Shown here: positions 1 through 64,000 of the stretch, one piece after another
Numbering within the stretch: position 1 is the first letter of the stretch
Layout: every line of letters begins with the position of its first letter
Assembly: GCF_019711375.1 (NCBI RefSeq)
Contig: NZ_CP081295.1
Location: 2,207,001 to 2,271,000, forward strand
DNA length: 64,000 bases
Origin: Qipengyuania aurantiaca
Lineage (GTDB): Bacteria > Pseudomonadota > Alphaproteobacteria > Sphingomonadales > Sphingomonadaceae
Direction of reading: 5' to 3'
The notes under the pieces: model-generated
The model's input: the letters and a program-made list of their open reading frames with translations, nothing else
Told to the model about the DNA's origin: nothing
Databases searched by the model: none
Program-made: the position numbers and the translations under genes

Positions 1-1126
1 CGCGCGTGGTGAGGAAAGCGTAGAGCGGTACGACGAACATACCGCCCGCGACCGCAATGCCGAGCAGGCACAGAAGGATGACCGAGGCCATCGGCCAGGC
101 AAGGAAGCCCGCGACGTCGAGCAACTGGTCCGGCTTGTCCGCCTGCCACAGCTTGCACACGGCATAGAAGGCGACCACGAAGACGCCCATCGCGATCACC
201 GATTGCGGGGCGTAGCGCGCCGAAACCTTGCCCTTCAGCAGCGCACCCACCGCGACCGAGCCGATGGCAACCCCGACCGAGAAGACCACGAGAAAGATGC
301 TTGCCACTTCCTTGCTCGCCATGATCACGTTCTTGGCGAGCGGCGGGAACTGGATGAAGAGCACTGCGCCGATGGTCCAGAAGAAGCTTATGGCAAGGAT
401 AGCGTAGAAGACTTCCGCCTGGTGCATCGTGTCGCGCACCAGCTTCACCGAGGCGCGCAGGATGTGCCAATCGAGCTTTTCGACCGCGCCCTGCGGCGGA
501 GCGTCCGGCACCTGCCGGGACACCAGATAGCCCACGACGGAGGTCAGGATAATGCCAACGGCAGCCACCTCGACCGGGATCCAGCCGGCAAGGATGGTGC
601 CCGCCAGAATGGCGATATAGGTGCCCGCCTCGACGAGGCCGGTGCCCGCCAGCACTTCCTCCTTGCGCAAATGTTGCGGCAGGATCGCGTATTTGATCGG
701 GCCGAGGAAGGTCGACTGGATGCCGGTCATGAACAGCGCCAGCAGCATCAGGAGGACCGGCACGCTGGTGTCGATGCCAAGGAGGTTCACCGGCATTTCG
801 TACCCGCGCCAAGCAAGGAATAGGCCGGTCGCGCCGATCAGCATGAGCAGGATTTCGAAGGCCTTCACCCGGCGGATGATCGCGGCCTTGTCGCGCATGT
901 CGGCCAGCTGCCCCGCCAGCGCCGAGAGGACGAAGAAGGGCAGGATGAACAGGCCCGAAGCCACGGCGGAGAACATCCCTTCCGCCTCTTCCGAATTGTA
1001 GATCTGATAGACGACGAACAGGACCATCGCGGTCTTGTAGAGATTGTCGTTGAAGGCGTTGAAAAGCTGCGTGACGAACAGCGGCAGGAACCGCCGCGTG
1101 CGCAGGAGATGCGTACTTGTGAACAT
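1..1126 (-). CDS. MFS transporter, LplT-like (3' part outside window)
   Basis: About 375 residues are readable on the minus strand, and the reading frame is still open at base 1, so the C-terminus is missing. The N-terminus reads MFTSTHLLRTRRFLPLFVTQ followed by an FNAFNDN motif, typical of the lysophospholipid transporter LplT branch of the major facilitator superfamily. About ten hydrophobic helices follow. In many proteobacteria this MFS half is fused to or paired with a PlsC/Aas acyltransferase that re-acylates lysophospholipids; whether that is so here lies beyond the edge. The start chosen is the ATG at 1126-1124, and the divergent neighbour is pgsA, also a phospholipid gene. The family is fairly sure, the substrate inferred. 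Confidence 0.8.
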   Translation of the reverse strand, partial: MFTSTHLLRTRRFLPLFVTQLFNAFNDNLYKTAMVLFVVYQIYNSEEAEGMFSAVASGLFILPFFVLSALAGQLADMRDKAAIIRRVKAFEILLMLIGATGLFLAWRGYEMPVNLLGIDTSVPVLLMLLALFMTGIQSTFLGPIKYAILPQHLRKEEVLAGTGLVEAGTYIAILAGTILAGWIPVEVAAVGIILTSVVGYLVSRQVPDAPPQGAVEKLDWHILRASVKLVRDTMHQAEVFYAILAISFFWTIGAVLFIQFPPLAKNVIMASKEVASIFLVVFSVGVAIGSVAVGALLKGKVSARYAPQSVIAMGVFVVAFYAVCKLWQADKPDQLLDVAGFLAWPMASVILLCLLGIAVAGGMFVVPLYAFLTTR

Positions 1127-1242
1127 GACCCCCCGGGAGGAAACCTTCCGTATAGGAACCCTTGGTAGAGACATCGCGGCGGCGGACAACCCCGCTTGGT
1201 ATCTTTTGCGGCAGGGCGAATGCCGTTAGGGGAGCATTCCAG

Positions 1243-1836
1243 ATGCTGAATTTGCCCAACATCCTGACCCTGTCGCGCATCGTGGCGATACCCGTGCTGG
1301 CTTTCCTGTTATGGTGGCCGGGCTGGGAGGCAGGCTATCTGATGGCGTTCGGCCTCTATGCGCTGATGGCGATTACCGACTATTTCGACGGCTATCTGGC
1401 GCGCACCAGCGGAACGGTGTCGAAGCTTGGCATCTTCCTCGATCCGATTGCGGACAAGATCATGGTGGCAGCCGTGATCCTGGTGCTGGCGGCGCAGGGC
1501 GTGCTGCGCGGGCCTTATGTGGGCGACGCGCACGTGATCGCGGGCCTCATCATCCTCGTGCGCGAGATTGCCGTGTCGGGCCTGCGCGAATTCCTGGGTG
1601 GCCTGCAGGTATCCGTGCCCGTCAGCCGGCTGGCGAAATGGAAGACGACCTTCCAGCTTCTTGCCCTCGGCTCACTCATCCTCGGGCAGGGCCTGCCGGA
1701 ATGGAACGTCATGCTGGGCAGCGTGGAGGCCAACGTGCCGCACACGGTCGGCCTCGTGACGCTTTGGGCGGCCGCGGTGATGACTGTCATCACCGGCTGG
1801 GATTACCTGCGCGTCGGCCTCAAACACATGGATTAA
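1243..1836 (+). CDS. pgsA: CDP-diacylglycerol--glycerol-3-phosphate 3-phosphatidyltransferase
   Basis: Membrane enzyme that condenses CDP-diacylglycerol with glycerol-3-phosphate to phosphatidylglycerophosphate, the committed step to phosphatidylglycerol and cardiolipin. The CDP-alcohol phosphotransferase signature is complete: DYFDGYLAR, then after a spacer GIFLDPIAD, giving the D..DG..AR....G...D...D pattern. At 197 residues with several hydrophobic helices it matches the family length. I chose the ATG at 1243 because AGGGGA lies 8-13 bases upstream and the protein then starts MLNLPNILTLSR, the usual PgsA opening; a longer frame from 1162 has no support. It is divergent from the LplT-like gene. 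Confidence 0.93.
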   Translation: MLNLPNILTLSRIVAIPVLAFLLWWPGWEAGYLMAFGLYALMAITDYFDGYLARTSGTVSKLGIFLDPIADKIMVAAVILVLAAQGVLRGPYVGDAHVIAGLIILVREIAVSGLREFLGGLQVSVPVSRLAKWKTTFQLLALGSLILGQGLPEWNVMLGSVEANVPHTVGLVTLWAAAVMTVITGWDYLRVGLKHMD

Positions 1837-1881
1837 GGCAAGCGCGGCCACATTGCTGCGACGAAACGGTTTGCGGCATAG

Positions 1882-1899
1882 ATGCAACGCGCGTTGCAT
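1882..1899. promoter_or_regulatory. Perfect 18-bp palindrome, candidate operator
   Basis: ATGCAACGC followed directly by GCGTTGCAT, with no mismatch and no spacer. It sits 42 bases before the ATG of the small membrane protein gene, in the 104-base gap after pgsA. No T-tract follows, so it does not look like a terminator. A dimeric regulator site is the simplest reading, but no regulator is identified. Confidence 0.5.
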
Positions 1900-1940
1900 G
1901 GTGAACGATTTATCAACCAATCGCGTTCATACCATGAGAC

Positions 1941-2204
1941 ATGAGCGCAACCATTCATATGCTTCTCGCAGCACTGCTCAAGGTCGGTGCCGTCGCAATG
2001 ATCTTCAACGAGGTCCGTGGTCTCGTACTGGCCGCACCCGTGCTTTACGGCATGTATACATCGGGTGGCACGGGTATGGCGATCTGGCTCGGTATCTGCG
2101 CGCTCGGCGGGATTGCGCTCAGCGTGATCGTGCCGCTCTTTGCCTATAAAAAGCTCGACAAGTTCGTGAAGAGCAAGGCGCAGGCGCAGCCCAAAGCCGC
2201 CTAA
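1941..2204 (+). CDS. Small two-helix membrane protein, unknown function
   Basis: 87 residues starting MSATIHMLLAALLK. Two hydrophobic segments (about residues 5-35 and 45-70) are followed by a basic tail rich in Lys, Ala and Gln. No family is recognised. Its stop overlaps the stop of the convergent oxyR by 4 bases. An 18-bp palindrome lies just upstream. It could assist the membrane or respond to a stress regulator, but nothing in the sequence shows this. Confidence 0.65.
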   Translation: MSATIHMLLAALLKVGAVAMIFNEVRGLVLAAPVLYGMYTSGGTGMAIWLGICALGGIALSVIVPLFAYKKLDKFVKSKAQAQPKAA

Positions 2205-3097
2205 CCGGCGCGCAATTCCTCAGCCAGCAATTCGAAATCGTCTCGGCGCGGTGAATTCTTGCGCCAGATGAGCGCGATCTCGCGGCTCGCCTGCCTGGAT
2301 TTGAGCGGGCGCGCGACGACGTCCGTCCCTTTCAGGATCCCTGCGTCCACGGCCATTTCGGGCAGCATGGTGAGCCCGAGCCCGTTGTCGACCATCTGGA
2401 CCAGCGTGTGCAGGCTGGTCCCGATCATCGTGGTCGAGCCACGTAGTTCGGGCCGGTTGCAGGCCGCCAGCGCGTGGTCCTTGAGGCAGTGGCCGTCTTC
2501 CAGCAACAGCAGGCGCCCGTCGTCGATCATGTCGGCCGTGACGGTCTCCGGCGGATCGCGGGGGTCGTCCTTGGGAAAGGCGACATAGATCGGATCGTCG
2601 GCGATATGCGCCTTGTCGACCTCGCCGGTGGCGAAGGGCAGGGCGAGAAGGACGCAGTCTACCCGGCCATGCTGGAGCGATTCGACAGCGTCGTGGCTGG
2701 TTTCCTCGCGCAGGAACAGCTCGAGATCGGGGCGTTCCTTGCGCAGGCGCGGCAGGAAACGCGGCAGCATGAAGGGCGCGATTGTGGGGATGACGCTCAT
2801 CCGCAGCTGGCCCGCCAGCGGCTTGCCCGCCGCCTGGACCAGATCGGCCAGTTCCTCGGTTTCGCGCAGCACGCGGTGCGCCTTCTCGACCACCTGATTG
2901 CCAAGCGCAGTGAAGCGAACGACACGGCGGCTGCGTTCGACCAGTGTCACGCCAAGCAGCGATTCAAGCTCGCGAATGCCTGCCGACAGCGTCGACTGCG
3001 ATACGAAGCTGGCGTCCGCCGCACGGCCGAAATGGCCATGTTCGTGCAACGCGACGAGGTATTGCAGCTGCTTGAGGGTAGGGAGGTAAGTGGACAT
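2201..3097 (-). CDS. oxyR: LysR-type hydrogen-peroxide sensor OxyR
   Basis: LysR-family activator of peroxide defence genes. Residues 5-65 form the winged HTH (LKQLQYLVALHEHGHFGRAA). The rest is the periplasmic-binding-like sensor domain. The redox pair that defines OxyR is present: GHCLKDHALAAC places Cys204 and Cys213 nine residues apart, as Cys199 and Cys208 are in E. coli OxyR. Length (298 residues) fits the family. Many LysR proteins lack this pair, so OxyR rather than a generic LysR is well supported. The promoter side (3098-3210) is filled by an inverted repeat. No catalase gene is adjacent; a Prx5-like peroxiredoxin lies about 58 kb away in this window. Confidence 0.92.
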   Translation of the reverse strand: MSTYLPTLKQLQYLVALHEHGHFGRAADASFVSQSTLSAGIRELESLLGVTLVERSRRVVRFTALGNQVVEKAHRVLRETEELADLVQAAGKPLAGQLRMSVIPTIAPFMLPRFLPRLRKERPDLELFLREETSHDAVESLQHGRVDCVLLALPFATGEVDKAHIADDPIYVAFPKDDPRDPPETVTADMIDDGRLLLLEDGHCLKDHALAACNRPELRGSTTMIGTSLHTLVQMVDNGLGLTMLPEMAVDAGILKGTDVVARPLKSRQASREIALIWRKNSPRRDDFELLAEELRAG

Positions 3098-3112
3098 GTC
3101 GTTTCGGCTCTA

Positions 3113-3206
3113 TCCGTTTGCCCTGAGCTTGTCGAAGGGCCGTACTTCACTTCTGGTGACGCGCTAGAAGAAAAAGCGGTGCTTCGACAATCTCAGCACG
3201 AACGGA
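3113..3206. repeat. REP-like inverted repeat with TGAGCTTGTCGAAG core
   Basis: Two 28-base arms, 3113-3140 and 3179-3206, are inverted copies matching at 22 of 28 positions, separated by 38 bases. The core TGAG(C/A)TTGTCGAAG is the dispersed intergenic repeat often seen in sphingomonad genomes (recalled knowledge). It fills the gap between the rnd stop (3211) and the oxyR start (3097), so it could end or stabilise rnd mRNA. It also sits where oxyR promoter elements are expected. Confidence 0.75.
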
Positions 3207-3210
3207 AACT

Positions 3211-4428
3211 CTACTCGCCCGTGATCACCTCGTCCTGCGCGGCTTCCATCATGCCGGCGTGCATATCGTCGACATGGGTCATCAAAAGGCGGCCATCCTT
3301 GACCGCGAAAGCAAGGCGGCCTTCGACCAGTTCGAGCGCGTCCTTGCCGAACACCTCGTAGCGCCAGCCTTGCAGGATAGGCAGTTTGCGCACACCCGCC
3401 GCCAGAGCTTCCATCTCGTCCGCGCGGGTCAGCAGGCGGGCGGCTACGTCGATCTCGCGGGCGCGGATCTTGAGGAGGAGCTTGAGCAGGTCCGCCACCA
3501 GCGCGCCTTCCTTGCCCAGCGGCGCGCCGCGCTTGGGCTTTTCGGGCATTTCGTCCTTGGGCAGCGGCTCGGCCTTGTCGATGACCTTCATCAGCCGCTT
3601 GCCGATGTCGTTGTCTTTCCACGCGTTCGATAGGCCGCGCACCTTGGTCAGGTCGCCCTGCTTCTTGGGCGGATGGCTGGCGATATCGGCCAGCGTTTCG
3701 TCACGCATGATGCGTCCGCGAGGAATGTTCTTATGCTGCGCTTCGCTCTCGCGCCAGGCCGCAAGCGCCTTGAGGCGGCCGAGTACGGTGGGATTGCGCC
3801 CCGGCGAGCGGATGCGTTTCCACGCCAGATCGGCATTGTTCGCGTAATTCGCCGGATCCGCGAGCTTGTCCATTTCCGCATCCAGCCAGACGCCGCGCCC
3901 GGTCTTGATCAGCTTGTTGAGGATCATCGGGAAGATCTTGGACAGGTGCGTCACGTCGCCGATGGCGTATTCGATCTGGCGATCGGTCAGTGGACGGCGG
4001 CTCCAGTCGGTAAAGCGCGCGCCCTTGTCGACCGTGATCCCCATCCAGCTTTCGACGAGATTGGCATAGCCGATCTGTTCGTTCTGGCTGATCGCCATCA
4101 TCGCGATCTGCGTGTCGAAGATGGGGTGCGGTGTCTTGCCGGTGAAATTGTAGACGATCTCGACATCCTGCCCTCCGGCGTGGAAGACCTTGAGGACCTC
4201 CTCGTTGTCGCACAGCAGATCCCACAGCGGCGCAAGGTCGATCCCGTCGGCCAGCGGATCGATCGCCGCGGCCTCTTCCTCGTTGGCGATCTGCACCAGG
4301 CACAGTTCCGGCCAATAGGTGTTTTCGCGCATGAACTCGGTGTCGACAGTGACGAAGTCGCTCTTCGCCAAACGCTCGCACAGGGCGGCGAGGGTGTCGG
4401 TATCGGTAATCAGGTCGTGTATTTTCAT
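3211..4428 (-). CDS. rnd: Ribonuclease D
   Basis: 3'-5' exoribonuclease that trims tRNA precursors. DEDD-family motifs are in order: VDTEF near the N-terminus (Asp and Glu), an Asp in FHAGGQDVEIV, and YAIGD (the Y...D of DEDDy nucleases). An HRDC-type helical region follows (LAAWRESEAQ, later GLSNAWK). I chose the start MKIHDLITD at 4428, giving 405 residues; the frame extends to 4539 but that part has no family character and would run into the aspS promoter region. Divergent from aspS. Confidence 0.9.
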   Translation of the reverse strand: MKIHDLITDTDTLAALCERLAKSDFVTVDTEFMRENTYWPELCLVQIANEEEAAAIDPLADGIDLAPLWDLLCDNEEVLKVFHAGGQDVEIVYNFTGKTPHPIFDTQIAMMAISQNEQIGYANLVESWMGITVDKGARFTDWSRRPLTDRQIEYAIGDVTHLSKIFPMILNKLIKTGRGVWLDAEMDKLADPANYANNADLAWKRIRSPGRNPTVLGRLKALAAWRESEAQHKNIPRGRIMRDETLADIASHPPKKQGDLTKVRGLSNAWKDNDIGKRLMKVIDKAEPLPKDEMPEKPKRGAPLGKEGALVADLLKLLLKIRAREIDVAARLLTRADEMEALAAGVRKLPILQGWRYEVFGKDALELVEGRLAFAVKDGRLLMTHVDDMHAGMMEAAQDEVITGE

Positions 4429-4477
4429 CGTGTCTTTTCTTGTCTTGAGCGGAGTACCGCTCCCGGCCTGGACGGAC

Positions 4478-4506
4478 TTGACAAAAAGTCGCCCTTGCCC
4501 TGTTAG
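4478..4506 (+). promoter_or_regulatory. Candidate sigma-70 promoter for aspS
   Basis: TTGACA at 4478-4483, a 17-base spacer, then TGTTAG at 4501-4506, about 94 bases before the aspS ATG. Consensus -35 and ideal spacing; the -10 is weaker. Confidence 0.45.
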
Positions 4507-4599
4507 CGCGCGCGATTCCTCGCTAGAGGGCTGCGCCACGCACCAAGTGATTCAGGCGCGCCCTTAGCGCCATACATCCCAAATTGGAAAGAATTCCAG

Positions 4600-6456
4600 A
4601 TGCACGCCTATCGTACCCACACCTGCGCCCAGCTGACCAAGGACAATGTCGGCGAAACCGTTCGCCTGTCGGGCTGGGTGCATAACAAGCGCGACCATGG
4701 CGGCGTGCTCTTCGTCGACCTGCGCGATCACTACGGCATCACGCAGATCGTTGCCGACAGCGACAGCAGCGCGCTGCCGGTGCTGGAAAAGCTCAAGCTG
4801 GAATCGGTCGTCACTATCGATGGCACCGTGAAGGCGCGTGACGAAGTGGCGGTGAACAAGAACCTGCCCACCGGCGAGATCGAGGTTTTCGCCCGCGAGA
4901 TCGAAATCCAGAGCCGCGCGGAAGACCTGCCGCTGATCGTGAACCAGGCGGAAGACTATCCGGAAGAAACGCGTCTCAAGTACCGGTTCGTCGACCTGCG
5001 CCGCGAGCGCGTTCATAAGAACATCATGCTGCGCAACCAGGTCATCACCAGCCTGCGCCGCCGCATGACCGACCAGGGCTTCAGCGAGTTCCAGACCCCG
5101 ATCCTCGGCGCATCCTCGCCCGAAGGCGCGCGCGACTATCTCGTGCCCAGCCGCCTTCACCCGGGCCGTTTCTACGCCCTCCCGCAGGCGCCGCAGATGT
5201 TCAAGCAGCTGCTGATGGTCGCCGGTTTCGACCGTTACTTCCAGATCGCGCCCTGCTTCCGCGACGAAGACCTGCGCGCCGACCGCAGCCCCGAGTTCTA
5301 CCAGCTCGACTTCGAGATGAGCTTCGTGACGCAGGAAGACGTCTTCCAGGCCATCGAACCGGTGCTGGCCGGCGTGTTCGAGGAATTTGCGGACGGCAAG
5401 ACCGTGACGCCCGCCGGTGAGTTCCCGCGCATCCCCTATGCGGAATCGATGCTGAAATACGGCACCGACAAGCCCGATTTGCGCAACCCGCTGATCATTA
5501 GCGACGTCACCGACCACTTCACCACTTCGGGCTTCGGCCTGTTCGAGAAGATCGTCGGCACCGGCGGCCGCGTGCGCGTGGTCCCGGCCCCGAACACGCA
5601 GGACAAGAGCCGCAAGTTCTTCGACGAGATGAACGACTGGGCGCGCCGCGAAGGTTTCGCGGGCCTCGGCTACGTCACCCGCAAGGGCGGCGAATTCGGC
5701 GGCCCGATCGCCAAGAACCACGGCACCGAGGGTATGGAAAAGCTCTACGCCGAACTTGGCCTTGGCGAAAACGATGGCCTGTTCTTTGCCGCGGGCAAGG
5801 AAAAGGACGCGGCCAAGCTGGCAGGGGCTGCGCGCACCCGCGTGGCCGAGGAGCTGGGCCTCATCGAGGAAGGCTGCTTCAAGTTCTGCTGGATCGTCGA
5901 CTTCCCGATGTTCGAATACGACGAAGACGCCAAGAAGGTCGATTTCAGCCACAACCCCTTCTCCATGCCGCAGGGCGAGATGGAAGCGCTGGAAACCAAG
6001 GACCCGCTCGATATCCTCGCCTGGCAGTACGACATCGTATGCAACGGCTACGAACTGTCCTCGGGCGCCATCCGTAACCACCGCCCGGACATCATGTATA
6101 AGGCGTTCGAAATCGCCGGTTATACGCAGGCCGACGTGGACGCGAACTTCTCGGGCATGATCGAAGCCTTCAAGCTGGGCGCCCCGCCGCACGGCGGTTC
6201 GGCCCCGGGCATCGACCGCATCGTGATGCTGCTCGCCGACGAGCCGAACATACGCGAAGTGATCGCATTCCCGCTCAACCAGAAGGCGCAGGACCTGATG
6301 ATGGGCGCGCCCAGCGTGGTCGCCCCGAGCCAGCTGCGCGATGTGCATATCCGTCTTGGCGGTGCGGCGCTGGAAGCCCAGAAGGCGGCCAGCCCGGCGG
6401 AAAAGACGGACCTGAACTCCGAAGCCACGAAGCGCGACGCTCCGCCGGAGGGCTGA
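4600..6456 (+). CDS. aspS: Aspartyl-tRNA synthetase
   Basis: Class II synthetase charging tRNA-Asp in the cytoplasm. The N-terminal OB-fold anticodon domain ([15 protein letters not shown]) is followed by the class II catalytic core: motif 2 [20 protein letters not shown], the bacterial GAD insertion, and motif 3 [14 protein letters not shown]. Length is 618 residues, slightly above the usual ~590, because of a charged tail ([14 protein letters not shown]...). The ATG at 4600 is preceded by GGAAAG. Whether it also mischarges tRNA-Asn cannot be told from this window. Confidence 0.95.
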
Positions 6457-6469
6457 CCGTCACCTCGGC

Positions 6470-6859
6470 CTACGGGTAGGTCCGGTTCACGATGAAGGCG
6501 TCGCCCCGGCACTTGCCGGGGTTGCGCGCCCACGTGATCATTTCGTCGATGGTGTTGTACCCGCCCTGGAAGCGCGCGACGGTGCCCAGATCAATGCGGG
6601 CGCCGCCGTTTTCGGACGGCAGGATGATAGTGTCTCCTGACAATCGTGTGCCGAGAGGCATGATGAGGTGCACGAGTGGCTGCCGCTGCCCGTCGAGAAC
6701 CGGCTCGATGATCAGGCAGCGGTCGATGAGATCCACCTTGCCTTTGATCGTCGCGCCGAGGTCGATGCCGGCGTATCTGTAGCTGGGGAGCGGCGGCGGT
6801 GCTGTGACGCAGGCGGCAAGGGCCGCGGAAGCCAGCAGTAAGGGGAGTGGGGAGCGCAT
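6470..6859 (-). CDS. Putative lipoprotein, unknown function
   Basis: 129 residues with a signal peptide and lipobox: MRSPLPLLLASAALAAC, so Cys17 would be lipidated. The mature part begins with a Pro-rich linker and has no recognised domain. TTGAGGGGAA just upstream of the ATG is a good ribosome binding site. It converges on aspS with a 13-base gap and shares direction with the DUF2383 gene, but a strong hairpin terminator lies between them, so it is probably transcribed separately. Confidence 0.7.
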   Translation of the reverse strand: MRSPLPLLLASAALAACVTAPPPLPSYRYAGIDLGATIKGKVDLIDRCLIIEPVLDGQRQPLVHLIMPLGTRLSGDTIILPSENGGARIDLGTVARFQGGYNTIDEMITWARNPGKCRGDAFIVNRTYP

Positions 6860-6881
6860 TTCCCCTCAACGCCCAACAAGC

Positions 6882-6912
6882 AAAAAGGGCGCGGAGATCA
6901 AACTCCGCGCCC
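6882..6912 (-). terminator. Rho-independent terminator after the DUF2383 gene
   Basis: 10-bp perfect stem GGGCGCGGAG / CTCCGCGCCC (6887-6896 with 6903-6912) and a 6-base loop, followed on the minus strand by TTTTT (6886-6882). On the plus strand it is followed by TCTCTTTT, so it may also work the other way. Confidence 0.85.
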
Positions 6913-6936
6913 TCTCTTTTACGACTGCTCGCTGGA

Positions 6937-7368
6937 TCAGTCGTACTGCTGTTCGATCATGTCGCCGAAGCGTTCGCCTTCGCAGATTTCGTTGTAGCAC
7001 TGCTCGACGATGGCGCGTTCCTGCGCTTCGAGCTGGTTGCTTTCGAGCGCTTCCTGGAACTTGCCCTTGATGTAGTCTTCGCCTTCCTCGACGCGTTCGG
7101 CAGCGGCTTCGTCGTCGCTCTCGAATGCGGAGGTAATGCTCTGCCACATCTGGTGCGCTTCACCGGTCATCGTGCCCTTGGTGACGAGTTCGTCGCCTTG
7201 GCGTTCGAGTTCCGCGTTCATCTGGCGCAGCGTGCCTTCACGCTGGCTGCAACGCTGCTGCAGGGCCTGCTTCAGCTGCGGGCTGTCGGCCTTTTCGCCG
7301 GCCTGGCGGTATCCTTCGACCGAATCGAAGGTGGTGTCGGTGAGGCTCTTGAATACGGTGGTAGCCAT
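6937..7368 (-). CDS. DUF2383 / PA2169-family four-helix protein
   Basis: 143 residues starting MATTVFKSLTDTTFDSVEGY. The pattern matches the ferritin-like DUF2383 (PA2169) family: a helical N-terminal half with SLTDTTFDSVEGYRQAGEKA, a QQRCSQREG helix and acidic helices at the C-terminus. Function is unknown; members often appear in stress regulons. The frame extends to 7752 but only because it runs antisense through acpP; the ATG at 7368 is the natural start. The gene is divergent from acpP and closed by a strong terminator. Confidence 0.78.
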   Translation of the reverse strand: MATTVFKSLTDTTFDSVEGYRQAGEKADSPQLKQALQQRCSQREGTLRQMNAELERQGDELVTKGTMTGEAHQMWQSITSAFESDDEAAAERVEEGEDYIKGKFQEALESNQLEAQERAIVEQCYNEICEGERFGDMIEQQYD

Positions 7369-7522
7369 GATTTTGCTTCCCTTTTCAAAATGGTAACTGC
7401 CCAAGCAACGACCAAAACCGACAATGGGTTCGAATGACCGGACGAGTTGCCCTTGCGCTGCGCCGCGCCGTTCATTAGGGCGTGACGCAACGTAATAACC
7501 CCCAAGATGAGAGGGAATATAA

Positions 7523-7759
7523 ATGAGCGATACTGCCGACCGCGTGCAGAAGATTGTCGTCGAGCATCTCGGCGTCGAAGCAGACAAGGTCACCCAGGAA
7601 GCCAGCTTCATCGATGACCTGGGCGCAGACAGCCTCGACATCGTCGAGCTGGTCATGGCCTTCGAAGAAGAATTCGGCGTGGAAATTCCCGACGATGCGG
7701 CTGAGAAGATCACCACCGTCGGCGATGCGACCAAGTACATCGAAGAGCACAAGGGCTAA
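7523..7759 (+). CDS. acpP: Acyl carrier protein
   Basis: 78-residue acidic carrier of growing fatty acyl chains. Ser37 in the [12 protein letters not shown] motif takes the phosphopantetheine arm. GAGAGGGAATATAA before the ATG supplies the ribosome binding site. It precedes fabF, the classic fab order, but a hairpin terminator stands between the two genes, consistent with ACP being needed in large excess over the enzyme. Confidence 0.97.
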
Positions 7760-7798
7760 GCCCAAAGTGCTTTTTGCACCCGCGTAACGCGGGACCGG

Positions 7799-7841
7799 AC
7801 AGGCCCGACCCTGATAATGGGCCGGGCCTGTTGTCTTTTTT
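7799..7841 (+). terminator. Terminator/attenuator between acpP and fabF
   Basis: Stem ACAGGCCCG-A-CCC (7799-7811) against GGG-C-CGGGCCTGT (7819-7831), loop TGATAAT, then TTGTCTTTTTT. The fabF ribosome binding site (GGAG, about 7843) begins just past the T-tract, so fabF is reached by read-through or by a promoter inside acpP. Confidence 0.8.
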
Positions 7842-7853
7842 GCGGAGAATTTC

Positions 7854-9113
7854 ATGCGTCGTGTGGTCGTTACCGGACTTGGCCTCGTCACCCCGCTGGG
7901 CGGCGACGTCGAAACCACCTGGTCAAACCTTATCGCCGGAAAGAGCGGGGCAGGGCAGATCACCCGCTTCGACACCACAGGCCAGAAGGCCACCATCGCC
8001 TGTGAAGTGAAGCCCAAGGACCATGAATACGGCTTCGACCCCGATAAGCGCGTCGACCATAAGGTCCAGCGCCAGGTCGACCCTTTCATTGTCTACGGCA
8101 TCGACGCCGCGGGACAGGCGCTGGAAGACGCCGGTCTCACCGAGATGGACGATGCAACCAAGGAACGCGCCGGCGTCTCCATCGGTTCCGGCATCGGCGG
8201 CCTGCCGGGCATCGAGAGCGAATCGCTCGTGCTGGAAGAGCGCGGCCCCGGCCGGGTCAGCCCGCACTTCGTCCACGGACGCCTGATCAACCTCATCAGC
8301 GGGCAGGTCTCGATCAAATACGGCCTGATGGGCCCGAACCACGCGGTCGTCACCGCCTGTTCGACCGGCGCGCACTCGATCGGCGATGCGGCGCGTATGA
8401 TCGCGCTGGACGATGCCGACATCATGCTGGCAGGCGGCGCAGAAAGCACTATCAACCCGCTCGGCGTGGCAGGCTTTGCGCAGGCGCGCGCGCTCAACAC
8501 GAGCATGAACGACCGCCCCGAAGAGGCTAGCCGCCCCTACGACAAGAATCGTGACGGTTTCGTCATGGGCGAAGGCGCTGGGGTGGTAGTCCTCGAAGAA
8601 TACGAACACGCCAAGGCACGCGGCGCGAAGATCTACGCCGAAGTCGTCGGCTATGGCCTGTCGGGCGATGCCTATCATGTCACGGCACCGCATCCCGAAG
8701 GCCGCGGTGCAGAACTGGCGATGAAGATGGCGCTGAAGAAGTCGGGCCTCGAACCCTGCGACATCGACTACGTAAACGCCCATGGCACCTCGACCATGGC
8801 GGACACGATCGAACTGGCCGCGGTGAAGCGCGTGCTGGGCGACGATCTGTGCGGCGCTTCGATGAGCAGCACCAAGTCGGCGATCGGCCACCTTCTCGGC
8901 GGTGCGGGCGCGGTGGAGGCGATCTTCTGCATCCTCGCCATCCGCGACCAGGTCGTGCCGCCCACGCTCAACCTCCACGATCCGGACGAAGGCACCGAAG
9001 GCGTCGATCTCGTGCCGCTGACCGCGAAGAAGCGTGAAGTGAAGGCCGCGCTCAACAACAGCTTCGGCTTCGGCGGGACCAACGCCTCGCTGATCGTCAA
9101 GAAGGTCGACTAA
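7854..9113 (+). CDS. fabF: 3-oxoacyl-[acyl-carrier-protein] synthase II
   Basis: Condenses malonyl-ACP with acyl-ACP in fatty acid elongation. The 419-residue length and catalytic residues match KAS II: nucleophile Cys169 in VVTACSTGAHS, His310 in NAHGTSTMADT, and Lys341 with His346 in TKSAIGHLLGG. The glycine-rich C-terminal loop FGFGGTNAS is present. The ATG at 7854 follows GCGGAGAATTTC. One base separates its stop from the mltG GTG, so the two are probably co-translated. Confidence 0.97.
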   Translation: MRRVVVTGLGLVTPLGGDVETTWSNLIAGKSGAGQITRFDTTGQKATIACEVKPKDHEYGFDPDKRVDHKVQRQVDPFIVYGIDAAGQALEDAGLTEMDDATKERAGVSIGSGIGGLPGIESESLVLEERGPGRVSPHFVHGRLINLISGQVSIKYGLMGPNHAVVTACSTGAHSIGDAARMIALDDADIMLAGGAESTINPLGVAGFAQARALNTSMNDRPEEASRPYDKNRDGFVMGEGAGVVVLEEYEHAKARGAKIYAEVVGYGLSGDAYHVTAPHPEGRGAELAMKMALKKSGLEPCDIDYVNAHGTSTMADTIELAAVKRVLGDDLCGASMSSTKSAIGHLLGGAGAVEAIFCILAIRDQVVPPTLNLHDPDEGTEGVDLVPLTAKKREVKAALNNSFGFGGTNASLIVKKVD

Positions 9114-9114
9114 G

Positions 9115-10083
9115 GTGAAGAAGCTCGCCCTAGTCGGGGCGGTGCTGGCCTTGATCGCCGTGCTGGCCACGGGCTGGTTCGTCGCGCCCTACAACGCGGC
9201 GAGCAATCTCGAGGAAGACACGCCCTATGTCGTCAAGCAAGGCGCGACGCTGACCTCGATCGCCCGCGACCTCGAGACACAGGGCATCATCGACGATGCC
9301 GACGCCATGCTGCTGCGCGCCAAGGTTCTGGGCGGCGATGACCCGATCCAGGCGGGCGAATTCATGCTGCCTGCGGGCGCGAGCTTTTCCGCGATCGTCG
9401 ACACGCTGCAGAGCGGGGACGTCATCCGCCGCTTCGTGACCGTGCCCGAGGGCCTGCCGTCCATCCTCGTCTACGAACGGCTGATGGCCGAAGACCTCCT
9501 GACCGGCAATATCGAGGTGCCGGAAGAAGGCTCGGTGCTTCCCGACACCTATGATTTCGAACGCGGCGAGAGCCGGGCAGCCGTTCTCGCGCGCATGCAG
9601 TCCGCGATGGACACCTATCTCGCCGAGGCGTGGGAAAGCCGCACTGCAAAGGCCGTGGTCAAGTCTCCGCAAGAAGCGCTCGTCCTCGCCTCCATCGTCG
9701 AGAAGGAAACCGCGCAGGCCGACGAGCGCCCGATGGTGGCGGGCGCGCTGTCCAACCGCGTGCGCATCGGCATGATGCTGGGCGCGGACGCGACGACGAT
9801 CTACCCGATCACCAAGGGCAAGCCGCTTGGTCGGCGTATCCGGGTGTCGGAATTGCGCAGCACCAATCCCTACAACACGCGTGCCGTGGCAGGCCTGCCG
9901 CCCGGGCCGATCACGAATCCGGGCCGCGAGAGCATCGCTGCAGTGCTGGACCCGGCCGAAACCAAGGCGCTCTATTATGTCGCCGACGGCAGCGGCGGGC
10001 ACGTCTTTGCCGAGACGCTGGAAGAGCATAACCGCAACGCCGCCGCCTGGCGCAAGCTGCGTCGCGAGCGCGGGGAAATGTGA
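9115..10083 (+). CDS. mltG: Endolytic murein transglycosylase MltG
   Basis: Inner-membrane enzyme (YceG family) that cuts nascent glycan strands and helps set peptidoglycan chain length. One N-terminal membrane anchor (residues 4-25) is followed by a LysM-like segment (VKQGATLTSIARDL) and the catalytic domain with Glu in LASIVEKETAQ and the conserved PYNTR...GLPPGPI region. 322 residues, GTG start at 9115 immediately after fabF. The fabF-mltG pairing is common in alphaproteobacteria. It overlaps the next gene by 4 bases. Confidence 0.93.
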   Translation: MKKLALVGAVLALIAVLATGWFVAPYNAASNLEEDTPYVVKQGATLTSIARDLETQGIIDDADAMLLRAKVLGGDDPIQAGEFMLPAGASFSAIVDTLQSGDVIRRFVTVPEGLPSILVYERLMAEDLLTGNIEVPEEGSVLPDTYDFERGESRAAVLARMQSAMDTYLAEAWESRTAKAVVKSPQEALVLASIVEKETAQADERPMVAGALSNRVRIGMMLGADATTIYPITKGKPLGRRIRVSELRSTNPYNTRAVAGLPPGPITNPGRESIAAVLDPAETKALYYVADGSGGHVFAETLEEHNRNAAAWRKLRRERGEM

Positions 10084-10610
10084 GCGCAAGTGTGAGCGGC
10101 GAGGGCGCGCCCCTGATCCTGACGGCGGAGCTCCCGCCCGAATTGCATCGCCGTTACACCGATTTGCGCACGCAGCATTTCCCGCCCGAGCGCAATTATC
10201 TCGAGGCACACGTCACGCTTTTTCACGCCATCCCCGCGCAATGCGAGGAGGAGGCGCGCCGCTACCTCGCGCGGCTGGTGGGCGAGGTTCCGCCGATCAA
10301 GGGGCAGGTCGAGGGGTTGATGTCCCTAGGTGGGGGGACCGCAATCAAGCTGTCGAGCCCGGAGCTTCTCGCCCTGCGGGACGAAATTGCCGAGTATTTC
10401 CGCGGGATGCTGACCCAGCAGGACCAGCATCGCCCCCGGCTCCACGTGACGATCCAGAACAAGGTCACCTCGAAGGAGGCCAAGGCGCTGCAGGCCCAGC
10501 TTTCGGGCCTGATCGAGCCGCGCGAATTCGCCTTTCCGGGCCTCGCTCTCCACGCCTATCGCGGCGGTCCGTGGGAATTCCTGCGCCGCTTCGCATTTAG
10601 GGGCAAATGA
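10080..10610 (+). CDS. 2'-5' RNA ligase-like 2H phosphoesterase
   Basis: 176 residues with the two HxT motifs that define the 2H superfamily: HVT in YLEAHVTLFHAIP and HVT in RPRLHVTIQNKV. These proteins act on 2',3'-cyclic or 2'-5' phosphodiester bonds in RNA or nucleotides; the real substrate is unknown. The GTG start at 10080 overlaps the mltG stop (GTGA), so it is translationally coupled to a cell-wall gene. Shorter starts (the next in-frame GTG) are possible. Confidence 0.8.
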   Translation: MSASVSGEGAPLILTAELPPELHRRYTDLRTQHFPPERNYLEAHVTLFHAIPAQCEEEARRYLARLVGEVPPIKGQVEGLMSLGGGTAIKLSSPELLALRDEIAEYFRGMLTQQDQHRPRLHVTIQNKVTSKEAKALQAQLSGLIEPREFAFPGLALHAYRGGPWEFLRRFAFRGK

Positions 10611-10613
10611 GTG

Positions 10614-10642
10614 TTGACCGCATGGGCTTCGCGCCCTAAATG
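10614..10642 (+). promoter_or_regulatory. Candidate promoter of tRNA-Met
   Basis: TTGACC (10614-10619), exactly 17 bases, then TAAATG (10637-10642). It would start transcription near 10649, about 40 bases before the tRNA. Confidence 0.6.
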
Positions 10643-10688
10643 CGCCGCCTGCCGAGCGGGCCAACAGGCGCGCCGCATGGCCTTTCGG

Positions 10689-10765
10689 GGCGGAGTAGCT
10701 CAGGTGGTTAGAGCAGCGGAATCATAATCCGCGTGTCGGGGGTTCGAGTCCCTCCTCCGCTACCA
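10689..10765 (+). tRNA. tRNA-Met (CAT), elongator type
   Basis: 77 bases with encoded CCA. Acceptor stem GGCGGAG pairs with CTCCGCT (one G-T pair). The anticodon stem GCGGA/TCCGC holds the loop ATCATAA, anticodon CAT. The T arm GGGGGTTCGAGTCCC is intact. The body resembles alphaproteobacterial elongator Met tRNA rather than initiator or lysidine-modified Ile tRNA. Confidence 0.95.
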
Positions 10766-10885
10766 AATTTCCCGCATGACGGATCGCAACGCTTCCCGCC
10801 GCCGGCGCGCGCGCGGCGCTGTTGCATTGCGCGTTACCGATCTCGCGTATAGCAAGGCTGCTCGCCCAATGCCGGGGAGGCTAGC

Positions 10886-12847
10886 TTGGCTGAAATCTTC
10901 ATCTCCTACGCACGGTCCACGGCCGAGCAGGCGCAGGCGGCTGCACGCGGCTTGCGCGAGGAGGGGTATGAAGTCTGGATCGACGACGCCTTGCCCGCGC
11001 ATCGCGAATTTTCGGTTGTCATCGAGGAGAAGCTGCGCGAGGTCGATGCGGTGCTCGTCGTGTGGTCGGACGACGCGCGGCGGTCGCGTTGGGTGCTGGC
11101 CGAGGCTGATTTGGCGCATGAGCAGGGCAAGCTGGTGCAGTTCAGCCTCGACGGGACGATTCCGCCTTTTCCGTTCAATCGCGTGCATTGCGAGCAGGGT
11201 ATAGGCTGGTCGGGCGACATCACCGCGGCCCCCTGGCGCAAGATCGTCGCCTCCGTGGAGGACTTGGCGGGGACCGGCGCGGATACCTTGCCGGGCCTGG
11301 GTCAGGAGTTCGCTCGCCCGACATCGCGCGACCCGCTGCTGGCAGTAATGCCCTTCGACAATTTCAGCGCCGATGCCGAACTCGACTTTTTCTGCGATGG
11401 CATCTCGGAAGAAATTCAGCGCACCGTGGCGAGCGGCAGCAGCCTCAAGGTTGTCGCCCGCGCGTCCAGCTTCCAGTTTCGCGGTGCGGACAAGGACACA
11501 GCGCGCGTCGCCTCGGCGCTTGGCGCAACGCACCTCCTCGACGGGTCGGTCCGGCGGGCGCAGAACCGGGTGCGGATCAGCGCCGAACTGGTCGAATGCA
11601 CCACGCGCAGCGCCATCTGGGCCGATCGGTTCGACGGCGAACTCGACGATGTCTTCGATCTCCAGGAACGCATAGCGGAGAAGGTGGCCGAAGCGCTGAA
11701 GGTGGCGCTAACCCCTGCGCACAAGGAGGAGGCGCTCGATCCCGCTTCCTACGAAGCCTACATGCGCGCTCGCGGCATCATGGCCGAAGGCGATCCCTTG
11801 TTCGACGATGCCTATCGCGAATCGATCCCGCTGCTGGAACGGGTGGTGGAGGCCGCGCCCAATTTCGCGCCGGCGTGGGAAAGCCTCGCCGAATGCCGCG
11901 CCTGGACGCTGCGATCGGGCCGCTACGACAAGGCCTATCACATCGGGCGTGACGGCGTGATCGAGGCGGCGAAGACCGCGCTCAGGCTCGATGCCAAGAG
12001 CGGGGGCGCCTATGTCGCGCTCGCCATGCTTGAACCCTGGGGCGCCTATGCGGAGCGCGAGGCGCTGCTGCTGAAGGCGCTGGAAGTCTCGCCGCGCGAT
12101 ACGGCGGCGCTGACCGATATGAGCACCTTCTGCTGGAGCGTCGGGCGGTTCCGCGACGGGCTGCGCTATGCCGAGAGGGCGTGCGAGCTCAATCCGCTCA
12201 TGCCGTCCGCGCGGCTCAACGTGGCGCAGATGCGCGCCTACGTCGGCGATATCGACATCTGCGTGGCGATGCACGAACAGCTTCACCGGCAATGGCCCGA
12301 CAACCCCGGGATCCTGATCTCGCTGGTCAACACCGCCGGCACGCTCGGCTATTGGGACGCCTTCGACAGGGCGGTCCCCGATGTCGGCCAGCTCAACGAA
12401 TGGCAGAGCCGCGACATGCGCGCCGCGCTTGCCTTTGCGCAGGCGGTGCGCACCAAGGACCCCGAGCTAATTGACCGGCGGATGACGCGGTACCGCGAAT
12501 ATCTCGACAAGACCGGGCACCTGCCGCTCAATCTCGTGGTGTCGATCGGCGAATTCGGATTGCCTGACGAAGCGCTCGATATGGCCGAGCGCGCCTCCTA
12601 CGATTTCGTTTTCAACCCCGATGGCGCGCGGCCGAGCGCCTACTTCCCCGGCACGATCATGGGGCCGTGGAGCAAGGTGCTGCAAAAGCCGCGTTTCGTG
12701 CATTTATGCACGCGGCTGGGCTTTTCGGAGTACTGGAAGAGCACCGGCAAATGGCCCGATTGCGAGGATTGGGTGGAGTATGATTTCCGCGCCGAGGTCG
12801 AAGCCTCGCTGGAAGCGGCTCAGGGAGAAAAAATGCCCGCACCATAG
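10886..12847 (+). CDS. TIR domain + TolB-like domain + TPR protein (paralogue A)
   Basis: 653 residues. Residues 1-110 are a TIR domain (FISYAR, then VWIDD, VLVVWSDDARRSRWV). Glu73 in SRWVLAEAD sits where the TIR NADase catalytic Glu is expected (W-V-x-x-E, as in SARM1). Residues ~150-290 are a FlgO/TolB-amino-like domain (LLAVMPFDNFSADAELDFFC), as found in adenylate-cyclase-linked regulators. The rest is TPR-like helices. The TTG start is supported by GGGGAGG 8 bases upstream. Its 3' end overlaps the convergent operon by 28 bases. A paralogue lies at 59177-61159. NADase activity is inference; it could be a scaffold only. Confidence 0.82.
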   Translation: MAEIFISYARSTAEQAQAAARGLREEGYEVWIDDALPAHREFSVVIEEKLREVDAVLVVWSDDARRSRWVLAEADLAHEQGKLVQFSLDGTIPPFPFNRVHCEQGIGWSGDITAAPWRKIVASVEDLAGTGADTLPGLGQEFARPTSRDPLLAVMPFDNFSADAELDFFCDGISEEIQRTVASGSSLKVVARASSFQFRGADKDTARVASALGATHLLDGSVRRAQNRVRISAELVECTTRSAIWADRFDGELDDVFDLQERIAEKVAEALKVALTPAHKEEALDPASYEAYMRARGIMAEGDPLFDDAYRESIPLLERVVEAAPNFAPAWESLAECRAWTLRSGRYDKAYHIGRDGVIEAAKTALRLDAKSGGAYVALAMLEPWGAYAEREALLLKALEVSPRDTAALTDMSTFCWSVGRFRDGLRYAERACELNPLMPSARLNVAQMRAYVGDIDICVAMHEQLHRQWPDNPGILISLVNTAGTLGYWDAFDRAVPDVGQLNEWQSRDMRAALAFAQAVRTKDPELIDRRMTRYREYLDKTGHLPLNLVVSIGEFGLPDEALDMAERASYDFVFNPDGARPSAYFPGTIMGPWSKVLQKPRFVHLCTRLGFSEYWKSTGKWPDCEDWVEYDFRAEVEASLEAAQGEKMPAP

Positions 12848-13899
12848 GTGTGCAGCGTTTCCAGCACCTCGAATTTGGCGTCCGACTGAAAGGCGAGGGC
12901 GAGAACCACGTCCTTGCGAATGATCGGCAGGTGCCAGTCGGTGGCCAGTTCCGAAGGCGTGGCATCAGCATCGGTGAAGGCGAAGTCTTCCTCGGCGGCG
13001 GAAGGTTCGTCGATATCGAAAAGCGTCTTTAGCTGCTCGCGCATCGTGTCTGACCAGGCGAAAGCCAGATCGACGTCCGAGCCCCGGAAATAGCGAAGTC
13101 CCTGCACGTTTTCATGCGTTGCGCGCGAGGCGATGATGGCGCGATAGGCGGCCACCCGCATATCGAACGCATCGCGGAATTGCTTGAGCGTATCGATATG
13201 CACGCCGTGGGCAGGCTTGTCCTTGTCGCCCCCAAGTCCCGGGATGGCGCTGCCCCATTCATCCAGCAATTGCCGGGCCTCGCCATGCGCGTCCGCATGA
13301 GCAATCATCGCGTCGTAATCGACCGCTTCGGTTCCGGGATCGAGATTGATGCGCAGCACGCCGATCGAGTGCGAGCGCGAGCGCGGCTTGAACTTTGTGA
13401 AGCCCTGTATGGCCACGTCGAGATGCAATTCGTCGGTCTTGTCGCCGGTCTCGAACCCGATGTCCGCCATCTGTTTCTCGCTGCCCCAGATCTCGCGGCT
13501 GGCGAACATGACGGTCGAATTGTCGACGAGGTAGAAGGGCTGGATCCAGACGAGGTCGGGTTCCTGCGAAGCAAGGTTGTCGCCATCGACCGCATAGCGA
13601 TAGGCGGGAAACTGCCAGAACAGCTCGCGAAAGGCGACCGTGTCCCAGCCTTCGCGCTGGCCGCCCGCGCAGGAAAACTGCGGATGGTCCGTCACCATCA
13701 GGATGCCGTAGGTCGGCTTGCCGAGCGCCTCGTAGCGATAGGGCGAAGGATCGGGCCCCGGCGCGTTGAGGTGGCTGTCGAGATAGTCCTGCATGCAGTG
13801 GCGCGGCACTTCGAGGACGAAAGCCCAGTGCCGGCTGCGCAGTGTGCGCCAAGGCGGGATCAGCGACTGGTCGGAGAAGGAGGGGACGAAGTCGGTCAT
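12820..13899 (-). CDS. Divergent acetoacetate-decarboxylase-fold protein (copy 2, operon end)
   Basis: 359 residues starting MTDFVPSFSD. The segment ASREIWGSEKQMADIGF matches the acetoacetate decarboxylase (ADC) core GRE-5 residues-KK-LA: Arg135-Glu136 followed six residues later by Lys142, the position of the Schiff-base Lys115 in Clostridium ADC. The second Lys (116) is Gln here. The N-terminal part (YGILMVTDHPQFS) and overall length are larger than classical ADC (~245). It overlaps the upstream gene by 4 bases (ATGA) and is last in a six-gene operon. Decarboxylase, aldolase or dehydratase chemistry is possible; the substrate is unknown. Confidence 0.6.
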   Translation of the reverse strand: MTDFVPSFSDQSLIPPWRTLRSRHWAFVLEVPRHCMQDYLDSHLNAPGPDPSPYRYEALGKPTYGILMVTDHPQFSCAGGQREGWDTVAFRELFWQFPAYRYAVDGDNLASQEPDLVWIQPFYLVDNSTVMFASREIWGSEKQMADIGFETGDKTDELHLDVAIQGFTKFKPRSRSHSIGVLRINLDPGTEAVDYDAMIAHADAHGEARQLLDEWGSAIPGLGGDKDKPAHGVHIDTLKQFRDAFDMRVAAYRAIIASRATHENVQGLRYFRGSDVDLAFAWSDTMREQLKTLFDIDEPSAAEEDFAFTDADATPSELATDWHLPIIRKDVVLALAFQSDAKFEVLETLHTYGAGIFSP

Positions 13900-15044
13900 C
13901 GCTTGAACAGGCCTTCCAGCAGCCCCTTCATCGGCCGGAACCAGGCGGCGGCAAGGTCGCTGCGCGCTACGCGCGGCTGGATGCCGTCGATGCCATCGAT
14001 GGGAAATTCGTGGATCACGCGCATCTGGTCGTAATCGATATCGGCGCAAAAGCGGAAGGCGGCGACCGGATGGGTGCTCATCGTGGCGCCGAGGCCGACC
14101 TTGGAGCTGGAAATCAGCGTCGAGATGATCTGGCGGAAGCTACCCTCGCTGTTGAAGCTGATGTCGACGTCCTGCTCGCTGTAGAACTCGATGGAGCGCA
14201 GGTTGGAGAAATAGGACCGGCAGGTCACCAGCGCTTGATACACGGCCTTGTCCGGGTGTTTCGCATCGCGATATTGCTTGAGTCCGACGGTGCGCATCAC
14301 GGTGGGGATGGTGCCGAGGGAGGCGAAATTCACGAAGTTGGAGAGCTTCGACATGGTCTCGAAGAGCGAGGCCGCTTGCGGGGTGTCGAATAGCGAATAG
14401 AGCGATTGCTCGTCACCCTGCGGCGTGGCGCTCGGCATGGGCGCGCCGGTGGTGACGGTCACGAACTCGCGATAGGCCTGCACCTCGTGCGGCGCGCCGT
14501 CCTTCCAGCCGGGCAGGCGGACCTTGCCAAAAAAGCTCTCGGGCTCTTCGTTCTCGCCGAAGTCGATCTCGGCCAAGAGCTTGCCGAGCCCAAGCATTTC
14601 GCGCCCGCACACGCTCGACCACGGCTCGCTCACCACGATGACCGGGACAATCCATTCCACCGCCGCGCGGGTCATGGCGGTCAGCGGGTTGGTGCCATAG
14701 CGAATGACGGGAATGGCCACGAAGGCCTCGCGCTGGCTGGTGATCCCGCGGTCAGGATAAGGCGTCTCGCCGAAATCGTAAACGTCGCGCGCCGAGCTGA
14801 TCATCTCGGGGTAATCGAGAAACATCAGCGTGGCGTAAGGCCAGGCGGCGAGGGGGCGATAATGGAAGCCCCGTTCGGCCGCAGTGCCGAGATTGAGGTA
14901 AGTGTCGCAATAGGCCTGCACCTTGGCCATGTCCGCCGGCCAGATGAAGGTGTTCACCCGCACATTGGGGAAGTGATAGGGCGGCGGCACGTCCTGGCTG
15001 ATTGCCGACTGGACGTAGGGCACGAAAGGCCCGTCGCGGATCAT
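13896..15044 (-). CDS. Divergent acetoacetate-decarboxylase-fold protein (copy 1)
   Basis: 382 residues starting MIRDGPFVPY. Early VNTFIWPADMAKVQAY and WPYATLMFLDYPE, then EAFVAIPVIRYG and VCGREMLGLGKLLAEIDF, follow the ADC pattern. Gly-Arg-Glu (147-149) is followed six residues later by Lys155, aligning with the Schiff-base Lys of ADC; the neighbouring second Lys is Leu. It resembles the next gene in the operon, and the two could form a heteromer. ATGA overlap with both neighbours implies coupled translation. The fold is inferred from motif spacing; the reaction is unknown. Confidence 0.62.
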   Translation of the reverse strand: MIRDGPFVPYVQSAISQDVPPPYHFPNVRVNTFIWPADMAKVQAYCDTYLNLGTAAERGFHYRPLAAWPYATLMFLDYPEMISSARDVYDFGETPYPDRGITSQREAFVAIPVIRYGTNPLTAMTRAAVEWIVPVIVVSEPWSSVCGREMLGLGKLLAEIDFGENEEPESFFGKVRLPGWKDGAPHEVQAYREFVTVTTGAPMPSATPQGDEQSLYSLFDTPQAASLFETMSKLSNFVNFASLGTIPTVMRTVGLKQYRDAKHPDKAVYQALVTCRSYFSNLRSIEFYSEQDVDISFNSEGSFRQIISTLISSSKVGLGATMSTHPVAAFRFCADIDYDQMRVIHEFPIDGIDGIQPRVARSDLAAAWFRPMKGLLEGLFKR

Positions 15045-16111
15045 GGCGCCGTCTCGGCAGGGGTAAGGCTCTCGAACACGCCCGCGCCGGCGTCGACGAC
15101 CAACTGCGCCCCGAATGCGCTGGCAGGAGTCTGGAACCCGGCGGGAGCCTCGCCGTCGAGGACGCGGCGAACCACCTCGCCCGCGCACAGCACGCTGGCG
15201 GTGTAGCCGTCGAGCGTATGCAGCTTGAGCCGCCTTACGCGCCGCCACTTGTCGAGCGCTTCGACCACCATGGCAAAACGCGCCCTCTCGCGCGCTTCGG
15301 GCGACGGCGAGCGCGGCCAGGCCACCGATAGCTGGTCGGCAAATTCGCGCGCCTGCCGTTCTCCGGTCACACGCATACCGATGCCCGACATGCGATAGGC
15401 GGTGCGCTCGTGCCATTTCATCTCGGTGTAGACCTCGATATTGGCAACGCCGGTGGAGACGGGGGCGGTGACGACATCCGCCCAGCTCATCGCGACGCAG
15501 TCGCTGAGGCCGCTGCCGAAGTCGAACGGACGCTTCAGGCTTCCTGCCGGTACGCGCTCGAGCTTCGTGTCGCGGCAGATCATCGCATCGGCATCGAGCA
15601 AACGCGCAGCGGTCGAGACGCTCCCGCGCGAGATGACCTGCGCGCGCGAAATGCCGAGGCACAGGCGATCCGTATCGGGCCACAACTCCACCGCACGCTT
15701 CAGCAGGCAGTCGGTCGCGGCGACGGTGAGGCCTATGCCGGGGAGGATCATAACGCCCGCATCGCGCGCCTCGCGATCATGTGTCTTCAGTTGCTTGAAG
15801 ACCGGCCATTCCCCACCAAGGTCGAGATAATGCGTCCCGTTCGCCGTGCAGGCGCGCACGAGGTGGCCGGCGGTCTCGTTGAAGGGCCCGGCGGCGTTGA
15901 GCATGGCCTTGGCCTCCCCGACGTGCCGCTCGGCGGCCTTGGTGTCGTCGAGATCGAAGGCGACCCAGGGCACGCCCAGTTCCTCGGCAATCGCACGGAT
16001 CGCCTCCGGATTGCGTCCGGCAAGCTTGAGGTCGACCTTCCCGGCAAGATGGTGCGCCACTTCGAGGCCGGTGACGCCGTTGGCGCCGTAGAGGAGGACC
16101 GGACCGCTCAT
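15041..16111 (-). CDS. Saccharopine dehydrogenase-like NAD(P)-binding enzyme
   Basis: 356 residues. The N-terminus LLYGANGVTGLEVAHHLAG is a Rossmann nucleotide-binding motif, followed by LKLAGRNPEAI and MLNAAGPFNETAGHLVRAC, as in the trans-acting enoyl reductase / saccharopine dehydrogenase-like family (NC domain). Such proteins reduce C=C bonds in lipid and polyketide pathways, so a reductive step on an isoprenoid or lipid fits the operon. Four-base overlaps occur at both ends. The exact substrate cannot be read from the sequence. Confidence 0.75.
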   Translation of the reverse strand: MSGPVLLYGANGVTGLEVAHHLAGKVDLKLAGRNPEAIRAIAEELGVPWVAFDLDDTKAAERHVGEAKAMLNAAGPFNETAGHLVRACTANGTHYLDLGGEWPVFKQLKTHDREARDAGVMILPGIGLTVAATDCLLKRAVELWPDTDRLCLGISRAQVISRGSVSTAARLLDADAMICRDTKLERVPAGSLKRPFDFGSGLSDCVAMSWADVVTAPVSTGVANIEVYTEMKWHERTAYRMSGIGMRVTGERQAREFADQLSVAWPRSPSPEARERARFAMVVEALDKWRRVRRLKLHTLDGYTASVLCAGEVVRRVLDGEAPAGFQTPASAFGAQLVVDAGAGVFESLTPAETAP

Positions 16112-17160
16112 GGCCGGTCGAATACCCAGCTCGGCAGGATTTCGAGGAAGTCGAGCTCGGCGCTCGGCGGCAGGCCGTCATAGGCGGTGCGAAATTCCAT
16201 CATCGCCACGCCCGCCATCGCATCGGCGACCTGCCGCGCGTGGCGGATGGAGCCGCGCTCCTCCATGAGGGCCGCGAGCCAATCGATCTCTTCCGCAGGC
16301 CGTTCGGCGCGCGGCAGGCCGAGCAGGTGTTCGAGCCGCGCCTTCTCCTCCGCCGAGCAGGCCCCGTGGACATGGATCAGCATCAGCGTGCGCTTGCCCT
16401 CGTAGAGGTCCCCGTTGCGCTCCTTGCCGTAGCCGGGGTTGTCGGTGAGATTGCGCAGATCGTCCTCGATCTGGAAGGCGAGGCCGAGGAAATGGCCGAA
16501 GCGCACCACCCGCGCCGGGTCGACGCGCCCGCGCGCGCCCATCAGCACGCCGAGCTGGGCAGGCCAGATCATGCCCATCCACGCGGTCTTCTTCAGTGCC
16601 ATGCGCAGGTAGTCGGCTTCAGTCAGGTCGAGCACGTTCCGGTCACGCCAGCCCAGTTCCAGCGCCTGTCCCTCGGCGGTCTGCCGGGCCATCGCAATGG
16701 TGACATCGAGCACGCGCTTGCCGACGTCCGAGCCGAGCGGCCGAATGGCATCGAGCAGGGGCTGGAAGGCGGTGAAGAGCAGGGCGTCTCCGGCGTTGAT
16801 CGCCAGCGAGACGCCGTGCTGGGCGTGCAGCGTAGGCAGGCCGCGGCGAAATTCGCTCTCGTCCTGCACATCGTCATGGATGAGCAGCGCGTTGTGGAGC
16901 AATTCGACCGCCGCCGCGCAGCGCGCCGCCTGCTTCAGCTCGCCGCCAAAGATCAGCGCATTGGCGATACAGATACCGGGGCGCAGCATCTTGCCACCGC
17001 GTTTCGGATATTCGGTCAGCAAAGCGTCGAGATAGGGCGCTTCGGTGTCGGGGGTGAGATAATGCTGGAGGTAAACGCGCGTCTCCTGCCCGAAGCGCTG
17101 CAAAAGGCTCGCGGCCTCGCTGTGCTGGCGGTCGAAGCCCTGATGCGCCTCGGCGTTCAT
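16108..17160 (-). CDS. Polyprenyl synthetase (isoprenyl diphosphate synthase) with altered second Asp motif
   Basis: 350 residues, all-alpha trans-prenyltransferase. The first Asp-rich motif is HDDVQD (Asp96, Asp97, Asp100), preceded by a small residue (Ala) at the fifth position upstream, which usually permits C20 or longer products. Other family marks: GGKMLRP, FRRGLPTLH, INAGDALLF. The second Asp-rich motif reads FQIEDDLRN, so the last Asp of DDxxD is Asn237. It may still bind one fewer metal, make a different product, or be a regulatory homologue. Positioned mid-operon beside a desaturase-like flavoprotein. Confidence 0.82.
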   Translation of the reverse strand: MNAEAHQGFDRQHSEAASLLQRFGQETRVYLQHYLTPDTEAPYLDALLTEYPKRGGKMLRPGICIANALIFGGELKQAARCAAAVELLHNALLIHDDVQDESEFRRGLPTLHAQHGVSLAINAGDALLFTAFQPLLDAIRPLGSDVGKRVLDVTIAMARQTAEGQALELGWRDRNVLDLTEADYLRMALKKTAWMGMIWPAQLGVLMGARGRVDPARVVRFGHFLGLAFQIEDDLRNLTDNPGYGKERNGDLYEGKRTLMLIHVHGACSAEEKARLEHLLGLPRAERPAEEIDWLAALMEERGSIRHARQVADAMAGVAMMEFRTAYDGLPPSAELDFLEILPSWVFDRP

Positions 17161-17930
17161 GAGGCTGCGAGGACTTCGATGGTGAGCACGCCGAGCGGCA
17201 CATCCTGCCCTTCAGCCATGATGAGGCCGTAGTAAAAGCCGGGCGGCTGGTCTGTCGGGATGCGTATGCTGACAGAGGGACGCTCGCCGACCGCGGCGGT
17301 GAAGGCGGTGCATTTGAGCGGTTCGGCCTTGATGCCTTGCGGCTCGAGTTTGGTCGGACGAATTTCTTCCGGGCGCGTCGGGCGCATGGGCTTCTTCATG
17401 CGGCTGGAATGGCTTACCGCCTTGCCGTGACCCGTGAAATGCGTCTCGAACTCGATTTCGTCGACATCGCGCGGCGCTTTGATCGAGCCTTCCGCGTGGT
17501 TGGCCCTTTGCGGCATGGTGCTGCGAAAGGGCGGGACCTGCGCGGCGACCTCGCCGGGCGGTGGCGGGGCGGCCGCGGCGCTCATCTGGGTGACCATCTG
17601 CTCGCACAGGTTGAGCGTCGAGGTGCTAAGTTGCCGCACGACTTCGATGGCTTTCAGCGAGATCGAGGCGATGTCGCCGGGCAGCGCGTCCATCGACATA
17701 TCGCCCTTCTCCAGCCGGTCCATGCTGCTGCGGGTCTGGCGTACGGCCTCGTCGAGCACGTCGTAGCTGCTCTGCACCGCCTGGGCGACGGCTTCGTCCA
17801 TGCTGGCAGCCGGATCGCCTGCGGGAGCGCGGGGTGCAGCGCGCGCACGGACATTAGCCCCGTTGCGGATGGGCCGCATGCGCTCGGCCTGCGGGGTTGT
17901 CTTGCGCGCGGAAGGATCACGGGTGGTCAT
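17157..17930 (-). CDS. Unknown protein: helical middle and Ig-like C-terminal strand region
   Basis: 257 residues. A basic, disordered N-terminus (1-40) leads into a predicted helical stretch (about 45-115: SYDVLDEAVRQTRSSMDRLE... ), then a Pro/Ala linker and a charged segment. The C-terminal 50 residues read like beta strands (VSIRIPTDQPPGFYYGLIMA). The helical part loosely recalls phasin-like or granule-associated proteins, but I do not recognise a family. It overlaps the upstream oxidoreductase gene by 14 bases and the prenyl synthase by 4, so it is an obligate operon member, perhaps a scaffold or surface protein for a lipid product. Confidence 0.7.
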   Translation of the reverse strand: MTTRDPSARKTTPQAERMRPIRNGANVRARAAPRAPAGDPAASMDEAVAQAVQSSYDVLDEAVRQTRSSMDRLEKGDMSMDALPGDIASISLKAIEVVRQLSTSTLNLCEQMVTQMSAAAAPPPPGEVAAQVPPFRSTMPQRANHAEGSIKAPRDVDEIEFETHFTGHGKAVSHSSRMKKPMRPTRPEEIRPTKLEPQGIKAEPLKCTAFTAAVGERPSVSIRIPTDQPPGFYYGLIMAEGQDVPLGVLTIEVLAAS

Positions 17931-20127
17931 AGGCGGTGATGTCCTCGAGCCTGGGTGAACCGGAAAGGGCGTGCGCGGCGAGCAGCCCCGACATTACCGC
18001 GCCCTCGACACAGCCGGAATGGAAGCCGCTGTCGGTCCAGTCTCCGGCGATGGTGAGATTGTCGTAAGTGCGATCCAGCGGCGAGATGCGGTAGCGGAAG
18101 CTGCCAGGCGTATGGATTACGTAGCGGTCGGAAGGGTTGACGTTGGCGCGCCAGTACTGGGTTGCGAACCGTCCTTCGTCGTTGAGCTTGCGGTTGCCGC
18201 CATATTCCTCGGCCACCGAGAGCAGGTTCCAGCGGAAATGGCCGTGCTCGTCATAGGCGCCGGGCCACACCTCGCGCACCGGCCCTTTCAGGAAGCCTTC
18301 CGCATTGGCGCGCACCTCCTCGGTTCGCAGCGAGAGATAGTCGGTGTCCTCGTCGCTCGGCGGGGTTTCGGGATCGGGCAGGACGGCGCAGAAATAGACC
18401 GAGGTAGCCGGCGGCGTCTTCCACGCCTCTTCCGGCACGACATGGGCCATGTCGCACCAGGTGTCGAAAGGCTTGGCGAAGGCGCCGGTGATATAGGCGG
18501 GGCCCGGCCATCCGAGGTCTTCGAGGCTCTCGTCCATCCAGATCTGGAAGGCCTGCGAGGCGACCGTCTTCACATGGACGCACATATCCGCCCAGCGCTG
18601 GTCGTGCGCGACGATCTCCGAAGCAACGTGCGGAATAGCGCCGACGCCGACGGTGAGCGCGACGAAGTCGAAATCCTCCGTCACGCGAAGGGTTTTGGTG
18701 CCCGCGCGGCGGCGGTCCCAATGGGATTCGAAATGCCAGCCTTCCGCTTGCGCTGTCTGGCCGTCCTTGAGCTGCGCGTAATCGGGCTTCGACGGCCAGC
18801 ACGGCTTGCCCGCGACGTCCACGAGCGGCTGGTATTCGCCGCCGCCTTCGATTTCGGCCTGCACGTCGAAGGTCAGGCTGGCGACATGGCTGCCGTCTTC
18901 GGAAAGGCCGGTGTTGGTGAGGCGATGGAAGAATTCGAACTTGACCCCGCGGTCGCGCATGGTCGTGTAGAGCGGGGCGAAGACGACATCGCCCATGCCG
19001 GCGCGCATTCGCCACATGAAGGCGCCGCGATAGCCGAAGAAGGTGCGCAAGGTTCCGCGCAGGCCCTGACCGGCGGACAGCGCAGGCTTGCTCTCGTCGC
19101 CGTTCTCATAGCCCATCGACAGGTCGTAAAGGCCGCGCAGGAAGGGCGATTGCAGCGCCCTGATCGAAGCGCCGTTGATGCGCATCCATTCGCGGCATTC
19201 GTAATCGTCGATTGCGTCGAGCCCGCGCTCGTCGGTGAGGATGCCATAGCGGATCATGCCGGTGATCGTCGCCACCGTGAGATCGGCGACTTCCCACATG
19301 AAGCGATGCTGGTCGTCGGCGATCCATTGGTCCTCGACCCATTGCCGCAGCTGCGACAAGATGCCCTCGGACGCCTTGAGCAGCCCGTCCGAACTGGCTG
19401 GGGTCACCGATCGTAACAGCGCGGCCAGAACGCCGAGACCTTCGGTCAGCGCCGCCGCTCCCGCAAAGCGGCCGAGGCGCGCAAGATGGGCGAGGCGGTG
19501 CGAAATGTCGCCCGAGGCAGGATGCTCGAAATCGGTGACCGGCGTCTTGCCGTCGACCTTGGTGTCCAGCACCAGCGCCTGCAGCAGTTCGAAGGCCCGC
19601 GCCATGTAATGCGGAAGCGAGAAGCCGGTATCGGGCGGCAGCGGATCGCCGGGCAGGCCGGCGCGTGCAGGCATATGCACGCTCCAGCTGGTAAAGCCGC
19701 CGCGCTCGTCGGAGGAATGCAGGACGATGTCGTTTTCGGGCGTCCACGCATCCCGCCAGTCGCCGTAGATATGGCCCTTGCCGGCGGCTTCGAGCTCGGC
19801 ATGGCACTCGCGCATCATGCGGAAGGAGTTGTCGTAGAAACCCAGCCAGATGTGGAGGCCATGCTCCTCGATCCGGCCCGAAACGCCGCGGCCCGACGCG
19901 CCCTTGCCGCCAAGACGCCAGCCTTCCTGGTAGACGGTGACCTCGTATTTCCCGTCATGTTCGGGGCGCGAGAGTTCCCAGGCCAGCGCCATCGCCGCGC
20001 AGCCGCCGCCGATGACGGCAACCCGTGTGGGCGAGCCGCTCAAGCGGTCATTTCCGGCATAGTCCGGCCATCGAATGTGCAGATATACCGCGCACGAGTC
20101 CTCGCCTCCCCAAGCGACCTCGGTCAA
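17917..20127 (-). CDS. FAD-dependent oxidoreductase, phytoene desaturase/amine oxidase-like, large
   Basis: 736 residues. The dinucleotide-binding motif RVAVIGGGCAAMALAWELSR is near residue 40, followed by VYQEGWRLGGKGASGRG and IEEHGLHIWLGFYDN, the layout of plant/cyanobacterial-type phytoene desaturase and HpnE-like flavoproteins (GLH..FG.Y.N). The C-terminus NLTIAGDWTDSGFHSGCVEGAVMSG is the second FAD-contact motif. It is about 250 residues longer than typical desaturases because of a middle insertion. The TTG start at 20127 is uncertain; an internal TTG nearer the Rossmann motif is possible. First gene of the minus-strand operon; probable role is desaturation or oxidation of an isoprenoid. 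Confidence 0.8.
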   Translation of the reverse strand: MTEVAWGGEDSCAVYLHIRWPDYAGNDRLSGSPTRVAVIGGGCAAMALAWELSRPEHDGKYEVTVYQEGWRLGGKGASGRGVSGRIEEHGLHIWLGFYDNSFRMMRECHAELEAAGKGHIYGDWRDAWTPENDIVLHSSDERGGFTSWSVHMPARAGLPGDPLPPDTGFSLPHYMARAFELLQALVLDTKVDGKTPVTDFEHPASGDISHRLAHLARLGRFAGAAALTEGLGVLAALLRSVTPASSDGLLKASEGILSQLRQWVEDQWIADDQHRFMWEVADLTVATITGMIRYGILTDERGLDAIDDYECREWMRINGASIRALQSPFLRGLYDLSMGYENGDESKPALSAGQGLRGTLRTFFGYRGAFMWRMRAGMGDVVFAPLYTTMRDRGVKFEFFHRLTNTGLSEDGSHVASLTFDVQAEIEGGGEYQPLVDVAGKPCWPSKPDYAQLKDGQTAQAEGWHFESHWDRRRAGTKTLRVTEDFDFVALTVGVGAIPHVASEIVAHDQRWADMCVHVKTVASQAFQIWMDESLEDLGWPGPAYITGAFAKPFDTWCDMAHVVPEEAWKTPPATSVYFCAVLPDPETPPSDEDTDYLSLRTEEVRANAEGFLKGPVREVWPGAYDEHGHFRWNLLSVAEEYGGNRKLNDEGRFATQYWRANVNPSDRYVIHTPGSFRYRISPLDRTYDNLTIAGDWTDSGFHSGCVEGAVMSGLLAAHALSGSPRLEDITAYDHP

Positions 20128-20231
20128 ATACCTATAGAAAAACGCCCAATCTGGGAAGTCGCCATGCCGTAACGGCGCGCGTGGCCATGCGTCGCTTGCA
20201 GTTTAACCGATGTTTTGCGTAATCTGCGCCG

Positions 20232-20660
20232 ATGTTCACCCTGGCGATATCGCTGGTTCTCGTCGCCGCGACCATTGCTGTGCACTACGAGACCTTGCGG
20301 TTCACCTCGCAGCGGCTGACGCATCTTCGCATAAGCCCGCGCGCCCGCATCATCGTCATGCTTGTCGCCGCGCTGTCATCGCACATGATCCACGCGCTTC
20401 TCTATGCGCTTGCCTATCTGGGGCTGGAGGAAGTCGGCGGTTTCGGCACGATCGGCGGCGAGCGGGGACACAGTCTCGAAGACGCCTTCTATTTCTCGAT
20501 CACCAGCTACACGACGCTGGGTATCGGCGATCTTTTCCCGACCGGTGCGCTACGCATTATCAGCGGGATAGAGGCCCTCAATGGCCTCGTCATGGTCGGA
20601 TGGACGGCGTCCGTCACCTATATCTACATGGAGAAATTCTGGCATATCCGGCCAAGTTAG
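20232..20660 (+). CDS. Small potassium-channel-like membrane protein
   Basis: 142 residues with three hydrophobic helices and a pore-loop between the second and third: AFYFSITSYTTLGIGDLFP. TTLGIGD corresponds to the K+ selectivity filter TVGYGD, with the Tyr replaced by Ile, which may change selectivity. No cytoplasmic ligand domain is attached. It starts 104 bases from the divergent desaturase-like gene and is 43 bases upstream of the SLOG-like gene in the same direction, suggesting co-transcription and a joint role. Confidence 0.75.
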   Translation: MFTLAISLVLVAATIAVHYETLRFTSQRLTHLRISPRARIIVMLVAALSSHMIHALLYALAYLGLEEVGGFGTIGGERGHSLEDAFYFSITSYTTLGIGDLFPTGALRIISGIEALNGLVMVGWTASVTYIYMEKFWHIRPS

Positions 20661-20703
20661 GTCAGACCATGCCCGAGCACTGCCCTGGGGAGGGGGACGG
20701 CAC

Positions 20704-22524
20704 ATGGCGAATACGACGGCGGGTGAACCGCAGCAGGACCTTCTGCCACGGCTCGTCCTGAGGTTCGGCATCACCGGCCATCGACCTCCGCGCCTTGCGC
20801 TCGAACATCATGACGCGGCGCGCAAAGCCTGCGCCGACATCTTTGCCGAGGCGAAGACTATTCTTGCCCGGATCAAGGCCGCGCATGGCGAGCTGTTTTC
20901 CGATGAGGAGCCGCTCGTGCGGCTGGTGTCCGCGCTGGCATCGGGAGCCGATACGGTCGCTGCCGAGGCCGCGCTCGACCAGGATATTGGGCTTTCGACC
21001 TGCATGCCCTTTGCCGCATCGGTCTATCGCAAGGACTTCTCGGAAGAGGATTGGGAGGGGGCCGAAATGCTCGCCTCGGCAGCCGACAGCAACTTGGAGC
21101 TGACCGATCATCCCGGCGGCGACGAGGCGGCCTATGAGGCGGTGGGCAGGCTGGTGCTTGCGCAGGCCGACATCCTCATCGCGATATGGGACGGAGAGGC
21201 GGCGCGCGGTCGTGGCGGCACCACCGATATCGTGGCCGAGGCCATCGCGCGCCACATCCCGGTCATCCACATCAATCCCGACGGGGCGCATGAGCCGATC
21301 CTCCTGTGGAGCGGCCTGCATCAGGAAATTCCCGATCGCCCTTCCATCGACGGGGTCAACCGCGTCCCGCTCGCCAAGGCCTATGGCCCGGTGATCGAGG
21401 CGCTGTGTACGCCTCCCGAGGGGAGGGAACTCGATGCGTTGCACCAATTCCTTTCCGGCGAAACCAGCGGGCGCGAAACGAGCTTTGCCTGGCCCCTGCT
21501 GCTGGTCGCCTGCGGAGCACGCAAGTGGAGCGAAGTGCAGTTCCGCAACCCAAGCGCAGAAGAGGAAGAGAACTATTTCGCGCCCATCGTCGCGCCTTTT
21601 GCAAAGCTCGGAAAATTCGGAAGGCAATTGACCGGTGACCTGCTCGACCGCTTCGGGCGGGCGGATGCCGGCGCGAGCGGGGCAGCGCTTCAATATCGCA
21701 GCACTTTCGTCACCAACTTCTCGCTTGCCGCCGTGGCCGTGGCGCTGGCGCTTGCAGGGATCGCCGCGCCGCAAGCCAAGGTCTGGCTGATCACCGCCGA
21801 GCTGATCGTGATCGGCTTGATCATCGTGAACATAAGGCGCGGGACGAAATGCAACTTCCACCAGATATGGATCGACCGCAGGCATCTGGCTGAACGGCTG
21901 CGCCTGCTGGCGATGTCGGGAATGCTCGGACGGTTATCCCTGCGCGATGTGGAGGATGGGACGACGCATCCCGGCTGGGTGACTTGGTACGCCCGCGCCA
22001 CCGCGCGCGAATTGGAATTGCCGCAAGGCGAGCTCGACAAGGCCTATCTCGGCAAGGTGCGCGATGCCGCTTTCGCGCTGATCGACGACCAGCTGTCCTA
22101 TCACCGCAAGAACGCGCATGTGATGGAGCATGCCAACCATCGCCTGCACAAGGCGGGCGACTGGCTCTTTGTTTGCACCATCCTGTTCTGCCTCGCCTAT
22201 CTCGCCGCGAAGTTCTTCGCCCCCGGTCTGGTGAAGGGGGAAGGGCTTGGAATGACCCAGATCGTGACCATGGCGACGGCGTTTTTCCCGGCGCTTGCCG
22301 CGGCACTTTACGGCATCCGAATGCAGGGCGATTTTGCCGCCACCTCCGAACGTTCGGCGGCGATTGCGGGGCGGCTCGCCAAGCTGCGTTCCGCGATGGA
22401 GGCGGACACGCTCTCCTACGACCGGTTGGTCGACCGGCTGCGCAGGCTGGGAGACATCATGCTTTCCGACATCCACCAGTGGCAGCAGCAATACGAGATG
22501 CGGCCGCTAACCCTGCCGGGCTGA
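20704..22524 (+). CDS. SLOG-like nucleotide-binding domain fused to four-TM SLATT-like region
   Basis: 606 residues. The N-terminal 220 residues read as a SLOG/LOG-type Rossmann domain: RFGITGHRPPRL, LVSALASGADTVAAEAAL, and DILIAIWDGEAARGRGGTTD. Two pairs of hydrophobic helices follow (about residues 340-380 and 485-545) with a charged helical stretch between and after them, the plan of SLATT-type (SMODS/SLOG-associated 2TM) effectors. Comparative genomics links such proteins to nucleotide-sensing conflict systems; no experiment is implied here. The ATG at 20704 follows GGGGAGGGGG. A longer TTG-started frame from 20581 overlaps the channel gene and is less likely. Confidence 0.7.
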   Translation: MANTTAGEPQQDLLPRLVLRFGITGHRPPRLALEHHDAARKACADIFAEAKTILARIKAAHGELFSDEEPLVRLVSALASGADTVAAEAALDQDIGLSTCMPFAASVYRKDFSEEDWEGAEMLASAADSNLELTDHPGGDEAAYEAVGRLVLAQADILIAIWDGEAARGRGGTTDIVAEAIARHIPVIHINPDGAHEPILLWSGLHQEIPDRPSIDGVNRVPLAKAYGPVIEALCTPPEGRELDALHQFLSGETSGRETSFAWPLLLVACGARKWSEVQFRNPSAEEEENYFAPIVAPFAKLGKFGRQLTGDLLDRFGRADAGASGAALQYRSTFVTNFSLAAVAVALALAGIAAPQAKVWLITAELIVIGLIIVNIRRGTKCNFHQIWIDRRHLAERLRLLAMSGMLGRLSLRDVEDGTTHPGWVTWYARATARELELPQGELDKAYLGKVRDAAFALIDDQLSYHRKNAHVMEHANHRLHKAGDWLFVCTILFCLAYLAAKFFAPGLVKGEGLGMTQIVTMATAFFPALAAALYGIRMQGDFAATSERSAAIAGRLAKLRSAMEADTLSYDRLVDRLRRLGDIMLSDIHQWQQQYEMRPLTLPG

Positions 22525-22530
22525 TCGGCG

Positions 22531-24036
22531 TTAGCGGTTTGTCCAGCGCGAAAGCCCGTCTTCATGCGAGCGGATTTCGCCCGGCTGCCCCACCGGCTCC
22601 TGATCGCCTGAAGTAAGGAAGGCGATCATCGCTGCGTCCTCGGCAGGGACATGCGCAAGAGTGCGTGCACCTGTCGGTGTTCGGGCAACGATGACACCGG
22701 AGCGCGGCGATCCGTCGCGGGCATAGTGCACGGTGTAGGTCTCGATCGTGGCCTCACCCGCATAGTCTTCGTCCAGCGGCGGCACGTCGCCGCGCTGCGC
22801 ATCGGCTTCGTGCTGGTAGTCGAAGTCCTGCGGGAAGACGGCCCCGGTCGGTGTGCCCGAGAGCAAGATCGTGTGGTTGTGCGTCGCGTAGCCGCCATTG
22901 GCGAAAAGCAGGCCCTTTTCGGTCGTCCCCCGCAAGCGCAGCACCATCTCCGCCACGGCGTGGCTCATGTAATTGCCGATGGGGCCGCCGCCGAACGTCA
23001 GGCCGCCGAAGACGGTGGCGGGGCGATCCAGAGGCCAGCCCAGCACGCGGCGAGCCATCTTGGGGACGCAGGGGAAGCAGGAGTAGAGCTCGACATGCGC
23101 AAGATCGCTTGCGGTTACCTCGTTCAGCGCCATCGTGCGCTTGATCGAGACCGCCAGGCTGGGCGAGGCGGCGTAGCTGTCGCGGGTGAGGAAATTGCCG
23201 TCCTCGTGGCAGGCGGCACCATGCCCCACGAAGACCAGCCGATCCTCGGGCACGCCCCTATCCCGCGCTTCGGCTAGGCTGGTTACGAGGAAGCCCGCCC
23301 CCTGGTTGACCGAGGAATTGGCGACCTGCAGTTTGGTATAGGGAAACGCGATGGGCCGGTTGTCGGGTGAGGGCGTGATGACCTCCTCAGCCGCCACAGG
23401 CTCGCGCAGCCACGCGCTGTCGTTACCGGCCGCCACCTCGCTCATGTCCGCCCAGATCGCGCCGCTTTCGGACTGCCCCTCCGCGAGGCTCTGGCCATTG
23501 GCCGCGCGGCCCGCGTTCTCGTAGAGCGGGTAGACATCGGTCGGGACGACGAGGCCGTAGCTCGGCGCATAGCCGGCGCGCTTGCGGTGGCTCGCGTCGC
23601 GCAGGGCGTTGGGTTTCTCGCCATCCTCGCGCGGCTTCATGGCGGCGAGCTTCGCCGCTGTGCGCAGCGCCTCCCCGCCGACTATCGCGCACACGCTGGC
23701 TTCGCCGCGCGCGATGCGGTTGGCAGCCTCGTGCAGGAGGAGGATAGGGCTGTCGCCATTGGGCATGGCGGTCTGCAAGCGGTGCGCCGGATCGATGCCG
23801 AGATGCTCGGCCAGCTTGCCGTCCACCGGGTTCAATTGCGGCCAGGCCAGCTGCGCGACGACGCTGAGCGAATCGCAATTTCCGAGCCAGTCGCCGCCCG
23901 CGTCTTGGTCTGCACGGTTCAGCGCGGCAGCCATCAGGCCGATGGGATCGAGCCCGTCGCCCGGATTCTCCGGGCGGTCGTTGATCTGGCCGACGCCGAT
24001 GATGACGGGAGTTTTGCGCGGGTCCGGTTGGCTCAT
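22531..24036 (-). CDS. Thiolase-like acetyl-CoA acetyltransferase with C-terminal extension
   Basis: 501 residues. The N-terminal 400 residues follow the thiolase fold of the SCP-x/acetyl-CoA acetyltransferase group (PVIIGVGQINDRPE, CAIVGGEALRTA, VELYSCFPCVP, GLTFGGGPIGNYMSHA). The C-terminal ~110 residues form an added OB-like domain (YAGEATIETYTVHYARDGSP) typical of the long thiolase-like branch. The glycine-rich GGPIGNY loop and Cys of SCFPC are present, but the canonical active-site Cys context is divergent. Probably acts in acyl-CoA degradation; the substrate is unknown. It is convergent with the SLOG-like gene, 6 bases apart. Confidence 0.78.
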   Translation of the reverse strand: MSQPDPRKTPVIIGVGQINDRPENPGDGLDPIGLMAAALNRADQDAGGDWLGNCDSLSVVAQLAWPQLNPVDGKLAEHLGIDPAHRLQTAMPNGDSPILLLHEAANRIARGEASVCAIVGGEALRTAAKLAAMKPREDGEKPNALRDASHRKRAGYAPSYGLVVPTDVYPLYENAGRAANGQSLAEGQSESGAIWADMSEVAAGNDSAWLREPVAAEEVITPSPDNRPIAFPYTKLQVANSSVNQGAGFLVTSLAEARDRGVPEDRLVFVGHGAACHEDGNFLTRDSYAASPSLAVSIKRTMALNEVTASDLAHVELYSCFPCVPKMARRVLGWPLDRPATVFGGLTFGGGPIGNYMSHAVAEMVLRLRGTTEKGLLFANGGYATHNHTILLSGTPTGAVFPQDFDYQHEADAQRGDVPPLDEDYAGEATIETYTVHYARDGSPRSGVIVARTPTGARTLAHVPAEDAAMIAFLTSGDQEPVGQPGEIRSHEDGLSRWTNR

Positions 24037-24082
24037 GCACCAAGGCTTAGCGACGCGGACGATTTTGGCAAATGGGGGAGGC

Positions 24083-24157
<75 letters not shown>

Positions 24158-24169
24158 GCAGCGGGCGCT

Positions 24170-24197
24170 CCTATAGCGCCTGCAGCGACAATGTGAA
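24170..24197 (-). promoter_or_regulatory. Candidate promoter of tRNA-Gln
   Basis: On the minus strand TTCACA (24197-24192), 16 bases, then TATAGG (24175-24170), ending 12 bases before the tRNA 5' end. Confidence 0.5.
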
Positions 24198-24236
24198 GGG
24201 GTGGCGGTAAGCAATTGCATGGTCGATAGCGATGCC

Positions 24237-25388
24237 ATGACCGATTACGCGACCGCCCGCTCGATTCTCGAAACGCTGATCGCCTTCGACACCACCTCGG
24301 CGCGCAGCAATCTGGCGCTGATCGAGTGGGTGGAGGCCTATCTTGCCGAGCACGGCGTGGCCTCGACCCGGGTGCCGAACGAGAGCGGCGAAAAGGCCAA
24401 TCTCTTCGCCACGGTCGGCCCCTCGGTCGAAGGCGGAGTGATCCTGTCGGGACATAGCGACGTTGTGCCGGTGGAGGGACAGGACTGGAGCGCCGACCCC
24501 TGGACCTTGCGCGAAGAAGGCGGACGTTATGTCGGGCGCGGGTCCTGCGACATGAAGGGCTTCCTTGCGCTGGCGCTCGCCTACGTCCCGAGATTCGTGC
24601 GCGGATCGAAGCCGGTACACCTCGCCATCAGCTATGACGAGGAGGTCGGCTGCAAGGGCGCGCCCGCGATGATCGAGCGCATGGCCGCGACAATTCCCGC
24701 ACCGCGGCTGGCCTTGATCGGCGAGCCGAGCAGCATGCGGATCATCACCGGCCACAAGGGCATCAGCGTCTTCGAAGTGACCGTCCGCGGGCACGAGGCG
24801 CACAGTTCCCTGGTCGACCACGGCATCTCCGCCAACATGATCGCCGTGCGGCTGATGGCGAAGCTGGACCAAATTGCCAGGAGCCTCGCCGAGAACGCGG
24901 TTCGCGACAACGGGTTCGACCCGCCGCAGGCCACGCTGACCATCGGCGAGATGCAGGGCGGCACGGCGGCCAATATCCTCGCCGGGCACGCGCGCTTCGT
25001 GTTCGACCTGCGCTGCCCGCCCGATGTCGACCCGCAGGCCACGCTGGCCCCGTTCCGCCAGCTCTGCGCCGAGCTGGATGCCGGAATGAAAGCGCGCTTC
25101 CCACAGACCGGGATCTCTCTGGAGCAGCTGTCCTCGGCCCCGCCAATGACCGCGGCGGGCAGCGAGGAAGCGGTCGCCTTCGTCCGCACGCTCACCGGCG
25201 AGAACGCACGGCCCTCGCAGGTCGCTTATGCGGCGGAAGGCGGGCAGTTCCAGGCGGCGGGCTTCCCGACGCTGATCTGCGGTCCGGGTTCGATCGCGCA
25301 GGCGCACCAGCCTGACGAATGGATCGCGATTTCCCAGTTCGAGGAAGGCGCTCGCTTCATGGAGCGCCTAGCCGAAGCGCTCGCCTAG
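24237..25388 (+). CDS. argE: Acetylornithine deacetylase
   Basis: M20-family zinc hydrolase that releases ornithine from N-acetylornithine in arginine synthesis. Motifs: VILSGHSDVVPV (first metal ligand and Asp), GRGSCDMKGFLA, AISYDEEVGCKGA (Glu pair), then the dimerisation domain HKGISVFEVTVRGHEAHSS. Three starts are possible: GTG 24201, ATG 24219 and ATG 24237. I prefer 24237 because MTDYATARSILETLIAFDTTS is the usual ArgE opening, although none has a strong ribosome binding site. Its stop overlaps the convergent yghU by 4 bases. Confidence 0.88.
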   Translation: MTDYATARSILETLIAFDTTSARSNLALIEWVEAYLAEHGVASTRVPNESGEKANLFATVGPSVEGGVILSGHSDVVPVEGQDWSADPWTLREEGGRYVGRGSCDMKGFLALALAYVPRFVRGSKPVHLAISYDEEVGCKGAPAMIERMAATIPAPRLALIGEPSSMRIITGHKGISVFEVTVRGHEAHSSLVDHGISANMIAVRLMAKLDQIARSLAENAVRDNGFDPPQATLTIGEMQGGTAANILAGHARFVFDLRCPPDVDPQATLAPFRQLCAELDAGMKARFPQTGISLEQLSSAPPMTAAGSEEAVAFVRTLTGENARPSQVAYAAEGGQFQAAGFPTLICGPGSIAQAHQPDEWIAISQFEEGARFMERLAEALA

Positions 25389-26236
25389 AGCCTTTTGCCT
25401 TCGAAATCGGCGGCGGAATGGCGGGTCAGGAGCTGCGTGTCCTCATCGCCCCAGGCCTTGTTGACGATCCGGCCGCGTTTGACGCCGGGTCGCTCGGCAA
25501 TCTGTTTGGCCCACCGCGCGACGTTCTCGTAGTCGTCGATCGAAAGGAAGGTCTTCGCCTCGTTGTAGATCTTGCCTTCCACGAACGGCGCGAGCCAGGG
25601 CCAGGAGGCGATATCGGCAATCGTGTATTCGTCGCCGCCGAGATATTCGCTCTTCGCGAGTCGCTGGTCGGCGACATCGAACAGGCGCTTGGTCTCCATC
25701 GCGTAGCGGTTGATCGGATACTCGTACTTTTCCGGCGCGTAGGCGTAGAAATGGCCGAAGCCGCCGCCGATGAAGGGGCCGCTGCCGACCTGCCAGAACA
25801 GCCAGCTGAGCACTTCGGCGCGGGTATGGTCGGTGGGCAGGAAGGCGCCGAATTTCTCGGCGAGGTGCAGCAGGATCGCGCCGCTTTCGAAGATGCGCAC
25901 GGGCGTGTCGCCGCTGCGGTCGAGCAGGGCAGGGATCTTGCTGTTGGGGTTCACGTCGACGAAGCCGGACCCGAACTGTTCGCCATCGCCGATGTTGATC
26001 GTGAAGGCGTCGTATTCCGCGCCCGCATGGCCCGCTTCGAGCAGTTCCTCGAACATGATCGTCGCCTTCACCCCGTTGGGCGTGGCGAGCGAATAGAGCT
26101 GGAAGTCGTGCTCGCCCGTGGGCAGTTCCTTTTCCTCGCGCGCGCCGGCGGTCGGCCGGTTGATACTGGCGAACTTGCCGCCGCTCACGGTGTCGGCGCT
26201 CCAGACTTCGGGCGGGGTGTAGGTGGGGTCGGCCAA
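25385..26236 (-). CDS. yghU: Glutathione S-transferase-like disulfide-bond oxidoreductase
   Basis: 283 residues of the YghU/Nu-class GST type. The N-terminal extension (MADPTYTPPEVWSADT...GGKFASINRPTAGA) precedes the thioredoxin fold (HDFQLYSLATPNGVKATIMFEELL) with NPNSKIPALLD and the SGAILLHLAEKFG helix; the alpha-helical C-domain carries ADIASWPWL. Nu-class enzymes bind two glutathiones and reduce disulfides or peroxides using a Thr/Asn-based site. Function assigned by similarity of layout. Confidence 0.88.
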   Translation of the reverse strand: MADPTYTPPEVWSADTVSGGKFASINRPTAGAREEKELPTGEHDFQLYSLATPNGVKATIMFEELLEAGHAGAEYDAFTINIGDGEQFGSGFVDVNPNSKIPALLDRSGDTPVRIFESGAILLHLAEKFGAFLPTDHTRAEVLSWLFWQVGSGPFIGGGFGHFYAYAPEKYEYPINRYAMETKRLFDVADQRLAKSEYLGGDEYTIADIASWPWLAPFVEGKIYNEAKTFLSIDDYENVARWAKQIAERPGVKRGRIVNKAWGDEDTQLLTRHSAADFEGKRL

Positions 26237-26330
26237 GCTCTATCTCCTTGTTGGGGCAGGGGTCTCACGCCCAACCGTTCGTCGCAAGATGGGGAACGGA
26301 TACACCCGCGCCAAGGTTCTTCCCTTCGCC

Positions 26331-27335
26331 ATGACGAAGCTCATCTATGTCGACGACCAGCTGCCCGGAATCACCCGCAAGGGTGCGGGCAAGGGATGGG
26401 CCTATTACGATCCGCAAGGTGCGTTGATCACCGACCGGGCCGAGAAGAATCGGCTCAACGCGATCGCCCTTCCGCCGGCTTATGTCGATGCGTGGTTCTG
26501 CCCGGCGCCCAACGGCCACATCCTTGCCACCGGCATCGATGCCAAGGGGCGCAAGCAGTACCGCTACCACCCCGAATTCCGCGCTCAGCGCGAGAGCGAG
26601 AAGTTCGACAAATGCCTCGCCTTCGGCAACCTCCTGCCGCTTGTGCGCAAGAAGGTGGAAGAGGATCTGAAGGCGCGCAAGCTCACCCGCGAACGCGCGG
26701 TGGCGAGCGTCGTACGCCTGCTCGACCTTGGCGCCGTGCGCGTTGGTAACGAAGGCTATGCCGAGCGGAACAAGAGCTTCGGCGCGACCACCCTGCGCCG
26801 CCGTCATGCCGAGGTAACCGGCAAGACACTCAAGCTGCGCTACAAGGGCAAGTCTGGGCAAATGCGCGAGGTCACGCTGACCGACGGCAGCCTCGCCACC
26901 GTCGTGCGCAGGATGCAGGACCTGCCGGGTCAGAACGTGTTCAAGTATATCGACGAGGACGGCGATGTGCAGGCCGTGACTTCGGGCGATGTAAACGAAT
27001 ATCTCGAAGCCTGTATGGGCGAGCGTTTCACCGCCAAGAACTTCCGCACCTGGCACGCCAGCGTCATGGGTTTCGAATGCCTGCGCACCGGCGAGGGCAA
27101 AATGCCGATGAAAGCGTTGCTCGAATGCGTGGCTGGCCAGCTTGGCAACACCCCGGCCGTCACACGCAAGAGCTACATCCACCCCGCCGTCATCGACCTG
27201 GTCGAACGGCAGGAGGAATGGCGCGACGGCCTGCAACTGCCGCGCGCCACGCGTTGGCTGACACGCGAGGAGCGTGGCTTGATCGCCCTGCTCCAGGACT
27301 GCCCCAGCGCGGCGGAACTGCTCGCGGCAGCGTGA
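26331..27335 (+). CDS. DNA topoisomerase IB, poxvirus/bacterial type
   Basis: 334 residues starting MTKLIYVDDQLPG. Relaxes supercoiled DNA through a 3'-phosphotyrosine. The eukaryote-like catalytic set is visible: Arg in VRVGNEGYAERN, Lys in the KLRYKGKSG strand, KNFRTWHAS (Arg), and the nucleophile Tyr in TRKSYIHPAVIDL. Length is typical of bacterial TopIB. Upstream in-frame starts at 26223 and 26289 exist, but the one at 26331 gives the family N-terminus; AAGG lies about 15 bases upstream. The first ~100 bases of the longer frame overlap the divergent yghU promoter region. Confidence 0.9.
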   Translation: MTKLIYVDDQLPGITRKGAGKGWAYYDPQGALITDRAEKNRLNAIALPPAYVDAWFCPAPNGHILATGIDAKGRKQYRYHPEFRAQRESEKFDKCLAFGNLLPLVRKKVEEDLKARKLTRERAVASVVRLLDLGAVRVGNEGYAERNKSFGATTLRRRHAEVTGKTLKLRYKGKSGQMREVTLTDGSLATVVRRMQDLPGQNVFKYIDEDGDVQAVTSGDVNEYLEACMGERFTAKNFRTWHASVMGFECLRTGEGKMPMKALLECVAGQLGNTPAVTRKSYIHPAVIDLVERQEEWRDGLQLPRATRWLTREERGLIALLQDCPSAAELLAAA

Positions 27336-27347
27336 CGGGAGTTGCCT

Positions 27348-27370
27348 CGATTATCTTTTCGGGATAATCG
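27348..27370. promoter_or_regulatory. Inverted repeat, candidate operator of the HTH-NadE gene
   Basis: Perfect 8-base arms CGATTATC (27348-27355) and GATAATCG (27363-27370) around a 7-base spacer, ending 6 bases before the ATG at 27377. The right arm contains GATAAT, a possible -10 with TTGCCT (27342-27347) 15 bases upstream. Bound protein would block initiation. Confidence 0.55.
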
Positions 27371-27376
27371 CCTGTC

Positions 27377-29671
27377 ATGCATCTCGCGGGACGCAAAATC
27401 AAACAGTGGCGCCAGTCGCAAACCCCTCCGCTTTCGGCAGAGGAGTTCGCCGCGCGCCACGGCTTCAAGACGCAAACCGTATTCGGCTGGGAAAGCAAGG
27501 GCCGGATCGCGCGCGCCGAGGCCCAGCGGCAACTTTCCGCGCTCGGCATCTGCGAGCCGGCCGACTGGCTCGAACCCGCGCCCCCACTTCAGGAAAAACC
27601 GACACCCATGGCGACCAGCGACACGCACCCCTTCTACGACCTCCACACGCACGGCTTCGTCCGCGTGGCGACGGCGACGCCCAAGGTGCGGACCGCCGAT
27701 GTAGCCTACAACGCGCAAGGGATTATCGAACAAGCGGAGAAAGCGCACGCGCAAGGCGTCGATCTGCTGCTCTATCCCGAGCTCAGCCTGTCATCCTATG
27801 CCATCGACGATTTGCACCTGCAGACCGCCATGCTGGAAGCGGTAGAGCGGCATCTGGCCGAGATAGTTACCGCCTCTGAAGACCTGTCGCCCGCGATGGT
27901 GATTGGAGCCCCGCTGCGCCGCAACGGACGTATCTACAATTGCGCAATCGTGATCGCGCGCGGGCGCCTGCTCGGCGTGGTGCCGAAGAGCTACCTGCCC
28001 AATTACCGCGAATTCTACGAAAAGCGCTGGTTCAGCCACGGGCGCGAATGCGTGGGGCTGGAAATCGCGGTGGGCGGGGAAACCGTGCCCTTCGGGACCG
28101 ACCTCGTCTTCGAGGCGGACGACCTGCCCGGCTTCACCTTCGGCATCGAGATTTGCGAAGATTTCTGGTCGCCCAATCCGCCCGGCACGCTTGCCGCGCT
28201 GGCGGGGGCAACGATTCTTCTAAACCTGTCCGCCTCCAACATCACGATCGGCAAGTCGGACGAGCGGCACATGCTCACCCGCGCCAGCTCCAGCCGCTCG
28301 GTCTGCGCCTATGCCTATTCGGCCAGCGGCTATGGCGAGAGCACGACCGACCTCGCATGGGACGGGCAGGGCATGATCTACGAGCTGGGCGACCTCTTGG
28401 TGGAAAGCGTGCGCTTCGATCTCGCGCCCGAACTCTGCGTGGCGGATATCGACACCAGGCGCATTCTTGCCGAGCGCATGCGGATGCAGACCTGGGGCGA
28501 TGCCGCCGATGCCGCGGGCCGTCCAGAGGATTGGTATCGCCGCGTGCGCTTCGAGCATGGCCATGCGCCGAAGGACATCGGACTGAAGCGCCCCGTCCGC
28601 CGCTTCCCCTTCGTGCCCAACCGCAAGGAAAAGCTCGACGAGGACTGCTACGAGGCCTTCAACATCCAGGTCGACGGTCTGATGCGCCGGATCGATGCGA
28701 CGCGGCCCAACTGCCTCACCATCGGCATTTCGGGCGGTCTCGACAGCACGCACGCGCTGCTTGTGGCGGCCAAGGCGATGGACCGACTGGGCCGTCCCCG
28801 CACCGACATTCGCGGCTACACGATGCCGGGTTTTGCGACCTCCGATGGCACCAAGTCGAATGCGTGGAAGCTGATGGAGGCCTTCGGCATCACGGCCGAG
28901 GAAATCGATATCCGCCCTACCGCGCGGCTTATGCTTGAGAATATCGGCCACGCCTTTGCCGATGGCGAGCCGGTTTATGACGTGACCTTCGAAAATGTGC
29001 AGGCGGGGCTGCGCACCGACTACCTCTTCCGCCTTGCCGGCCAGCATGGCGGTTGGGTGGTCGGGACAGGCGATCTGTCCGAACTCGCGCTGGGCTGGTG
29101 CACCTATGGCGTCGGCGACCAGATGAGCCATTACGGTGTCAACGCGGGCGTGCCCAAGACGCTGATCCAGTACCTCATCCGCTGGACCACCACGACGCGC
29201 CAGTTCGACGAGGGCGTGGACGAGGTGCTGCTCGATATCCTCGACACGGAGATCAGCCCAGAACTCGTGCCCGCGGGTGAGGACGGGTCGATCCAGTCCA
29301 CCCAGTCGATCATCGGGCCCTACGAGCTCAACGACTTTTTCCTCCACCACGTGATCCGCTGGGGCCAGAGCCCGAGCCATGTCGCCTTCCTCGCGTGGCA
29401 CGCGTGGAAGGATGCGGAGGCCGGGCAATGGCCGATCGATTTTCCGGAAGAAGCCAAGAACACCTACGATTTGGGGACGATCGCCAAATGGCTGGAGAAC
29501 TTCGTCAAACGCTTCTTCGGCTTCAGCCAGTTCAAGCGCAGCGCCCTGCCGAACGGCCCGAAGGTGAGTGCGGGCGGCGCCCTCTCCCCGCGCGGAGACT
29601 GGCGTGCCCCCAGCGACGCGGTGGCCGATATCTGGCTTGAGGACCTAAAACGAAACGTGCCGGAAAGCTGA
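27377..29671 (+). CDS. nadE: NAD+ synthase (glutamine-hydrolysing) with in-frame N-terminal HTH extension
   Basis: From Met78 the protein is a normal 687-residue glutamine-dependent NAD+ synthetase: nitrilase-type amidase with Glu (LLLYPELSLSSY), Lys (VVPKSYLPNYREF) and Cys (FGIEICEDFW), then the synthetase P-loop SGGLDSTHALL. It amidates deamido-NAD. Residues 1-77 are extra: an HTH-like unit (SAEEFAARHGFKTQTVFGWE) ending CEPADWLEPAP, like the small Xre-type regulators of sphingomonads. No stop separates them. AGGAAA sits 11-16 bases before Met78 (base 27608), so a second, full-length-enzyme start inside the frame is plausible. Confidence 0.9.
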   Translation: MHLAGRKIKQWRQSQTPPLSAEEFAARHGFKTQTVFGWESKGRIARAEAQRQLSALGICEPADWLEPAPPLQEKPTPMATSDTHPFYDLHTHGFVRVATATPKVRTADVAYNAQGIIEQAEKAHAQGVDLLLYPELSLSSYAIDDLHLQTAMLEAVERHLAEIVTASEDLSPAMVIGAPLRRNGRIYNCAIVIARGRLLGVVPKSYLPNYREFYEKRWFSHGRECVGLEIAVGGETVPFGTDLVFEADDLPGFTFGIEICEDFWSPNPPGTLAALAGATILLNLSASNITIGKSDERHMLTRASSSRSVCAYAYSASGYGESTTDLAWDGQGMIYELGDLLVESVRFDLAPELCVADIDTRRILAERMRMQTWGDAADAAGRPEDWYRRVRFEHGHAPKDIGLKRPVRRFPFVPNRKEKLDEDCYEAFNIQVDGLMRRIDATRPNCLTIGISGGLDSTHALLVAAKAMDRLGRPRTDIRGYTMPGFATSDGTKSNAWKLMEAFGITAEEIDIRPTARLMLENIGHAFADGEPVYDVTFENVQAGLRTDYLFRLAGQHGGWVVGTGDLSELALGWCTYGVGDQMSHYGVNAGVPKTLIQYLIRWTTTTRQFDEGVDEVLLDILDTEISPELVPAGEDGSIQSTQSIIGPYELNDFFLHHVIRWGQSPSHVAFLAWHAWKDAEAGQWPIDFPEEAKNTYDLGTIAKWLENFVKRFFGFSQFKRSALPNGPKVSAGGALSPRGDWRAPSDAVADIWLEDLKRNVPES

Positions 29672-29690
29672 AAGCAACTCTCCGGCACGT
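29655..29690. terminator. Hairpin over the nadE stop, between nadE and azoR
   Basis: ACGTGCCGGA (29655-29664) and TCCGGCACGT (29681-29690), a 10-bp perfect stem with 16-base loop that contains the nadE stop codon. No T-tract follows, so it may be a Rho-dependent end or mRNA stabiliser for the two convergent genes. Confidence 0.55.
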
Positions 29691-29722
29691 AATCGGCGCG
29701 TAAGGGAGGGGGAGGGACAGGT

Positions 29723-30316
29723 TTACGCCGCCAGTTTTTCGACCTCTTCATGCGCTTCGGCGATCTTCTCTTCGCCGCCTTCGCCCATGATCCCGTCGGC
29801 TGCGACAAGCTCGACGTCCTTCATGCCGAGGAAGCCGAGGAAGAACTTCAGCCAGGGCGACATGAAGTCGATTTCGCTACCCATGCCTGTGCCGCCGGAC
29901 GCGGCCGTGATGTAGACCTCCTTGCCGGTCAGCAGGCCCTCGGGGCCATTCGCAGTGTATTGGAACGTGCGGCCTGCGCGGGCGACGAGGTCGGCCCAGG
30001 CTTTCAGTGTGGCGGGCACGGTGAAGTTGTAGACCGGCACGCTGAACACGATGGTGTCGGCCGCTTCGAGTTCGTCGATCAATTCGTCGGCGATCTTCGC
30101 AAGGCCGTGCTGCGCGTCCGAACGCTCGGCATAGGGGGCGAGGTTGGCGGCGTGACGCTCCGCATCGATGAAGGGCAGGTCGTTCTTCGCAAGATCCCGG
30201 GTGACGACAGTTGCATCCTGCTTGTCCGCGAGGCCCTCGACCAGCTTGGTGCCGAGACTGCGCGAAACGCTTTCGTCGCCGCGGATGCTGGCGGTGATGT
30301 GGAGGATATTGGTCAT
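29723..30316 (-). CDS. azoR: FMN-dependent NADH-azoreductase / quinone reductase
   Basis: 197 residues, flavodoxin-like fold of the AzoR family. Visible motifs: N-terminal ILHITASIRGDESVSRSL (FMN phosphate loop), PVYNFTVPATLKAW (FMN contact) and AASGGTGMGSEIDF. It reduces quinones and azo dyes by two electrons, a detoxification role. It is 14 bases downstream of the pirin gene on the same strand; a divergent LysR gene lies just beyond, the usual set-up for electrophile-responsive control. Confidence 0.92.
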   Translation of the reverse strand: MTNILHITASIRGDESVSRSLGTKLVEGLADKQDATVVTRDLAKNDLPFIDAERHAANLAPYAERSDAQHGLAKIADELIDELEAADTIVFSVPVYNFTVPATLKAWADLVARAGRTFQYTANGPEGLLTGKEVYITAASGGTGMGSEIDFMSPWLKFFLGFLGMKDVELVAADGIMGEGGEEKIAEAHEEVEKLAA

Positions 30317-30330
30317 GAAAATTCTCCTGC

Positions 30331-31032
30331 TTACGCCGCGTCGACGAGGACGAGTTCGCTGTCCTCGAGCGCGGTGATGGTGATGCTGTCTTCCTTGGTG
30401 ATGGCAAGGCCGTCGCGGGCCTGCGCCTCGATATCGCCCACGCGGATGCTGCCGGTGGCGGGCACGAGGTAGAGGTGGCGTCCCGCGTCGCGCGGGGTGT
30501 AGGTCACGCTTTCGCCGGCCTTCACCGTCGCGCCGAGCACGCGGGCGTCGGTGCGGATCGGCAGTGCCTCGTCATCGTTGGCGACGCCGCTGGCGAGGGG
30601 AACGAACTGGCCTGCACGGTCGCCCTTGGGGAACTGGCGCGCGCCCCAGCCGGGATCGCCGCCGCGCTCCGACGGGATGATCCAGATCTGGAACAGCGTG
30701 GTCTGCTCGTCTTCGAGATTGAATTCCGAATGCGCCACGCCGCGCCCGGCGCTCATGACTTGCACGTCGCCCGCTTCGGTGCGGCCTTCGTTGCCCATGC
30801 TGTCGCGGTGCGTGATGGCACCGGTGCGGACATAGGTGATGATCTCCATGTCGCTGTGCGGATGGGTGGGAAAACCGCTCTTGGGCGCGATGGTATCGTC
30901 GTTCCAGACGCGCAGCGCGCCCCAGTTGACGCGGGCAGGGTCGTGATAACCGGCGAAGGAGAAATGGTGGTTCGCGTCGAGCCAGCCGTGGTTGGCCTTG
31001 CCGAGCGTGTTGAAGGGGCGATGTTCGATCAT
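30331..31032 (-). CDS. Pirin family protein
   Basis: 233-residue bicupin. The metal-binding motif is present: PTHPHSDMEIITYV, then AITHRDSMGN, and RGVAHSEFN supplies further His and Glu ligands. Bacterial pirins such as YhhW have quercetinase activity and are tied to redox stress. The start MIEHRPFNTLGKANHGW at 31032 gives the standard N-terminus; upstream sequence in this frame overlaps the LysR promoter. It forms an operon with azoR and is transcribed divergently from the LysR gene 104 bases away. Confidence 0.9.
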   Translation of the reverse strand: MIEHRPFNTLGKANHGWLDANHHFSFAGYHDPARVNWGALRVWNDDTIAPKSGFPTHPHSDMEIITYVRTGAITHRDSMGNEGRTEAGDVQVMSAGRGVAHSEFNLEDEQTTLFQIWIIPSERGGDPGWGARQFPKGDRAGQFVPLASGVANDDEALPIRTDARVLGATVKAGESVTYTPRDAGRHLYLVPATGSIRVGDIEAQARDGLAITKEDSITITALEDSELVLVDAA

Positions 31033-31117
31033 GCTTGGTCTCCAAAGAGATTGCTCTGTTGGACCAAGAGTTAGGCGTTGCCCTGCGTTCCGATAACTGC
31101 GATAAAACACGCCAAGA

Positions 31118-31136
31118 TGTTCAGGAAATTCGAACA
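31118..31136. promoter_or_regulatory. TGTTC-N9-GAACA palindrome abutting the LysR start
   Basis: Arms TGTTC (31118-31122) and GAACA (31132-31136) contain a T-N11-A core typical of LysR-family boxes. It lies in the divergent gap between the pirin and LysR genes, directly touching the LysR ATG, a position suited to autorepression. Confidence 0.5.
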
Positions 31137-32066
31137 ATGAAGCTGGGCGAGCCGAGCCTCGACCAATTGCGCATCTTCCTCGCCGTGGCGGAGGAGGGCA
31201 GCTTCGGCGCGGCGGCGCGCAAGATGGGCAGGGCGGTCTCGGCGGTCAGCTACGGCGTTTCGCAGATGGAATCTCAACTCGGCGTGACGCTGTTCGAACG
31301 CGAAGGATCGCGCCGGCCCGTGCTGACAGAGGAGGGGCGGGGTTTGCTGACCGAGGCCAAGGCGGTGGCGGACGGCATCGACCACCTCCTCGCCAAGACA
31401 CAGAGCCTGCATGCTGGGCTGGAGAGCGAGGTGTCGCTGGTGGTCGACGTCATGTTGCCGGGCGAGGTCACAGCCAGCGTGCTGCGGGATTTCCGCGTGA
31501 TGTTCCCGACCGTCGCGCTGCGCCTTCAGGTCGAAGCTTTGGGGGCCGTCGCGGCGTGCCTGCTGGAGGGCGGCGCGGACCTCGGCATCGGCGGGCCGGT
31601 TCTGGCCGACCATCCCGAACTCGAACGGCAGGCCATCGGGTCGGTCGAACTCGTCCCCGTCGCCGCGCCCTACCACCCGCTTGCACGTGCGGGCATCGAA
31701 CCGGGGGAGAGCCGCAAGCACTTGCAGCTCGTCCTTACCGACCGTTCGCCGCTCACCGAGGGGCGCGAATTCTCGGTCCTGTCACCCGAAAGCTGGCGGC
31801 TGGCCGACCTCGGCGCGAAACACGCGCTGCTCAAAGAGGGCATCGGCTGGGGGAACATGCCGCGCCACATGGTCAGCGGCGATATCGACGAGGGGCGGTT
31901 ATGCTTGCTCGACCTCCCTGAAAAACCCGGCGCGCATTATACGCTGAGCGCCCTGTGGCGCCGCGATGCGCGCCCCGGTCCTGCGACCAGCTGGCTCATC
32001 GACGCCATGCGCGAGCGGATAGGAAAATGCAGCGGCGTGGAACCGTCGGTCAGCGGCGAAGCCTAG
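31137..32066 (+). CDS. LysR-family transcriptional regulator
   Basis: 309 residues. The N-terminal HTH reads PSLDQLRIFLAVAEEGSFGA...VSQMESQLGVTLFEREG, and the C-terminal portion is the effector-binding fold. It is divergent from the pirin-azoR operon, which it probably controls, in response to quinones or other electrophiles by analogy with similar arrangements. Start MKLGEPSLD at 31137; a longer frame from 31035 would extend into the pirin gene. Its stop overlaps ilvE's stop by 4 bases. Confidence 0.88.
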   Translation: MKLGEPSLDQLRIFLAVAEEGSFGAAARKMGRAVSAVSYGVSQMESQLGVTLFEREGSRRPVLTEEGRGLLTEAKAVADGIDHLLAKTQSLHAGLESEVSLVVDVMLPGEVTASVLRDFRVMFPTVALRLQVEALGAVAACLLEGGADLGIGGPVLADHPELERQAIGSVELVPVAAPYHPLARAGIEPGESRKHLQLVLTDRSPLTEGREFSVLSPESWRLADLGAKHALLKEGIGWGNMPRHMVSGDIDEGRLCLLDLPEKPGAHYTLSALWRRDARPGPATSWLIDAMRERIGKCSGVEPSVSGEA

Positions 32067-33142
32067 AGCTTCATCGTCCAGCCGTGCGTGTCCTCGACCG
32101 CGCCCTTCTGGATGCCGACCAGCTTTTCGCGGATCTTGTTGGTCATCTGCCCGGTGCCGCCGCTGCCGATGGTGAATTCGCCATCGGGGCCGAGCACGGT
32201 GCCGACCGGCGTGACCACGGCAGCCGTGCCGCACGCCATCGTCTCCAGCAGCTTGCCGGTCGTGGCATCGGCGCGCCACTGGTCGATGCTGTAGGGTTCC
32301 TCGCGCACAGCCAAGCCCTCTTCGCGCAGCAGCTGGATCAGGCTGTCGCGCGTGATGCCGGGCAGGATCGTGCCGGTGAGCGGCGGGGTGATGACCGTGC
32401 CGTCGTCGAAGACGAAGAACAGGTTCATGCCGCCCAGTTCCTCGATCCACTTTTTCTCGACCGCGTCGAGGAAGACGACCTGGTCGCAGCCGTGCTCGAT
32501 ACCCTCCGCCTGAGGGACCAGGCTGGCGGCGTAATTGCCGCCGGTCTTGGCCGCGCCCGTGCCGCCGGGAGCCGCGCGGGTGAAGTTGCGGCTGACCCAG
32601 ATTTTTACCGGCTTCGCTCCGCCCTTGAAATAGGGGCCGACGGGCGAAGCGATGAGGATGTATTTGTATTGCCGCGCCGGACGCACGCCGAGGAAGGCTT
32701 CCGACGCGAACATGAAGGGGCGCAAGTAGAGCGAGCCATCGGGATCGCCCGGCACCCAGTCGCGGTCGGCGGCGACCAGTTGGCGGATGGACTCGAGAAA
32801 TAGCTCTTCCGGCAGATCGGGCATTGCCATCCGGCGCGCACTTTCGTTGAAACGACGCGCGTTCTGTTCGGGGCGGAACAGGGCAAGGCTGCCGTCACCC
32901 TGCTTATAGGCTTTCATGCCCTCGAAGATTTCTTGCGCATAATGCAGGACGGCGGCGGCCGGATCGAGGCTGATCGCCTCGCGCGGACCTAGCGTCGCCT
33001 TGTGCCAGCCACCCTTGTCCGCGTCATAGTCGATGACGACCATGTGGTCGGTAAACAGCTTGCCGAAACCGGGGTCCTGAAGCGCCTGCTGGCGGGTCTC
33101 GCCGGGAACGGGGGCGGGGTGGGGAATGTGCTCGAAATCCAT
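32063..33142 (-). CDS. ilvE: Branched-chain amino acid aminotransferase
   Basis: 359 residues, PLP class IV, transferring amino groups to the 2-oxo acids of Val, Ile and Leu. The internal aldimine Lys lies in GAAKTGGNYAASL; EELGGMNLFFVF and SGTAAVVTPVG-like segments (ACGTAAVVTPVG) bind the cofactor phosphate. The length and FEHIPHPAPVP opening fit the longer bacterial/eukaryotic BCAT type. Upstream is an unusual 435-base leader region with a micro-ORF and strong hairpins; whether these control ilvE is open. Confidence 0.94.
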   Translation of the reverse strand: MDFEHIPHPAPVPGETRQQALQDPGFGKLFTDHMVVIDYDADKGGWHKATLGPREAISLDPAAAVLHYAQEIFEGMKAYKQGDGSLALFRPEQNARRFNESARRMAMPDLPEELFLESIRQLVAADRDWVPGDPDGSLYLRPFMFASEAFLGVRPARQYKYILIASPVGPYFKGGAKPVKIWVSRNFTRAAPGGTGAAKTGGNYAASLVPQAEGIEHGCDQVVFLDAVEKKWIEELGGMNLFFVFDDGTVITPPLTGTILPGITRDSLIQLLREEGLAVREEPYSIDQWRADATTGKLLETMACGTAAVVTPVGTVLGPDGEFTIGSGGTGQMTNKIREKLVGIQKGAVEDTHGWTMKL

Positions 33143-33199
33143 GGCAGCGCGGGTAATCGGAGAGCGCGCCTAGGGCAAGTTTTGATAGGCACAAATGAG

Positions 33200-33262
33200 A
33201 AGAGCGACCCTCGCCCGTAGGAGGATCGCCCTTCGCATGGTCAGCGGTCGCAAAGCGCCGCT
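33200..33262 (-). ncRNA. Two stacked hairpins in the ilvE upstream region
   Basis: On the minus strand the first stem-loop is AGCGGCGC-TTT-GCG(A)CCGCT (33262-33243). The second has 13-bp arms, AAGGGCGATCCTC with GAGGGTCGCTCTT (33233-33200), loop 8. The tail is not T-rich. They follow the micro-ORF and precede ilvE by about 60 bases, so they may form the end of a small mRNA or an attenuator-like leader. No Rfam family is recognised. Confidence 0.4.
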
Positions 33263-33288
33263 CACGAAGCCTTACTCGGCAAAGGAAA

Positions 33289-33345
33289 CTACCGAATATG
33301 CTCCGTAGGGGTCTTCACCGACCTCGCTACTGAACCATGAGACAT
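33289..33345 (-). CDS. Micro-ORF with perfect Shine-Dalgarno sequence (18 codons, possibly frameshifted)
   Basis: AAAGGAGGTGATCC (33360-33347) is a full-length match to the anti-Shine-Dalgarno end of 16S rRNA and lies directly before ATG at 33345. The ATG frame encodes only MSHGSVARSVKTPTEHIR. A -1 shift after the second codon instead opens a protein-like frame to 33272 (SSWFSSEVGEDPYGAYSVVS then FAE). Either a leader peptide, a frameshifted small gene or a programmed shift could explain it. No family is recognised. Confidence 0.35.
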   Translation of the reverse strand: MSHGSVARSVKTPTEHIR

Positions 33346-33497
33346 CGGATCACCTCCTTTCAAGCTTGTGAGCTACAACCCCGTTTCACCGGAGAAGAAG
33401 ACCGCGTGCGCCGCTGATCTTGATAACAATTTGTGTCTTTTGAGGGCCTGAAACAAGGCTTGCAAAAAAGTTTTCCCACGTCAGAATTGTCATTTGT

Positions 33498-33524
33498 GGC
33501 TCGGAGCATTCTCCGGGCCTTTTT
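33498..33524 (+). terminator. Orphan plus-strand terminator
   Basis: GGCTCGGAG (33498-33506), loop CATT, CTCCGGGCC (33511-33519), TTTTT. No plus-strand gene ends nearby; the last one (LysR) stops at 32066. It implies an unannotated plus-strand transcript in 33143-33497, or it is a chance hairpin. Confidence 0.6.
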
Positions 33525-33577
33525 CGTGGGTGGTGCGGCGGTGTCTCGCAAGGCGACAGGCGCATTCAAGAATCGCC

Positions 33578-34159
33578 TCAGCGGCAATCCTCGATAACAC
33601 GCGTCACTTCGGCCCAGGCGGGCAGGTAAAGTGTGGGCCTTTCGGAAGTTTCCACAGCGAATCGCCCCTTGGTCAGCGCCATCGCGTCGAGCAGCGGGTC
33701 GGTCGGGCGTACGACCGCTGCGACCATCTTCCTGCCTTCGGGATCGCGCGGAGCCATTATTGTGCGGTCGGTCGTCTCGGTGCGTATCGTCAGCGGGAGC
33801 TGGCCCACGCTGTCCACCCAGCGTTGCAGAACTATATTCCCGCTTCCGGAGCACATGATCGTGAACAGCTGCGTGCCATCTGGCGAATTGTAGTTCGCCA
33901 CCCCGTATCGCGAATTGCCCACCATTTCCGCGTAATAGCTCCAGTTCCCCGGGGTACGCGGCGCGTCCATCCAGCTTTCATATTTCGGCTGGGACGTCGC
34001 AACCGGTGTCGGCGAGGGCGTCGGCGCAGGGGCCTGCTGGACCGGCGCGGCGGTCTGCTCGGGCGAGGGCGTGGAATCGGGCGCGGGTACGCAAGCGGCG
34101 GCGAGCAGCGCGCTCGACAGGAGCAAGGTTCGGGCGATGGCACAATGCGAGGCTTTCAT
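33578..34159 (-). CDS. Putative lipoprotein, unknown function
   Basis: 193 residues. Signal peptide and lipobox LLLSSALLAAAC place the lipid on Cys23, followed by a Pro/Thr-rich linker (residues 24-57) and a compact C-terminal domain with two further Cys (FTIMCSGSG and VIEDCR). The globular part recalls invasion-associated-locus-B-like periplasmic proteins but the match is weak. Start MKASHCAIAR at 34159; the longer antisense frame through tlyA is not real. Divergent from tlyA. Confidence 0.68.
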   Translation of the reverse strand: MKASHCAIARTLLLSSALLAAACVPAPDSTPSPEQTAAPVQQAPAPTPSPTPVATSQPKYESWMDAPRTPGNWSYYAEMVGNSRYGVANYNSPDGTQLFTIMCSGSGNIVLQRWVDSVGQLPLTIRTETTDRTIMAPRDPEGRKMVAAVVRPTDPLLDAMALTKGRFAVETSERPTLYLPAWAEVTRVIEDCR

Positions 34160-34192
34160 GCTTCCCCAATGCTCGCTAACGGCTTTGTTTCC

Positions 34193-34930
34193 ATGGGAAA
34201 GAAACGTCGCCTCGATCAAATGCTGGTAGACCGCGGGCTGGTGGAAAGCCGCACCCGCGCGCAGGCGCTGGTGATGGCGGGGCTGGTCTTTTCCGGCGAA
34301 CAGAAGCTTTCCAAGCCCGGCCAGCAGATGGCCGAGGACGCTCCTTTGGACGTGCGCGGGCGCGACCATCCCTGGGTCAGCCGTGGCGGGATCAAGCTTG
34401 CCCATGCGATCGAGCATTTCGGGCTCGATCCCACGGGCGTCACCGCGATGGACATCGGCAGTTCGACCGGCGGCTTCACCGATGTCTTGCTGCAAGGCGG
34501 GGCGAGCCACGTCTTCGCCGTCGACAGCGGGACCAATCAGCTCGCCTGGAAACTGCGGCAGGACGAGCGCGTGACCGTGCTCGAACAGACCAGTGCGCGC
34601 ATCCTGACGCCCGAGATGATCGACCGGCCGGTTAGCTGGGTCGTGTGCGATGCGAGCTTCATCGGGCTCGCCAAAGTGCTCGAACGTCCGCTGGAATTGG
34701 CGGAGCGGGATTGCCGCATGGTTGCGCTGATAAAACCGCAATTCGAAGTCGGGCGCGAGGAGGTAGGGAAAAAGGGCGTTGTGAGCGATCCGGCTCTCCA
34801 CCAACGTGTATGCGACGAAGTTCGCGAATGGGCCGAAGGGCTGGGTTTTGAAGTGCAGGGCATTGTCGAAAGCCCCATCACTGGCCCCGAAGGCAATGTC
34901 GAATTCCTGATTTCCGCGCTTCGATCGTAG
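34193..34930 (+). CDS. tlyA: TlyA-family rRNA 2'-O-methyltransferase
   Basis: 245 residues. N-terminal S4 RNA-binding domain (RRLDQMLVDRGLVESRTRAQ), then a Rossmann methyltransferase domain with MDIGSSTGGFTDVLLQGGA (SAM site), ALIKPQFE (catalytic Lys region) and GPEGNVEFL. Family members methylate 16S and/or 23S rRNA ribose and were once called haemolysins. ATG 34193 gives MGKKRRLDQ; no strong ribosome binding site is visible. Transcribed toward the propionate operon with a 69-base gap. Confidence 0.9.
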   Translation: MGKKRRLDQMLVDRGLVESRTRAQALVMAGLVFSGEQKLSKPGQQMAEDAPLDVRGRDHPWVSRGGIKLAHAIEHFGLDPTGVTAMDIGSSTGGFTDVLLQGGASHVFAVDSGTNQLAWKLRQDERVTVLEQTSARILTPEMIDRPVSWVVCDASFIGLAKVLERPLELAERDCRMVALIKPQFEVGREEVGKKGVVSDPALHQRVCDEVREWAEGLGFEVQGIVESPITGPEGNVEFLISALRS

Positions 34931-34999
34931 TCGCGCGATTGACGTAGCGGCATGGCTCGCCCTAGGCGCTCGTGCAAACGTATTTCACGGGAAGAGAAC

Positions 35000-36532
35000 A
35001 TGTCCGCCAATATCGCCGAAATGGAACGCCGCCGCGAAGCTGCAGAGCTGGGTGGTGGTGAGAAGCGCATCGCCGCACAGCACGCCAAGGGCAAGCTGAC
35101 CGCGCGCGAACGGCTCGACGTGCTGCTGGACGAAGGCAGCTTCGAGGAACTCGACCGCTATGTCGAACACGACTGCGTTGATTTCGGGATGGAGAAGCAG
35201 AAGATCCCCGGCGATGGCGTGGTGACGGGCAGCGGCACGATCAACGGCCGCCTCGTCTATGTTTTCTCTCAGGATTTCACCGTCTTCGGCGGCTCTCTTT
35301 CCAAGCGGCATGCAGAGAAGATCTGCAAGGTCATGGACACCGCGATGAAGGTCGGCGCGCCGGTGATCGGCCTCAACGACAGCGGCGGCGCGCGCATCCA
35401 GGAAGGCGTGGCCTCGCTCGGCGGGTATGCCGAGGTGTTCCAGCGCAATGTGCTCGCCAGCGGCGTGGTGCCGCAGATCAGCCTCATCATGGGGCCGTGC
35501 GCGGGCGGCGCGGTTTACTCGCCGGCGATGACCGACTTCATCTTCATGGTCGAAGACTCAAGCTACATGTTCGTCACCGGCCCCGACGTGGTGAAGACGG
35601 TGACCAACGAGGTCGTCACGCAGGAAGAACTGGGCGGGGCGAAGACGCACACCACCAAGACCAGCGTTGCCGACAACAGCTTCGAGAACGACATCGAAAC
35701 GCTGCTCGCGACGCGCGATTTCTTCGATTACCTGCCGCTCTCGAACCGTGAGGAAGTGCCCGAGCGCCCGACCAGCGACCCGTGGGACCGCATGGAGGAC
35801 AGCCTCGACACGCTGATCCCCGACAACGCCAACCAGCCCTATGACATGCACGAAGTCATCCGCAAGACGCTGGACGAGGGCGACTTCTTCGAGATCCAGC
35901 CGAACCATGCCGCCAACATCATCTGCGGCTTCGGCCGGGTGGAAGGGCGGACGGTGGGCGTGGTGGCGAACCAGCCGATGGTGCTCGCCGGCGTGCTCGA
36001 CATCGCATCGTCCAAGAAGGCCGCGCGCTTCGTACGTTTCTGCGATGCCTTCGAAATTCCGATCCTGACCTTCGTAGACGTGCCCGGCTTCCTTCCCGGC
36101 ACGGCGCAGGAGCACAACGGCATCATCAAGCACGGCGCGAAGCTGCTCTTCGCCTATGCCGAGGCGACCGTGCCCAAGATCACCGTGATCACCCGCAAGG
36201 CCTATGGCGGGGCCTATGACGTGATGGCCTCCAAGCACCTGCGCGGCGACCTCAACTACGCCTGGCCCACGGCCGAAATTGCCGTGATGGGCGCGAAGGG
36301 CGCGGTGGAGATCATCTTCCGCCAGGATCGCGACGATCCGGGCAAGATCGCCGAGAAAACCAAGGAATACGAAGACCGCTTCGCCAACCCCTTCGTGGCA
36401 GCGCAGCGCGGCTATATCGACGAGGTGATCTACCCGCACTCGACCCGTAAGCGGATCGCTTTGGGGCTAAGGAAGCTGCGGACGAAGCAGCTGGAAAACC
36501 CGTGGAAGAAGCATGACAATATTCCGTTGTGA
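35000..36532 (+). CDS. pccB: Propionyl-CoA carboxylase beta subunit
   Basis: 510-residue carboxyltransferase that moves CO2 from biotin to propionyl-CoA, giving methylmalonyl-CoA. Crotonase-fold motifs: [26 protein letters not shown] (oxyanion Gly-Gly), [20 protein letters not shown], and [12 protein letters not shown]. Start [16 protein letters not shown] at 35000 preceded by GGGAAGAG. It heads a run of genes that ends with the biotin-carrying alpha subunit 9 kb downstream; the mutase and epimerase between them make propionyl-CoA the likely substrate rather than acetyl-CoA. Confidence 0.93.
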
Positions 36533-36541
36533 GTCAAAGCC

Positions 36542-36778
36542 GTGGTTGTGAAGTTCTTACTCCTTCTAATCACCCTGTCCCTTTCGATTGGCTTTGGAAA
36601 CAGAGCGTTGCGGGCGTGGCGAGGCGAGCGAGCAATACTAGTCCCGTCAATGGAAGCAGATATCCAGTCTGACCCGAAAGCTCACGCTGTGATTAGATGG
36701 GGTCTCATCCCGCTTACCTTACTTTGGGCATGTCTCACGATTTGGATAATTGCTGATATTTGGAGTTCAGTTGCATGA
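36542..36778 (+). CDS. Small two-helix membrane protein, lower GC
   Basis: 78 residues starting with GTG (36542): MVVKFLLLLITLSLSIGF, then a charged loop and a second hydrophobic helix (WGLIPLTLLWACLTIWII). No family recognised. Base composition is near 50% GC by eye, clearly below the surrounding genes, and codon choice is looser, suggesting recent arrival. Even so it is coupled to mce by an ATGA overlap and follows pccB by 9 bases. Confidence 0.6.
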   Translation: MVVKFLLLLITLSLSIGFGNRALRAWRGERAILVPSMEADIQSDPKAHAVIRWGLIPLTLLWACLTIWIIADIWSSVA

Positions 36779-37224
36779 AACTCGGCCGTCTCAACCATAT
36801 CGGCGTCGCCACGCCCTCGATCGAGCAATCGATCCGCTATTACCGCGATGTCATGGGCGCGACGAAGTTTCACGAGCCCTTCGATCTGGAGGCGCAAGGG
36901 GTGAAGGTCTGCTTCGTCGACACGCCGGGTGAGGATGGCACGAACGGCACGCAGATCGAGCTGATCGAACCGCTCGGCCCCGATAGCCCCATCGCCAAGT
37001 TTCTCGAGAAGAACCCCGCCGGCGCGCAGCATCACCTGTGCTACGAGGTCGAGGATATCGAGGACGCGCGGACATGGTTCGAGGGGCTGGGCAAGCGCAT
37101 CCTCGGCCCCACCCGCATCGGCGCGCATGGTACGCCGATTTTCTTCCTCCACCCCAAGGACATGATGGGCCAGCTGACCGAGATCATGGAAACGCCCAAG
37201 TCGGGCGCGCACTGGTCGAACTGA
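36775..37224 (+). CDS. mce: Methylmalonyl-CoA epimerase
   Basis: 149 residues of the VOC (glyoxalase-like) fold. It interconverts (2S)- and (2R)-methylmalonyl-CoA, linking PccAB to the mutase. Metal ligands: His in LNHIGVATPS, His in AQHHLCYEVEDI, and Glu in GQLTEIME. Length and sequence fit the family well. ATGA overlap with the preceding small gene. Confidence 0.94.
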   Translation: MKLGRLNHIGVATPSIEQSIRYYRDVMGATKFHEPFDLEAQGVKVCFVDTPGEDGTNGTQIELIEPLGPDSPIAKFLEKNPAGAQHHLCYEVEDIEDARTWFEGLGKRILGPTRIGAHGTPIFFLHPKDMMGQLTEIMETPKSGAHWSN

Positions 37225-37233
37225 GCTCTTACC

Positions 37234-37764
37234 ATGACGCGCAAGAGGGAGCGGCATCTCTTCGAATGGAACGAGGCCAAGCCGTTCAGCTGGAAGGGTT
37301 TCCTCCAAGGACTCAAGGAAGATAGCCGTCGGGCGGAGGAACGGTCCGAAGGCTGGGGCGGCATCGTCGCGCTGATCGCCCTCACCGCCTTCGCAATCGG
37401 CGCCGCCTATATCGAGTTCTTCGGCCCCGGCCTCGAATCCACCCACTATATCCGCCGCAACTGGCCGGCCGATCCGGAGCTGGGCAAATACTATCGCTGG
37501 ATCGGCTGGGGCTTTCTCGGGCTGGGAGCCTGGACCGCGCTTGGCACGCTATGGATAGCGGGACGCGAGGGCATGTCCGCGGCGCGCTTCGTCAAAAGCC
37601 TATGGGTCGTGGCGGTGATCGCCCTCGGCGGCCTCTACTGGTTTGCAACGGCGCACCAGTATGACCGCTGGTTCGCGATCCATGGCGCCATGACGCAGGA
37701 AGAACTGCGCGCAGCACCCGCCTGGACCGAACCGGGCCTGCCGCCTCTCGACGAGCTTTTCTAA
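37234..37764 (+). CDS. Membrane protein of unknown function
   Basis: 176 residues starting [16 protein letters not shown] ([20 protein letters not shown]). A charged N-terminal 45 residues precedes three hydrophobic segments (about 48-67, 88-108 and 123-140). A C-terminal periplasmic or cytoplasmic tail is rich in Pro and Glu. No family recognised. Located between mce and the mutase, so co-expressed with propionate metabolism, but nothing ties it to that chemistry. Confidence 0.65.
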
Positions 37765-37808
37765 GCACCGGCTTTCCTGCGCATAGGAATGCGGTTAGGG
37801 GATCGCCC

Positions 37809-39965
37809 ATGACCGACGCACCCAAATACGAAGACTGGAAGCCCCTCGCCGACAAGGAAGTGAAGGGCCGCGACCTTACCTGGCACACACCCGAGGGCAT
37901 CGAGGTGAAGCCGCTCTACACCAGCGAGGACACCGAAGGTCTCGACCCTGGCGTCCCCGGAATTGCGCCGTTCACGCGCGGGCCTTACGCTTCGATGTAT
38001 ACCGGTCGTCCGTGGACCATCCGCCAGTATGCGGGCTTTTCGACCGCCGAGGAATCGAACGCCTTCTATCGTCGCAACCTCGCGGCGGGGCAGAAGGGCC
38101 TGTCGGTCGCTTTCGACCTTGCTACCCACCGCGGCTATGACAGCGACCACCCGCGCGTGGTCGGCGATGTCGGCAAGGCGGGTGTCGCGATCGACACCGT
38201 GCGCGACATGGAAATCCTGTTCGATCAGATTCCGCTCGACACCATGAGCGTCAGCATGACGATGAACGGCGCGGTGATCCCGGTGCTCGCCTTCTACATC
38301 GTTGCGGCGGAGCGGCAGGGCGTTTCGCAGGAGAAACTGTCGGGGACCATCCAGAACGACATCCTCAAGGAGTTCATGGTCCGCAACACCTATATCTATC
38401 CGCCCGAACCGAGCATGCGGATCGTCTCGGACATCATCGCATATACCTCGGCCAACATGCCGAAATTCAACAGCATTTCGATCTCTGGCTATCATATGCA
38501 CGAAGCCGGGGCGACCGCTGTGCAGGAACTCGCCTTCACCATTGCCGACGGCAAGGAATACGCCAAGCGCGCGATGGAAGCGGGCCTCGATATCGATGCC
38601 TTTGCGCCGCGCCTGTCCTTCTTCTGGGGCATCGGCATGAACTTCTTCATGGAGATCGCCAAGATGCGCGCCGCGCGTCATTTGTGGCACGATGTCATGG
38701 AAGGGCTCGGGGCGCAGAACCCCAAGTCGAAGATGCTGCGCACGCACTGCCAGACGAGCGGCGTGAGCCTGCAGGAGCAGGACCCCTACAACAACGTCAT
38801 CCGCACAACGATCGAGGCGATGGCGGCGGTGCTGGGCGGCACGCAGTCGCTCCACACCAACGCGCTGGACGAGGCGATTGCGCTGCCGACCGACTTCTCC
38901 GCCCGCATCGCGCGGAACACGCAGCTGGTGATCCAGGAAGAGACCGGCATCACCAATGTCGCCGATCCGCTGGGCGGCAGCTATTACATCGAAAGCCTCA
39001 CCGCCGCGCTGGTGGACGAGGCCAAGAAGATGCTCGACGAGGTCGAGGCGGCGGGCGGCATGACCGAATATGTCGCCAGCGGTAAGCCCAAGGCGCAGAT
39101 CGAGCAGGCTGCCGCGGCCAAGCAGGCCAGCGTCGACCGGGGCGAGACCGTGATCGTGGGCGTGAACAAATATCGCCGCGACAAGGAAGACGAGATCGAC
39201 ACGCTCGATATCGACAACCACGCCGTGCGCCAGAGCCAGATCGCGCGTCTCGAGAAAGTCCGCGCGGGCCGCGACGAGTTTGCGTGCAAGGCTGCGCTCG
39301 ACGCGCTGGCTCGCGGTGCAGCACAGCGCGAAGGCAACCTCCTCGACCTCGCCGTCGAGGCCGCGCGTCACGATGCGACGCTGGGCGAAATCAGCCAGGC
39401 GATGGAAGACGCCTATGGCCGCTACGACACCAACCCGAAGCCCGTGCGGGGCGTCTACTCCGAAGCCTATTCGGACGATGCGCGCTATGCGCAGGTGGTC
39501 GAAGGCGTGAAGGCGGTCGAACGCCGCCTCGGCCGCGCGCCCAGGCTGATGGTCGCCAAGATGGGCCAGGACGGCCACGACCGCGGCGCGAATGTGATCG
39601 CCAGCGCCTTTGCCGACATGGGCTTCGAAGTCGTCTCCGGCCCGTTGTTCCAGACGCCGGAAGAAACCCGTGACATGGCGCTCGAAAACGATGTCGACGC
39701 CATCGGCGCGAGCAGCCTTGCGGCGGGTCACAAGACGCTCATCCCCGAACTGATCGGCCTGCTGAAGGACGCGGGCCGCGCCGACATCAAGGTGATCGCT
39801 GGCGGCGTGATCCCGCAGAAGGATTACGACTTCCTGCGCGATGCAGGCGTGCAGGGCATCTACGGCCCGGGCAGCAATGTCGTGGAATGCGCGGCGGACG
39901 TGCTGCGCCTGATGGGGCACAACATGCCGCCTGCGGGAGAGGATCTGGACGAGGCGGCGGAGTGA
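37809..39965 (+). CDS. scpA: Methylmalonyl-CoA mutase, single-chain
   Basis: 718 residues. The adenosylcobalamin enzyme that rearranges (2R)-methylmalonyl-CoA to succinyl-CoA. N-terminal TIM barrel ([20 protein letters not shown] is the family signature; [29 protein letters not shown]). C-terminal B12-binding domain with the base-off His in [13 protein letters not shown] and the [12 protein letters not shown] loop. It carries both domains in one chain, as in E. coli ScpA. Last base pairs overlap the GTG of the next gene. Requires B12, whose synthesis genes are not in this window. Confidence 0.96.
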
Positions 39966-40486
39966 AGAAACTATCTTTGGTCATAGCTGCATCAGCATTG
40001 CTATTCGGACATTCGGCTTTCGCGAAAGACGGCGTTGAATCCATTTTTGCCGACGAGCAGTTGTCCGTCGGACAGCAGTATTCACAAGCGGCTGATTATT
40101 GTGCGAACGACGCCTACCCTAACGAATTCAATTGTGCACAAGCACTCTCGAAACGCGCGGAAGCTCAGCTGGCCATGGCAGTTCGAAAATACGAGCAGGT
40201 TGCGATGCTAGTCTCCAACGAAGAAAATTCGAAATGCTCAGCTGACGCTGACGTTGAAGGTAGTCCGCAATGCAATGGTGCTGACATCGTTACCGACCTC
40301 ATGGAATCGCAGCGCGCTTGGGAATTGTACCGCAGCCATCATTGTTCCTTGGAAGCGCGTAATTCTCTCGGTGGATGGGGAGCGAGTGCCAACTACTGGC
40401 TTTGCAACGCTCGCCTTATCGGCAATCGCCTGAGGAATTTGCAAGCCATCTTTCGCTTCTACGAAACACAGTTCGAGGTTCAATGA
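39962..40486 (+). CDS. Secreted LprI/DUF1311-like protein, lower GC
   Basis: 174 residues with a signal peptide ([21 protein letters not shown]). A Cys-rich region of the LprI (lysozyme-inhibitor-like, DUF1311) type follows, with the typical [18 protein letters not shown] motif (W..YR...C). LprI of Mycobacterium inhibits lysozyme; here the role is unknown. GC is near 48% by eye, low for this chromosome. It is inserted with 4-base overlaps both to the mutase (GTGA) and to bioB (ATGA). Confidence 0.75.
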
Positions 40487-41493
40487 CCCAAATCCGCACC
40501 GACTGGACCCGCGAGGAAATCGCGGACCTTTTCGACCTTCCCTTCACCGAACTGCTTTTCCAGGCCGCCACCGTTCACCGCGAGTTCCATCCGCCCGAGC
40601 AGATCCAGCTCTGCACGCTGCTGTCGATCAAGACCGGCGGGTGTCCGGAGGACTGCGGCTATTGCTCGCAGTCGGTGAAGGCCGACAGCGGGGTCGAGGC
40701 GACCAAGCTGATGGAGGTGCAATCGGTCCTCCAGCGCGCGGCGCAGGCGAAGGACCAGGGTAGCCAGCGCTTCTGCATGGGCGCGGCGTGGCGCAATCCC
40801 AAGGACCGCGACATGCCCGCGATCGTCGAGATCGTGAAGGGCGTGCGCGCGATGGGGCTGGAGACCTGCATGACGCTGGGCATGCTGACGCCGAAACAGG
40901 CGGATATGCTCAAGGAAGCAGGCCTCGATTACTACAACCACAATGTCGACACCGGGCCGGAATATTACGAGCGCGTGATCTCGACCCGCAACTATCAGGA
41001 CCGGCTCGACACACTCCAGAACGTGCGCGATGCAGGCATCAACGTGTGCAGCGGCGGGATCGTGGGCATGGGCGAAACGCGCGAGGATCGGGTGGGCTTC
41101 GTCCACACGCTCGCCACGCTCGAACGCCATCCCGAAAGCGTGCCGGTCAACGCGCTGGTGCCGGTCAAGGGCACGGTGCTGGGCGACATGCTGGCGGACA
41201 CGCCGCTCGCCAAGATCGATGACATCGAGTTCGTCCGCACCGTGGCGGTCGCGCGCATCACCATGCCGATGAGCATGGTGCGCCTCTCCGCAGGGCGCGA
41301 GTCGATGTCCGAAGCCACGCAGGCGTTGTGTTTCCTCGCGGGCGCGAACTCGATCTTCACCGGCGATAAGCTCCTCACCGCGCCCAACGCTGGCGACGAC
41401 AGCGATGCGGCGCTCTTCGCGAAGCTGGGGCTAACGGCGCTGGCGCAGGAGGAGCCGATGCGGGCATGCAAACTGGCGGAGCCTGCCGAATGA
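40483..41493 (+). CDS. bioB: Biotin synthase
   Basis: 336-residue radical-SAM enzyme that inserts sulfur into dethiobiotin. The radical cluster motif is [11 protein letters not shown] (CxxxCxxC). Further family marks: [23 protein letters not shown] and [10 protein letters not shown] (Arg of the second cluster). The presence of bioB inside the pcc operon suggests that biotin supply is matched to the biotin-dependent carboxylase. The other bio genes are not in the window. Confidence 0.95.
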
Positions 41494-42341
41494 TTACCAT
41501 CCTCGCATCGGTTGTTCTCGCCTCGTCGGCACCAGTCGCTGCAATCGAGCCCGAACCGCTGGTCATCGGCGAAAGCTACAGCTTCGACGCGCTCGATGCG
41601 GAGCGTTCCGTCAACGTCATCCTGCCGCCCGATTACGAGGCCGAGCCGGAGAAAAGCTGGCCGATCATAGTCCAACTGGACGGCGGTACGGGACAGGACC
41701 TGTTCCTCGGAAATGGCGTCGAGAAATGGAACGGGCTGTGGGGTCGCAGCCGTCCGGCGATCCTTGTCGGCATCCAGACGGTCGACCGCCAGCGCGAACT
41801 GCTCCCCACCACCCGCATTCCAGAAGAGCGGGAGGCCTATCCCACGGCGGGAGAGAGCGCACAGTTTCGCTCCTGGCTTGGCGACACCGTCCTTCCGCTG
41901 GTGAAATCGCGCTATCGTCATGACGGCACCGTGGTGTTGGTCGGCGAAAGCGCGGCAGGACATTTCGTGGTCGAGACTTGGCTGGAAGAACCCTCCCTCT
42001 TTACCGGCTATGCGGCGATTTCGCCCAGCCTGCAGTGGGATGGGCAGGCCATGGCTCTGGCAGCCGAGAGCGCCATCGATGGCCGCCCGCCGCTCTATCT
42101 CTCGCTGGCCGACGAGGGCGGCGAAACGGAGCAGGGCATGTTCCGCCTGCTTTCCAAGCTCGACGCGGACCAGTCCTTCTGCTTCTCCGACCGGCGCAAC
42201 GACCTTCACCATTCGACGAGCCTGCACGGCCTGATGCCCGAGGCGCTCCAGTTCCTGCTCCCGACTGGCGCAGATTGGCTGGAAGACTACGGCCTGACCC
42301 TGCGCTGCGAACAGGGCGGGCCGGAGAGCGGGGCCGAGTGA
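41490..42341 (+). CDS. Secreted alpha/beta-hydrolase esterase
   Basis: 283 residues with a signal peptide ([18 protein letters not shown]). The fold resembles the putative esterase / ferri-siderophore esterase family (Fes, BesA): [18 protein letters not shown], then a nucleophile Ser in [13 protein letters not shown], and a late His in [13 protein letters not shown]. Substrate is unknown. It overlaps bioB (ATGA) and the following DUF3445 gene (GTGA), so it belongs to the operon by position. Confidence 0.75.
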
Positions 42342-43138
42342 CCCTCGGCTTTTCCGTCGACGAATTGCTGCCCAAGGCGCGGGGCGGGGGCGTGCTAAAG
42401 ATGGGGCTCGCCAAGCTCGACGAGAGCAATTGGCTCCAGCCCGATCCAGACCTTGCCGCGCGCGCCGGGGGCTTTGCAGCCTTTCCCGAAGGCGTCCAGT
42501 TGTCGCCCGAAGGCGAGGCCCCGGGCGCGGAACTCGCCGCCTTTCTGGGCCTGTCCGGCGGCCTGCCCGAAGCCGCGCGGGCGCAGCACGAGGACATGTG
42601 CCTCCTCACCCTGCGCCCCGGCGAGGAGCAATACCGCTTCGTCGGCGCAGCGGTAGCGTGGCCGTCCGACTGGACGCCGTCCGACAAGATGGGGCTGCCG
42701 TTGCGCGCGCTCCATGCGCCGATCCAGGGTTATGAGGAGCAGCTAGCCAGCGGCGTCGATCACTTCATGGCCAAGCTCAAGCCGAGCGCAATCTACGGGC
42801 GCTGCAACTGGTTTATCGCCGCCACCGGGGAACGACGTTGGGTGGCCGAGGCCCCTGAAGAAGCCTTCGCCCATGTCACTCCGGAAAATGCGGGCGAGAC
42901 CTTGTTCGTCCGCTCCGAACGCCAGACCCTTCGCCGCCTTCCCGAAACCGGCGCGATACTGTTCACCATCGGCATTTACGTCTCGCCATTGGGAGAGCTT
43001 GGCGCCGACAACCAGCGCCGCCTCGCCGACGCGGTCCAGCTGCTTCTCGACGGAGAGGGCGAGCGGCGCGGCGCGGGGCATTATGCGCCTGCGCTCATCG
43101 AATTTGTAAGGACGCGACAGAATGCCTTCGAAAGCTGA
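42338..43138 (+). CDS. DUF3445 protein, heme-dependent oxidative N-demethylase-like
   Basis: 266 residues, GTG start at 42338 overlapping the esterase stop. Sequence marks of DUF3445: EDMCLLTLRPGEEQYRFVGA, WPSDWTPSDKMGLPL, HAPIQGYEEQL, and RCNWFIAATGERRW. The family includes the alpha subunit of a bacterial heme-dependent oxidative N-demethylase that acts on dimethylamine-type compounds. Whether this copy has heme or a substrate partner is not visible; no reductase gene adjoins it. Confidence 0.8.
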   Translation: MTLGFSVDELLPKARGGGVLKMGLAKLDESNWLQPDPDLAARAGGFAAFPEGVQLSPEGEAPGAELAAFLGLSGGLPEAARAQHEDMCLLTLRPGEEQYRFVGAAVAWPSDWTPSDKMGLPLRALHAPIQGYEEQLASGVDHFMAKLKPSAIYGRCNWFIAATGERRWVAEAPEEAFAHVTPENAGETLFVRSERQTLRRLPETGAILFTIGIYVSPLGELGADNQRRLADAVQLLLDGEGERRGAGHYAPALIEFVRTRQNAFES

Positions 43139-43264
43139 GCGAAGGCCTGCGCAAACTTGACTCCCGCTCCAATTGAGTGACTAGATCGCGCCACAGCTGG
43201 GGGGACATCAGCAAAATTCGGATCGCTTCTTGGGTCGTGTTTCCATCATTTGGGAGTGGACTGT

Positions 43265-43699
43265 ATGAAGAAGCTACTTTTGACCGTCGCCGCCATCGGC
43301 ATGGGTCTATCCGCGACACCCGCAATCGCCGATAACCATACGCCCGAGTTGCGCGAGGTCGACTGGTACAACATCAGCATGATCAAGTGGAAATCGGGCA
43401 AGGGGCAGCGCGCCCACGAAATCATCAGCATGTTCGAAAAGGTGGATGAGGCGCTAGGCCGCAACGACGTGATCGATTTCCATATGCAGACCGGCGAATG
43501 GCATTCGATCGTCGCCTTCAAGATGCACGATGGCCCGGCCGCCATGGCGTGGAAGGAAAACCCTTACGACAAGGCATGGGAGGTCGAATTCGCGCGCCAG
43601 AATGGCGGCGAGGACAAGGCCAAGGCGCTGTGGGCCGAATTCAACGACTGCATTCTGGAAGAGCAGCGCCAGATCGGCCACGTCGACATCAACGAGTAA
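43265..43699 (+). CDS. Secreted protein of unknown function
   Basis: 144 residues with a signal peptide (MKKLLLTVAAIGMGLSATPAIA). The mature part is acidic and has no recognised domain; short alternating segments such as DWYNISMIKW and WHSIVAFKM could be a dimeric alpha/beta barrel, but this is a guess. A 126-base gap separates it from DUF3445, and TTGACT (about 43159) hints at a separate promoter. TTTGGGAGTGGACTGT precedes the ATG at 43265. Confidence 0.65.
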   Translation: MKKLLLTVAAIGMGLSATPAIADNHTPELREVDWYNISMIKWKSGKGQRAHEIISMFEKVDEALGRNDVIDFHMQTGEWHSIVAFKMHDGPAAMAWKENPYDKAWEVEFARQNGGEDKAKALWAEFNDCILEEQRQIGHVDINE

Positions 43700-43721
43700 T
43701 ACTGCTCGCACCGCTTGATAC

Positions 43722-43781
43722 CGGGCCTCCGCTACGGCATGGGCGTGCATACGTTTGTACGCCCAGCCTATCGGAGGCCCG
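43722..43781 (+). other. Nested 60-base hairpin covering the next gene's start
   Basis: Outer arms CGGGCCTCCG (43722-43731) and CGGAGGCCCG (43772-43781), inner arms GGGCGT (43741-43746) and ACGCCC (43759-43764). Followed by GACCTGTTTCTTC. The ATG at 43739 falls inside. Could be a terminator for the upstream gene or a translation-blocking structure. Confidence 0.6.
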
Positions 43782-44199
43782 ACCTGTTTCTTCTTCCGCT
43801 CGTCTTTCTTGCCGCTGCGCAAGGACAGCCTGACGTCGCTTCGCCGGCATGCGACCAAGCGCGCGCGGACGAGGGTATCCAGCCCGAAATCAATCGCTGC
43901 GCCCATGCCGATTTCCTCGCCGCGGACGCCGAACTCAACGCACTATGGAAGCGCACCGCCGCCCTCATGCGCCGGCTGGACGATGAGTTCGCGCCCTATC
44001 ACGACGAACGTCCCGGCTATTTCGACAGCCTCCTCGCCTCCCAGCGCGCTTGGCTCGCCTATCGCGACGCGCATTGCGTGAACGAAGGCTATTGGGCACG
44101 CAGCGGCTCCATGGAACCCATGCTGGTAAGCGGCTGCCTGGCCGCACTCACAAACCAACGCACCGAACAATTGCGCCAACTGGCGGAGTATCCCGAATA

Positions 44200-44200
<1 letters not shown>
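43739..44200 (+). CDS. Secreted LprI/DUF1311-like protein
   Basis: 153 residues. A signal-like N-terminus with RRPD followed by LFLLPLVFLAAAQG, then Cys residues and the DUF1311 motif SQRAWLAYRDAHC. This is the second LprI-like protein of the operon; the first (39962-40486) is lower in GC. Start is uncertain because ATG 43739 lies in a strong hairpin with no clear ribosome binding site. Its stop TAA overlaps the pccA ATG by one base (TAATG). Confidence 0.72.
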
Positions 44201-46266
<2,066 letters not shown>

Positions 46267-46414
46267 GCGCTGCGCTTTCGATTCACCAAAAGCGCGCGCA
46301 ATATGAGGCGGCGTTGCAGGATAGAATCTTGCGAATTTGGCCCTTTGCGGGACGTTCTTGGTAAACGCGCTGGTAACGACTCGGCGCGCTGGAGATACTG
46401 TCTGTCTTCGAGTC

Positions 46415-46432
46415 GCATGTGAAACGACATGC
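46415..46432. promoter_or_regulatory. GCATGT-N6-ACATGC inverted repeat
   Basis: Perfect 6-base arms 13 bases before the ATG of the 85-residue gene at 46446, overlapping its ribosome binding site region (AGGAG at 46433-46437). Could be an operator or a small hairpin. Confidence 0.35.
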
Positions 46433-46445
46433 AGGAGCAGACACT

Positions 46446-46703
46446 ATGGCACACAGGGGAACAGGGTTCTTCGATACCCGGGGGCATTTCTACAAGACCC
46501 CCGATGAAGCGACGATCAGCGATCTCGCCAGCGTATTGGGCAAGATTGGCGACGGGGAAAGTCTCGCGCCGGGCATCGCCCAGACCATGCTGGACCGCCG
46601 TTGCGAAATCGAACGGCTTTTTGCCGAGCACGACGCGATGATGGCGGATTACCAGCCCATTGGCGCCGGCAAGGTCACACGGCTGCAAACCCGCGCGAGC
46701 TGA
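46446..46703 (+). CDS. Small hypothetical protein
   Basis: 85 residues starting MAHRGTGFFDTRGHFYKTPD. Mostly polar and helical, with a segment ISDLASVLGKIGDGESLA; no family recognised. AGGAGCAGAC before the ATG gives a good ribosome binding site, and the 180-base upstream gap holds its own regulatory DNA. Convergent with aroB. Confidence 0.6.
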   Translation: MAHRGTGFFDTRGHFYKTPDEATISDLASVLGKIGDGESLAPGIAQTMLDRRCEIERLFAEHDAMMADYQPIGAGKVTRLQTRAS

Positions 46704-46727
46704 GGCACTGGGGGCCTGACGCCCCGA

Positions 46728-47837
46728 TCAATGCGCCTGGATCTGCTCGTCGAGGAAGGCGGCAATATCGGCCAGCTCGACGTCGCGCGCCAGGTAAGCC
46801 TCGCCGATGCCGCGCAGGAGGATGAAGGGCAGGGTGCCTGCGTCCATCTTCTTGTCGTGCAGCATGTGATCGGCGAGCGTGCGGCCGTCGCAATCCAGCC
46901 CGAGCGCCGCGATCTCCGCCGGCAATCCTGCCGCATCCACGGCCCGGGTCACCCGCGCCGCATCCTCTCGCGAAATTTCGCCGCGCCGCGCGGAGTATCG
47001 CGCGGCCAGCACCATGCCGAGGGCGACGCCTTCGCCGTGCAGCAGCCTGTCCGAAAAGCCGGTTTCGGCTTCCAGCGCATGGCCGAACGTGTGGCCGAGG
47101 TTGAGCAGCGCGCGCGCCCCGCTGGTCTCGCGCTCGTCCTCGGCGACGATGCGGGCCTTCGCGGCAACGCTGGTGGCGACCGCTTGTTCGAGCGCGGCGT
47201 CTTCCAGCGAAAGCACATCGCTTCCCTTTTCGACCAGCCAATCGAAGAAGGTCGCATCGCCCAGCACGCCGTATTTCAGCACCTCGGAATAGCCTGCGCG
47301 CAATTCGCGCGGCGGCAAGGTCGAGAGCGTGTCCAGATCGGCCAGCACCAGCGAAGGCTGGTGGAACGCACCGACAAGGTTCTTGCCCGCAGGGGTGTTG
47401 ATCGCGGTCTTGCCGCCCACCGAACTGTCCACCTGTGCGAGCAATGTCGTCGGCAATTGCACAAAGCCGCAGCCGCGCTTCAGGATGGCGCAGGCAAAAC
47501 CGGTGAGATCGCCGACCACGCCGCCGCCCAGGGCCAGCACATGGTCCCCGCGCTCTACGCCTTCGGCCAGCAGCCAGTCGGTCAGCCGCGCGAGGTTTTC
47601 CCAGCTCTTGGAGCCTTCGCCGGACGCAACCTCGTACCAGCGCGGCTCCTTGCCCGCAGACGCGAGCGATTGCTCGACCGCCGAACCCCAGTGGGCCTTC
47701 GCATTGGCATCGACGACGATCGGGACGCGGGGCTTGCGCAGGAATGGCGCCGCCTCTTGCGCGATATCGGATAGGAGGCCGCGCGCCACGCGGACCTCGT
47801 AGCTGCGGCCAGCGAGCTCGACCGGGATTACTGCCAT
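46728..47837 (-). CDS. aroB: 3-dehydroquinate synthase
   Basis: 369 residues. Converts DAHP to 3-dehydroquinate in the shikimate pathway, using NAD+ and a metal. Motifs: ALGGGVVGDLTGF (NAD), PTTLLAQVDSSVGGKT, the metal ligands Glu in AGYSEVLKYG and His in NLGHTFGHALE and LHGEGVALGM. Its ATG at 47837 lies inside the aroK end (10-base overlap), so the two are translated together, the common alphaproteobacterial aroK-aroB order. Confidence 0.95.
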   Translation of the reverse strand: MAVIPVELAGRSYEVRVARGLLSDIAQEAAPFLRKPRVPIVVDANAKAHWGSAVEQSLASAGKEPRWYEVASGEGSKSWENLARLTDWLLAEGVERGDHVLALGGGVVGDLTGFACAILKRGCGFVQLPTTLLAQVDSSVGGKTAINTPAGKNLVGAFHQPSLVLADLDTLSTLPPRELRAGYSEVLKYGVLGDATFFDWLVEKGSDVLSLEDAALEQAVATSVAAKARIVAEDERETSGARALLNLGHTFGHALEAETGFSDRLLHGEGVALGMVLAARYSARRGEISREDAARVTRAVDAAGLPAEIAALGLDCDGRTLADHMLHDKKMDAGTLPFILLRGIGEAYLARDVELADIAAFLDEQIQAH

Positions 47838-48397
47838 GCGGCCAATTCTTTCACGATACGCTGGACGGTCGCCTCGTGCGGCCCCTCGTCGGTCACCACA
47901 TGGACCTGCGCCTGGGCATAGGCGGCGCTGCGCCGTTCCTTGAGATCGCGCAGGATTGTGCGCGGATCGCCGCTCTTGAGCAGCGGGCGCGTATCCTTGC
48001 GGCTGGTGCGCTCGACCAGCGTATCGAGATCGCAATCGAGCCAGATCGCAAGGCCCTGTTCCAGCACCAGCGCGCGGGTCTCGTCGTCGACGAAGGCGCC
48101 GCCGCCGGTAGCGATCACGCCGTGGCCTTCTTCCATCAGACGGGCAATCACGCGCCGCTCGCCATCGCGGAAATAGGCCTCGCCATGCGCTTCGAAGATT
48201 TCCGCCACACTGCGATTGGCCGCGCGTTCGATTTCTTCGTCGGCGTCGACGAAATCGCGCTCGAGCGTCGCGGCAAGCCGCCGGCCGATCGTGGATTTGC
48301 CGACGCCCATCAGCCCGACCAGCACCAGCGGGCGCGCGATCCGGCGCGCCTTGAGCACCTGCTGCAATGTTTGGTCGGAAGTCTGCGCGTTGTTCAT
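47828..48397 (-). CDS. aroK: Shikimate kinase
   Basis: 189 residues. Phosphorylates shikimate with ATP. P-loop GLMGVGKSTIGR, shikimate-binding DADEEIERA, RDGERRVI, and ATGGGAFVDDETR. An N-terminal 20-residue polar lead (MNNAQTSDQTLQQVL) is usual in this group. I took ATG 48397 rather than the longer frame to 48439. Operon partner of aroB. Confidence 0.94.
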   Translation of the reverse strand: MNNAQTSDQTLQQVLKARRIARPLVLVGLMGVGKSTIGRRLAATLERDFVDADEEIERAANRSVAEIFEAHGEAYFRDGERRVIARLMEEGHGVIATGGGAFVDDETRALVLEQGLAIWLDCDLDTLVERTSRKDTRPLLKSGDPRTILRDLKERRSAAYAQAQVHVVTDEGPHEATVQRIVKELAAWQ

Positions 48398-48445
48398 TGC
48401 CGCTCGGCCTATAGATGCGCTAGGGCGCGGGCAAGACATACGGAT

Positions 48446-48607
48446 TTGAGCAAGGATACGAAAAAGTTGGCCGTCAAACGTTCGAACATCGTGTGGGTCG
48501 TCCTGCTCGCGATTGCCGGTATCCTTGTGGCCGCCTGGGTAGACGGGGGTGAGGAGCCGCTGCGCACGATCAAGCAGCCGGTCGATCTGCCGGAGGGCGC
48601 GCTATGA
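48446..48607 (+). CDS. Small single-helix membrane protein
   Basis: 53 residues from TTG 48446: MSKDTKKLAVKRSNIVWVVL, then a short helix and a charged tail ending DLPEGAL. One membrane segment (about 14-33). Its stop overlaps the ATG of the next gene (ATGA), which supports it being real even though the start codon is weak. Function unknown; it may anchor the large periplasmic protein encoded next. Confidence 0.55.
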   Translation: MSKDTKKLAVKRSNIVWVVLLAIAGILVAAWVDGGEEPLRTIKQPVDLPEGAL

Positions 48608-50412
48608 GCCGCGGCCTGCTGCTGGCCGGTGCCGCGCTGGTCGTTTCCTCGACAGTGGTCCTCGCGCAGCGTGCGCCGGAAAGCATCCTGCCGCCTGCGC
48701 AGGAAGCGGCGACGGAAACGCCCACACCCGCGCCTGCACCGGCTGAGCCCGATCCCGAGGGAGCGGTGGTGCAGCCGGTGCCCTCGGCGCCGACGCGGGT
48801 CGATACCTCGGGCGTGGATCTGTCCGACATTCCTTCTGCCGCCGAGCTCGAGGCCATGACGACGGAAGAGCTCGACGATCTGTTTGGGCTCAAACCGCGC
48901 TATGACATTCCTCCTGCCGCACGCCGCTCGACCGAACAGGTCGGTGTCCTGTCGGCAGAAGAGGGCGGCCTTCCCGCCGCCTCGCTCGTCCGCCAGCCCG
49001 CCTCGCTCGTGCGCGCGGCTCTGGAAGCCAGCGAGGGACCGGTAATTTCGCGCTGGGGCCACATCCTCCTGCGTCGCACGCTTGCCAGTCGCCTTGCCTC
49101 GCCCGACGGCCTGGACCCGGTCGAATTCGCGGCCCTGCGTGCCTCCATGCTGAACGCGATGGGCGAACACGCGGCGGCGCGTGCGCTGGTGCAGGATGTC
49201 GACACGGCGAATTACAACGGCGCGCTGACCAACGCGGCGCTCAGGGCCTATCTTGGCACGGCCGATATCGTGGGCGCCTGCCCGGTGGTGCGGCTCGACG
49301 GCGTCGACGGCGAGGGCCTGCAATGGTCGATGTTCGAAGGCATTTGCTCCGCCTATGCCGGCGAGACGACATCGGCGCAGAACGATTTGCGGCGCCTCTT
49401 CAGCCGCGCCGATGAAGCCGACCAGATCGACGTGCTTCTGGCCCAGCGCTTCGCAGGGGCCGCGGGGCAGGGCCGCCGTGCGGTGACGATCGAGTGGGAC
49501 GGGGTCGAAGAAATGAACCCCTGGCGCTTCGCGCTGTCCCATGCGCTGGGCGAGCCGATCCCGGAAAACCTCGCAGAAGACCTCGGGCCTTATTACCGCA
49601 AATCCACCGCGCTGATCCCCGCGCTGCCTGTTGCGCAGCGCCTCGGCGGCGCGGACGATGCTGCGGAAGCGGGTATCCTCTCGGCGCGCGCGATGGTGGA
49701 TCTCTATTCGCAGCTTTATGCAGCGCGCGAAGAGCAGCAGGACGATGCGGCCGTGGCGCTCTCCACCCGCCTGCGCGACGCCTATACCGACCCGTCTCCT
49801 TCGGGGCGTCTCGCCGCGATCAAGGATGTCTGGGGCAATGACCCTTCGGCCTATGGGCGACTGGTGCTGACCGCCTATGCGGCCGCGCGCCTGACGCCGA
49901 GCGAGGATTTCGAAGAGGATGCGGGCGCGCTGATCGCCTCCATGCTCACCGCCGGGCTCGACCGGGACGCGATGCGCTGGTCGGGCGTGGTCGAAGAAGG
50001 CTCGCTGGGCTGGGCGCTGCTGGCGCTCGCCAATCCGCAAGGGGGACAGGTGAGCGACGGGCAGCTCGACAGTTTCCAGGACGCGGACGAATCCAGCGGT
50101 CAGCGCAAGTCCCGCATGCTGCTGGCGGGCCTCGCCGGTCTTGGCCGGACGGATGCGGACAATGTCGCCGAATACAGCGGGCGGCTAGGTTTGAACCTTT
50201 CCGCGCCCACGGCATGGACGCGGATGATCGACAAGGCAGCCGAGGCGGGCAATCCTGCGCTGGTCTCGATCCTTGCCGGGCTTGGAATGCAGGGCACGGA
50301 CTGGGACCAGATGACGGCGCGCCATCTCTATCACATCGTCTCGGCGCTTAACCGCGTCGGGCTGGAGGCCGAGGCCCGGATGATCGCCGCGGAGGCGGTC
50401 GCGCGCGCCTGA
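48604..50412 (+). CDS. Large periplasmic helical-repeat protein, unknown
   Basis: 602 residues with a signal peptide (MSRGLLLAGAALVVSSTVVLA), a Pro/Ala/Thr-rich stretch (residues 25-65) and then about 450 residues of alanine-rich helical repeats without clear TPR consensus. Homologues in sphingomonads are sometimes labelled antifreeze-like, which I regard as an Ala-composition artefact. It lies between a small membrane protein and xerD, all coupled or nearly so; a cell-envelope role is likely but not shown. Confidence 0.7.
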   Translation: MSRGLLLAGAALVVSSTVVLAQRAPESILPPAQEAATETPTPAPAPAEPDPEGAVVQPVPSAPTRVDTSGVDLSDIPSAAELEAMTTEELDDLFGLKPRYDIPPAARRSTEQVGVLSAEEGGLPAASLVRQPASLVRAALEASEGPVISRWGHILLRRTLASRLASPDGLDPVEFAALRASMLNAMGEHAAARALVQDVDTANYNGALTNAALRAYLGTADIVGACPVVRLDGVDGEGLQWSMFEGICSAYAGETTSAQNDLRRLFSRADEADQIDVLLAQRFAGAAGQGRRAVTIEWDGVEEMNPWRFALSHALGEPIPENLAEDLGPYYRKSTALIPALPVAQRLGGADDAAEAGILSARAMVDLYSQLYAAREEQQDDAAVALSTRLRDAYTDPSPSGRLAAIKDVWGNDPSAYGRLVLTAYAAARLTPSEDFEEDAGALIASMLTAGLDRDAMRWSGVVEEGSLGWALLALANPQGGQVSDGQLDSFQDADESSGQRKSRMLLAGLAGLGRTDADNVAEYSGRLGLNLSAPTAWTRMIDKAAEAGNPALVSILAGLGMQGTDWDQMTARHLYHIVSALNRVGLEAEARMIAAEAVARA

Positions 50413-50434
50413 CCGTTCGAGTGACCGGGGGCCG

Positions 50435-51313
50435 ATGAGCGATATCGACGATTTCCTCGCCATGCTCGCCGCCGAACGCGGCGCGGCGCACAACACGCTG
50501 CTCGCCTATGGGCGCGATCTCAACCAGGCGGAGGAATTGCTGGGCGGGAAGCTCGCGAGCGCCACCCCGGCGCAGCTGGCGAAACTGGGACAAGGCTGGT
50601 CCTCGCTGGCTCCCGCGACGCTGGCGCGCAAGATTTCGGCGCTGCGGCAGTTCTTCGGCTTTCTCGTCGACGAGGGCGAGCGCGAGGACGATCCGACCCA
50701 CGCCCTCCCACGGCCCGCGACCCGGCGTCCTTTGCCGAAGATATTGTCCCATGCGCAGGTGGAGGCGCTCTTTGCCCGTGCGGAGGATGAAGCGGCGAGT
50801 GACCGGCCGCAGGCCGTGCGCCTCCTCGCCATGCTCGAATTGCTGTACGGCTCGGGCCTGCGCGCCAGCGAACTGGTCTCGCTTCCTCTCTCGGCGGTCC
50901 CGCGTGACGAGCCTTTCCTCACGGTGACGGGGAAGGGCGGACAGGCGCGGCTGGTCCCCGTCAGCACGCGCGCCAAGCAGGCACTCTCGCGCTGGTTGGC
51001 GCTGCGGCCGCAAGGCTCGAACTATCTCTTCCCCTCGCGCAGCGGCCATCTGACCCGGATCCGGCTTTACCAGATGCTCAAGGAACTGGCGGCGCGGGCC
51101 GGGCTGCCGCCGGACAAACTGAGCCCCCATGTCCTGCGCCATGCATTTGCGACCCATTTGCTGGAGGGCGGGGCGGATTTGCGCGCGCTCCAGACCCTGC
51201 TCGGCCATGCGGACATCGCGACCACCCAGATCTACACGCATGTCGATGCCGCGCGGCTGGTAAAGCTGGTCAACGAGCGTCACCCGCTTGCGCAAGGAAG
51301 CCGTAGCGACTAG
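50435..51313 (+). CDS. xerD: Tyrosine recombinase XerD
   Basis: 292 residues. Chromosome-dimer resolution at dif with XerC. The N-terminal SAM-like DNA-binding half is followed by the catalytic half: Arg in [12 protein letters not shown], Lys in [30 protein letters not shown] (His, Arg), [16 protein letters not shown] (His and nucleophile Tyr). Length and the RKHRHY set fit a housekeeping Xer protein, not a phage or island integrase. Follows the helical-repeat gene by 22 bases; accA starts 10 bases later. Confidence 0.92.
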
Positions 51314-51323
51314 CGGCTTGGGC

Positions 51324-52268
51324 ATGGTTTCCTATCTCGAATTCGAAAAACCGGTCGCCGAGCTTGAACAGCGTATCGCCGAACTTCGCGCCGCCTCCGA
51401 AGGCGACGATGTCGACATCTCGAACGAGTTGCGGCGGCTCGAGGTCAAGAGCAGCACGCTGCTCGAAACGACCTATGAATCGCTGTCGCCCTGGCAGAAG
51501 ACTCAGGTTGCGCGGCATCCCTCGCGCCCGCATTTCCGCGACTATGTGGAACACGCCTTTGAAGAATTCATGCCTTTGGGCGGCGATCGCAGTTTCGCCG
51601 AGGACGAGGCGATCATGGGCGGCTTTGCCAAGCTTAACGGTCGCAAGGTGGTGCTCATCGGGCACGAGAAGGGCAACGACACCGCCAGCCGCATCCGGCA
51701 CAATTTCGGCATGGGCAAGCCCGAAGGCTACCGCAAGGCGATTCGCCTGATGGAATTGGCCGACCGTTTCGGCCTGCCGGTCGTGACGCTGGTCGATACC
51801 TCGGGCGCGTTTCCGGGCGTGGAAGCCGAAGAGCGCGGGCAGGCGGAGGCCATCGCCCGCTCGACCGAGGCCTGCCTCGCGCTGGGCGTGCCGATGGTGG
51901 CCAGCATCGTGGGCGAAGGCGGATCGGGCGGCGCCGTGGCGCTGGCCAGCGCCGAACGCGTGCTGATGTTCGAGCACGCGGTATATTCGGTCATTTCGCC
52001 CGAAGGCTGCGCCTCGATCCTGTGGCGTACGGCGGAAAAGGCGCCCGACGCGGCCGAAGCGATGAAGATCACCGCGCAGAATCTCGAACAGCTTGGCGTG
52101 ATCGACCGCATCGTCAAGGAACCGGTGGGCGGGGCGCATCGCGATCCGGCTGGGGCGGCGAAGGCGCTGGGCGAAGCGATCGGTGAGGAACTCGACATGC
52201 TTTCGCGCCACGCGCCCGACGAACTGCGGCGGATGCGCGAAGAGCGCTTCCTCACCATGGCAGGCTGA
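51324..52268 (+). CDS. accA: Acetyl-CoA carboxylase carboxyltransferase alpha subunit
   Basis: 314 residues. With AccD it moves CO2 from biotin to acetyl-CoA, making malonyl-CoA for fatty acids. Motifs: [15 protein letters not shown] opening, [39 protein letters not shown] split here as VDTSGAFPG and EERGQAEAI, and [12 protein letters not shown] (oxyanion). AccD is elsewhere. Unlike the pccAB pair in this window, this is the multi-subunit bacterial ACC. Confidence 0.95.
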
Positions 52269-52395
52269 CACGGCCCCCCCTGCGGGTGGCGGCGGGAACA
52301 AAGCCGCCGCTGCCCAAGTTTCTCCTTGCATAGACAGAACTTACGGGCGTGAGGGCATGAGCTCCTGCACGCCCTTGCAAGGGGAGCCTACCTTA

Positions 52396-53874
52396 ATGCC
52401 CAGCTTCAAATCACTCGCCGCCGCATCCACCGCGATGGCTTCTTTCGCCCTCGCCGGATGCGCCGCGCTGCCCGGTGGTGGCAACATTCCCGATTCGAAT
52501 ACGCCGATCACGCAGAGCGAAGCGCAGATCGGGGCCGAAGCCCACCCGCAGCTGCTCGCCGAATTCGGCGGCGCGATGAGCGGCAGCCAGGCCCAGTATG
52601 TCGAGCAGGTCGGCAAGACGATCGCCGTCCAGTCGGGTCTTGGCAACGCGCGTGACAGCTTTACCGTCAGCCTCGTCAACAGCCCGGTGAACAACGCCTT
52701 CGCGATTCCCGGCGGCTACATCTACACCACGCGCCAGCTCGTCACGCTGATGAACAACGAGGCGGAACTGGCCGGCGTGCTCGGCCACGAAGTCGCCCAC
52801 GTCGCGCTGCGCCATTCGCAGCGCCGCCAGGCGGCCGCCCAGCGCAACTCGCTGCTCGGTGCGGCGGGCGCGATCCTCTCGAGCGTGCTTCTTGGCGGTA
52901 ACCCGCTCGGCCAGCAGCTCGGGCAGGCCGCGCTGCAGGGTTCGCAGATGCTGACGCTGAAGTTCTCGCGCAGCCAGGAACTGGAGGCGGATACCGCCGG
53001 CATCCAGTATCTGAACTCGGCCGGTTACGATCCGCGTGCGATGGCAACCGTGCTCGCAAGTCTCGCCGCGCAAAACGCGCTCGATGCGCGCCTCCAGGGC
53101 CGCGACGATGCGCGCCTGCCGGAATGGGCGTCGACGCACCCCGACCCGGCCAGCCGTGTGCAGACCGCGCTGAGCCAGGCGCAGGGCATGTCGGGTGTGA
53201 CGAATCGCGACACTTTCCTCAGCCGGATCGACGGGCTGACCTATGGTGACGATCCCAAGCAGGGTATCGTCGAAGGCCGCCAGTTCATCCATCCGGACCT
53301 GCGCCTCGCTTTCACCGCGCCGCAGGGCTTCTACATGGTCAACGGCACCCGCGCGGTGACGATCAACGGGCAGAGCGGGAAAGCGCAGTTCACGCTCGCG
53401 CCCTACAACGGCAATCTCCAGACCTATGTGAACAGCGTGTTCTCAGGGCTGAGCGAGCAGCAGCAGATCCGCCCGTCGAGCATCCAGACCACCACGGTCA
53501 ACGGTCTTCCGGCTGCCTACGGCACGGCCCGCGTCAACAATGGCAACAGCCAGGTGGACGTGACGGTCTTCGCTTACGAGTTCTCGAACGATCGCGCTTA
53601 CCACTTCCTCGCGCTGACCCCGGCGGGACAGTCTGGCACGTTCAACAGCCTGTTCTCCTCGGTTCGCCGCATTTCGGCGCAGGAAGCGGCCAATGTCGTG
53701 CCGCGTGTTCTCGATGTGATCACGGTCAGCAGCGGCGACACGGTTGCCTCGCTCTCGCGCCGCATGGCTTATCCCAGCGCGCAGGAAGAGCGGTTCCGCG
53801 TTCTCAACGGCCTGCAGTCGGGCGAAGGCGTACGCGCCGGCCAGAAGGTCAAGATCGTCGTTCGCGGCAGCTGA
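52396..53874 (+). CDS. M48-family metalloprotease lipoprotein with C-terminal LysM-like domain
   Basis: 492 residues. The signal/lipobox region ends SFALAGC. The peptidase domain carries the zinc site GHEVAHVALRH (HExxH) and the third ligand Glu in SQELEADTAG. The TPR part of E. coli BepA is absent. Instead there is a middle domain with a GFYMVNGT-type beta region and a C-terminal stretch (VITVSSGDTVASLSRRMAYP...VRAGQKVKIV) resembling a LysM or protease regulatory fold. Likely periplasmic outer-membrane protein quality control. ATG 52396; two hairpins and a terminator follow. Confidence 0.88.
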   Translation: MPSFKSLAAASTAMASFALAGCAALPGGGNIPDSNTPITQSEAQIGAEAHPQLLAEFGGAMSGSQAQYVEQVGKTIAVQSGLGNARDSFTVSLVNSPVNNAFAIPGGYIYTTRQLVTLMNNEAELAGVLGHEVAHVALRHSQRRQAAAQRNSLLGAAGAILSSVLLGGNPLGQQLGQAALQGSQMLTLKFSRSQELEADTAGIQYLNSAGYDPRAMATVLASLAAQNALDARLQGRDDARLPEWASTHPDPASRVQTALSQAQGMSGVTNRDTFLSRIDGLTYGDDPKQGIVEGRQFIHPDLRLAFTAPQGFYMVNGTRAVTINGQSGKAQFTLAPYNGNLQTYVNSVFSGLSEQQQIRPSSIQTTTVNGLPAAYGTARVNNGNSQVDVTVFAYEFSNDRAYHFLALTPAGQSGTFNSLFSSVRRISAQEAANVVPRVLDVITVSSGDTVASLSRRMAYPSAQEERFRVLNGLQSGEGVRAGQKVKIVVRGS

Positions 53875-53925
53875 CATGGAAACGGCGCGGCCCCGAGAGG
53901 GACCGCGCCGATTTCAGGCAAAAGA

Positions 53926-53960
53926 AAAGGCGGCGAGGGAGACCTCGCCGCCTTTCTTTT
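53926..53960. terminator. Bidirectional terminator between the M48 protease and Flp pilin genes
   Basis: AAAGGCGGCGAGG / CCTCGCCGCCTTT (53926-53938, 53943-53955), 13-bp stem, GAGA loop, flanked by CTTTT on the plus strand and TTCTTTTGCC on the minus strand. A second perfect stem CGGCGCGG/CCGCGCCG lies just upstream (53883-53910). Confidence 0.88.
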
Positions 53961-53975
53961 AGCTTTCGCCGTCGA

Positions 53976-54158
53976 TTAGACGTTGGCGGCGCTTGCCGTC
54001 GACATCGCACCCGAAACGGTGTTGAAGGTGCCGCTGAGCTCGCCACCGAGGCTCTGCATTGCAGCGATCGCGGCGACCGAGATCAGAGCAGCAATGAGGC
54101 CGTATTCGATTGCGGTGGCGCCTTCTTCGTTACGACGCAGCTTGTTGATGAACTTCAT
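53976..54158 (-). CDS. Flp family type IVb pilin
   Basis: 60 residues. MKFINKLRRNEEG is the leader and ATAIEYGLIAALISVAAIA the hydrophobic pilin stem; the TadV-type peptidase would cut after the Gly. Glu and Tyr of the mature N-terminus (EYGL) are conserved. Flp pilins build adhesive Tad pili. No tad/cpa assembly gene is in the window. Confidence 0.93.
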   Translation of the reverse strand: MKFINKLRRNEEGATAIEYGLIAALISVAAIAAMQSLGGELSGTFNTVSGAMSTASAANV

Positions 54159-54276
54159 AATATGTCTCCTGGTTCAGTCTTCGGTACCCGACTCTCACCG
54201 CGTCCTAACGGCTTGAGCTATCCTTGCTTTTGATGCCGACTGATTGATAAATCCCTAATTCAGCCGACAAAAATTT

Positions 54277-54480
54277 TCAGACGTTGGCGCGGGCTGAGGA
54301 GACGGCCGAGCTGACCGTGTACCACATCTCGACTGCGGTCTGACCGAAGTTCGAGACCGCTGCCATCATCGAAACGAAAATCAAAGCGAGGATCAGCCCG
54401 TACTCGACAGCGGTTGCTCCCCGTTCGTCGTGTCCCAGTTTTTTCAGAAATTGGACCACTTGGTTTGCCCCCAAAGTCAA
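54277..54480 (-). CDS. Second Flp family type IVb pilin
   Basis: 67 residues from TTG 54480, or 60 from an internal GTG at 54459, which has a GGGGG ribosome binding site 9 bases before it and gives the usual short Flp leader. Mature stem ATAVEYGLILALIFVSMMAA. Paralogue of the preceding pilin but diverged after the stem (FGQTAVEMWYTVSSA). Their 118-base separation suggests separate promoters. Confidence 0.88.
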   Translation of the reverse strand: MTLGANQVVQFLKKLGHDERGATAVEYGLILALIFVSMMAAVSNFGQTAVEMWYTVSSAVSSARANV

Positions 54481-54545
54481 TTCGTAGCTGACACCTATGA
54501 AGTAGTCCGGCAGGTCTTAAGAAAGTGTTGCGAGGATCGATAAGT

Positions 54546-54968
54546 TTGGAAAATTATCCGACATGGATGCCCGTCGTGGCGGTCGCCCTATATAAAGAGG
54601 ACGGGCGCTGGCTGATGCATCGCCGACCGGCCGGAAAACAGCATGGCGGTCTGTGGGAATTTCCCGGCGGCAAGGTCGAATCGGACGAAAGTCCCGCAAA
54701 TGCGCTGGTTCGCGAGATTCGCGAGGAGCTGGGAATCGCGATCGACGCGAGCGATCTGAAGCCGGCTGGATTCGCTCAGGAGGGTGAGGGAGAACGGCCG
54801 CGCCCGATTGTCATCATGCTTTACACTTGTACTGTCTGGGAGGGGGAACCGCAGGCGCTGGAAGGCGGAGCGATCGACTGGTTCACGCCGGATGACGTGC
54901 TGGCGCTCGACAAACCACCGCTCGATCGCGCCCTGTCGTCCACTCTTTTTCAAAAAAGGCCGGATTAG
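54546..54968 (+). CDS. mutT: Nudix hydrolase, MutT (8-oxo-dGTP diphosphatase)
   Basis: 140 residues from TTG 54546 (GAGGA about 11 bases upstream). Sanitises 8-oxo-dGTP and prevents A:T to C:G transversions. Complete Nudix box within GGKVESDESPANALVREIRE plus ELGI. Opening MENYPTWMPVVAVALYKEDG fits MutT; GLWEFPGGK is the substrate-side loop. An ATG at 54567 is an alternative start. Confidence 0.88.
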   Translation: MENYPTWMPVVAVALYKEDGRWLMHRRPAGKQHGGLWEFPGGKVESDESPANALVREIREELGIAIDASDLKPAGFAQEGEGERPRPIVIMLYTCTVWEGEPQALEGGAIDWFTPDDVLALDKPPLDRALSSTLFQKRPD

Positions 54969-54971
54969 GTG

Positions 54972-55000
54972 TTGCCAAGCTTCGACCCCCTGCCTATGTG
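54972..55000 (+). promoter_or_regulatory. Candidate promoter of tRNA-Arg
   Basis: TTGCCA (54972-54977), 17 bases, TATGTG (54995-55000), ending 13 bases before the tRNA. Confidence 0.55.
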
Positions 55001-55012
55001 CCGCCCTCCAAC

Positions 55013-55089
55013 GCGCCAGTAGCTCAGCTGGATAGAGTACCTGACTACGAATCAGGCGGTCGGAGGTTCGAATCCTTCCTGGCGCGCCA
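55013..55089 (+). tRNA. tRNA-Arg (ACG)
   Basis: 77 bases with encoded CCA. GCGCCAG pairs with CTGGCGC; anticodon stem CCTGA/TCAGG with loop CTACGAA, anticodon ACG (read as ICG). T arm GGAGGTTCGAATCCTTC has one imperfect end pair. Its 3' end is duplicated 136 bases downstream. Confidence 0.95.
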
Positions 55090-55128
55090 TTAAAGGCCAT
55101 CCCTCGCAAGAGGGGTGGCCTTTAATGG
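55087..55128 (+). terminator. 19-bp hairpin starting in the tRNA-Arg CCA
   Basis: Arms 55087-55105 and 55110-55128 pair over 19 positions (one G-U) with a GCAA tetraloop. The first three stem bases are the tRNA CCA itself. No T-tract follows on either strand. Probably marks the tRNA transcript end or a processing site. Confidence 0.6.
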
Positions 55129-55206
55129 TTCTGCCGTATGGAAGATTGGAAATTCGGAATCGAAGCACCGCAGGTGCGAAGATGGCCGAGCCCGCAGGGC
55201 GAGGAC

Positions 55207-55225
55207 AATCCTTCCTGGCGCGCCA
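55207..55225 (+). repeat. 19-bp exact copy of the tRNA-Arg 3' end
   Basis: AATCCTTCCTGGCGCGCCA is repeated exactly at 55207-55225 (first copy 55071-55089). It is followed by a good terminator. Such copies can mark integration sites, but the enclosed 136 bases hold no gene. Confidence 0.75.
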
Positions 55226-55226
55226 C

Positions 55227-55265
55227 AAAAGCCCATGACCCCAAAACAGGGTCGTGGGCTTTTTT
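55227..55265 (+). terminator. Rho-independent terminator after the tRNA-end copy
   Basis: AGCCCATGACCC with GGGTCGTGGGCT (loop CAAAACA-like, one G-T pair), then TTTTTT ending at 55265. Strong on the plus strand. Confidence 0.85.
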
Positions 55266-55324
55266 GGTGGGTCGGTATGATGGATCCGATTCGGACTCGA
55301 AGCGCCGCAGGCGCGGAGAGGGCC

Positions 55325-55714
55325 AGAGCCGCAAAGCGGCGGCGGCCAATCCGAGGAGCCGCAGGCGACGAGACGGGGCGGGCGCGCAGCGACCGGCCCA
55401 ATCCTTTCCTCCCCAGACACCTTTCGTTCGCACGGAAGACCGTTTCTTTCGCGAGTCATACACGCTCCCCGCCCATGTCCCCCGACCGCGTGACGGATTC
55501 ATGCAACACCGGTTAACCAAAAATCCCCAACCGCATGATTTGACGTGGTGAGTGCCGGATTTTCCGATAGCTCTCTGCCTTGCTCCTGCGAATCGATGGC
55601 CTGGGGACAAGGCTGCCGCAGGGGGAAGGGGCTGTATAATGATGGACAGGTCGCACATACTGTCGGCGGATGCGGGGGCATCCGCCATTGCACTTCGGAA
55701 GCGGGAGGCACGCC
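55325..55714. other. Gene-poor stretch
   Basis: 390 bases with no convincing gene on either strand. It contains a third, degraded AATCC element (about 55400), a TATAAT box at 55635-55640 and a perfect hairpin GGCGGATGC-GGGG-GCATCCGCC (55665-55686). These may form the promoter and leader of the small gene at 55715. Confidence 0.5.
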
Positions 55715-55852
55715 ATGCAGGGTGAGCTACCGCAGGCATCCGAACAGGGGCGGGGCTCGTTCTGGGCCTGTCTCGCCAAACCGGGCCTGGTCGCCCAGCT
55801 GAGCGAGCCCGAACGTCACACCGAACGCGATTCGCGCGATGAGAGGGCCTGA
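55715..55852 (+). CDS. Small hypothetical protein, 45 residues
   Basis: MQGELPQASEQGRGSFWACL followed by a polar C-terminus with many Arg and Glu. Support comes from GGGAGG seven bases before the ATG and from a TATAAT box about 75 bases upstream. No family recognised, so it may be spurious. It is 3 bases from the convergent zincin gene. Confidence 0.35.
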   Translation: MQGELPQASEQGRGSFWACLAKPGLVAQLSEPERHTERDSRDERA

Positions 55853-55855
55853 AGC

Positions 55856-56254
55856 CTAGTCGGCATCATCCTCCAGCGCGTGCATGTCGTCGTCGCTGAA
55901 ACCGAAATGATGACCCGCCTCGTGTATCACCACGTGGCGCACGAGGTCGTCCATCCGCACGCCGGTCTCGCGCCATTCGGCGATCAGTGGCTGGCGGAAC
56001 AGCCATATGCGCGCCGGCATCCGGTGGCTTTCCCAGATCGAACGGTCGGGTAGCGCCTCGCCCTCGTAAAGGCCGGTCAGCTCCCACTTGTCCGAAAGCT
56101 CGACCGAGTGGAGCTGCTCGGGCGTGGCGAAATCCTCCACCCGCAGCACGATCTCGCCCATCTGCGCGCGGAACTCTTCCGGCAGCGCGGCGACGACCTG
56201 TTCGGCCATCAGCTGCATCTGTTCCTGCGTCGGCCCGGTTCGCTCGTGCATCAT
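55856..56254 (-). CDS. Metallopeptidase-like (minimal zincin) protein
   Basis: 132 residues of the DUF1025/zincin-like family. The metal site VVIHEAGHHFGFSDDDMHAL reads HExxHxxGxxD, a complete gluzincin/metzincin-like triad. It is too small to have a propeptide and is predicted cytoplasmic. ATG at 56254, or 56251 one codon in. A housekeeping protein in alphaproteobacteria with unknown substrate. Confidence 0.85.
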   Translation of the reverse strand: MMHERTGPTQEQMQLMAEQVVAALPEEFRAQMGEIVLRVEDFATPEQLHSVELSDKWELTGLYEGEALPDRSIWESHRMPARIWLFRQPLIAEWRETGVRMDDLVRHVVIHEAGHHFGFSDDDMHALEDDAD

Positions 56255-56349
56255 GCACCCGATATGCGGTGCGCGAGGCCCGGCTTCAAGCGCGCACGGA
56301 ACCGGGTCCGCTCCCGCCTGTTCTGCAAGGGCAAAGGAGAAAACCGGAC

Positions 56350-56841
56350 ATGGCCGATACCAAAGAGATCTTCGACCGCCTGAAGAAGGACCACGACAAG
56401 CACCGCGAACTGCTGGACAAGCTGCTGGAGACGAGCGGCGACAGCCCGGAACGCGAATCGCTGTTCGAAGAGCTCACCAAGGAACTTAAGTCGCACGCCG
56501 CGGCCGAGGAGCAGGCGCTCTATTCGACCATGCTGCGCAAGCCGCCCACCACCGGCGAAACGCGCCATTCGGTGGCCGAACACCATGAGATCGAGGAAGC
56601 GCTCAACGATCTGGCCGCCACCGACATGTCCGAGGGCGGCTGGCTCACGAAGTTCAAGACCTTCGACCACGACTACCGCCACCACATCGACGAGGAAGAG
56701 GAAGAGCACTTCCCCGATTTCGCCAAGCACCTTACCGAAGAGGATATGGAGCATATGCGCTCGGTCTTCGAACGGCGTAAACAGGAAGAGAAGGCCGAGG
56801 CCGAGGTAACGCCCGAGAAGAAAGAGGACGCCAAGGAATAG
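56350..56841 (+). CDS. Hemerythrin HHE domain protein
   Basis: 163 residues. Iron-ligand pattern: His in KKDHDKHREL, HAAAEEQAL, AEHHEIEE and FDHDYRHHIDEEEEEHFP. Such proteins bind di-iron and sense or scavenge oxygen, nitric oxide or peroxide. A charged Lys/Glu tail follows (EEKAEAEVTPEKKEDAKE). AAAGGAGAAAACCGGAC before the ATG is a strong ribosome binding site. It is 2 bases from the phospholipase D-like gene, so likely co-transcribed. Confidence 0.9.
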   Translation: MADTKEIFDRLKKDHDKHRELLDKLLETSGDSPERESLFEELTKELKSHAAAEEQALYSTMLRKPPTTGETRHSVAEHHEIEEALNDLAATDMSEGGWLTKFKTFDHDYRHHIDEEEEEHFPDFAKHLTEEDMEHMRSVFERRKQEEKAEAEVTPEKKEDAKE

Positions 56842-56843
56842 GC

Positions 56844-58394
56844 ATGGGCGAGGGGGCGAAGGACACAAGCGAAGACCTCAGCTGCACTTCGCAGCTGGAG
56901 CCGAGCGTGGAGCCGGGCGTGTGGCGTTACGAGAACGTCACGCGTGCCAGCGTCATTATCGATGCGGCGGACTATTTCGCCTTCATGCAGGAGGCAATGC
57001 TTGAAACGCGTCGCCGCCTGCTGCTGATCGGCTGGGACTTCGACACGCGCATCCATCTCGACCGCGGGCGGCGCTGGTGGCAGAGGCCCTGGAAACGCAG
57101 CTACCCCAGAAGGCTGGGCAGCTTCATTGCGTGGCTGGCGCGCAACCGCCCCAAGCTCGACATCCGAATTCTCAAGTGGAACTTCAGCATCTTCACGATG
57201 CCCACGCGGCCCACCATGCTGTGGGACCTGGCGCGTTGGGTTCGGCACAGCCGCATCAATTTCAAGTTCGACACCGCGCATCCCGTCGGCTGCAGCCATC
57301 ACCAGAAGATCGCCGTGCTCGATGGGCAGGTGGCGGTGTGCGGCGGCATCGACATGACCGACAAGCGCTGGGACACGCGCGATCACCCCGAACATTGCGA
57401 CAAGCGCAAGACGCCGAATGGTCGCCGCTACGACCCTTGGCACGACGCGACGATGATGCTCGAGGGCGATGCGGCAAAGGCGCTGGAGGAGCTGGGCGAG
57501 GACCGCTGGACCTGCGCCGGAGGAACTCCGCTGCCCGATTACGAGGACAGCCCCGGCTCGCCCTGGCCGGACGCGCTCGAGGCGCAGTTCGAGAATGTCG
57601 AGGTCGGCATCGCCCGCACCCGGGCCGAATATCGCAACTGGGACGGGGTTGATGAAATCGAGCAACTCTACATCCAGCAAATCAGGCGCGCGAAGCACTT
57701 CATCTACGCAGAGAGCCAGTACTTCGCTTCACGCGCGATTGCCGAAGCGATCCTCGAACGCGTGCAGGAAGAGGACCCGCCCGAGATCGTCATCGTCCAT
57801 CCCGCCAATGCGGACGGCTGGCTGGAACAGCAGGCGATGGACCACGCGCGCGCCGAACTGGTGCGCTGTATAGAAGAAGCCGATCGCAAGGGCCGCTTCA
57901 GCATCTGGAACCCCTATTCGGGCGAGACCGCCATTTATGTCCATGCGAAGATCATGGTGGTGGACGATGAGATCCTGCGCATCGGCTCGGCCAATATGAA
58001 CAACCGCTCGATGGGTCTCGACAGCGAATGCGATGTCTTCATCGACAAGACGCGCGCCGGAAACGAGCATGTCGGCGACGCCATCAGGGCTATCCGCTAT
58101 TCGTTGCTGGCCGAGCATTGCGGGTTGGAGGAGGATGAAATCGGCGACCATTTGTCGCGCCATGGTTCGATGGCGGCGGTCATCGACCATTCGATCACCG
58201 AAGGCGGACGCAATTTGCTGCGCTACCATCCTCCCGAACTGAACGATGCGCAGGAGACGCTCGCGCAAAGCGGGCTGCTCGACCCCGAAGACCCGGACGA
58301 CATGTTCGAGCCGTTTGCAAAGGGCGGCCTTTTGCGCAAGGGAAGCCGCCTCCACCGCATGCGCGAAAAGTTCAGAAGGAAAAACGGCACGTGA
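56844..58394 (+). CDS. Phospholipase D-like phosphatidyltransferase/hydrolase
   Basis: 516 residues with two HKD motifs: HHQKIAVLDGQVAVCGG in the first half and VHAKIMVVDDEILRIGSANM in the second, the pair that builds one PLD active site. IIDAADYFAFMQEAMLETRR and LIGWDFDTRIHL open the fold. No signal peptide is seen; a membrane-facing role in phospholipid turnover is likely. GTGA overlap with folE. Confidence 0.9.
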   Translation: MGEGAKDTSEDLSCTSQLEPSVEPGVWRYENVTRASVIIDAADYFAFMQEAMLETRRRLLLIGWDFDTRIHLDRGRRWWQRPWKRSYPRRLGSFIAWLARNRPKLDIRILKWNFSIFTMPTRPTMLWDLARWVRHSRINFKFDTAHPVGCSHHQKIAVLDGQVAVCGGIDMTDKRWDTRDHPEHCDKRKTPNGRRYDPWHDATMMLEGDAAKALEELGEDRWTCAGGTPLPDYEDSPGSPWPDALEAQFENVEVGIARTRAEYRNWDGVDEIEQLYIQQIRRAKHFIYAESQYFASRAIAEAILERVQEEDPPEIVIVHPANADGWLEQQAMDHARAELVRCIEEADRKGRFSIWNPYSGETAIYVHAKIMVVDDEILRIGSANMNNRSMGLDSECDVFIDKTRAGNEHVGDAIRAIRYSLLAEHCGLEEDEIGDHLSRHGSMAAVIDHSITEGGRNLLRYHPPELNDAQETLAQSGLLDPEDPDDMFEPFAKGGLLRKGSRLHRMREKFRRKNGT

Positions 58395-59002
58395 GCAGCC
58401 TGGTCGGCCCCGACGAAGACGATCCCCGCGGGAAACCTCCTGTCCCCCAGAATGTGCAGGACGCGATCCGCACACTGATTGAGTGGACGGGCGACGATCC
58501 GGAGCGCGAAGGCCTGCTCGACACGCCCGCCCGCGTCGCGCGCGCGTGGAAGGAATATTGCATCGGCTACACCGAGGATCCGGCCGTGCACCTGGGGCGC
58601 GTGTTCGAGGAAGTAGGCGGCTATAACGAGATCGTGCTGTTGAAGGACATCCCCTTCCAGTCGCATTGCGAACACCACATGGCCCCGATCATCGGCAAGG
58701 CGGCGATCGCCTATCTGCCGAACGACCGCGTGGTCGGCATCTCCAAGCTCGCCCGCGTGCTCCACGGCTTTGCTCGCCGCCTGCAGGTGCAGGAACGCCT
58801 GACCGCCGAGGTCGCCGACTGCATCTGGGAGAACCTACAGCCGCAAGGCGTTGCCGTGGTGATCGACGCCCAGCACGCCTGCATGACCGCCCGCGGCGTA
58901 CGCACCCCGGGCGTCGGCATGGTCACCAGCCGTATGATGGGCACCTTCCTCGAAGACCAGCGCAGCCGCAAGGAAGTGCTGAGCCTTATGGGGTATGGGT
59001 AA
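58391..59002 (+). CDS. folE: GTP cyclohydrolase I
   Basis: 203 residues. First enzyme of folate (and tetrahydrobiopterin-type) synthesis, converting GTP to dihydroneopterin triphosphate. Zn ligands Cys and His in FQSHCEHHMAP and Cys in AQHACMTARGV; signature GISKLARVLHGFARRLQVQE. GTG start at 58391 overlaps the PLD-like gene. Confidence 0.95.
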   Translation: MSSLVGPDEDDPRGKPPVPQNVQDAIRTLIEWTGDDPEREGLLDTPARVARAWKEYCIGYTEDPAVHLGRVFEEVGGYNEIVLLKDIPFQSHCEHHMAPIIGKAAIAYLPNDRVVGISKLARVLHGFARRLQVQERLTAEVADCIWENLQPQGVAVVIDAQHACMTARGVRTPGVGMVTSRMMGTFLEDQRSRKEVLSLMGYG

Positions 59003-59176
59003 GGGGCGACCGGCACAAAGCGGTCACTAGAGCGACGCGCCGCTTGACGAAATCGAACTTCTAATTCCAACTATGATGGAAATCGTGGCAAGCCTGTATC
59101 AAGGTTTACAGGCTGACACGACTTGCCGAGCGTCTGAAGACGCAGTTCGAGTGCAGTCAAATGGGGGCTAGGTTCT

Positions 59177-61159
59177 GTGGCCGACATCTTCTTGTCTTAC
59201 GCTCGGGCCGACCAGCCGCGCATCGAAAAGCTCGCTGCCGCGCTTGAAGAAGCGGGTTTCACCTTGTGGTGGGACAGTCATCTGCGATCGGGAGCCGAGT
59301 TTGCAGATGATATCGAAGCGGCCCTGAACGAAGCAGGGCAGGTCATCGTCGCCTGGTCGGCCGACGCCGTGAAATCACGCTGGGTGCGCGACGAGGCTTC
59401 GGAGGCTGCGGAACAGAATAAGCTGGTCTCGATCAGTCTCGACGACACCGCTCCGCCCATGGGTTTCCGGCAGTTTCACGCCACCGACATGAAGGGCTGG
59501 AAGGGCGGCGCGCTACCGGCCGCCTTGCTGGACGCTTTGGGAAAAGACGTGCCGGCAAGCGCCCGTCCCGCCCCATCGTCCGGCCTCAAGAAGCGGGTCG
59601 TCCTGGCTGGCGCGGCTATCGCCCTTGCTCTGGCAGGAGGCACCTATGTCGCCACGCAGGGCCTGCCGGGCAGCGCGACTATCGCCCAAGCGCCTGTGAG
59701 CCTCGCCGTCCTGCCGCTTACCAGCAGCGACGAAGAACTGGCCGCCAAGGGACCGGGCCTGTCGAGCGCGCTCAGCAACGGCCTCGCCAGTGCCAGCGGC
59801 ATAACGATGATCGCCGGCACTTCGACTGGGGCGGCCGCCGCCCGCAAGCTCTCGGCGCGCGAAATCGGCACCGAACTTGGCGCAACCCACCTCCTCGAAG
59901 GCCAGATTCTACCGGTGGATGATGACGCGGTGCGGGTTATCCTGTCGCTGGTCGATACCGCCACCGGCCGCCAGATCTGGAGCGACAGCATCGAAGGCAG
60001 TCGCCAGATCACCCCGCGCCTGACACGCGAACTCGTCTCTGCGGCTGGCCTTGCCATGAAAGCCCGGCTTGGAACGGGTGCCGCCCAGCGCCTAGCCGGA
60101 AGCGACATATCTTCGGAGGCTTACGAAGCCTACCTTAGTGCGCTGGAGAAAATTTCCCTGCGCTTCGACGACGAGGACCGTATCGGCGCCTACCGGCTCC
60201 TGCGCCGCGTCACCGAACTGGCGCCCGATTTCGCGCCGGGCCATGCTTCCCTGGCTTATATCATCGCGAACAGCCCCCGTTCGGCGCTGGGCGATGAAGA
60301 TACGATCCGTCGCCAGTATAACGCGGCGATCGAGCGGGCGCTTTCGCTCGACCCCGGCAATGTCGAAGCGCGCGCGGCACAGGCGATCGGCGCCTATCCA
60401 TGGGACCGGGACGTCGAGGCGGCGATGACGCTGTCCAGCGCGCTGATCAAGGACCACCCCAACGAACCCATGGCGCAGGAAGCCATGGCCTATGCGCTCG
60501 ATAACGCAGGACGGCATGTCGAGGCGCATGACTATTACGAACGCGTTCTCGCCTCCGATCCGCTCAGCGAGCAGAGGCGTGTCAATATGTACAACAACTA
60601 TTTCAAATTCGGCACCTTCGATGGCCTCGAAAAGCTCGTTGCGCGCTGCAAGGATTGCGCCACTACGCCCGACTGGCTGCTGTTCGGGTTCGTCATGCTC
60701 GACGGGGACATGGCTGACTATGAGAGGCTATGGCCCGATCTCTCCAAGCAACTTGTCGGGGGCAGCTTGTCGCAGGAGGAGATCGACGTGCTGGGAGCTT
60801 ATCTCCCGGCCTACATCGAAGGGAGTCCGGCACCGGTCCCGAAGCTTATTCTGGACGCAGCAAACCCTTTTACCGTGACAGCCGCCTACCGCACCGTTGG
60901 CGAGGAGGAAGCGCTACGCCAGCTTCAACGACTGCTCGACCGGGACTGGCCGGCCGGGGGCGTCGATTTCCTGACCGACAAACGCAGCCGCTTGTCCCCA
61001 AGGCTCCGGGCGACACCGACATACCACGCCTTGTTCGAGGGCTTTTACCAGCAGCAGCTGGTCGAATACCGACGCAAGAATGGCGTCATGGCCGGCTTGC
61101 CGCTCGATTCCAATGAAGTTGCCGCCGAAGAGCGCCGACTCGCCAAGCTCGATCGCTGA
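59177..61159 (+). CDS. TIR domain + membrane helix + TolB-like + TPR protein (paralogue B)
   Basis: 660 residues. TIR domain (residues 1-115: FLSYARADQPRIEKLAAALE, VIVAWSADAVKSRWVRDE) aligns without gaps to paralogue A at 10886 through residue 73, with Glu73 in the same position. Unlike A it has one transmembrane helix (about 142-162) right after the TIR domain. A TolB/FlgO-like domain (APVSLAVLPLTSSDEELA... ATHLLEGQI) and TPR-like helices follow. The GTG start at 59177 is preceded by GGGGGCTAGG. The TIR may be cytoplasmic with the remainder periplasmic. Confidence 0.82.
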   Translation: MADIFLSYARADQPRIEKLAAALEEAGFTLWWDSHLRSGAEFADDIEAALNEAGQVIVAWSADAVKSRWVRDEASEAAEQNKLVSISLDDTAPPMGFRQFHATDMKGWKGGALPAALLDALGKDVPASARPAPSSGLKKRVVLAGAAIALALAGGTYVATQGLPGSATIAQAPVSLAVLPLTSSDEELAAKGPGLSSALSNGLASASGITMIAGTSTGAAAARKLSAREIGTELGATHLLEGQILPVDDDAVRVILSLVDTATGRQIWSDSIEGSRQITPRLTRELVSAAGLAMKARLGTGAAQRLAGSDISSEAYEAYLSALEKISLRFDDEDRIGAYRLLRRVTELAPDFAPGHASLAYIIANSPRSALGDEDTIRRQYNAAIERALSLDPGNVEARAAQAIGAYPWDRDVEAAMTLSSALIKDHPNEPMAQEAMAYALDNAGRHVEAHDYYERVLASDPLSEQRRVNMYNNYFKFGTFDGLEKLVARCKDCATTPDWLLFGFVMLDGDMADYERLWPDLSKQLVGGSLSQEEIDVLGAYLPAYIEGSPAPVPKLILDAANPFTVTAAYRTVGEEEALRQLQRLLDRDWPAGGVDFLTDKRSRLSPRLRATPTYHALFEGFYQQQLVEYRRKNGVMAGLPLDSNEVAAEERRLAKLDR

Positions 61160-61221
61160 TGGCCTTCGCTCTCGTATGGAGCTGAGGCTCGAAACTTTAT
61201 TCTGACTACCAGATCACTGAC

Positions 61222-61266
61222 AAAAAACGCCCCGCCGTGCCGGGTGGCAGGGGCGGGGCGCTTTTT
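61222..61266. terminator. Bidirectional terminator
   Basis: CGCCCCGCC (61228-61236) and GGCGGGGCG (61252-61260), flanked by AAAAAA and CTTTTT, between the TIR gene and the minus-strand peroxiredoxin gene. Confidence 0.85.
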
Positions 61267-61288
61267 CATCCTTTAGGATGCGCGAGGC

Positions 61289-61768
61289 CTACATCTGGCC
61301 GAGCATGTGCTCCGCGCTCGAGACCGAGAAATCGCCCGGCGCTTCGACGTTGAGCTGCTTCACCACGCCGTCTTCGACCAGCATCGAATAGCGCTGGCTA
61401 CGGTGGCCCATGCCGAAGCCGGTGAAATCGGCGTCGAGGCCGGTTTCCTTGGCGAATTCGCCATTGCCGTCGGCCAGCATGGTGATGTCGTCGCTGCCCG
61501 CGCTCTGCTTCCATGCGCCCATGACGAAAGCGTCATTGACCGAGGTCGCGACGATCTCGTCCACGCCCTTGGCCTTCAACTCCTCGGCCTTTTCGACGAA
61601 GCCGGGCAGGTGCTTGGCGGAGCAAGTCGGGGTGAAGGCGCCGGGCACAGCGAAGAGCGCCACGGTCTTGCCGGCGAAGTAATCCGCGGCCTGGACCTGC
61701 TCGGGGCCTTCGGCGGTTGCCTTGAGCAGTTTCACGTCGGGAAGGCGGTCGCCCACAGCGATTGTCAT
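61289..61768 (-). CDS. Prx5-type peroxiredoxin
   Basis: 159 residues, thioredoxin-fold peroxidase. The peroxidatic Cys lies in FAVPGAFTPTCSAKHLPGF, the AhpE/Prx5 signature P-G-A-F-T-P-T-C. GMGHRSQRYSMLVEDG supplies the Arg that activates it. Reduces H2O2 and organic peroxides; reductant not visible. A good candidate for OxyR control, though no site was identified. Confidence 0.93.
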   Translation of the reverse strand: MTIAVGDRLPDVKLLKATAEGPEQVQAADYFAGKTVALFAVPGAFTPTCSAKHLPGFVEKAEELKAKGVDEIVATSVNDAFVMGAWKQSAGSDDITMLADGNGEFAKETGLDADFTGFGMGHRSQRYSMLVEDGVVKQLNVEAPGDFSVSSAEHMLGQM

Positions 61769-61946
61769 AGGTTAAAACTCCTGTGTCTTTTCGTCCACAC
61801 CCAGCATCTAGTGAGACGGGCCGTGCATGCAAGGGCGGCGGATGGTTAACCGCGGTTTACTTTGCGGGTTTAAATTTTCGTAAATCCTTTGCACCCACAC
61901 TCTCCTCAACAGGCACGGGATGCCTGTCAGACGGGAGTATTGGGAC

Positions 61947-62402
61947 ATGTTCAAGAAGACGATTGCAGCCGCCGCGACGGCCGCTGCCCTTATGATGACG
62001 CCGACCACCGCTGCTGCTGCGAGCCAGGACGAACAGGTCCGCAAGCTCGACATCATGCTGATGGTCACCTCGCTGCGCTGCCGCATGGGTTCGGACGATT
62101 TCCAGCCTCAGTACCGCAAGTTCTCGGCCAGCCACATCACGGCTCTGAATGCGGCCGCACGCCGCCTCGAGAGCGGTCTTGTCGCTCGCCACGGGAAGAA
62201 GGGCGCTGCACGCGCTCTCGATCGCATCAGTGTCGGCATGGCCAATCAGTACGGTCAGGGCCACCCCTGGCTCGGTTGCGCCGAACTGAAGGAAATCACT
62301 ACCGACCTGGCGCAGAGCAAGGATCCGGCAATTCTCGCCCAGGCAGCCGACGAGCTGCTGGGACCGGCGCCGCGCAGCGGGGGGCGCTGGGCACGGCGTT
62401 AA
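61947..62402 (+). CDS. Small secreted protein upstream of ahcY
   Basis: 151 residues, signal peptide MFKKTIAAAATAAALMMTPT then AAAA. The mature part has two Cys (SLRCRMGSD and WLGCAELK) and is helical and basic. Databases sometimes label homologues as adenosylhomocysteinase, apparently by transfer from the downstream gene; nothing here resembles that enzyme. GGGAGTATTGGGAC precedes the ATG. Confidence 0.75.
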   Translation: MFKKTIAAAATAAALMMTPTTAAAASQDEQVRKLDIMLMVTSLRCRMGSDDFQPQYRKFSASHITALNAAARRLESGLVARHGKKGAARALDRISVGMANQYGQGHPWLGCAELKEITTDLAQSKDPAILAQAADELLGPAPRSGGRWARR

Positions 62403-62469
62403 GGCCTTTCGGGATCGTATGACCGGAAGGGCCAGGGGCTAGCTTGCCCTGACGGTGACGAAAGGCTAG

Positions 62470-62498
62470 GGGCGGCGCCAGATTGGTGCCGCCCTTTT
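62470..62498 (+). terminator. Rho-independent terminator before ahcY
   Basis: GGGCGGCGCC (62470-62479) with GGTGCCGCCC (62485-62494), 10 bp with one G-U, then TTTT. Ends the secreted-protein transcript. Confidence 0.75.
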
Positions 62499-62505
62499 CG
62501 TATGC

Positions 62506-62554
62506 GCGGTCCATTTTTTCGAAACTGTATCTATCGCTAAATACTAAGGACCGC
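62506..62554 (+). promoter_or_regulatory. Hairpin able to hide the ahcY Shine-Dalgarno sequence
   Basis: GCGGTCC (62506-62512) is the exact complement of GGACCGC (62548-62554), which contains GGA of the AAGGA ribosome binding site (62546-62550). Loop of 35 bases, AT-rich. The GTG of ahcY follows at 62557. Resembles a translation-level switch; no SAM or SAH riboswitch consensus was recognised. Confidence 0.45.
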
Positions 62555-62556
62555 CC

Positions 62557-63966
62557 GTGGCCCAGTTCAACGACTACGTCATCAAGGATATCAGCCTCGC
62601 CGATTACGGCCGCGAGGAAATCCGTATCGCCGAAACCGAAATGCCGGGCCTGATGGCCACGCGCGAGGAATATGGCGCAGAGCAGCCCCTGAAGGGCGCG
62701 CGCATCGTGGGCTCGCTCCACATGACCATCCAGACCGCCGTGCTGATCGAAACGCTGGTCGCGCTGGGCGCCGAAGTGCGCTGGGCGACCTGCAACATCT
62801 TCTCGACCCAGGACCACGCCGCCGCCGCCATCGCCGCGCAGGACATCCCCGTCTTCGCCGTGAAGGGCGAAAGCCTGGCCGATTACTGGGACTATGTCGG
62901 CAAGATCTTCGACTGGTCGAGCGAGGCCGATGAAGACCTCACCGCCAACCTCATCCTCGACGATGGCGGCGACGCTACCGCTTTCGCCCTCTGGGGTGCT
63001 CGCATCGAAGCCGGCGAGGAAATGCCCGAGCCGCAGAACGCCGAAGAAATCGAAATGCAGCGCGCGCTGAAGGAATTCCTCAAGCGCAAGCCGGGTTACC
63101 TCACCAAGTCGGTGAAGGCGATCAAGGGCGTTTCGGAAGAGACCACCACGGGTGTCCACCGCCTCTACCACCTCGCCAAGGCCGGCAAGCTGCCGTTCCC
63201 CGCGATCAACGTGAACGACAGCGTCACCAAGTCGAAGTTCGACAACCTCTACGGCTGCCGCGAGTCGCTGGTCGACGCCATCCGCCGCGCCACCGACGTC
63301 ATGCTTTCGGGCAAGGTCGCCCTGGTCGCCGGCTTCGGCGATGTCGGCAAGGGCTCGGCCCAGTCGCTCCGCAACGGCGGCGCGCGCGTGCTCGTCACCG
63401 AAATCGACCCGATCTGCGCCCTGCAGGCCGCCATGGACGGCTTCGAAGTCGTGACCATGGAAGAAGGCGTGAAGCGCGCCGACATCTTCGTCACCACCAC
63501 CGGTAACGAAGACGTGATCACCGCGGAGCACATGAAGGCGATGAAGCCGATGAGCATCGTGTGCAACATCGGTCACTTCGACAGCGAGATCCAGATTTCG
63601 GCGCTCGACAATTACGAGTGGACCGAGCTGAAGCCCGGCACCGACCTCGTGAAGTTCCCCGACGGCAAGGAAATCATCGTGCTGGCCAAGGGCCGCCTGG
63701 TGAACCTCGCCTGCGCCACCGGTCACCCCAGCTTCGTGATGAGCTGTTCCTTCACCAACCAGGTGCTGGCGCAGATCGAGCTGTGGAAGAACACGGACAG
63801 CTACCAGAACGACGTCTACGTCCTGCCCAAGAAGCTCGACGAAAAGGTCGCCGCGCTCCACCTCGACAAGCTCGGCGTCCAGCTGACCAAGCTTTCGCAG
63901 AGCCAGGCCGATTACATCGGCGTGCCGGTCGAAGGCCCGTTCAAGCCGGAGCACTATCGCTACTAA
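62557..63966 (+). CDS. ahcY: Adenosylhomocysteinase (S-adenosyl-L-homocysteine hydrolase)
   Basis: 469 residues. Hydrolyses S-adenosylhomocysteine to homocysteine and adenosine, relieving inhibition of methyltransferases. Motifs: [38 protein letters not shown] (active-site Lys and Asp), NAD loop [16 protein letters not shown], and C-terminal KPEHYRY that completes the neighbouring subunit's site. The long insertion of bacterial/plant type is present. GTG start. The last codons and stop are repeated 20 bases on. Confidence 0.97.
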
Positions 63967-63990
63967 GCGGATATTATCGCTACTAAGCGG
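63955..63990. repeat. Tandem 16-bp repeat duplicating the ahcY end
   Basis: TATCGCTACTAAGCGG occurs at 63955-63970 and 63975-63990 (period 20). The first copy includes the Tyr-Arg-Tyr-stop codons of ahcY; the second carries the same sequence just downstream. Confidence 0.8.
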
Positions 63991-64000
63991 GTAATTTCGG

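Follow-up and report, generated by a model that had tools for sequence, protein, structure and literature searches.

An operon of isoprenoid-type enzymes beside a TIR-TPR signalling gene in Qipengyuania aurantiaca

Organization of the locus

The window, that is, the whole stretch of 64,000 nucleotides analysed here, contains six overlapping genes on the minus strand at 12820-20043, as judged from the ORF list and Pfam (the mechanical ORF extends to 20127). Two acetoacetate decarboxylase (ADC)-fold proteins are among their products. Three plus-strand genes flank them. The features are as follows.

10886..12847, plus strand: TIR-TolB-N-like (by eye)-TPR protein, convergent with the operon (TIR_2, 1e-14, over cut-off)
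12820..13899, minus strand: gene 6, ADC-fold protein 2 (ADC2), a diverged ADC1 paralogue (Pfam ADC, 3.9e-4, below cut-off)
13896..15044, minus strand: gene 5, ADC-fold protein 1 (ADC1) (Pfam ADC, 5.8e-5, below cut-off)
14580..14582, minus strand: codon of ADC1 Lys155, which corresponds to the first PKK lysine of canonical ADCs (hhalign, MAFFT)
15041..16111, minus strand: gene 4, saccharopine-dehydrogenase-like NAD(P) reductase (Sacchrp_dh_NADP, 1.3e-10, over cut-off)
16108..17160, minus strand: gene 3, geranylgeranyl-type polyprenyl diphosphate synthase (polyprenyl_synt, 3.8e-54, and motifs)
17157..17930, minus strand: gene 2, 257-residue protein of no recognised family (no Pfam match; six database proteins at E ≤ 0.001)
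17917..20043, minus strand: gene 1, large flavoprotein of the HpnE/carotenoid-desaturase/amine-oxidase superfamily (Pfam, C-terminal FAD motif; start from P0127)
20232..20660, plus strand: ion channel, divergent (Ion_trans_2, 2.5e-11)
20704..22524 (ORF from 20581), plus strand: SLOG-SLATT-like membrane protein (weak matches of relatives; largely by eye)

The preliminary description had placed six ORFs on this strand, which was borne out with two corrections: the start of gene 1 is probably the TTG at 20043 rather than 20127, giving 708 residues as in the database protein P0127, and the coordinates of ADC1 were corrected to those above. The genes overlap by 14 bases at genes 1/2 and by 4 bases at genes 2/3, 3/4, 4/5, and 5/6. 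These overlaps, together with conserved offsets of candidate starts in related loci, support the earlier proposal of one translation-coupled unit. Among the starts listed, the -14 offset at genes 1/2 was found in at least 13 of 15 other loci (the remaining two being L006 and L012). The -4 offset, also for candidate starts, was found in 15 of 15 other loci at genes 3/4, 13 of 14 at genes 4/5 (not L008; L016 dropped), and 12 of 13 at genes 5/6 (not L012; L006 and L016 dropped). The 4-base overlap of genes 2/3 was not kept across the 15 loci, with offsets ranging from -4 to +4. A scan for promoters found none, and the terminator scan gave results no better than shuffles.

Within contig reach, the same genes in the same order occur in each of the 15 further loci read (G078, G111, and 13 found with ADC1); L006 ends inside ADC2, L016 ends inside ADC1, and L015 begins inside gene 1. 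The gene set is therefore more than a chance arrangement. In other words, the neighbourhood survey proposed earlier found the six-gene type conserved together, rather than the scattered neighbourhoods that would have spoken against it. The operon is rare: ADC1 is present in 3 of 159 host-family genomes, own included. The earlier statement that no known operon has this gene set holds within the searchable literature, since no description was found in the open-access papers searched, a scope that leaves out most subscription papers.

Enzymes encoded by the operon

In the HMM searches that the preliminary description had called for, Amino_oxidase, polyprenyl_synt, and Sacchrp_dh_NADP matched over their cut-offs; ADC stayed below its cut-off for both genes. 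Gene 1 matches Amino_oxidase (2.3e-11) and NAD_binding_8 (7e-11), both over cut-off, and its C-terminal FAD motif, GDWTDSGF, is found in 16 of 16 loci, window included. The FAD-binding superfamily is common to gene 1, the HpnE hydroxysqualene dehydroxylase, and the carotenoid desaturases (TIGR03467, TIGR02731, and TIGR02732), whose profiles match gene 1 at the N-terminal dinucleotide part and the C-terminal FAD motif. Gene 1 exceeds the HpnE profile in length by about 280 residues and lies outside the HpnE equivalog of NCBIfam (57.2 bits against a cut-off of 283). A first search for solved structures gave none, and a second gave only weak superfamily matches, the best being phytoene dehydrogenase (5.5e-7). 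Database relatives amounted to 7,068 matches at E ≤ 0.001 among 7,993 scored; since only the best 120 of the 7,993 were listed, the weaker matches may include other superfamily members.

Of the window genes scanned, none was recognised as a hopanoid or carotenoid gene. The possibility of a standard carotenoid, hopanoid, or quinone operon was rejected: the six genes include no phytoene/squalene synthase, cyclase, or prenyltransferase, and the scores of gene 1 stay below the HpnE and desaturase cut-offs.

Gene 2 has a variable low-complexity N-terminus, a helical-looking middle, and a conserved C-terminal PxGxYxG...PLG in a 22-row alignment, its structure being judged by inspection. Gene 3 scored 184 bits against the polyprenyl_synt cut-off of 27, and the motifs DDxxD and DDLRN are present in 16 of 16 loci, window included; the domain and both aspartate-rich motifs place it in the family. 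The best solved match is a GGPP synthase (1wmw). The polyprenyl_synt fold, DDxxD, and a second aspartate region are shared with GGPP synthases (NF041003; 1wmw) and with the family 2 encapsulin polyprenyl transferase cargo (NF041169). Unlike these, gene 3 has DDLRN as its second motif and lies below both curated cut-offs (172 against 500 bits and 157 against 450 bits, respectively); identity as an encapsulin cargo was thus rejected. Gene 3 is the third polyprenyl synthase of this genome, which has three PF00348 genes versus two in G146, a genome of the same genus without the operon. Gene 4 bears out the reductase proposed earlier by its match above the cut-off; comparison with a solved saccharopine dehydrogenase was marginal (E 0.098).

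The two ADC-fold proteins proposed earlier were also supported, though both are under the curated cut-off of PF06314 (23.2 bits for ADC1 and 20.4 bits for ADC2 against 29.8). This cut-off is passed by relatives in L028, L043, L044, L045, and L156, and the fused ADC of L152 stays below it (23.4 bits). ADC1 has 164 database relatives at E ≤ 0.001. Profile comparison linked ADC1 to ADC2 at E 7.2e-35, and linked ADC1 and ADC2 to canonical ADCs weakly (E 0.044 and 0.005). The search for solved structures gave nothing credible for either protein.

The catalytic lysine of the ADC family is taken here to be the first lysine of PKK. Lys155 of ADC1, which aligns with it, is invariant in 20 of 20 alignment rows and in the 15 loci looked at (window included; L016 left out). 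The lysine is also kept in all ten other flavoprotein-linked ADCs aligned. ADC2 of the window has it, but 10 of 14 ADC2 proteins do not (four keep it; L006 and L016 dropped). The Schiff-base lysine step suggested earlier can therefore be assumed for ADC1 only. The operon's ADC-fold proteins share with the ADC-like superfamily, including MppR (PMC10367076) and canonical ADCs, the motif [G/S]RE-x-x-G-x-x-K, with its lysine at the position of the first PKK lysine. ADC1 and ADC2 differ from canonical ADCs in that the second lysine is not conserved, ADC2 mostly lacks the first, and they are flavoprotein-linked or -fused.

Signalling partners and the wider distribution of the flavoprotein

The 3' ends of the TIR-TPR gene and gene 6 overlap by 28 bases. 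Of 118 genomes, the other two with the operon were the only ones to have full-length relatives (56-61%). The TIR domain carries WxxxE, presumably a TIR signature, in 8 of 8 TIR-type six-gene loci. In seven Novosphingobium-type loci, i.e., 7 of 15 six-gene loci with the partner read, a SARP/BTAD-like N-terminus takes the place of the TIR domain; six of these assignments were made by alignment, and that of L010 by Pfam. The BTAD cut-off of 22.1 bits was exceeded in L010 (44.3) and L149 (23.3), which places both in the SARP/BTAD family, and the Pfam scan of L148 listed no BTAD match. In PADLOC, the best match of the TIR-TPR protein was the SAVED-TIR model (7.3e-11), with weak matches to ThsB (3.9e-4 and 0.0096). 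Thoeris, as described in the available part of PMC11204291, likewise has a TIR protein (ThsB) and a SLOG-like protein in one locus. Here, in contrast, the PADLOC scan of the six genes and three neighbours recognised no ThsA (SIR2-SLOG or TM-macro), the TIR domain is part of a TolB-N/TPR fusion, and isoprenoid enzymes lie between the TIR and SLOG-like genes.

The SLOG-SLATT-like assignment derives from relatives, all of whose Pfam matches are below cut-off (DUF4231 0.0034 and SLATT_1 0.0041 in L006; YpsA SLOG 0.25 in L030); the window copy has no Pfam match. Even the best scores, those of L006 (18.2 against 24.7 bits and 17.6 against 26.3 bits), leave it outside SLATT/DUF4231. The gene is near 6 of 7 assessable TIR-type loci, upstream in the window, L004, L008, L014, and L030, and beyond the TIR gene in L031; it is also beside L006. 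It is missing at L146 and at all nine SARP-type loci read, two of which (L007 and L012) have less than 2 kb upstream, so that "always with the operon" would be too strong. G942 has a TIR partner and no SLOG-SLATT-like gene in the 19 kb read. Among 118 host-family genomes, 18 have the gene, 15 of them without the operon. Twelve of these 15 were read (not G020, G063, and G113), and TIR was near in 8 of the 12 loci. The channel gene is near the operon in L004, L006, and L014, and elsewhere near SLOG-SLATT-like genes.

A gene 1-type flavoprotein is present in 18 of 337 host-family (Sphingomonadaceae) genomes, own included. As a raw count, all 16 assessable loci have a signalling protein beside the flavoprotein gene or beside its operon. 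G961 and G964 were left out because of contig ends; the upstream side of G964 was read, with no signalling gene recognised. The partners are 12 TIR-TPR proteins (TIR confirmed by Pfam in six, by similarity in the rest), one TIR-TPR protein without the first part of TIR, two SARP-type TPR proteins, and one cyclase-AAA protein. The partner is next to the flavoprotein gene in 12 loci and at the far end of the operon in the four six-gene genomes G000, G078, G111, and G942. Outside the host family, a signalling protein was found at 7 of 9 flavoprotein loci (not adjacent in L045 and L100). In the counting, L147 duplicates the contig of L006, the congeneric L054 and L055 were taken as one, and the Azospirillum plasmids (eight records matched, two read) were likewise taken as one. 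The TIR-partnered flavoproteins form three distant clades. A scan of viral contigs gave 66 pattern matches, none of them a relative.

The surroundings of the flavoprotein are variable. In two relatives, L148 and L149, the operon takes a five-gene form with a single ADC, and neither form is present in 11 of the 18 host-family genomes (G964 being cut by a contig end). The flavoprotein is fused to an ADC in L028, L044, L152, L153, and L155, adjacent to one in L043 and L045, and in one run with it in L156. A CruF-type Caroten_synth gene is in one run with the fusion, TIR, and SLOG-SLATT-like genes in L152 (1.1e-32), L153 (2.7e-31), and L155 (by eye), which lends independent support to the isoprenoid theme of the preliminary description. 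Six of the 18 genomes (G058, G003, G883, G060, G097, and G875) have the flavoprotein with a TIR-type partner only: tblastn did not find genes 2-6 there, in stretches of 3.9 to 19 kb, and a CruF-type gene was absent in the four checked.

The wider conserved core, found with signalling proteins, is thus the flavoprotein rather than the six-gene set. It should be mentioned that this core, the convergent TIR/SARP-TPR partner, the channel, and the SLOG-SLATT-like neighbour had been missed in the preliminary description, which stands for the unit, the isoprenoid theme, the reductase, and the ADC fold, and fails for the Schiff-base lysine of most ADC2 proteins.

A possible signal-coupled isoprenoid pathway

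The reading that we favour, at about an even chance, is that the six genes make or remodel an isoprenoid and are tied to a signalling protein. Gene 3 would supply a C20 (or longer) all-trans prenyl diphosphate, the flavoprotein would oxidise, desaturate, or dehydroxylate the chain, and the gene 4 reductase would reduce an intermediate. ADC1 might form a Schiff base with a keto intermediate, leading to cleavage, cyclisation, or decarboxylation. ADC2 would mostly be a structural or substrate-holding partner, and gene 2 might tether the enzymes to one another or to the membrane. The TPR protein would sense a cue; its SARP form might switch the operon on, and its TIR form might use the TIR domain, possibly through an NAD-derived nucleotide, to signal to the channel and the SLOG-SLATT-like protein. 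Signalling would then have the isoprenoid as its chemical output. In favour of this reading are the conserved operon, the third polyprenyl synthase, the signalling partners of the flavoprotein, its fusions to an ADC, the CruF-type neighbours, and the retained ADC lysine. The absence of a terpene cyclase, a prenyltransferase, and a squalene/phytoene synthase among the six genes counts against this reading, as do the flavoprotein-TIR pairs of the six genomes above, from which the association seems not to require an isoprenoid substrate. Further points against it are the ADC scores under the cut-off, the weak link to canonical ADCs, the loci L045 and L100 with no signalling gene adjoining, and G942 with no SLOG-SLATT-like gene in the stretch read.

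A broader proposal, put forward tentatively, is that bacteria have an unnamed class of conflict or signalling systems with the flavoprotein as core enzyme. Sensors of the TIR-TPR type (or of the SARP, CadC, cyclase, or kinase type) would drive the flavoprotein and a Schiff-base ADC to convert an isoprenoid to an active product, and the channel and the SLOG-SLATT-like protein would be the arms of the system at the membrane. The window would be the most elaborate form seen here, with its own GGPP-type synthase.

An anti-phage or abortive-infection system seems unlikely. The TIR-TPR protein would sense infection and produce a nucleotide signal, the SLOG-SLATT-like protein would open the membrane, and the flavoprotein and isoprenoid enzymes would be an accessory effector damaging or sealing it. 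The patchy distribution, the conserved WxxxE, and the TIR genes near SLOG-SLATT-like genes away from the operon are consistent with this, as are caspase and trypsin genes in L157 and L116 and a trypsin gene in L117. TIR and SLATT also occur together in the NTP-dependent conflict systems of PMC7159879, in the part available, where the terms polyprenyl, isoprenoid, acetoacetate, terpen, and FAD-depend are absent from the main text. However, PADLOC at E 0.01 matched none of the six genes, the exchange of TIR for a SARP/BTAD-like domain looks regulatory, the nine SARP-type loci read (two with less than 2 kb upstream) show no SLOG-SLATT-like gene, and such elaborate enzymes are unusual as an effector.

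It is improbable that this is an ordinary specialised-metabolite or membrane-lipid operon with the TIR, SLOG-SLATT-like, and channel genes as bystanders. The 15 genomes with a SLOG-SLATT-like gene and no operon fit this, and the order and side of the neighbours vary (L006 and L031). In the available parts of PMC6270579 and PMC9410182, Erythrobacter sp. SNB-035 is described to produce erythrazoles, one with an appended diterpene; erythrolic acids and erythrazoles were considered as products, as a lead. Yet the operon occupies different chromosomal places in the same genus (G078 versus G000) with TIR and SLOG-SLATT-like genes kept beside both, and every assessable host-family flavoprotein locus has a signalling partner. 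A catabolic set for a terpenoid or another hydrophobic compound is very improbable: a FadL-type outer-membrane transporter adjoins the flavoprotein in Azospirillum, an RPE65-type carotenoid oxygenase adjoins the L148 operon, and a thiolase-like gene (by eye) lies at 22531-24036, beyond the SLOG-SLATT-like gene and near the operon also in L004 and L006, but that gene is more than 0.6 Mb away in G078 and G111, CoA ligase, thiolase, and hydratase were not found inside the operon, and its dedicated polyprenyl synthase favours synthesis over breakdown.

The signal-coupled reading suggests that lipid-type chemistry and bacterial alarm signalling may be connected in a way not recognised so far. If it is true, isoprenoid chemistry would join nucleotides and NAD loss among the processes to which bacterial TIR-type signalling is coupled, and a testable role would emerge for a flavoprotein family that has many relatives in the database and for which this analysis found no function. 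Furthermore, with TIR naturally exchanged for a SARP-like domain on one TPR chassis, the question whether such TIR proteins are regulators could be approached directly.

Organization and conservation of the six-gene operon

The six minus-strand genes of the operon overlap their neighbours by 14 or 4 bases in the window, which confirms the layout and reading order of the preliminary description. The genes of the region are as follows (ADC, acetoacetate-decarboxylase fold).

10886–12847, plus strand: TIR-TPR protein gene, with a TolB-N-like part between TIR and TPR judged by eye (TIR_2, 1e-14)
12820–13899, minus strand: ADC2 (gene 6)
13896–15044, minus strand: ADC1 (gene 5)
15041–16111, minus strand: saccharopine-dehydrogenase-like reductase (gene 4; Pfam)
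16108–17160, minus strand: polyprenyl synthase (gene 3; Pfam, NCBIfam)
17157–17930, minus strand: unknown protein (gene 2)
17917–20043 (probable extent), minus strand: flavoprotein (gene 1; Pfam, NCBIfam)
20232–20660, divergent from the operon: ion channel gene
20704–22524, divergent from the operon: SLOG-SLATT-like membrane protein gene

Pfam and NCBIfam back the proposed gene families of the operon, but both ADC matches lie below the curated Pfam cut-off, and none of the six genes reaches the cut-off of any NCBIfam model.

When genome_contigs was scanned once with an ADC1 alignment, 13 operon loci were recovered; therefore, the test of conservation was whether the other genes accompany ADC1. 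They do. Gene content and order match those of the window in all 13 loci as far as the contigs extend, and also in the genomes G078, G111, and G942 (locus L146). The overlap-offset start codons are mostly kept across the loci, except at the junction of genes 2 and 3. Gene-by-gene pairwise identities, the convergent TPR gene among them, correlate at 0.81–0.98 across 14 loci. This is as expected of a jointly inherited unit, and plain shared descent would give the same. Among named genomes, the nearest is that of the operon carrier Erythrobacter sp. SD-21 (L004), in which the flanking genes are 89–95% identical. The G+C content is 65.3% in the operon and 64.0% in the window. The six-gene operon is rare: with the window's own genome counted, ADC1 occurs in 3/159 genomes of the family and gene 2 in 3/119. 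No description of the six-gene set was found in the literature searched. The operon is real, conserved, and of more interest than had been reported.

The signalling partner and the genes on the 5' side

The TIR-TPR gene converges on ADC2, and their 3' ends overlap by 28 bases in the window. A relative of this TPR partner lies beside the operon in all 14 other six-gene loci that extend that far. Its N-terminus is of the TIR form in the window, L004, L008, L014, L015, L030, L031, and L146. The SARP/BTAD-like form is seen in L005, L007, and L009–L013 (checked with Pfam in L010). All eight TIR-form partners keep WxxxE, which we take to be an NADase signature. Among 118 genomes, the other two genomes with the operon are the only ones to have full-length TIR-TPR relatives (56–61% identity); the remaining TIR matches at E 1e-50 show at most 42% identity and are mostly partial.

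On the 5' side, the SLOG-SLATT-like gene is near six of the seven assessable TIR-type loci (it is absent near L146) and also beside L006, but near none of the nine SARP-type loci. Its presence in 18 of the 118 genomes shows that it extends beyond the operon. As a control, 12 of the 15 genomes with this gene but without the six-gene operon were read. A TIR protein, always above the TIR_2 cut-off, was within about 3 kb of it in 8/12 and a channel was near it in 5/12. This means that TIR, SLOG-SLATT, and channel form a recurrent set in its own right. In G078, of the same genus, the operon is at 0.10 Mb, whereas the counterparts of the window's flanking genes are at 0.79 and 0.84 Mb; despite this different position, the TIR and SLOG-SLATT-like genes again adjoin the operon. 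In the window, tRNA-Met (10689–10765) and tRNA-Gln (24083–24157) bracket the TIR gene, the operon, the channel, and the SLOG-SLATT-like gene.

In the excerpts of the sources that bear on these systems, one branch of Thoeris is defined by TIR proteins with SLOG sensors (PMC11204291), and NTP-dependent conflict systems combine TIR and SLATT genes with caspases and trypsins (PMC7159879). In likeness to the latter, caspase and trypsin genes lie near TIR and SLOG-SLATT-like genes in L157 (592–6898) and L116 (12162–15169), and a trypsin gene only in L117 (12829–13854). Isoprenoid enzymes are not mentioned in the same excerpts for either kind of system.

Flavoprotein loci within and outside the family

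A lone flavoprotein, 34% identical, lies between TIR and SLOG-SLATT-like genes in one control locus (L115, genome G060). When the whole family was then searched with a flavoprotein profile, 18 of 337 genomes gave a match.

Table. Types of flavoprotein locus in the family
Six-gene type: G000 (the window's genome), G078, G111, G942, G961
Five-gene type, with a single ADC and, immediately upstream, a SARP-type regulator: G966, G1029 (BTAD over the cut-off in G1029 only)
TIR-flavoprotein pair: G003, G060, G883, G097, G875
Flavoprotein next to a relative of TIR-TPR whose TIR domain is missing its first part: G058
Single run of flavoprotein-ADC fusion, TIR, SLOG-SLATT-like, and CruF-type Caroten_synth genes: G1045, G884, G930
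Single run of flavoprotein, cyclase-AAA, and ADC genes: G140

With G961 (partner side cut) and G964 (contig end) omitted, a signalling protein is present in all 16 assessable loci. Its gene directly adjoins the flavoprotein gene in 12 of them; in the four six-gene genomes it lies at the operon's far end. Of the 16, 12 are TIR cases; Pfam confirmed TIR in six of these (window, L115, L151, L152, L153, L157), and similarity indicates it in the other six. The gap between the TIR and flavoprotein genes is 11–61 bases in the four pairs measured. The CruF-type, flavoprotein-ADC, TIR-TPR, and SLOG-SLATT-like genes are co-directional in L152 (4000–11614), L153 (5315–13319), and L155 (5720–13627). In the tree, TIR-partnered flavoproteins are spread over three separate clades, so the association is either ancient or of more than one origin.

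The flavoprotein is rare outside the family (6/397 genomes of the phylum sample and 3/347 of the class sample, own genome counted). Among the nine loci read there (L054 and L055 are of the same genus), seven have a signalling neighbour and four an ADC. Flavoprotein-ADC fusions are followed by adenylate/guanylate cyclase proteins in L028 (AAA by Pfam) and L044, and in Azospirillum (L043/L056) the flavoprotein and ADC occur with a kinase-AAA-GAF-histidine kinase. The other neighbours are a kinase-AAA-GAF-cyclase (L046), a CadC-TPR protein (L029), a giant protein with an N-terminus kinase-like by eye (L054, with L055), and a PAS-histidine kinase (L101). In L045 an ADC adjoins the flavoprotein without an adjacent signalling gene, and a diguanylate cyclase is about 3 kb away; L100 has neither an ADC nor a signalling gene beside the flavoprotein.

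Two further features were observed. Proteins of 303–317 aa, alike by eye, adjoin the flavoprotein in a Pseudomonadota genus (L054:10826–11761, L055:8281–9192) and on a Bacteroidota plasmid (L046:10403–11356), with no Pfam match in L054 and L046, which were scanned. In Azospirillum, both plasmids read have another flavoprotein gene with a FadL-type transporter after it (L043:8320–11722).

The ADC lysine and the putative isoprenoid substrate

ADC1 and ADC2 are homologous (profile comparison, E 7.2e-35). Their alignment with canonical ADCs is weak and places one lysine where PKK has its first lysine, presumably the catalytic residue of canonical ADCs. This lysine is invariant in ADC1 (20/20 alignment rows, 15/15 loci) and present in all ten other flavoprotein-linked ADCs aligned, whether fused, paired, or single. 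In ADC2 it is kept in 4/14 loci (window, L004, L030, L031); the other ten have Met, Ser, or Thr in its place. Thus, the Schiff-base lysine step suggested in the preliminary description might hold for ADC1, but probably not for most ADC2 proteins. In the ADC tree, the single ADC of the five-gene loci L148 and L149 groups with ADC1 (0.98), and this placement is consistent with duplication followed by decay of ADC2. In MppR, a characterised ADC-like protein, the lysine serves ring closure, according to the excerpted account (PMC10367076); therefore, the reaction is not readable from the fold.

The genome carries three PF00348 genes, compared with two in G146, of the same genus without the operon, and the polyprenyl synthase of the operon is an extra copy. 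It keeps DDxxD, with DDLRN as second motif, in 16/16 loci including the window, and its best match among solved structures is a GGPP synthase. A putative isoprenoid substrate is suggested by this dedicated synthase, the flavoprotein superfamily, and a CruF-type gene that three related loci contain. Against this, six genomes have the flavoprotein and a TIR-type partner with none of operon genes 2–6 in the stretch read. In the part of the literature that concerns it, erythrazole B of an Erythrobacter bears a diterpene side chain (PMC6270579, PMC9410182). An RPE65-type carotenoid oxygenase gene lies near the five-gene form (L148:2321–3796).

Of the whole proposal, the signalling link has the strongest support; a TIR gene would stand beside a random gene in about 1% of cases, by a rough estimate that assumes ten TIR genes per 3 Mb. 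The six genes look like a more elaborate version, equipped for isoprenoids, of a type of flavoprotein locus that accompanies TIR and other signalling proteins, with a mechanism and product that we infer.
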